Shown: positions 1 through 20,848 of the stretch, in pieces | Numbering within the stretch: position 1 is the stretch's first letter | How the letters are laid out: the number at the start of each line of letters is the position of its first letter | Source: Gracilaria domingensis | Lineage: Eukaryota; Rhodophyta; Florideophyceae; Gracilariales; Gracilariaceae | Direction of reading: 5' to 3' | Assembly (NCBI GenBank): GCA_022539475.1 | Contig: VCMS01000132.1 | Location: forward strand, 153,747-174,594 | DNA: 20,848 bases | The notes under the pieces: model-generated | Seen by the model: the letters and a program-made list of their open reading frames with translations, nothing else | What the model was told of the DNA's origin: nothing | The model's database searches: none | Position numbers and translations under genes: made by a program

Positions 1-719
1 GCGTTCATCAAACCAAATGGCATCCCTGTGAAACGGAATGGTCCTTCATGGGTTGTAAACGGCGTCAGGAGCTTTACGTCTTCGTCCAATGGTATCTGCC
101 AATACCCCTAATTGGCATCCAGCGTGGTGAATACCGTTGTCTCGCCTAAGGAATCGAGACAATCGTCCATTCTGGGAATCAGATAACTGTCTCGTTTGGT
201 CATTGCGTTCAGCCTTCGGCAGTCAATGCAGAACCTTACGGCCCCGTTCTTTTTCGCCGCGAGAACGAAAGGACTTGCCCATTGGGATTCATGCGGTGGT
301 GCTGGGTCGATGACGCTACTCTTGCGCATCTTCGCCAGTTGCTCCGCTACGATCTCGCGTTCATTACGGCCTGTACGGTACGAGTGTTGGTACACTGGCT
401 TAGCGTCATCCTTAAGGTCTATTCGATGTTTCGTAGCCCGAATCTCTCCCAATGGGCCAGACCACATGGATTTAAATTCTCCGAGAAGCTCGATAACCTG
501 TGGGCGGTACGATTCGAATTCTTCTCCAAGATTTACCTCCTCCTCCCAAGTCTCGTCATCCTCGTCGTCATTGGGGATGAATTCATCCCATGAGATTTCC
601 ATGATAACGATCGGAGCTGGTAGTGCAATACCAATGGCAGTACCCTCTGGTAAGCGTACCGGGCGGTCCCGGAAGTTACTCATATTTGTCTGTGTTCTCG
701 TTTTGCTAGTTGAGCGCAC
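1..719 (-). pseudogene. Ty3/gypsy retrotransposon pol fragment (reverse transcriptase N-terminal half), with in-frame stop
   Basis: Read on the minus strand, the frame enters at about 719 with a non-ATG codon; the first ATG is near 681. It contains a run-up typical of Ty3/gypsy pol, with an acidic patch and then a 'PVYQHSYR' segment, followed by RT fingers motifs 'WASPFVLAAKKNGAVRFCID' and 'RRLNAM', then 'DSYLIPRMDDCLDSLG' and 'FTTLDAN'. A TAG at 108-110 follows directly where the family reads DAN-S/W-GYWQI, and the same frame resumes with 'GYWQIPLDED' and 'FTGMPFGLMNA' to the window edge. The YxDD catalytic box lies beyond the left edge and cannot be assessed. No protease or gag is visible on the 5' side (720 onward), so the element looks 5'-truncated. 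The stop makes this copy non-autonomous. Family assignment rests on motif recognition. Confidence 0.85.
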
Positions 720-1129
720 TAGAACAAGATTATCGGACGAAATTAGTCAAAAAATCTGTAAAAATTGCGTATAGGGCTATGTGCAAGCAATTAATTTCAA
801 TTTTTTGTATACTACGCTTTCATGTACTAGGGCTATTTCTCCATTCAATGCAGAACAGTTGACGTACGCCACCACTGCTAGTATATGTTCACGAAATGAA
901 AGTATCAGACGTATTATTTGTCGTCGTGTGAGGACATCATGTGATGTCCACCTCTGCCGCCATGTTTACGTTCGCTAATTTTCTGCATATACTCTAGAAT
1001 AGTCATCATTACTACGACTACCTAGTACAACATTCATCTTATGGAACCGCGCGCATGCATCTCGCCACACCCATACCACTTCAAGTTGCATCCTACTTAG
1101 AACAGTCCACCGCCAACACCCTCCTCTAT
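720..1129. other. Intergenic stretch between the retroelement fragment and the coiled-coil gene
   Basis: No convincing coding sequence, RNA gene or LTR was seen here. Short open frames exist but have no recognisable motifs. The segment is the 5' flank of the truncated pol fragment, and no long terminal repeat, primer-binding site or protease coding was recognised. Confidence 0.4.
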
Positions 1130-1890
1130 CTACGCATCTGCGAAAGACAACGGCCCAAACCCTTTCGCCACATCATCGCCCCCTTCCTCCACATCCTCCC
1201 AGCTCCACTTCTTCTGATATCCCACAACGCTGCTTCCCTTCCACACCGGCTTCGGAACACACCTGAACCCAACCCTAGTCTTCTTCTTTTTCTCCTTCTT
1301 TTCCTTTCCAACCTTCGGTCTCACTTCATCCTCCTCCACCTCTAGCTTCCTCGCTACGATTGGCCTCTTCTCCCCGTACTTCCTCTTTCGGCCCCTCTTC
1401 TTTCTTTCATTACCCGCAACAATTTCATCTTCACCCAAACTCTTCGTAGCCGGCACAAAGTCCCTCGCATCCTCATCTGCATTCACACTAGCCCCATCGA
1501 CCCCGACCCCGACCCCGTTCACAATCCTCAGCGCAGGAGTCACCGGAGTACCTCGGACTTGACGTACATCCTCCCGCTTCTCACTGAGTTCCTTCAGCTT
1601 CCCCTCCAGCTCCTGCACTCGACCCATCAGCTGTTTTTGCCCATCCTTCAATCCCCTTAGCTCCCTAGCAACAAATCTGTGACCTTCTTCGTCAGTCGAC
1701 GCACGTCCTCACCAATGCGGGTCCCCATCACCCCTGCGCACCCCAACATCGCCAACAACCACCAGTCTAGCTCATCCTTGTCCTCCCCTTCATCTTCCTC
1801 CACAAAAATCCTCTTAATCTTCTTATGAGACCTTTCCCCATCGCTGGGATCCCACGGCCACTTCACGTTCGAATGAGACTTGCCGCTCAT
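1130..1890 (-). pseudogene. Coiled-coil protein with basic AT-hook-like segment, one frameshift
   Basis: The minus-strand ATG at 1890 opens a 77-codon frame (WPWDPSDGE, a basic KKIKR stretch, an acidic EEDEGEDKDE run, then 'RRLTKKVTD') that stops at 1657. The adjacent frame continues the same kind of protein (VARELRGLKDGQKQLMGRVQ, ELEGKLKELSEK, a heptad-like coiled coil) to a stop at 1130. The switch lies at a short T run near 1675 (minus strand GATTTG): one extra T would join both parts into about 250 aa. The second half carries 'KKRGRKRKYGEK', resembling an AT-hook/basic DNA-binding patch, and ends acidic. I do not recognise the family. It may be a transposon accessory protein or a host gene. 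The frameshift may be real decay or a homopolymer sequencing error. Confidence 0.5.
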
Positions 1891-1914
1891 GATCAGATTT
1901 CAATGAGCGGGAAC

Positions 1915-2050
1915 GTATCGGCAGGAAGAAGGGAAAGGAAACGGAAAGGGAGGGAAGGGAACGGGAACGGGAACGGAGAGGAACGGAAACGGAAGGGATC
2001 CGAAACAGAAGGGATCCGAAACGGAAGGGATCCGAAACGGGAGAAGACGA
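1915..2050. repeat. Purine/pyrimidine-biased tract with tandem repeats upstream of the coiled-coil gene
   Basis: The plus strand is almost all purine (minus strand pyrimidine-rich). It holds three GGGAAC hexamers near 1959-1978 and three exact-phase 16-bp units at 1991-2006, 2007-2022 and 2023-2038, each [g/a]gaagggatccgaaac, with a BamHI-type GGATCC centre. The tract ends about 25 bp upstream of the ATG at 1890 on the minus strand, so it is in promoter or 5' UTR position. CT-rich tracts are common in fungal promoters, but a regulatory role is inference. Confidence 0.7.
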
Positions 2051-2445
2051 AACTCTATTCGTGCGTAGGCGCTCCGTGAACTTATCACGGCGCGAAAACC
2101 CTGTCATGTATGTACGCGTTTTCACTACCACTGCCTAGCACCCATTCTAATCCTTGCGAAACAAGTTGTTTCTCAAAAATAGTTTCATAAACTCTTGCCC
2201 AATTCCCCAGTTTGCAACCGTTTCCCCCTCTTCATATTACCAATTCTTCACCATCCATGTACCTTATTCCTTACTTATATCACTGTCTTGTCTCATAGTA
2301 TAGTATAAAAACAACCAGTCTAATCAATCGTTTGTGAAAATCATGTTCTCTACATGTTAGTAGCCTCCACTTTTAAAGAAGCGTAATAGTAGAGCTGTTC
2401 TCCTATGTATTGTAACTCACAAACAGTCCACGTTCTAACGAATAA
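2050..2445. promoter_or_regulatory. Intergenic region with a candidate TATA box for the membrane protein gene
   Basis: There is no coding sequence of note. TATAAAA at 2304-2310 lies about 136 bp upstream of the ATG at 2446 in a local AT-rich patch, a plausible core promoter for the plus-strand gene. An initiator and transcription start cannot be placed from sequence alone. Confidence 0.35.
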
Positions 2446-3723
2446 ATGTACTGCATCTCTACAACCATCCAAAGCCCCCTTTACTCTCCTTTGGTACGAA
2501 TTCGAAAACGAAACTGCTCCGCAATGGTCTTTCGCAATACACACCAAGTACGGGAAATCCCGCTAAACGATCGAATGCGTTCTGTATGTATCCAGCTGGA
2601 TGCTTTCCCACATGCAACGTACATCACTTTCAACAACTGCCCTCAGTTACAGTACGACCTCGATGCTGAAGAAGCTCACATTCGTGGGGTGCAAACTCTC
2701 ATCACTCCCGCACTGGAGAATGCGCTCAATGAGCTCTATGAAATACTACATGACACACCACGTCACGAAAGTATTCTGGAACACCCACCCTTTACTCGCG
2801 CTTTTCGAACTCTCCCAGAGCTTTCGAATTATATATATCAGTCAAGATTCTACTCTTGGAATCCTCTCAGCATGTTTTCGCCACCTTCAATGGTGTTATT
2901 TGCTTCATTGTTAACGGTAGCCATAGGCGCGCTTTACGGTATCATCAAGCCCGTCTTGGCCAAAGCGCTTCTATTCAAGCGCTCCTCCCGCCATGCTCAG
3001 CTAGGTTTCACCATTCTATACAGAATTCTGGAAACCATGTTACACATTATTCTCTTCGACCTCGGCTTTTCCCTACATGCCGCAAGATACGGTACCCTCG
3101 CTCTCGGACCGATGATTCCTTCGCACATGACGAGCACCTCTTCCATATTGAGGAATAAATACTTGGGTATAGAGGTCGGTGGCCTTTTCGCTCTCACTCT
3201 CTCCATCTTTGTCACCTATGAACTCCGTCCATCCCCGTCCAACCTTACAGATTCTGTCAGAACAGCCTCTATAGCTTTTTTTCCAGGTGGATTTCTATTC
3301 GGCCTATTCACTATCGTCGTGAACGCACTCTCTATCTTCTACTCTACAGGCAACACCTTTAACAACATTGTACCGCTCTCGTACCGCGTAGGAACTCGAT
3401 GGGAAAGGCTCTGTCTCTACATCCGTCGTGTCCTACACTCCTTCAGAAAGGCTCTCTTTTTCCATGATGTACTGCTCTCCATCAGAATGTTTTTGAACAG
3501 ATTGGTCCCAGTATTCTTCGCCCACACGCTTTCTGAGTCGCTAGAACCATCAGCCTTTCTTATGTACAGAGTTATCCCCCATCTTCTTACAAACACCCTA
3601 TTCGTTGCACTTCTTGTGTGTGCGGGTATTGTCAAGTACGAACCACGGGTCAACCTCAAGAGGTACTTGTGTGCACTCGGAGAGCATCCTAGATCCCAGA
3701 CTGGGCCTCTATTGGAGAAATAA
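2446..3723 (+). CDS. Multi-pass membrane protein of unknown function (425 aa)
   Basis: This is an intact 425-codon frame from ATG 2446 to TAA at 3721-3723; internal ATGs at 2524 and 2572 are alternative starts. The first 140 residues are soluble, acidic in the middle (DLDAEEAH), with no clear signal peptide. Hydrophobic segments follow at roughly residues 147-173, 186-212, 239-260, 273-299, 337-360 and 379-396, giving about six membrane spans with short charged loops. The tail is short and basic. No catalytic or transport motif was recognised. The length of the uninterrupted frame and the regular spacing of hydrophobic blocks support a real gene. It could be a host gene between two mobile elements or cargo of the element to its right; the sequence does not decide. 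Confidence 0.7.
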   Translation: MYCISTTIQSPLYSPLVRIRKRNCSAMVFRNTHQVREIPLNDRMRSVCIQLDAFPHATYITFNNCPQLQYDLDAEEAHIRGVQTLITPALENALNELYEILHDTPRHESILEHPPFTRAFRTLPELSNYIYQSRFYSWNPLSMFSPPSMVLFASLLTVAIGALYGIIKPVLAKALLFKRSSRHAQLGFTILYRILETMLHIILFDLGFSLHAARYGTLALGPMIPSHMTSTSSILRNKYLGIEVGGLFALTLSIFVTYELRPSPSNLTDSVRTASIAFFPGGFLFGLFTIVVNALSIFYSTGNTFNNIVPLSYRVGTRWERLCLYIRRVLHSFRKALFFHDVLLSIRMFLNRLVPVFFAHTLSESLEPSAFLMYRVIPHLLTNTLFVALLVCAGIVKYEPRVNLKRYLCALGEHPRSQTGPLLEK

Positions 3724-3957
3724 TTTCGACACTAGCTACGATAGTTACTAGCACTATTTAGGTAAAGAACAAACATTCAACTCCTTCTTAATGAAGTACC
3801 TTTGTGGAAACATATGAACATATATATAGCACTTGTGACATGGGTTTTTAAGCAAAACAACAATCAATATCTCCAACAACAACAAAACATGGTGACGACA
3901 TCTTCAGATATCCACTCGTCAACTGCAATATCATAAAATCATAAATTAATGGCTCGT
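3724..3957. other. AT-rich intergenic region between convergent genes
   Basis: The membrane-protein gene (plus) and the oxygenase region (minus) converge here. The stretch is AT-rich with ATATATA-type runs and CAACAACAACAA, consistent with 3' untranslated regions. No gene, terminal repeat or target-site duplication was recognised, although this is where the left end of a large element would be expected. Confidence 0.4.
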
Positions 3958-4164
3958 TCAGTTCTCCTCCCCATCCTCTGTCCCTTCCTCCATCCCCTGC
4001 GCTCCATACTTCTCGTCTTCTTCGTCTCTGTCCCCTTCCTCGACCATCAACTCATCCTCTTCGTCCTCGTCCTCCCCATCCTCCACCAGTTCTATGTCCG
4101 CGCAAGACCACCTGTGTTGTCCTTCATTCCCATGAGGTCGTCTTCTTCCACAAAAGTCGCTCAA
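3958..4164 (-). CDS. Acidic C-terminal tail, possibly the end of the oxygenase protein
   Basis: This is a 68-codon minus-strand frame, starting with TTG, directly after the oxygenase stop at 4161. It begins 'LSDFCGRRR' and ends as a strongly acidic run (EDGEDEDEEDE, EEGDRDEEDE, EEGTEDGEE) with a TAA-type stop at 3958. The oxygenase frame reads '...NHHF' then TGA in a run of five Ts; a one-base change in the T run would fuse the tail to it. Acidic tails of this kind are common in nuclear proteins. Low-complexity composition weakens the case, so this is a tentative extension and not an independent gene. Confidence 0.35.
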   Translation of the reverse strand: MSDFCGRRRPHGNEGQHRWSCADIELVEDGEDEDEEDELMVEEGDRDEEDEKYGAQGMEEGTEDGEEN

Positions 4165-5532
4165 AAATGGTGATTCAGATGAACTGCATCCGGCAAACTG
4201 TACTTCTCTGGTACCATATACATATGGTAGCGAAACAGTGGGTTTTCCGGAAATCTTCCATCTTTAGTGCCCGCACCGGCATGAAATACATCCCCCCTCC
4301 CAATAAACACAGACATAGGTGGGACAAAGAACTTTTTCACAACCATTCCTCGTGCCAACCCTTCAAAAGCCTTTGCTGTTACAGCAAAGTGACTGTGGGA
4401 TCCTTCACATATCCAAAGTGGGAACGACACAGTTCCGGAGACCATCACAAAGTACCCCGGGTTCTTCCCCTCCAGCTTGTCTTCGTTTGTCAGGGTCTCG
4501 AAGTCGGTATGTAGTCGCTGGCGCTGGCAAGCCACTCCGGTACATAAGATCCTCGCTCCGGTCCTCGGTGCATACATTCTCTCATTCGGTTGCTTGTTGT
4601 CTTGTAGCCCCAACGCCGCACATATCTAACCAAGCCGAGCATCTAACAAAGCCCTCTTATTGACAAGCAAATGCGTCTCCGGTCTATTCTCCAGCTCGTC
4701 CACTATACTTCTTCTCGTCGTCATATACCTCCCATTATCCGCGTTGATTATAGAAATCCATGTAGTTCGATTCTCTGATACCCTGAGGTCTGGGGCTTCT
4801 TCGAAACTTTTTTTGAAGAAGTCCAATAACTCGACGCTTACATCCGGATCGATGAGCTTGCTGGGACTTTCAGCCATCTTCAAAAGGTCGTTGTCACAAG
4901 CAATGCCTTCCAAAATACAGAAACCTCTCTCCCGAAGCTCAGCCTTCTTGTTCACAAAATATATATACGCGACGGAGTCGTTTTTCACTGCCTCTGCCCA
5001 TAGGTTCCCATCATCAACCTCCCCCTCTCCTACAGCCTCGTTGAGAAGCTTCTGTCCCTGATACGCAGCATGCCAAAACACAGCATGATGTACTCCTTTA
5101 AAGTCCTTCGGCTCGAGCAAATGGCCTCGGTGCTATTTCCGGAGATGTATCGCATCCATCCACGGATATACCGACTTAATCCCGTCCACTCCAGCAGGCC
5201 ACTTGGTAAAAACTGTTCAACAATTTCAACCACGAATCCCCCCCGTCGTAAGGTCCTTCGTCTGCTTTCTTCAGCCCCGGAGGTAGAATTTCCGGGACTG
5301 TGTCGTCGAAAGTATCCGTGTCGTTTCCTCGCGTCTCAACATTCGGCGCTGAATCAGAGTCCGTGTCGCTGCTGAAGGAGATTTGATGAGCTTTGAGGAA
5401 GCTTCTGACCCCTTTTCTTCCGAGCTTACGCAGATGATTGATGAAGAATGTTTCATCTTGGGGCACTTCGCTTACTTTCGCCTTCTTTTGAGCCATGGGG
5501 TTGTTATCGCTCATCATCTTTCTTCGTCGACG
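4161..5532 (-). pseudogene. 2-oxoglutarate/Fe(II)-dependent dioxygenase-like domain, interrupted
   Basis: The minus-strand coding region starts at ATG 5517 (or continues in frame from the upstream ParB region). The N-terminal part (QKKAKVSEV, ETFFINHLRKLGRKG) runs to about 5215. A T5 run at 5208-5212 then shifts frame into 'TKWPAGVDGIKSVYPWMDAI'. A TAG at 5133-5135 and another at 4626-4628 interrupt the continuing frame. The C-terminal 150 codons hold a 2OG/Fe(II) signature: HTD (codons 4509-4511 to 4503-4505), a distal His in 'GDVFHAGAG' (4281-4283) and a following Arg in 'FRYHMY' (4230-4232), with 'ERMYAPRTGARIL' before them. HxD...H binds iron and the Arg would bind 2OG. Oxidation of methylated bases or histones, as in TET/JBP, AlkB or JmjC enzymes, is inference. 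A 39-nt GT-AG segment at 5133-5171 would remove the first TAG as an intron. Confidence 0.65.
5133..5171 (-). other. Candidate 39-nt intron in the oxygenase region
   Basis: On the minus strand this segment starts GTATAT and ends AAATAG, is 39 nt (divisible by three), lies in phase 0 and contains the in-frame TAG. Removing it joins 'GVDGIKS' to 'HRGHLLEPKDF' without changing frame. The length matches the 39-nt candidate intron in the methyltransferase gene. No clear branch motif is seen, and the removed residues (YPWMDAIH) look protein-like, so a nonsense mutation is an equal alternative. Confidence 0.35.
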
Positions 5533-5535
5533 GCT

Positions 5536-7386
5536 TTATCTGGTGCTCCTTCTCAACCCCGCACCACTTGGCCTCACTAAGACCACGTCGCTTCCCACTT
5601 CCTGAACGTCTTCCCCGGCATTCTTCGCCTTAACAAATTTAGAACGCGACGCCCGAGTATCCGGTTTAGTGACTTGGGTCGTAGGCGTGGTCGCTTTTCC
5701 CCCTCCCGCCGTAGAAGACGGCCCCACAGTCGAATTGAAATCCACCCCGACGGACTTCTTCAGCTTTTCACGAGCATAAGCCACCCTTCTCAATATCTTT
5801 CCGCCCCAAAGCTTCTTTGTCGCTGCAGTTTCCAGGCGTGCGGCCTGTGTCGCAAGATACTCACGAAGGCTGAGTTTCTCAAACTTAGTGACTTCAATCT
5901 GCATCTCGTACACTTCCTTCAAAGAGAGTCTCTTTGTTTTCGATACTTCAACGGCCAGCTCATTTAGGGACCGGCAGCATATAAAGAAATACTTCCGTAT
6001 GTCTTCAAAGCGGCCCTTCAGTTTGGACTCTAGTCCCCTCGCAAAATATGCTGCCTGGGCGTCCAGGGTGAAATCGGTTGTGTCCTCATCCATAGAAAAG
6101 AACCCATCACTGGAGATACATGTAATACCAATTTCATTATACTCCCGACACACACTTTCCAAATGCTTCAGCAATCGAGGACTTTTAGCCACCTTCAAAC
6201 CCATCTCCGCAAACCTCGATAGATGCCTGATATGGTACTGACCTATGATTCCGCATACACTTAAGGCACCCGCTACAGCGGTCCTTGTCATGTTGTTCAA
6301 CACTTTCTTCTCCTCTTCAACCATCGCGGTTATAAAGGATACAATAGAATGAACCTTGTCGGCGAAGTTCATAAGTCGGGCCTGTTTCAGTCCATCGTTC
6401 AAAGCATTACCCAGGCTCAGAAGCTCCCTCGTTTTCATCATTTGTCCATTCCTTCTCCTCCATAAGGAAACGGTAAGTCCTTTACACAGTTTCCTTATCT
6501 TTGCATCCTCCTCTCATAGTTCCTTGAGTGCCACAAGATGATGAGCCCCATCTATGAGGATACACGTAACTTTCACCTGATTTCCCTCCACAATCTCCTT
6601 GTCGGACTTACCCGTGACCAAAATAGCAACACTTATCGTTCCAAGCGCCTGAAGAAACCCTTTCCTTCGAGTCTCCGCCTTCAGGGCTTCAACATGCTCC
6701 CGAACTGTCTCTCTCCCAGTTGCGTCCGGGATTTCGATTAGGTCGATGTCGACCTTCACGGACTCGTACTCATAATGGTCCAGGGTGAACTTGAGCGACG
6801 CCAGACTCATATCCACGTCATCCGAAGGTAATTCATCACCTTCGTCGAATAGTTCATTGACGTTTCCAGCCAAGCTCTCCTTCACCAAGGCAACGTCATC
6901 ATCATCCACTTCATCCACATCCACAACTTCCATTCTAGCTCCACTGCGACTCCCAGCCATTGCAATCGCTTCAGCAGGGCTATTTCTTGACGACCCAGAC
7001 TGCACATTCATCGCTGGCTGCTTCCGTAATGCAGAGACCGCACTCTCTGGAGTTGTGGTCAATTGTGCAGTTCCTACCTTTGTACCACCATGGTCTTGCT
7101 TAGATGGAGCTTTAGGAACAGGCCTAGGCGCTGGGGGCGGTACTTCCTTCCCCCCTTTGTTCTTCTGTTGTTGGCCTGGTGTTTTGGTCTGGGCTACCTG
7201 AGGTGGCAACCGCTTCCCACTCGGTGTACGCGGGTGTTTCGGTGTTTCCACCATACGCACTCGTTTCCCTCCTGTCGTGGATGCCGCATTGGTATGCCCT
7301 GATTTCTTACTGGGCACCTGCGGCGTGGTGTTCTGAACGGTCTCACCTGAAGCCATGAAGTTCAAGTCCCGCGCATAGAAACCCAT
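5536..7386 (-). pseudogene. ParB-like domain protein, in frame with the downstream oxygenase, interrupted by stops
   Basis: The frame from 7386 begins 'MGFYARDLNFMASGE' and passes a Pro/Thr/Lys-rich disordered region with basic patches, an acidic stretch (VVDVDEVDDDD), then a ParB/Srx-type domain. The domain has 'VDIDLIEIPDATGRE', 'VEALKAETRRKGFLQALG', and 'VTCILIDGAHHLVALKEL', corresponding to the DGxHRxxAL box with H in place of R. TGA at 6514-6516 follows, but the same frame continues (EEDAKIRKLCKG) into a 300-residue helical region (LSLGNALNDGLKQ, SPRLLKHLESVCREYNE) with a C-terminal basic/Thr-rich linker. TAA at 5536-5538 ends it, yet the frame stays open into the oxygenase N-terminus. 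ParB domains bind DNA, and some act as CTPases or nucleases. The role here is probably DNA targeting of the linked oxygenase (inference). Two stops in one otherwise open frame suggest decay of a single long ORF. Confidence 0.6.
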
Positions 7387-7391
7387 CTTGT

Positions 7392-7740
7392 TTAAGTCCG
7401 CATGGTCTTCGGAATGGAGTCTTCATCCGTACACTTAAAGGGATACGGGTACGGTGTATGGAGCTCCTTCGATACATCAGCTCGCCATATACCGACTATA
7501 TCCTCTCCCGGCTTCCCTTCCAGTGTGTGACCATGCATTTCTCTTCGATAGTCTTTGCCGTCGCCAGCACACTCGATGGCCACCACATCAGCCGTGCCAA
7601 TTGGGACCTTGTCCCCTCCATTCCCCGCGATAAGAAGCGTCACTTTGTCCCCCGGTGCGGGTTTCGCTTTCCCCGGGTTAGAGCTTATACTCTTCTCCGG
7701 ATTCTGTGCTTCCTCACTACTCTTCTTCCCTCCTTCTTTT
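7392..7740 (-). pseudogene. N-terminal beta-rich segment of the ParB/oxygenase protein, in a shifted frame
   Basis: This minus-strand segment reads 'GKKSSEEAQNPEKS', 'GKAKPAPGDKVTLLIAG', 'VPIGTADVVAIECAGDG', 'HGHTLEGKPGEDIVGIWRAD' and 'TPYPYPFKCTDEDS' before a TAA at 7392-7394. Its frame differs from the flanking coding on both sides. A one-base shift near 7400 joins it to 'EDHADLNKMGFYARDL', the start of the ParB frame, and another shift near 7725 joins it to the upstream segment. Alternating hydrophobic residues suggest a small beta-barrel (SH3 or chromo-like) module, but the family is not identified. Two compensating frameshifts, or one unusual intron arrangement, would explain it. Confidence 0.4.
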
Positions 7741-8100
7741 GTCTTCTTCGCACTTCAAAGATGCGGCGTCATGGGGTTGCGAACTTTCCGCGGGTTTCGG
7801 GAGCGCCTCATCTGCCGGGTCCCCAATCCTCTTGGCTCCATTATATAGCGTGTTCGATTTTAGCTTCGTCAAACACCTATAAAGGTTGAATGCAGAACAA
7901 AGCGGTAGTCGTATAATGCTCTGATCACGTCAGCAAACGGCGCACCCGCTCGGTTTGAACACGGTACACGCTTCGCTGTCGGTTGAAGTGTCGCACCCGT
8001 TCGTATCGCATATTTGTATTGCAGCACGCGGAAAGGCTCCCGTGAACATTCGCATCACTTTAAAAGAGTGGTATAGGCGGTTAGGGATGGTGTAGAAGGC
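7720..8100 (-). pseudogene. Probable N-terminal, Cys-containing part of the ParB/oxygenase coding region
   Basis: The minus frame in phase with the ParB domain is open from 8100 to 7933 ('FYTIPNRLYHSFKVMRMFTG', 'RAAIQICDTNGCDTST', 'KPSGCAVC'), hits TGA at 7930-7932 and continues open to 7720 ('LPLCSAFNLYRCLTKLKSN', 'RIGDPADEALPKPAESS', 'CEEDKRRREEE') before TAG at 7717-7719. The composition looks protein-like, and the Cys spacing hints at a metal-binding or disulfide module. No ATG was found in frame near the 5' side, so the true start is unknown. An upstream exon or plain chance are alternatives. Confidence 0.35.
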
Positions 8101-8165
8101 TTAGATGCATACCAGGCAGCATGATCAACCCCCACGGTTCCCCCCTGGTACTCTCCTGTGGTGGC

Positions 8166-8295
8166 CGGATGCGACGTGTTCAGGCCGCGGTCTGGACCGC
8201 AGTCAGCCGAATTCATAGCCTAGATCATGACCATGATCTCGGCTATGAACGCGGCTGACTGCGGTCCAGACCGCGGCCTGAACACGTCGCATCCG
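8166..8295. repeat. 130-bp near-perfect palindrome (foldback)
   Basis: Arms 8166-8220 and 8241-8295 are inverted copies, 55 bp long with two mismatches (AATT versus the CGTT-type pairing near 8210-8211). The centre 8222-8229 / 8232-8239 (AGATCATG/CATGATCT) is itself a perfect inverted repeat around AC, with one mismatch at 8221/8240. The whole 130 bp could therefore extrude as one hairpin. The outer 38 bp equal the terminal repeat of the 8140-9386 element, which suggests two element ends joined head to head. Confidence 0.9.
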
Positions 8296-8299
8296 TCTA

Positions 8300-9330
8300 C
8301 CCCGCCACCCTACGGGGGGTGGGAAAGCAGGTTGTAGGGTACAACGTAGAGCTGAGTAGAGCTACGCAGAGCACATTTGTCGTTTCACATCGCAGTTTAT
8401 ACGTATCTACATAGAGGCAAGAAACAATTTCGCGCGGATTTGGTTTAATCGATGTTCAGTTTGAATGCCGAAGAGCAGAGCCATTCGAGAATGAGGGTAG
8501 TGGTGGCAGCACCAATCGCAATTGTACGGGTATTATGGTCATGGCTGTTTGTCGTGAAAGCAGTCTCAGAGGGACCCTCATCACGTTCAGTGGCGGGCGG
8601 CGACTGTACAGATCGTGTCATTGACGTTTTATGCTCTTGGTGTGGGTGCGAAGATGTTTGTTGGCGCTGCATCATCAACACGGTGTGAGCCAGAAAGTGC
8701 AATTCACGCAATATGCGCTAGCTCGTATCAAACTGAGCCCCTGAGACAGAAATTCAGCCCGGCGGTGGGTGTGTAGCGCAGTCATTAGGCATACCGAGAT
8801 CAGCAGCTGCGGCCACGGCGGCTGCATTCGTCAAGGCAGCGCTATTATGGGTGTTTGCGCCTTGCGACGGTCGTCTTCATTACGTGAAAGGCGCGGCGGA
8901 CGCCTGGCGAAAAGGAATGTGAGCACTGTAAAACGTCATGCTCGTTACTACATTGGAATTACCAGTACGGGGATAGGAAAGACCTAAGCTGCATGTTGTT
9001 CCGGACGCTCTTGTTGTTGAGTGCGACGGATGCGGTGGTCGAATATTGCGATGACGATGGCGTCTGGACGCCTTGCGCCTGCGCAATGCAACCGCTCTTT
9101 GGGTATGCGTCGGCGTTGGAGCGCAAGCGGCGAGGGTAGAGGCGGAGAGCGTACAGCAGATTTGTATGCAGCCGTATGATGGAGGCTATGATGATGATGC
9201 AGATAATGATGTGGGGGGAGCGGGTCGGTGTCGGAGAACGGCGATTCTGAGTCGTATAGGACCATATCTCATCTGCCCCATGCGCGCTACAACCCTCTCT
9301 ACACGTGGCCTGATACCTGGTTCCACAGTC
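8300..9330. other. Interior of the candidate element; no supported gene
   Basis: Open frames of 60-140 codons occur on both strands but overlap each other, are composed of simple Arg/Ser/His-rich or ATG-repeat sequence and show no motif. No tRNA, rRNA or other RNA gene was recognised. A GATGATGATG-type microsatellite lies at about 9181-9214. Confidence 0.4.
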
Positions 9331-9332
9331 TC

Positions 9333-9356
9333 TAGACCGCGGTCCAGACCGCGGTC
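9333..9356. repeat. Tandem self-complementary 12-mers AGACCGCGGTC(C/T)
   Basis: AGACCGCGGTCC is followed directly by AGACCGCGGTCT. Each holds the 10-bp perfect palindrome GACCGCGGTC with a central CCGCGG. Related sequence (GCCGCGGTCTGGACCGC) occurs in both arms of the palindrome at 8166-8295. Subterminal repeated palindromes are typical transposase or DNA-binding protein sites, but no binding evidence is available. Confidence 0.7.
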
Positions 9357-9496
9357 TGAACACGTCGCATCCGGCCGCCAGGGGGGTCACTACTAGGTGA
9401 TTCTACACAAGTCTGCGTACTACACCCGCTCTTGCAACCCTGTTCATACCCTCCTGCGTACGACTAACACCCGCTCAAATACGAATTTAGAATAAC

Positions 9497-9588
9497 GTTT
9501 CATCACCGCCGTCTACTACTCTTTCGAGAACTCCTCCAGCGAGTTTCATCGCCACCGTCTATTCCGCTTTCGCGAGTTCTTGCGAGAG
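9497..9588 (+). repeat. Imperfect 46-bp tandem duplication abutting the methyltransferase start
   Basis: 9497-9542 and 9543-9588 are two adjacent copies of a 46-bp unit beginning GTTTCATC[A/G]CC and containing CTTTCG[A/C]GA. The second copy ends four bases before the ATG at 9593, so the pair forms the 5' leader or proximal promoter. Further upstream, CTGCGTAC followed by ACACCCGCTC occurs twice (from about 9413 and 9453). A regulatory function is inference. Confidence 0.65.
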
Positions 9589-9592
9589 TTAC

Positions 9593-12500
9593 ATGGCGCC
9601 CGTCGGAAACAGAACCCTCTATGGTCTTAACAGCAGAGCGATGTCGACTACCGCATCTTCCGTGGCATCTACGGAGTCTAGCTCCGATGAGAAGGATATT
9701 ATGGCGACGCGGTTCCTTCGTTTGTTCAGCATACTTCTCGAGCTGAGAGACTCGTTTGCGGCGTCTCGAGGCTGCATTGGTTCCCCTCGTCAGGTTGGAT
9801 ACACGGCTCTCGTTGAGTACTTTGTCGCAAACCGTGCCAGTCTGGCTTGTGCACGGGAATTTCTCACGGATGTTACGAAGAGCACGTACGCAAACTATAC
9901 GCCGCAGGAGCTGGTGAAGATAAGTACCGATGTTAGGTTCATAAGTCGGGTCTGGAAGTATGTCCGTATCATTGACGTGGTTGACTAGAGTGCGGATCGT
10001 CGGGTGAGGGATCTTTTCGAATGGAGTTTGGATAAGAATGTGGATGGCGGGAATTCTTCTATGGAGCGTGTGTTCTGGAATGACTTACTCAAAGAGCATG
10101 GTCCCGGATCCAAGCAGACGAAGAAAACTACCTTCCGGATTGAGCCTTCTACTCGTTTTCAGCAGTTGCTTTATCTATCCCTAGTGAAGCATATCACTAT
10201 GGAGAGGCGACTCCCAGTTGCGAAGAAGGCGAGGACTGCAACTGGTTCTCGGAGACAGGTGCCGTTTGTTGATGGTTTCGTCATGTCAAACCAAGCGCAC
10301 ATAAGGCGGATGGGTTATGCTGTGCAAATGGTATGTCTAGGATGGGATTTCTTTGCTTCCAGTCTTGGATGTCGTGACGCCGAACAAATGCTGTTACCGT
10401 TTGTTGCCGTGGAGAAAGCGACGCTTTCTTTCGGCGCAATTGAGTCCCGTTCTTCCGGATACAGCCCAGCATCGGTGTTCAAAACATTGGGGAACGAAGT
10501 GAAGCCAACCACAGAGGTCAACGCTACTGTGCCTTGGGTTCACACCCTTTCGGATGATATCGATACCAAACTAAGAGAATTGTCAAAAGAGTTCCTGTCC
10601 GATTTGAACAAGGTTGTCTTAAACAGATTTCTGTACAAAATGTCCGCTACTACCAAGTGGGAACTGCTGGAAGGCTTTCGAAGGAAACTTCAAACACATT
10701 TTCTATCTCGTTTTGATGCTTTCTCCGATGAGTATTTGGCTACTCTTCGTACCGCTATTGTCCAGCTGAACCTGAGACCTTCCCAGCAGCCATCCCGGGC
10801 CACTCTGTCAGGACGTCAGGAAGGGAGCAACACGGTCACAGTGAAGATTGAAGATACGGTTACGGCACAGAGAACCATTTCCTTGCGGCCAAGGGCTAGG
10901 GCGGTGGGTAAAACATCCGGTAAAAAATCCAGTGCAGACCCGGGTCCGGTAGATTTCATTGTCATAGACGACACGGATGAAGACGACGATGGAGCGCACC
11001 CCCTTTCTAATGTTCCTGATGATATTATTCCACCTCACGACTTTGGCGATGTAAGGACGACGAAGGCTCTCGGTGTGGTCAAAAGGAACATGGAGCAACA
11101 GTTCTCTATGCATTGCGTTGGTCATGAAGAGTTAGTGGAGGCTCATGGTACACTGTTCCCTTCCGATAATTCCCTAGAGGGCAATGTTCAACTCGTACTC
11201 ACGGACCCACCTTATGGTATACGTGACAGTGAGCATGATGAGCTTCTCGACGAAGATATGGTTAATACTGCAGAAATGATGGCCTCAATGCTTTGCCCTG
11301 GCGGTCATTTTATAATGTTCTGTACTATCGAACAGTTCGCGGACTGGGAGGAGATTCTACGTGAGCACAAATCGGAGAATGCACTGGGGAGGCAAAGTGC
11401 TTCGTTCTTAGTCGACCCCACACCGATGCAATTCATTCGCTCTCGTACGCATACTTTGAAGAACCCCGGAAGGAACACAACACGGTTGTTCTCTGCAACC
11501 GAGTATGCCGTGCACGGAGTCCGGAATGGAAACGCGTACGAAGAGCAGAAAGTGATGGTGAACTACAAAAATTTCAACTACGTTCCCACGCAGTACCCCG
11601 AGCGTTACTCTATTATCAATCAGGTTCCGCATCTGGAGGCTGGTGAAGGACTCCGTTGGAGGGTAAAGAAGCGTTCCAAAATACACTCGGTTCAGGTTCG
11701 CCCCGACCAGAAACCGAGGGCACTGCTAAAGGAAGTCATTGCCAGGTTCTCAAATCCTGGGGGCGTTGTGGTTGATCCCTATAGTGGAAAATTTTCCGGT
11801 GCCTTGGAGTGCATGAACATGGAAGAGCCCCGACGCTTCATTGGATTTGAGAGGGATGAGCAGTGCTTCGCTCATACTGAACACAATGCTGTAGTGATGT
11901 ATGCGAGGAAGGTTTGGGGTAACGAGTTCAACGCAAGAATAACTGTCAGTAATGAGGTCGTTCAAGCCTCGTATTTAGTACAGACAAAGTTACTGGAAGG
12001 GAAGCAAAGAACCTCGCGTATATGGACCGCACCGAAAGGATTCCCGCCATACCAATGTTTTTCGTTTCATATCAATTCCCACATCGCAACTTTTTGCAGA
12101 GAACGGAGTCTCATCGCGCAGCACAAGGAGAAACCTGTGCACGAGTGGCCTCTGAATCTCCAAGGCACATTGGAGACGATGGATGTACAGAGTTTGCTCG
12201 CCGCTGAAGCAGCAGGTTTATGGTTTTACAGGAAGAAATCAAACATCAAACACCCCATAAGTGGAGATGGAGTGTTCAGTAGTAGATCGTTCTCGGAAGG
12301 AGAGGTTGTCGGGTACTTCCATGGGACATTGGTATATCATGACATAAGCCGACGCAAGGCAACACAGATGAAATACGGAAGCGGAGTGCTCGGTGCCACC
12401 GTTTCTCGTTTCAGGGGGTATTGAATGGAAGTGAAGCTGTAAGGGCAGATGTACAGCACGCTTCCTGACTACGATTCCGAAATCAATACTGCGATTGCAT

Positions 12501-12772
12501 GGGTAGTACCAGCTCTTTTCTGTATAGCGGGCTACATCAATGATGCTTCGTACCGGGATGGGGACGAAGAGAAGGATTTGGCCGAGATGGAGCCTTACCA
12601 AGGCCGCTTACCAAACGTTATTATTCGACAGCCTTCCGAGCATCAAGCTACCACATTGGGTACACTCGCAAGCTATAGACTACTGTTGGTGACGGCTACA
12701 AGGGATATTCATGAACACGACGAACTGTACGTAGACTATGGACCCAGCTATCCATGGGAGAGGTATTTGTAA
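9593..12772 (+). CDS. DNA adenine-type methyltransferase fused to a SET-domain protein methyltransferase
   Basis: Three exons, 9593-9957, 9991-12417 and 12457-12772, join to 1,036 codons including the stop (1,035 aa). The ATG at 9593 has a good context (TTACATGGCG). The N-terminal 500 residues are helical, with an acidic, basic and disordered linker near residue 440. Motif IV 'DPPYG' (Asp codon at 11204, residue 527) precedes motif I 'DPYSGKFSGA' (11774, residue 717) and acidic motif 'GFERDEQC'. This IV-then-I order is that of class-beta amino-methyltransferases (N6-adenine or N4-cytosine). A SET-like domain follows: 'GDGVFSSRSFSEGEVVGYFHG' region from residue about 880, 'FCIAGYIND' in place of the usual NHS box, and 'DELYVDYGPSYPW' at the end. 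Both catalytic signatures look intact. It probably writes DNA and histone (or other protein) methylation in the nucleus; substrates are unknown. Confidence 0.8.
9958..9990 (+). other. Candidate 33-nt intron 1 of the methyltransferase-SET gene
   Basis: It begins with GTATGT, contains TTGAC branch-like motifs and ends CTAGAG. Its length is divisible by three and it removes the in-frame TAG at 9986-9988. Splicing in phase 2 joins 'RFISRVW' through N to 'ADRRVRDLFEWSL'. The alternative is a nonsense mutation splitting the gene, in which case translation could restart at GTG/ATG codons downstream of 10004. Confidence 0.55.
12418..12456 (+). other. Candidate 39-nt intron 2 inside the SET domain
   Basis: It begins GTATTG and ends GTACAG. 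Its length is divisible by three, in phase 2, and it removes both TGA (12422-12424) and TAA (12437-12439 region) that interrupt the frame. The joined product 'VSRFRG-TLPDYDSEINTAIA' links the two halves of the SET-like domain at a position where other members have a variable loop. A pair of nonsense mutations is the alternative. Confidence 0.55.
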
Positions 12773-13320
12773 CTCTCCCATGCTTTATAGTTTGACGTAG
12801 TACAAACTGTTGTAGTGTATTTCATAACTACTGCGTCATTTATTGAATGCATTCATCATTCCAGTAAACCTATTGTTGCAGGAATCGACAACGTGGCACA
12901 AGGACACATTGTCGTGCTAAGCAAAGAGCTACTAAGAATACTCCACAGCGGTCAGAGCTACCACCTCAAAAGCAACCCTTCAGAACTAACACCTCACACC
13001 CGGGAGGTTGGACCAAGGAGCAGAGGACCTTCATCATGAAGGGACCCGACAGACGGACCTGGCACATAGAACATAGCCAGTGAAAAATACGGCCATGGGA
13101 AATGTGGAAAATTGGTATGAATGTCTGCCACAAGAATGGACCAGCTCACTCAGGGCTCAAGAACCACTGAAGGTCTCCATCACCTGCTGCAAGGTTTCAC
13201 AAGCTTCCGCTCTTCCGCTTTTTCACCCCACACTACGAGCAGGACTCCAGAAGCTTCCGTTTCCGCACTCTATAATCCGAACATAATCCCTTCCTTTTCA
13301 CACGATTTTGAAGCGCAATC
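12773..13320. other. Intergenic region between the methyltransferase-SET and coiled-coil genes
   Basis: No supported gene. The first 100 bp are probably the 3' untranslated region, and the last 100 bp probably the promoter of the next gene, with TATAATCC near 13271 about 50 bp upstream of its ATG. Open frames here are short and lack recognisable features. Confidence 0.4.
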
Positions 13321-15836
13321 ATGGCTCCACAAAAGCCCAGCAACGCGGACGACCGGGAGACGAAGGGATCCCAAACAATCCCGCGATATGGTATTGGCAT
13401 CGCTAAGCGCAAGAACCCTCCGCCTGCCGCGACCCGGAGAAGTACTCGACGACGAGCTCCTCGTGTCGGGCTTACTGGAAAGGAGTCTGGTTCGAAGTCA
13501 GCACTCCGGGATTCGAAGGCAAAACCGAAACCGAAGCTGGGTGTTAGTACGACCACAACGGAAGTGACAGAGAGCGAAGTAGTTTTACCACATCACAGTT
13601 CAGTGGAGGGGCGGGTTACACGACACATGGCTGCAGAGGAAGTGCCAAGAATAATCGATGATGCGAATTTGGAAGAGAATGGTGCCGAGAGACGTACGAG
13701 AGCGAAAGGAACACGGACAAGAAATTTGAGAAACAATGTCATCGAAGAAGAGTTGGACAGACATGAAAGAGCAATCTCACCTGGTAGGACGAGGGGCATT
13801 ACCAACGATTTCATTCAACCTCTACGTAGTAAGGACGAAGAAGAAGCCGATGATATACAGCCCAATGTACATGCGCTCGCAACATCGCGAAGGGAGATAA
13901 AAAATCGGAAGGATTCTCTTCATGCCGATCGTGCTGGTGACGAGGAAGAAGTCGATAACATACAGTCCTCTGTACGTGTGCCCGCACCGTCGAGGAAGAG
14001 TTTCCGGAATGGAAACGATTCTATTCATCCTGAACGTCGTACGAACGAGGAAGAAGTCGACGAGATACAGCCTGCTCCTCGTACGGTCGTACCATCGCAG
14101 AATAGGTTCAACCAAATGAGAAGGAAGGGTTCGACCTCGATTTCCTTTGGCGAGATGCGTAGGGAACGGACAGAGGTGGGGTCAGAATTACCAAGAGAGA
14201 CATGGAACGAAAGGGGTCGTAATGTGGCAGGTCGCCGGAAAATTAACCGTACGCTTCTATCTCGTGCTCTTGCTGGTGTAGAAGAAGAAGGTGAAGAAGA
14301 TGAAAGCCTAACGCCACGCTACGAGCTCTTGGACAAGATTGGAGACTTGAAAGCGGATCTCTTTCGAGTAACCGAGGATAATCAAAGTCTGAAGATGAGC
14401 GTAAGAATAGCACGGAAAAGCGTGACGGAACTAGAGCTAAAGGTGAAGGAGCAAGATGTTCTAATACAATCACTTCGAGAGGCACTGAAGCGAGGAGCAA
14501 CACGGAGGGAGCGTGATTCGCACACGGTAAGGAAAAGATACGAGATTGGTGTGAACGACGCGTATGTAGGGGTTGCGAAGACAGTATACGAGTCCATACT
14601 GCGATACGCGAAAGACGAGACGAGGGAATTGTGCTTCGAGATGATTTCACCCCGAGAAACTGAGGGAATCGAAGTGAGACACTCGGACCTGAGACTGAGT
14701 ACAGTGTCCTGGTCGTTGATGGGAAAGAGATTGTTCCACGCTGTCCAATGGAGGTTGCGATGGAGATGAGAGCGTATACTCCATCGAGTCGTGGTACGGG
14801 TCATAGCTTGCTGATGCAAATCGTGGAGACGGAGGTAATGAAACCTCGTTGGGAATCCGTCCGGGAGATGAAGATGGAAGAAGACTGCATCAGACAGCTG
14901 ACCAGCGACATGTGCTTACGGAAGAGGTTGAAGCAGGCCTTGAGCGATGCGGTGGGGGTTCGAAAACGCCATGCGAAGGAGAAGTTGTTGATGAGGCTAG
15001 GGTATGACATGTTGGTGAAGACACCATCTCATGAGAGGGAGAGGAGCATGTACCTAAAACAAGCGGAGGAACTACGGGAGAAGCTTCTGCCGCTAGATGC
15101 AAAAGAGTGTGAGGTTCTCTCCAGATGGAGAACATCCAAAAGAGAGGACATATCATTTTCCGGGTTCAAAATCCGTGGCGAAGAGAACAAGCCGCAAGAC
15201 TTGCTGTTTAGAAACGTTCTAAGCCTATAGGTATTACGGGAGTTTCTGGGTTACGATGTGAACCAAAAGGATTCGAGAAATGCGGGAAACAAGAACTCAG
15301 TGGATGGCACAATAGTGCAGTTGGCGCGTCTAGACGCTTGGATCGCGTCAGTTGTTCGCGCTACAGAGTTTGAAGGAGGGAGGGGCGGTAAAAGGCAAGT
15401 GTTGTTCTCCAACCTTTTCGGAAAGTAAGTTGCACAGGCGTTGGAAGGTATACTGATGGCTGTACGAATGAAAATGGAGCAGAAGTTTGGAACGGAGTTC
15501 AGGAACGACTCAATGGCTCAAGTTCCACCCCATGAAAATGATGACCGTGTGGGAACTGTGGCATACTGGATACCGTCTAAGAAGAAGCTATATCTAGCTG
15601 TTCGGGAAGATGTATTCATGGAAGAGATTACGGAACATCATGGAGCCGTATTGGATTGCTATATTGGATATTGTGACCCACGGGATCGCGTATACTTCCC
15701 TATAAGAGCAATCGATGAAATCCAAGATAATGATGTGATCGATTGTAATCCGAATGTCTGGGAACAAAGTAGGGAACGAGACGGGGGAGGCGTGGACGAT
15801 GAGCACGAGATGGAAGACGAGGAGGAGAATATCTAA
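13321..15836 (+). CDS. Basic, repeat-bearing coiled-coil protein of unknown function (transposon accessory candidate)
   Basis: ATG 13321 (context CAATCATGGC) opens 450 codons. Residues 1-75 are very basic (RRSTRRRAPR, KAKPKPK), 172-276 hold three 35-residue repeats keyed by [D/N]EEE[A/V]D[D/N/E]IQ, 320-327 are acidic, and 331-391 form a heptad coiled coil (YELLDKIGDLKADLFRV...LIQSLREALK). The frame then changes near 14674-14730. A GTGAGA donor with AG at 14699 (26 nt) or 14729 (56 nt) rejoins it to 'IVPRCPMEVAMEMRAY'. That part runs to TAG at 15228-15230, continues in the same frame, and meets GTAAGT at 15425, where a 78-nt intron to TTCAG (15502) leads to the last exon ('VGTVAYWIPSKKKLYLAV') and an acidic C-terminus. 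No enzyme motif is recognised. The single TAG is not explained by a good intron, so the copy may be damaged. Confidence 0.55.
13834..14135 (+). repeat. 105-bp coding tandem repeat, about 2.9 copies
   Basis: Units begin at 13834, 13939 and 14044 with GA[C/A]GA-type codons for [D/N]EEE[A/V]D, each exactly 105 bp (35 codons); the third decays towards 14135. All copies keep frame and share the DEEE..IQ core followed by a basic segment, pointing to expansion of an alternating acidic/basic interaction module. Confidence 0.8.
14674..14699 (+). other. Candidate short intron (26 nt; alternative 56 nt to 14729)
   Basis: GTGAGA donor in phase 0 at 14674 with acceptor AG at 14699 or 14729. Both restore the frame used by the downstream 160-codon segment. 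The 26-nt choice keeps 'SVLVVDGKEIVPRCP'; the 56-nt choice has a more usual length. A simple frameshift is the alternative. Confidence 0.35.
15425..15502 (+). other. Candidate 78-nt intron in the coiled-coil gene
   Basis: It has a GTAAGT consensus donor, a TACTGAT branch-like motif at about 15450, and a TTCAG acceptor. Its length is divisible by three, in phase 2, and it removes TAA at 15426-15428. It joins 'LFSNLFGK' to 'NDSMAQVPPHENDD'. This is the best-supported intron of this gene. Confidence 0.55.
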
Positions 15837-15978
15837 AGTACATGAACAGTTTATGTTAAGATTGTTACGTAGTACGAGTATGATGAATGTGGGCTCGAGG
15901 GTTACGATAGAATCTGTTAATGTAGAAACGATGGAATTGCCAGTGAAGGGGAGGGAAAAATGGACGGGCAGCGTAGTT

Positions 15979-18900
15979 TTAGCGAATGACCTGTATGGAG
16001 CCTTTGATTGAGGAGAACGGGATAAGCACGAACCAAGGAGAGACCGTAGCAGAACGAGGTTTCATCCTTGACGTACTTGGATGCACGGTGTGATCATGCT
16101 CATCGTCGGTGGCCCAACGGAGTGATATACAGTTCAGAGTTTCATCAACGTTATCCAAGGGCTCCGTCACTTCAAAGAAACGAACGAAAGCGAGATCCAA
16201 TTCAGAGTTGTTCCTGACGCGAAGCAATGCAAATACTTTGCATACCCACGCTGTGGAAAACGTACAGTTGGGAGGGAGTGTTCCGTGCACGAGAACCGTG
16301 GAGAACTTAGGCAACCTGGAAGGTCCGAAGGAGGTCGTAGCGAAGATGAGTTCACACAGTTGTACATCCAGCTTTCTCAATCTTATGCATCGAAGATCCC
16401 GATCGTAATCATCGAGGGAGGGGCACAAGCCGCTAAGAACGTATGCAGAGTTAACAGCAGTGAATTTGATGTGTGAGGGTTCTTCAGCTGTTGAATGGTT
16501 TCTACACAAAGGGTGCGGAAGGAGGTGAGAGCGTCGAGAGATATTTGGTTGATGAACTGCAGTGTGGTTGCCGAGAAAAGTTCTGCCAGAGCCGAAGAAG
16601 ATACATGTGGATGCGATCGTAGGTACTTGTCAGCTGTGATGATGTCAAAGAGTGAGAAGAAGTTACCATCGAGAACCATGGCCGGAAAGCGGTTGATGGA
16701 AGGGCTGCGAGAGTTGGGGGAGACAGAGAAATGACTTTCGACCGAAAGGGATTGCAAATAGTCCTGCGACTCTTGAATGGCGTTCACCGTTTCCTTATGA
16801 GCTGTAGTTCGCCTTCGAGAAGTTCGACGATAGTGGTTCTCGAAGAGAAGATGAGCATGTTCGTACACGCCTGCATTGCCGAAATGCAGGCCTCCGTATC
16901 GCCGTATGTCTGGAATGATGTGGTCAGGGAGGTGGAACTTAAGAGTACGAAAGTTGGAGGCTTGGTGCAGGCCGAGAATGGAGACTGTGTGAAACTTGAA
17001 GATTTTTATCATAGTTTCCAACGCATCTAAGCGATGCTCCGTCCATTCTGGAGTGGTATTGTAACGAAGGACGTTGTCGACGAGGTCAACGTAGGATGTG
17101 AACACGGTGGTAATAGAGGCGGAGGATTTCTCACCACAACAGCGGTCAAAGAAAGCGGCAATGAAAGGGAAGAACATATCAAGGGAATGGTAGTCCTTGG
17201 CTTCCAACATACCCTGATGCCGTCTGTCGTGAAGAAACCGTTGAGAGAATTTCCTGTTTCGGATGTGGAGAAGTCGATGTGAAGTCCGGATGCCAGATAG
17301 GAGCGCTCAATGTCGGCGAGAATTGCGTTGGCGTGGCTGAGAATAGAAGTTCGAACGGTCTTGAAAGACCTCGGGTTTCCCTGAGAACCAACAGAAGTGT
17401 GAAGCGAATCGGACTTGAGGCGTTCAATCGAGGCGAGTTTGATGAGTTTTGACATTCCGAGATGAAAGTTATGAAGGGACTCGAAGGAGAAGATTGAGTA
17501 AGGAGTGAGCAGCTCGGAGACATTGAGCATAGGGAATCATTCGAGAAAGGACTTGTAAGTGGATAAGGAGGTGGTTTGGAGTAGTTCAACAGCTTCATTT
17601 CTCAGGGTCCTTGCCACTCGAAGTCTGCGGAGAGCAGAGCCTGTTCAGCGCCGGTAAGTAGATCTTGTTGTTTCTTTCTCGTTGCAGAGGCGTGGGATAC
17701 AGTTCGCTCATTGAGAATGGCTTGATAGACGTTGAGTTGTGAACGAGGGATAAGGCATCTGTGACAGGGCTTGTTTGGTTTCGTGCCGTGGAGGACAGCG
17801 AGAATGTCCTTTGCTTCGGGAATGTCAGCGCTAAAGTTAGCGATGATGGGATGGCACTGACGAAGGACTCCCTTGGCGTCTCTGAAGGGAAAGCCTTTTT
17901 TGCATATGTCGTACAGAGGTTTGAGTATAGTTTCCAAGGACTTCTGGAAGAGCTCCATGCGCACAACGCGAGTTATGTTCGACGAAAAGGGGCCAATTTC
18001 CAAAGAATCGGTGTCGGTGGAGGAAGAATCGGGGGAGAAGGATGTAAAGGAAGTACGAATGTAGCCGACGAGAGTGTGGTGGTGTGTGATACATTTTCTG
18101 CGGAAAGAGTCCTTGAAGTTGAGAAACGTAATATGGAGGGGGTATGATGTGACAGAGGAGCTTTTTAGCGTGGTGGAGGACTTATCGGAGTAGAGTTGAA
18201 GCATGCCGATGAAACGTCTATACCAGTAGTGGTGGGATCATGCCAGATGACTCCTGGGTTTGGAAATGTGCGATGTGCTTTTTCAGAGCGGGAACGACGT
18301 CATGTCCGAGTTTGGAGGCCATGGATGCGCAAATGCGTCGGTTCCTGTGCGGAGGCGTGGTGAATTGGGTGAAAGAAGGCGTTCTCATGGGATGCTAGCC
18401 GAAGTTGTTGTTGAAGGACTTGAATGGGGTCCTTGACGTAGAGGGTGGCAGAAACTGACGGTCGTTATCGTGAATGGTGGTGGAGGTGAAGCCAATGGAG
18501 CTCACGGTCTCTCTTCAAAGATTTTGGAGTGTAGTTTGAGACACTCAGAAGCGGAGGTGATGGGGGTTTGGAGAAGAGAAGGGGGAAAGTTGGACTGCCT
18601 GAGAATGTTGATAACCTCGTCTGCGTTTCGTGGCGATGGAGGAAATGTATGTGACGAGATTTTGAATGTTATCAGTTGGAGCGGGTGGAGAGAGGGCATG
18701 ACCGGAACCTACGTAGAGGGACTGAGAATTGAATGGGTGTTGTGGTGTAGCTAGATGTGCCGCGTCAGAAGAACGTATGGAGAGAGCGAGCTGCTGTTCT
18801 TCATACGGTTCGTCAGTGGCGAGTGCGACATTATCGGAGGGGCGGTTGGAGGGAGAAGAGAGAGGGGGTTTGGTACTGCTGAGTCGGCGACGTTTCGTTC

Positions 18901-19189
18901 GGGCGGGGGGAAGAGGGAACCGCGGAGGCCTGCAGGAGTGAGAAAAGGGTTTGGGCCATTCCAGTGCCTGCAACGTTTCTAATGTTGTGCGAGGGAGGCG
19001 ATAGAGTCTGTGTGAAACGTACAGAAGGGGAAGCAACATATGTACATGATGCAGTAGGGCGGGGAGGGGGGGGAGCGGAGGTCTAAGGTGCAGTGTTGCA
19101 ACTTGTAGGAAATTGTTGCCGTACCGTGTGGGGGAGAATATAAGGAGAGTCGAATCGGCGCTATGCACGTGATGGTTTACGTACATCAC
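15979..19189 (-). pseudogene. Plavaka-like (CACTA/EnSpm-related) transposase, degenerate
   Basis: Minus-strand blocks occur in the expected order but in changing frames. They are an Arg/Ser/Pro-rich N-terminus (19189-18545); 'NADEVINILRQSNFPPSLLQ' (before 18502); 'YVKDPIQVLQQQLRLASHEN' (18440-18300); 'MASKLGHDVVPALKKHI' (18322-18218); 'WYRRFIGMLQLYSDKS' to 'GVLRQCHPIIANFSADIPEA' and 'KPCHRCLIPRSQL' (18231-17602); 'FESLHNFHLGMSKLIK' (17530-17220); 'GMLEAKDYHSLDMFFPFIAA' to 'KFHLPDHIIPDIRRYGGLHF' (17210-16383); and 'FVRFFEVTEPLDN' plus 'IPFSSIKGSIQVIR' (16509-15979), with 'FAKTTLPVHF' in another frame just beyond. The LYSDK, RCHPI and CxxC boxes match Plavaka-type transposases. At least five frameshifts or stops make it inactive unless unpredicted introns remove them. 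Confidence 0.75.
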
Positions 19190-19434
19190 GATAGGAGATG
19201 GGTACGTCGAGGAGGGACGGAATTGGGAAAAACTGAAAACATTCCTAAATTTTTGAGCCCATACTTTGCGGCCGGCGTGAACTCTACACTAGACGTAGTT
19301 AGTGCTGCACTAGAGAAGTCAAAAAAGTGCCATGGCACGGGCCTGACCAGTGCGATGCGAGCTCTGATCATGGCACTTCTCTGCGACACATTATCTTCCA
19401 GATCATGCGAGTTCCATACAGGTACGTGAAACAC
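19190..19434 (+). other. Possible 5' exon of a spliced unit, with a hairpin
   Basis: An 88-codon plus frame ('KFLSPYFAAGVNSTLDVVSA' and 'LRALIMALLCDTL'-like composition) ends at a GTACGTG donor at 19422. Around 19326-19378 the sequence AAGTGCCATG is inverted as CATGGCACTT, with AGAGAAG/CTTCTCT further out, so the RNA could fold. Coding status is uncertain; no motif was recognised. Confidence 0.3.
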
Positions 19435-19760
19435 GTAAGGGTTTCGACTTACTGCGATCTTATTTGTTGCTGACCTAGTTCGATGCGAGCGATGTACGAA
19501 TAACGAGCGAAAGACTATTATTCAGATCATGCGAGTGACATACTGGTACGGTTGACACTCTATCTACGGTTGTCATGGGATCTAGTTCTTGCTGATCCCG
19601 TTTGACGCCAGCGATTTGCGGAGAGCGAGCAAAGGTTCTAGAAACGCATGTGCGCGCTCGTAAGGTACGTCGCTAATTACGCTCTAAGAAGCGATTCGAG
19701 TGAGAAATGTACTACAATTCTCACTGGAGACGCTTGTAGAACTTAATTAGCGAGGTTCTA
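19400..19760 (+). repeat. Diverged tandem modules with exon/intron-like borders (first set)
   Basis: CAGATCATGCGAGT followed by a 6-8 bp spacer and CATAC[A/T]GGTACG occurs at about 19400-19427 and 19524-19552. TGCTGA[C/T] then a CGATGCGAGCGAT/AGCGATTTGCGGAG-type segment occurs at about 19469-19492 and 19591-19622. Each GTACG could serve as a donor and TGCTGACCTAG (19468-19478) as branch plus acceptor; intron 19422-19478 is 57 nt. A third weaker donor (AAGGTACGTC) lies near 19661. The reading frames do not stay open through all joins, so a non-coding spliced RNA or a decayed gene is likely. Confidence 0.45.
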
Positions 19761-19915
19761 ATGACTAACAGCTGGTTTGGTTTTAGTTCTGGCTTAGTGA
19801 ACTTTGGGTGTCCATTGAATTGGCTTGGAAACTGTGGCACAGGGGGGCGTTGAGGGTAGATGGTGGAGTGGTAGACCGTGAGGTGTCCATTATCAGGACT
19901 GGAAGACATGGAGAG

Positions 19916-20013
19916 GTATGTAACAATAACTTACGAGGAGAGTTTTACCTTTGTCGTATATGTACTAACTGTGTGTCCATTACTGCTTGCAATTTTCGAT
20001 CCATGTTGAATAG
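19916..20013 (+). other. Candidate intron (98 nt) with TACTAAC branch site
   Basis: GTATGT donor at 19916, perfect TACTAAC at 19963-19969, and the first downstream AG at 20012-20013 (GAATAG). Spliceosomal signals are strong even though the host transcript has no clear protein. Confidence 0.55.
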
Positions 20014-20053
20014 GAACGGGAACGTTCACTTTCCTATTCAACATGGGTCGAAA
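19994..20053. repeat. Inverted repeat, 23-bp arms
   Basis: 19994-20016 and 20031-20053 are inverted copies with a single mismatch (20000/20047, a T-G pair in RNA). The loop 20017-20030 contains GAACGTTC, itself palindromic. The hairpin spans the predicted acceptor at 20013 and would place it in a stem. Confidence 0.85.
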
Positions 20054-20177
20054 CTCTAGAAAACATGGATCGTGAAGCAGTGGAGGGTGAATGTGCAGCA
20101 TTAGGAGGCGTTGAGGGTCGATCGTGAAGCAGTGGAGGGTGAATGTGTCGCATTAGCGGACTGGAAGACATGGAGAG

Positions 20178-20277
20178 GTATGTAACACGAATGAATCGAG
20201 AAGAAGTTCGTGTGTATTATCTGATTGCTAACTGTGTGTTTCATTACTGCTTCTTGGGGGTCTTGATTCTTGAATAG
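20178..20277 (+). other. Candidate intron (100 nt), paralogous to the one at 19916
   Basis: GTATGT donor at 20178 preceded by the same 19-bp exon end, GCTAAC at 20227-20232 followed by TGTGTGT as in the previous intron, and GAATAG acceptor at 20277. It is homologous to the upstream intron by eye. Confidence 0.55.
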
Positions 20278-20321
20278 GGACGTGAAGTGTGTTTGGATAC
20301 GAAACTGGAGGATTTGAAAAG

Positions 20322-20380
20322 GTAGGGAGATATCGCATTGAAAGGTTGTGTGTGCGCTATGGGTACTAACTGTGTTTCAG
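20322..20380 (+). other. Candidate intron (59 nt) with TACTAAC branch site
   Basis: GTAGGG donor at 20322, TACTAAC at 20364-20370, TTTCAG acceptor at 20380. A further donor-like GTAAGA at 20447 and CACTAAC at 20496-20502 suggest that the series continues to the right. Confidence 0.55.
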
Positions 20381-20541
20381 TGTGTGTTTCTGTGCGTGCC
20401 GCGATGAAAGTGTGTGGACGTGATTGGGACTGAAAGAGATGGAGAGGTAAGAGTTCAGGTATCGAAGAGACGTTTCTTGGTTGTTTTGAGTATGGCACTA
20501 ACTTTGTGTCCGTTACGGCTTTCTGTGGTGATGCGATTGAG

Positions 20542-20848
20542 GTATGTGGACTGTGCGAAGGAAGAGGTTACATGCAACAGCCGATGAAGAAGTTGTGAAG
20601 ATGAGTTCTGGTTTGATCATGGTGTTTTGAGGATATGCGGTTGCGGTGGTGGTGCTCAGGGGTACTGCAGAAATGAATGTTCCAGCCGTAGTATTCTCGG
20701 AGGCTGGCTGCGTCGGTCCAGACTGGTCCTTTCTCTGGGCTTCCCATGTGGTCCGTTGTGGACCACCCGAATGGGCCCACTCACCTAGAGCACTAGCAAA
20801 AGTGGAGACTGGAAGTACGGTTCTGCCATCTTTCATACTTGCTAGTTT
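20542..20848. other. Right-edge stretch without a supported gene
   Basis: It starts with another donor-like GTATGTGG, so it may be intronic or exonic sequence of the unit to its left. A 7-bp hairpin GTGGTCC/GGACCAC lies at 20748-20766. A 107-codon minus frame covers most of it but is Thr/Ser/Pro-rich and motif-free. Nothing else was recognised. Confidence 0.35.

Follow-up and report, generated by a model that had tools for sequence, protein, structure and literature searches.

The question raised by this locus is whether one protein carries both a DNA amino-methyltransferase (MTase) and a SET domain. A preliminary description of the window (the whole stretch of 20,848 nucleotides analysed here) had proposed such a protein as the 1,035-aa product of a gene with two introns, and as an enzyme directly linking two epigenetic layers. 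DNA and histone marks are normally coupled via separate reader and writer proteins. The features on which our answer draws are the following:

4150..20848, no strand: stretch common to the window and the copy on contig C157; the right end of the window is the end of its contig
4164..7422, minus strand: decayed companion gene in divergent orientation, with a ParB-like part within 6517-7422 and a putative dioxygenase-like part at 4164-5132
8160..8301, no strand: large palindrome between the divergent genes, with 70-nt arms that are 93% complementary and a folding z-score of -21
9593..12772, plus strand: decayed copy of the MTase-SET fusion gene, with in-frame stops at 9986, 12422 and 12440
11186..11869, plus strand: N6_N4_Mtase domain (PF01555), residues 395-622 of the open reading frame (ORF) 10004-12424, with a motif-I-like stretch at 11774
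12257..12772, plus strand: SET domain (PF00856), interrupted by stops in the window copy; 16.2 bits for the piece 12449-12772, 23.1-32.3 bits in five relatives
13312..15836, plus strand: broken coiled-coil gene, of which three pieces within 13312-15425 match a 695-aa frame on contig C359 at 34-48%
15441..15836, plus strand: ORF counted with the coiled-coil gene, taken from the ORF list only
15982..18708, minus strand: Plavaka-type transposase in pieces, convergent with the MTase-SET gene; five pieces match a 1,100-aa transposase frame at 33-66%

The motifs that had suggested the fusion are present in the window as described. DPPYG at 11204 and DPYSGKFSGA at 11774 share the open frame 10004-12424, with motif IV ahead of motif I, and the SET-like segment starts in that same frame (GDGVF, 12263), continues with GYIND at 12530 and ends with DELYVDYGPSYPW at 12719 (DELYVDYG). 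The profile check gave a divided answer: PF01555 (N6_N4_Mtase) matched the frame 10004-12424 with an E-value of 2.5e-14 and 54.2 bits, above its Pfam cut-off of 26.7, but PF00856 (SET) reached only 16.2 bits in the piece 12449-12772, below its Pfam cut-off of 22.4. PF05063 (MT-A70) was absent among the Pfam matches of the window protein up to E 1. The two introns and the spliced product did not hold up. At the stop codon 9986, 12 of 15 aligned close copies have one shared amino acid (two have stops and one a gap), and at each of the stop codons 12422 and 12440 one shared amino acid stands in 13 of the 15 copies, with one other residue and one gap. No indel private to the window copy was seen in this alignment, and the copy on contig C157 (L011) has a 1,121-aa open frame, stop to stop, that runs through the stop sites of the window. 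Since sense codons occupy the stop sites in 12-13 of the 15 copies, the introns are artefacts, and what the window contains is a pseudogene that, as read from its stops, is unable to make the full protein.

The fusion itself was borne out by the relatives of this copy in the same genome. All five open-frame relatives tested (L047, 1,055 aa; L048, 1,141 aa in the part of the sequence analysed; L001, 634 aa; L022, 1,118 aa; L011, 1,121 aa) scored above both Pfam cut-offs, with 53.7-73 bits for PF01555 and 23.1-32.3 bits for SET, and each is a single open frame holding both domains. The proposal of one protein with both domains thus stands for these relatives but not for the window copy, which is not one intact protein. 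We then consider the genome as a whole through profile lists holding the best 150 of 328 MTase candidates and the best 150 of 311 SET candidates. Among the matches listed, 76 of the 150 MTase matches are followed on the same strand by a SET match 365-445 bp downstream, and an opposite-strand SET match within 2.5 kb occurs for none of the 150; because the domain pair recurs across the genome in this one orientation it is not due to chance. The listed matches merge into at least 216 MTase/SET places (76 pairs, 74 MTase alone and 66 SET alone), a count that includes fragments and perhaps a few host SET genes and from which the eight best SET matches, taken as host genes, were left out. At least 11 of the listed pairs lie in a common stop-free frame of 1,050 aa or more. 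Judged by profile matches and open frames, a PF01555 DNA methyltransferase is truly fused to a SET domain.

The surroundings of the gene tell to whom it belongs. The window and the C157 copy show 91-94% identity from about position 4150 up to the window's right end, with one segment of 89.6% near that end and with part of the compared C157 stretch reading N, and a terminus-like motif lies on C157 about 182 bp past the window's right end. Two copies of the 1,055-aa type, on contigs C120 and C359, can be followed together for about 22.4 kb, their long segments being 95-98.5% alike; their flanks differ on both sides and the repeat region between the divergent genes is rearranged. Both have short terminal inverted repeats (CGTCTGT..ACAGACG), of which the outer CG is possibly a target site duplication (TSD) or a part of the repeat, no other TSD being seen in these two copies. 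For comparison, the part of PMC12730594 covered here gives Plavaka termini as TGT..ACA with a 2-bp TSD (PlavakaA) and CATCA..TGATG with a TSD of 2-3 bp (PlavakaB). The gene order of the C359 element is a 415-aa frame, two HAD-hydrolase frames, the companion (minus strand), MTase-SET, the coiled-coil gene and a 1,100-aa Plavaka-type transposase (minus strand), and the MTase-SET frame is broken in both of these copies, the two measured end to end. The core of this order is also found in the window, where PF18759 matched a transposase piece at 17602-18204 with an E-value of 2.2e-19.

The same association was seen genome-wide in a list of at least 123 scored Plavaka matches out of 672 candidates. 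Of these 123 listed matches 41 have a convergent MTase/SET place within 8 kb, where about 1.4 would be expected, and one has another arrangement; within 20 kb the numbers are 44 convergent and 6 otherwise arranged. The remaining 79 of the 123 listed have no convergent MTase/SET place within 20 kb, 6 of the 79 having one in another arrangement. Our reading of termini, gene order and neighbourhood is that the MTase-SET gene belongs to a Plavaka-like DNA transposon with several genes, about 22 kb long where measured. Because it is carried as cargo by a transposon, the gene should not be viewed as one for a host enzyme that links two epigenetic layers. As a side observation, the two HAD-hydrolase frames of C359 matched PF08282 with E-values of 3.1e-11 and 9.4e-5, and the 415-aa frame, which was without a Pfam match, has a GRGRIG stretch that we take to resemble a nucleotide-binding reductase; this addition in the longer element type (L043, L044, L046; C359) is unusual cargo for a DNA transposon.

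The companion gene is decayed in the window and has open frames elsewhere in the genome (L119 and L120, 1,308 and 1,326 aa, 30% identical). Of the matches to one companion type, 20 of 61 have MTase-SET in divergent orientation within 12 kb and one has it in another arrangement; for the second type the numbers are 18 of the 50 matches used (from at least 150 listed) and none otherwise arranged. About one divergent case would be expected in each. The companion frames carry an N-terminal DG.HR stretch, which we take to be like that of ParB-type proteins, and a C-terminal HTD...H...R pattern, presumably that of a 2-oxoglutarate dioxygenase. The companion had no Pfam match and no relevant PDB match, and a weak match to a ParB PHROG (E 0.0085) was found for L119 only. 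An AlphaFold model of the dioxygenase-like piece from one sequence had a mean pLDDT of 32.4, and the case for calling the companion dioxygenase-like, which rests on motifs, is thin. The palindrome between the divergent genes contains CCGCGG and has a related half copy at 9335-9380. Its core recurs in the 63%-identical subfamily B (L022), and elements of the C type have different palindromes at the equivalent place, with CCGCGG clustered there. It is our guess that the palindrome is a candidate binding site of the ParB-like protein.

To ask how far the two domains are maintained we compared subfamilies and young copies. Between subfamily A (L011) and subfamily B (L022) pN is 0.144 in the MTase and 0.147 in the SET domain but reaches 0.235 in the linker and 0.252 in the N-terminus, with an overall pS of 0.73 at which synonymous differences are near saturation. 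On these values the MTase and SET domains are the best-conserved regions and have been maintained by selection between A and B. Within the 1,055-aa type, the pair L047-L004 gave a dN/dS of 0.32 overall and 0.64 for SET alone, with few changes, and L047-L049 gave 0.30 overall; any signal of selection on SET among young copies is therefore weak. In a six-way alignment that includes the distant relative P0001 (below), three features of the SET domain never vary: the GxGxF stretch, the second N and the last Tyr. The replacement of H by D in the NHS box, remarked upon earlier for the window, was found again as N-D in five of the six aligned proteins, L048 having NH. Motif I of such methyltransferases is usually GxG. 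Here GTF stands in this place in five of the six proteins of the alignment, GTS in L001 and GKF in the window, a variation that could alter catalysis. Motif IV varies as DPPF in L047 and EPPY in L048, and DPPY or DPPF favours adenine. The 1,055-aa type also has PKKKRKV at residues 202-208 of L047, which we take to be the textbook nuclear localisation signal.

A search of the PDB with the alignment matched the C-terminal part of the MTase domain to Dpn-type enzymes (E 8.2e-16) and to CcrM (E 8.8e-11), with PDB entries 6pbd, 5hek and 5hfj for the two kinds together, and more weakly the SET part to EZH2 (E 1.4e-5) and SETD8/KMT5A (E about 0.002). The likeness to the Dpn- and CcrM-type adenine methyltransferases consists of this sequence match and of the order of motif IV then motif I. 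These are bacterial enzymes without a SET domain. With an 806-aa query, a search of a protein database yielded a single relative, P0001. This protein of 1,142 aa comes from a contig of 3,816 bases (source 'lgn', presumably the Logan assemblies) and is 25% identical to the window protein. In one chain P0001 has matches to a ParB PHROG (E 2.1e-5), to PF01555 (E 9.4e-15) and to SET with 19 bits, below the cut-off of 22.4. Comparison of its N-terminus with the companion by hhalign gave an E-value of 0.012 and a probability of 3.5%, which is suggestive only of a common origin; the AlphaFold model of P0001, built from a three-row alignment, has a mean pLDDT of 33.0. The same database search with the six-protein alignment found nothing, not even its own row P0001, and likewise nothing with the Plavaka transposase. 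As the alignment query missed P0001, the search is either insensitive or without such proteins and its silence says little.

The methylation background of the host bears on what such a protein might do. Ten of 12 phycobilisome-family matches fall on contig C680, which resembles the plastid genome of a red alga. A red alga is the probable host, and the assembly may be contaminated or mixed. A fungal host, which the Plavaka match had at first suggested, was rejected in view of these phycobilisome matches and of a hydrophobin search without a match, in which the control was silent as well. A C5-DNA-methyltransferase (PF00145) was not found in the source genome by an exon-by-exon search, which was positive in 10 of 14 control genomes and which a heavily split gene could escape. 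MT-A70 likewise had no match in the source genome, but here the control was silent too. It may be that the genome has no recognisable nuclear DNA methyltransferase other than the transposon enzyme. We also counted 678 singleton changes in the 16 rows formed by the window and its 15 close copies. C>T singletons in CA, CC, CG and CT contexts numbered 54, 59, 62 and 54 at 441, 406, 412 and 400 sites, about equal and without an excess at CpG, and decay of the copies by RIP or 5mC was rejected. The lack of a PF00145 match together with the lack of a CpG-specific C>T excess in the A copies does not suggest a role in 5mC removal.

The reading that we favour, though it may equally prove wrong, is that the intact element protein would mark its own transposon DNA and chromatin together with the companion, as a form of self-marking or anti-silencing. 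Intact copies would encode a nuclear protein, as PKKKRKV in the 1,055-aa type suggests. Its MTase part would methylate adenine, less likely cytosine-N4, in the element DNA, and its SET part would methylate lysines of histones or of another nuclear protein at the element. It would work with the divergently encoded ParB-like/dioxygenase-like companion, and the marks would keep element copies permissive and recognisable rather than strip host 5mC. The modest SET scores, the N-D in five of six proteins, the unusual motif I, the weak SET signal among young copies, the listed Plavaka matches that lack a convergent MTase/SET place, the broken MTase-SET frames of the two copies measured end to end and the motif-based dioxygenase call count against this explanation. 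In a bolder form, which we offer tentatively and which is doubtful in its entirety, a dual writer would put DNA amino-methylation and a lysine-methyl mark on its own copies with the ParB-like/dioxygenase-like partner, and in a red alga without 5mC enzymes would be the sole nuclear DNA methyltransferase that can be recognised, so that the element would bring its own heritable epigenetic code.

Control of transposition in the manner of Dam fits nearly as well as self-marking. Dam regulates transposition of the bacterial IS10/Tn10. By analogy the MTase might mark element DNA chiefly to regulate transposition, through timing after replication or transposase access, and the SET domain might methylate the transposase or the coiled-coil protein rather than histones. 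The convergence of MTase-SET with the transposase, the CcrM and Dpn-type relatives in the PDB search and the absence of any sign of a host 5mC system to counter are all consistent with such a role. The sequence does not separate it from chromatin marking, SET substrates being unreadable from sequence, yet the SET matches are to histone methyltransferases (EZH2, SETD8/KMT5A), a slight lean to histones. We regard it as a real possibility, if on the whole an unlikely one.

Rather improbable is a fusion in which one domain or both have little catalytic power and serve as a reader or scaffold, binding DNA or SAM, so that the protein would be no dual writer. N-D in five of six proteins, a motif I off the usual form and a window SET domain below cut-off point that way, but the two domains are the most constrained between A and B, and the three SET features named above (GxGxF, second N, last Tyr) do not vary among the six. 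Very improbable is a viral or phage-derived insertion (from a giant virus, a polinton or similar). ParB-plus-methyltransferase proteins occur in phages, and P0001 has its PHROG matches, but against this origin stand the terminal repeats of the cluster, its Plavaka transposase and its numerous copies; the frames tested, which were a part of all frames, contained nothing recognisable as a capsid or polymerase gene, and the 17 loci found in a scan of viral_contigs match only query residues 514-797, outside SET. A prokaryote scan gave 51 loci, all matching within query residues 517-800 and likewise outside SET. Least credible of all is that the window fusion is a spliced two-intron host gene: GT..AG pairs do lie around the stops, but 12-13 of 15 copies have sense codons there, the window has no private indel and the gene runs through one uninterrupted frame of 1,055-1,121 aa in related copies.

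Several parts of this system have precedents, each taken here from the parts of the sources covered. In Chondrus crispus, En/Spm transposons of 16-20 kb with 4-5 ORFs have been reported (Kojima, Bao, Jurka 2013, cited in PMC6431247). Like the element described here, they are CMC-type DNA transposons of great length that carry additional genes in a red alga; the products of the extra ORFs are unstated in what PMC6431247 gives there, and MTase-SET may or may not be among them. SET genes are carried by HarbingerS and MuDR of Phytophthora, and TET/JBP genes by fungal Plavaka, Kyakuja and others (PMC12730594). As described there these too are DNA transposons with chromatin- or DNA-modifying enzymes, thought to escape silencing, and Plavaka is among the carriers; they carry SET or a TET dioxygenase, whereas here an amino-methyltransferase-SET fusion stands beside a different dioxygenase-like protein, in a genome where no C5-methyltransferase was found. 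The N4CMT of bdelloid rotifers joins a bacterial-type amino-methyltransferase to a chromodomain reader (PMC8885841). It shares with our protein the combination of such a methyltransferase and a chromatin domain in a eukaryote; in the sections covered N4CMT is a host enzyme that marks transposons, whereas here the partner is SET and the gene is the transposon's. The 'giant repeats' of Amoebidium are large gene clusters by Plavaka transposases, many of whose genes are tyrosine recombinases (PMC11244446), and resemble our elements as big clusters beside Plavaka transposases in a non-fungal eukaryote; MTase-SET goes unmentioned in the parts of PMC11244446 covered. No report of an amino-methyltransferase-SET fusion was found in this literature, and a Repbase report on red-seaweed transposons, which possibly lists these elements, was outside its scope. 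As far as these sources go, there is precedent for SET and TET genes on transposons and for multi-ORF transposons in red algae.

A polypeptide spread by a transposon, with both kinds of methyltransferase and conserved between subfamilies, would offer a simple natural test of whether coupled marks suffice to maintain a chromatin state. If it is active, a red alga without a detected C5-methyltransferase would get DNA methylation from mobile elements. Two frames elsewhere in the window may be noted on their own. At 108-719 on the minus strand lies a frame that was without a reverse-transcriptase Pfam match and that we take to resemble the beginning of a reverse transcriptase of the Ty3/gypsy type. 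A 425-aa frame at 2446-3723, not part of the stretch common to the window and C157, looks membrane-spanning and has a weak permease match (E 0.019).
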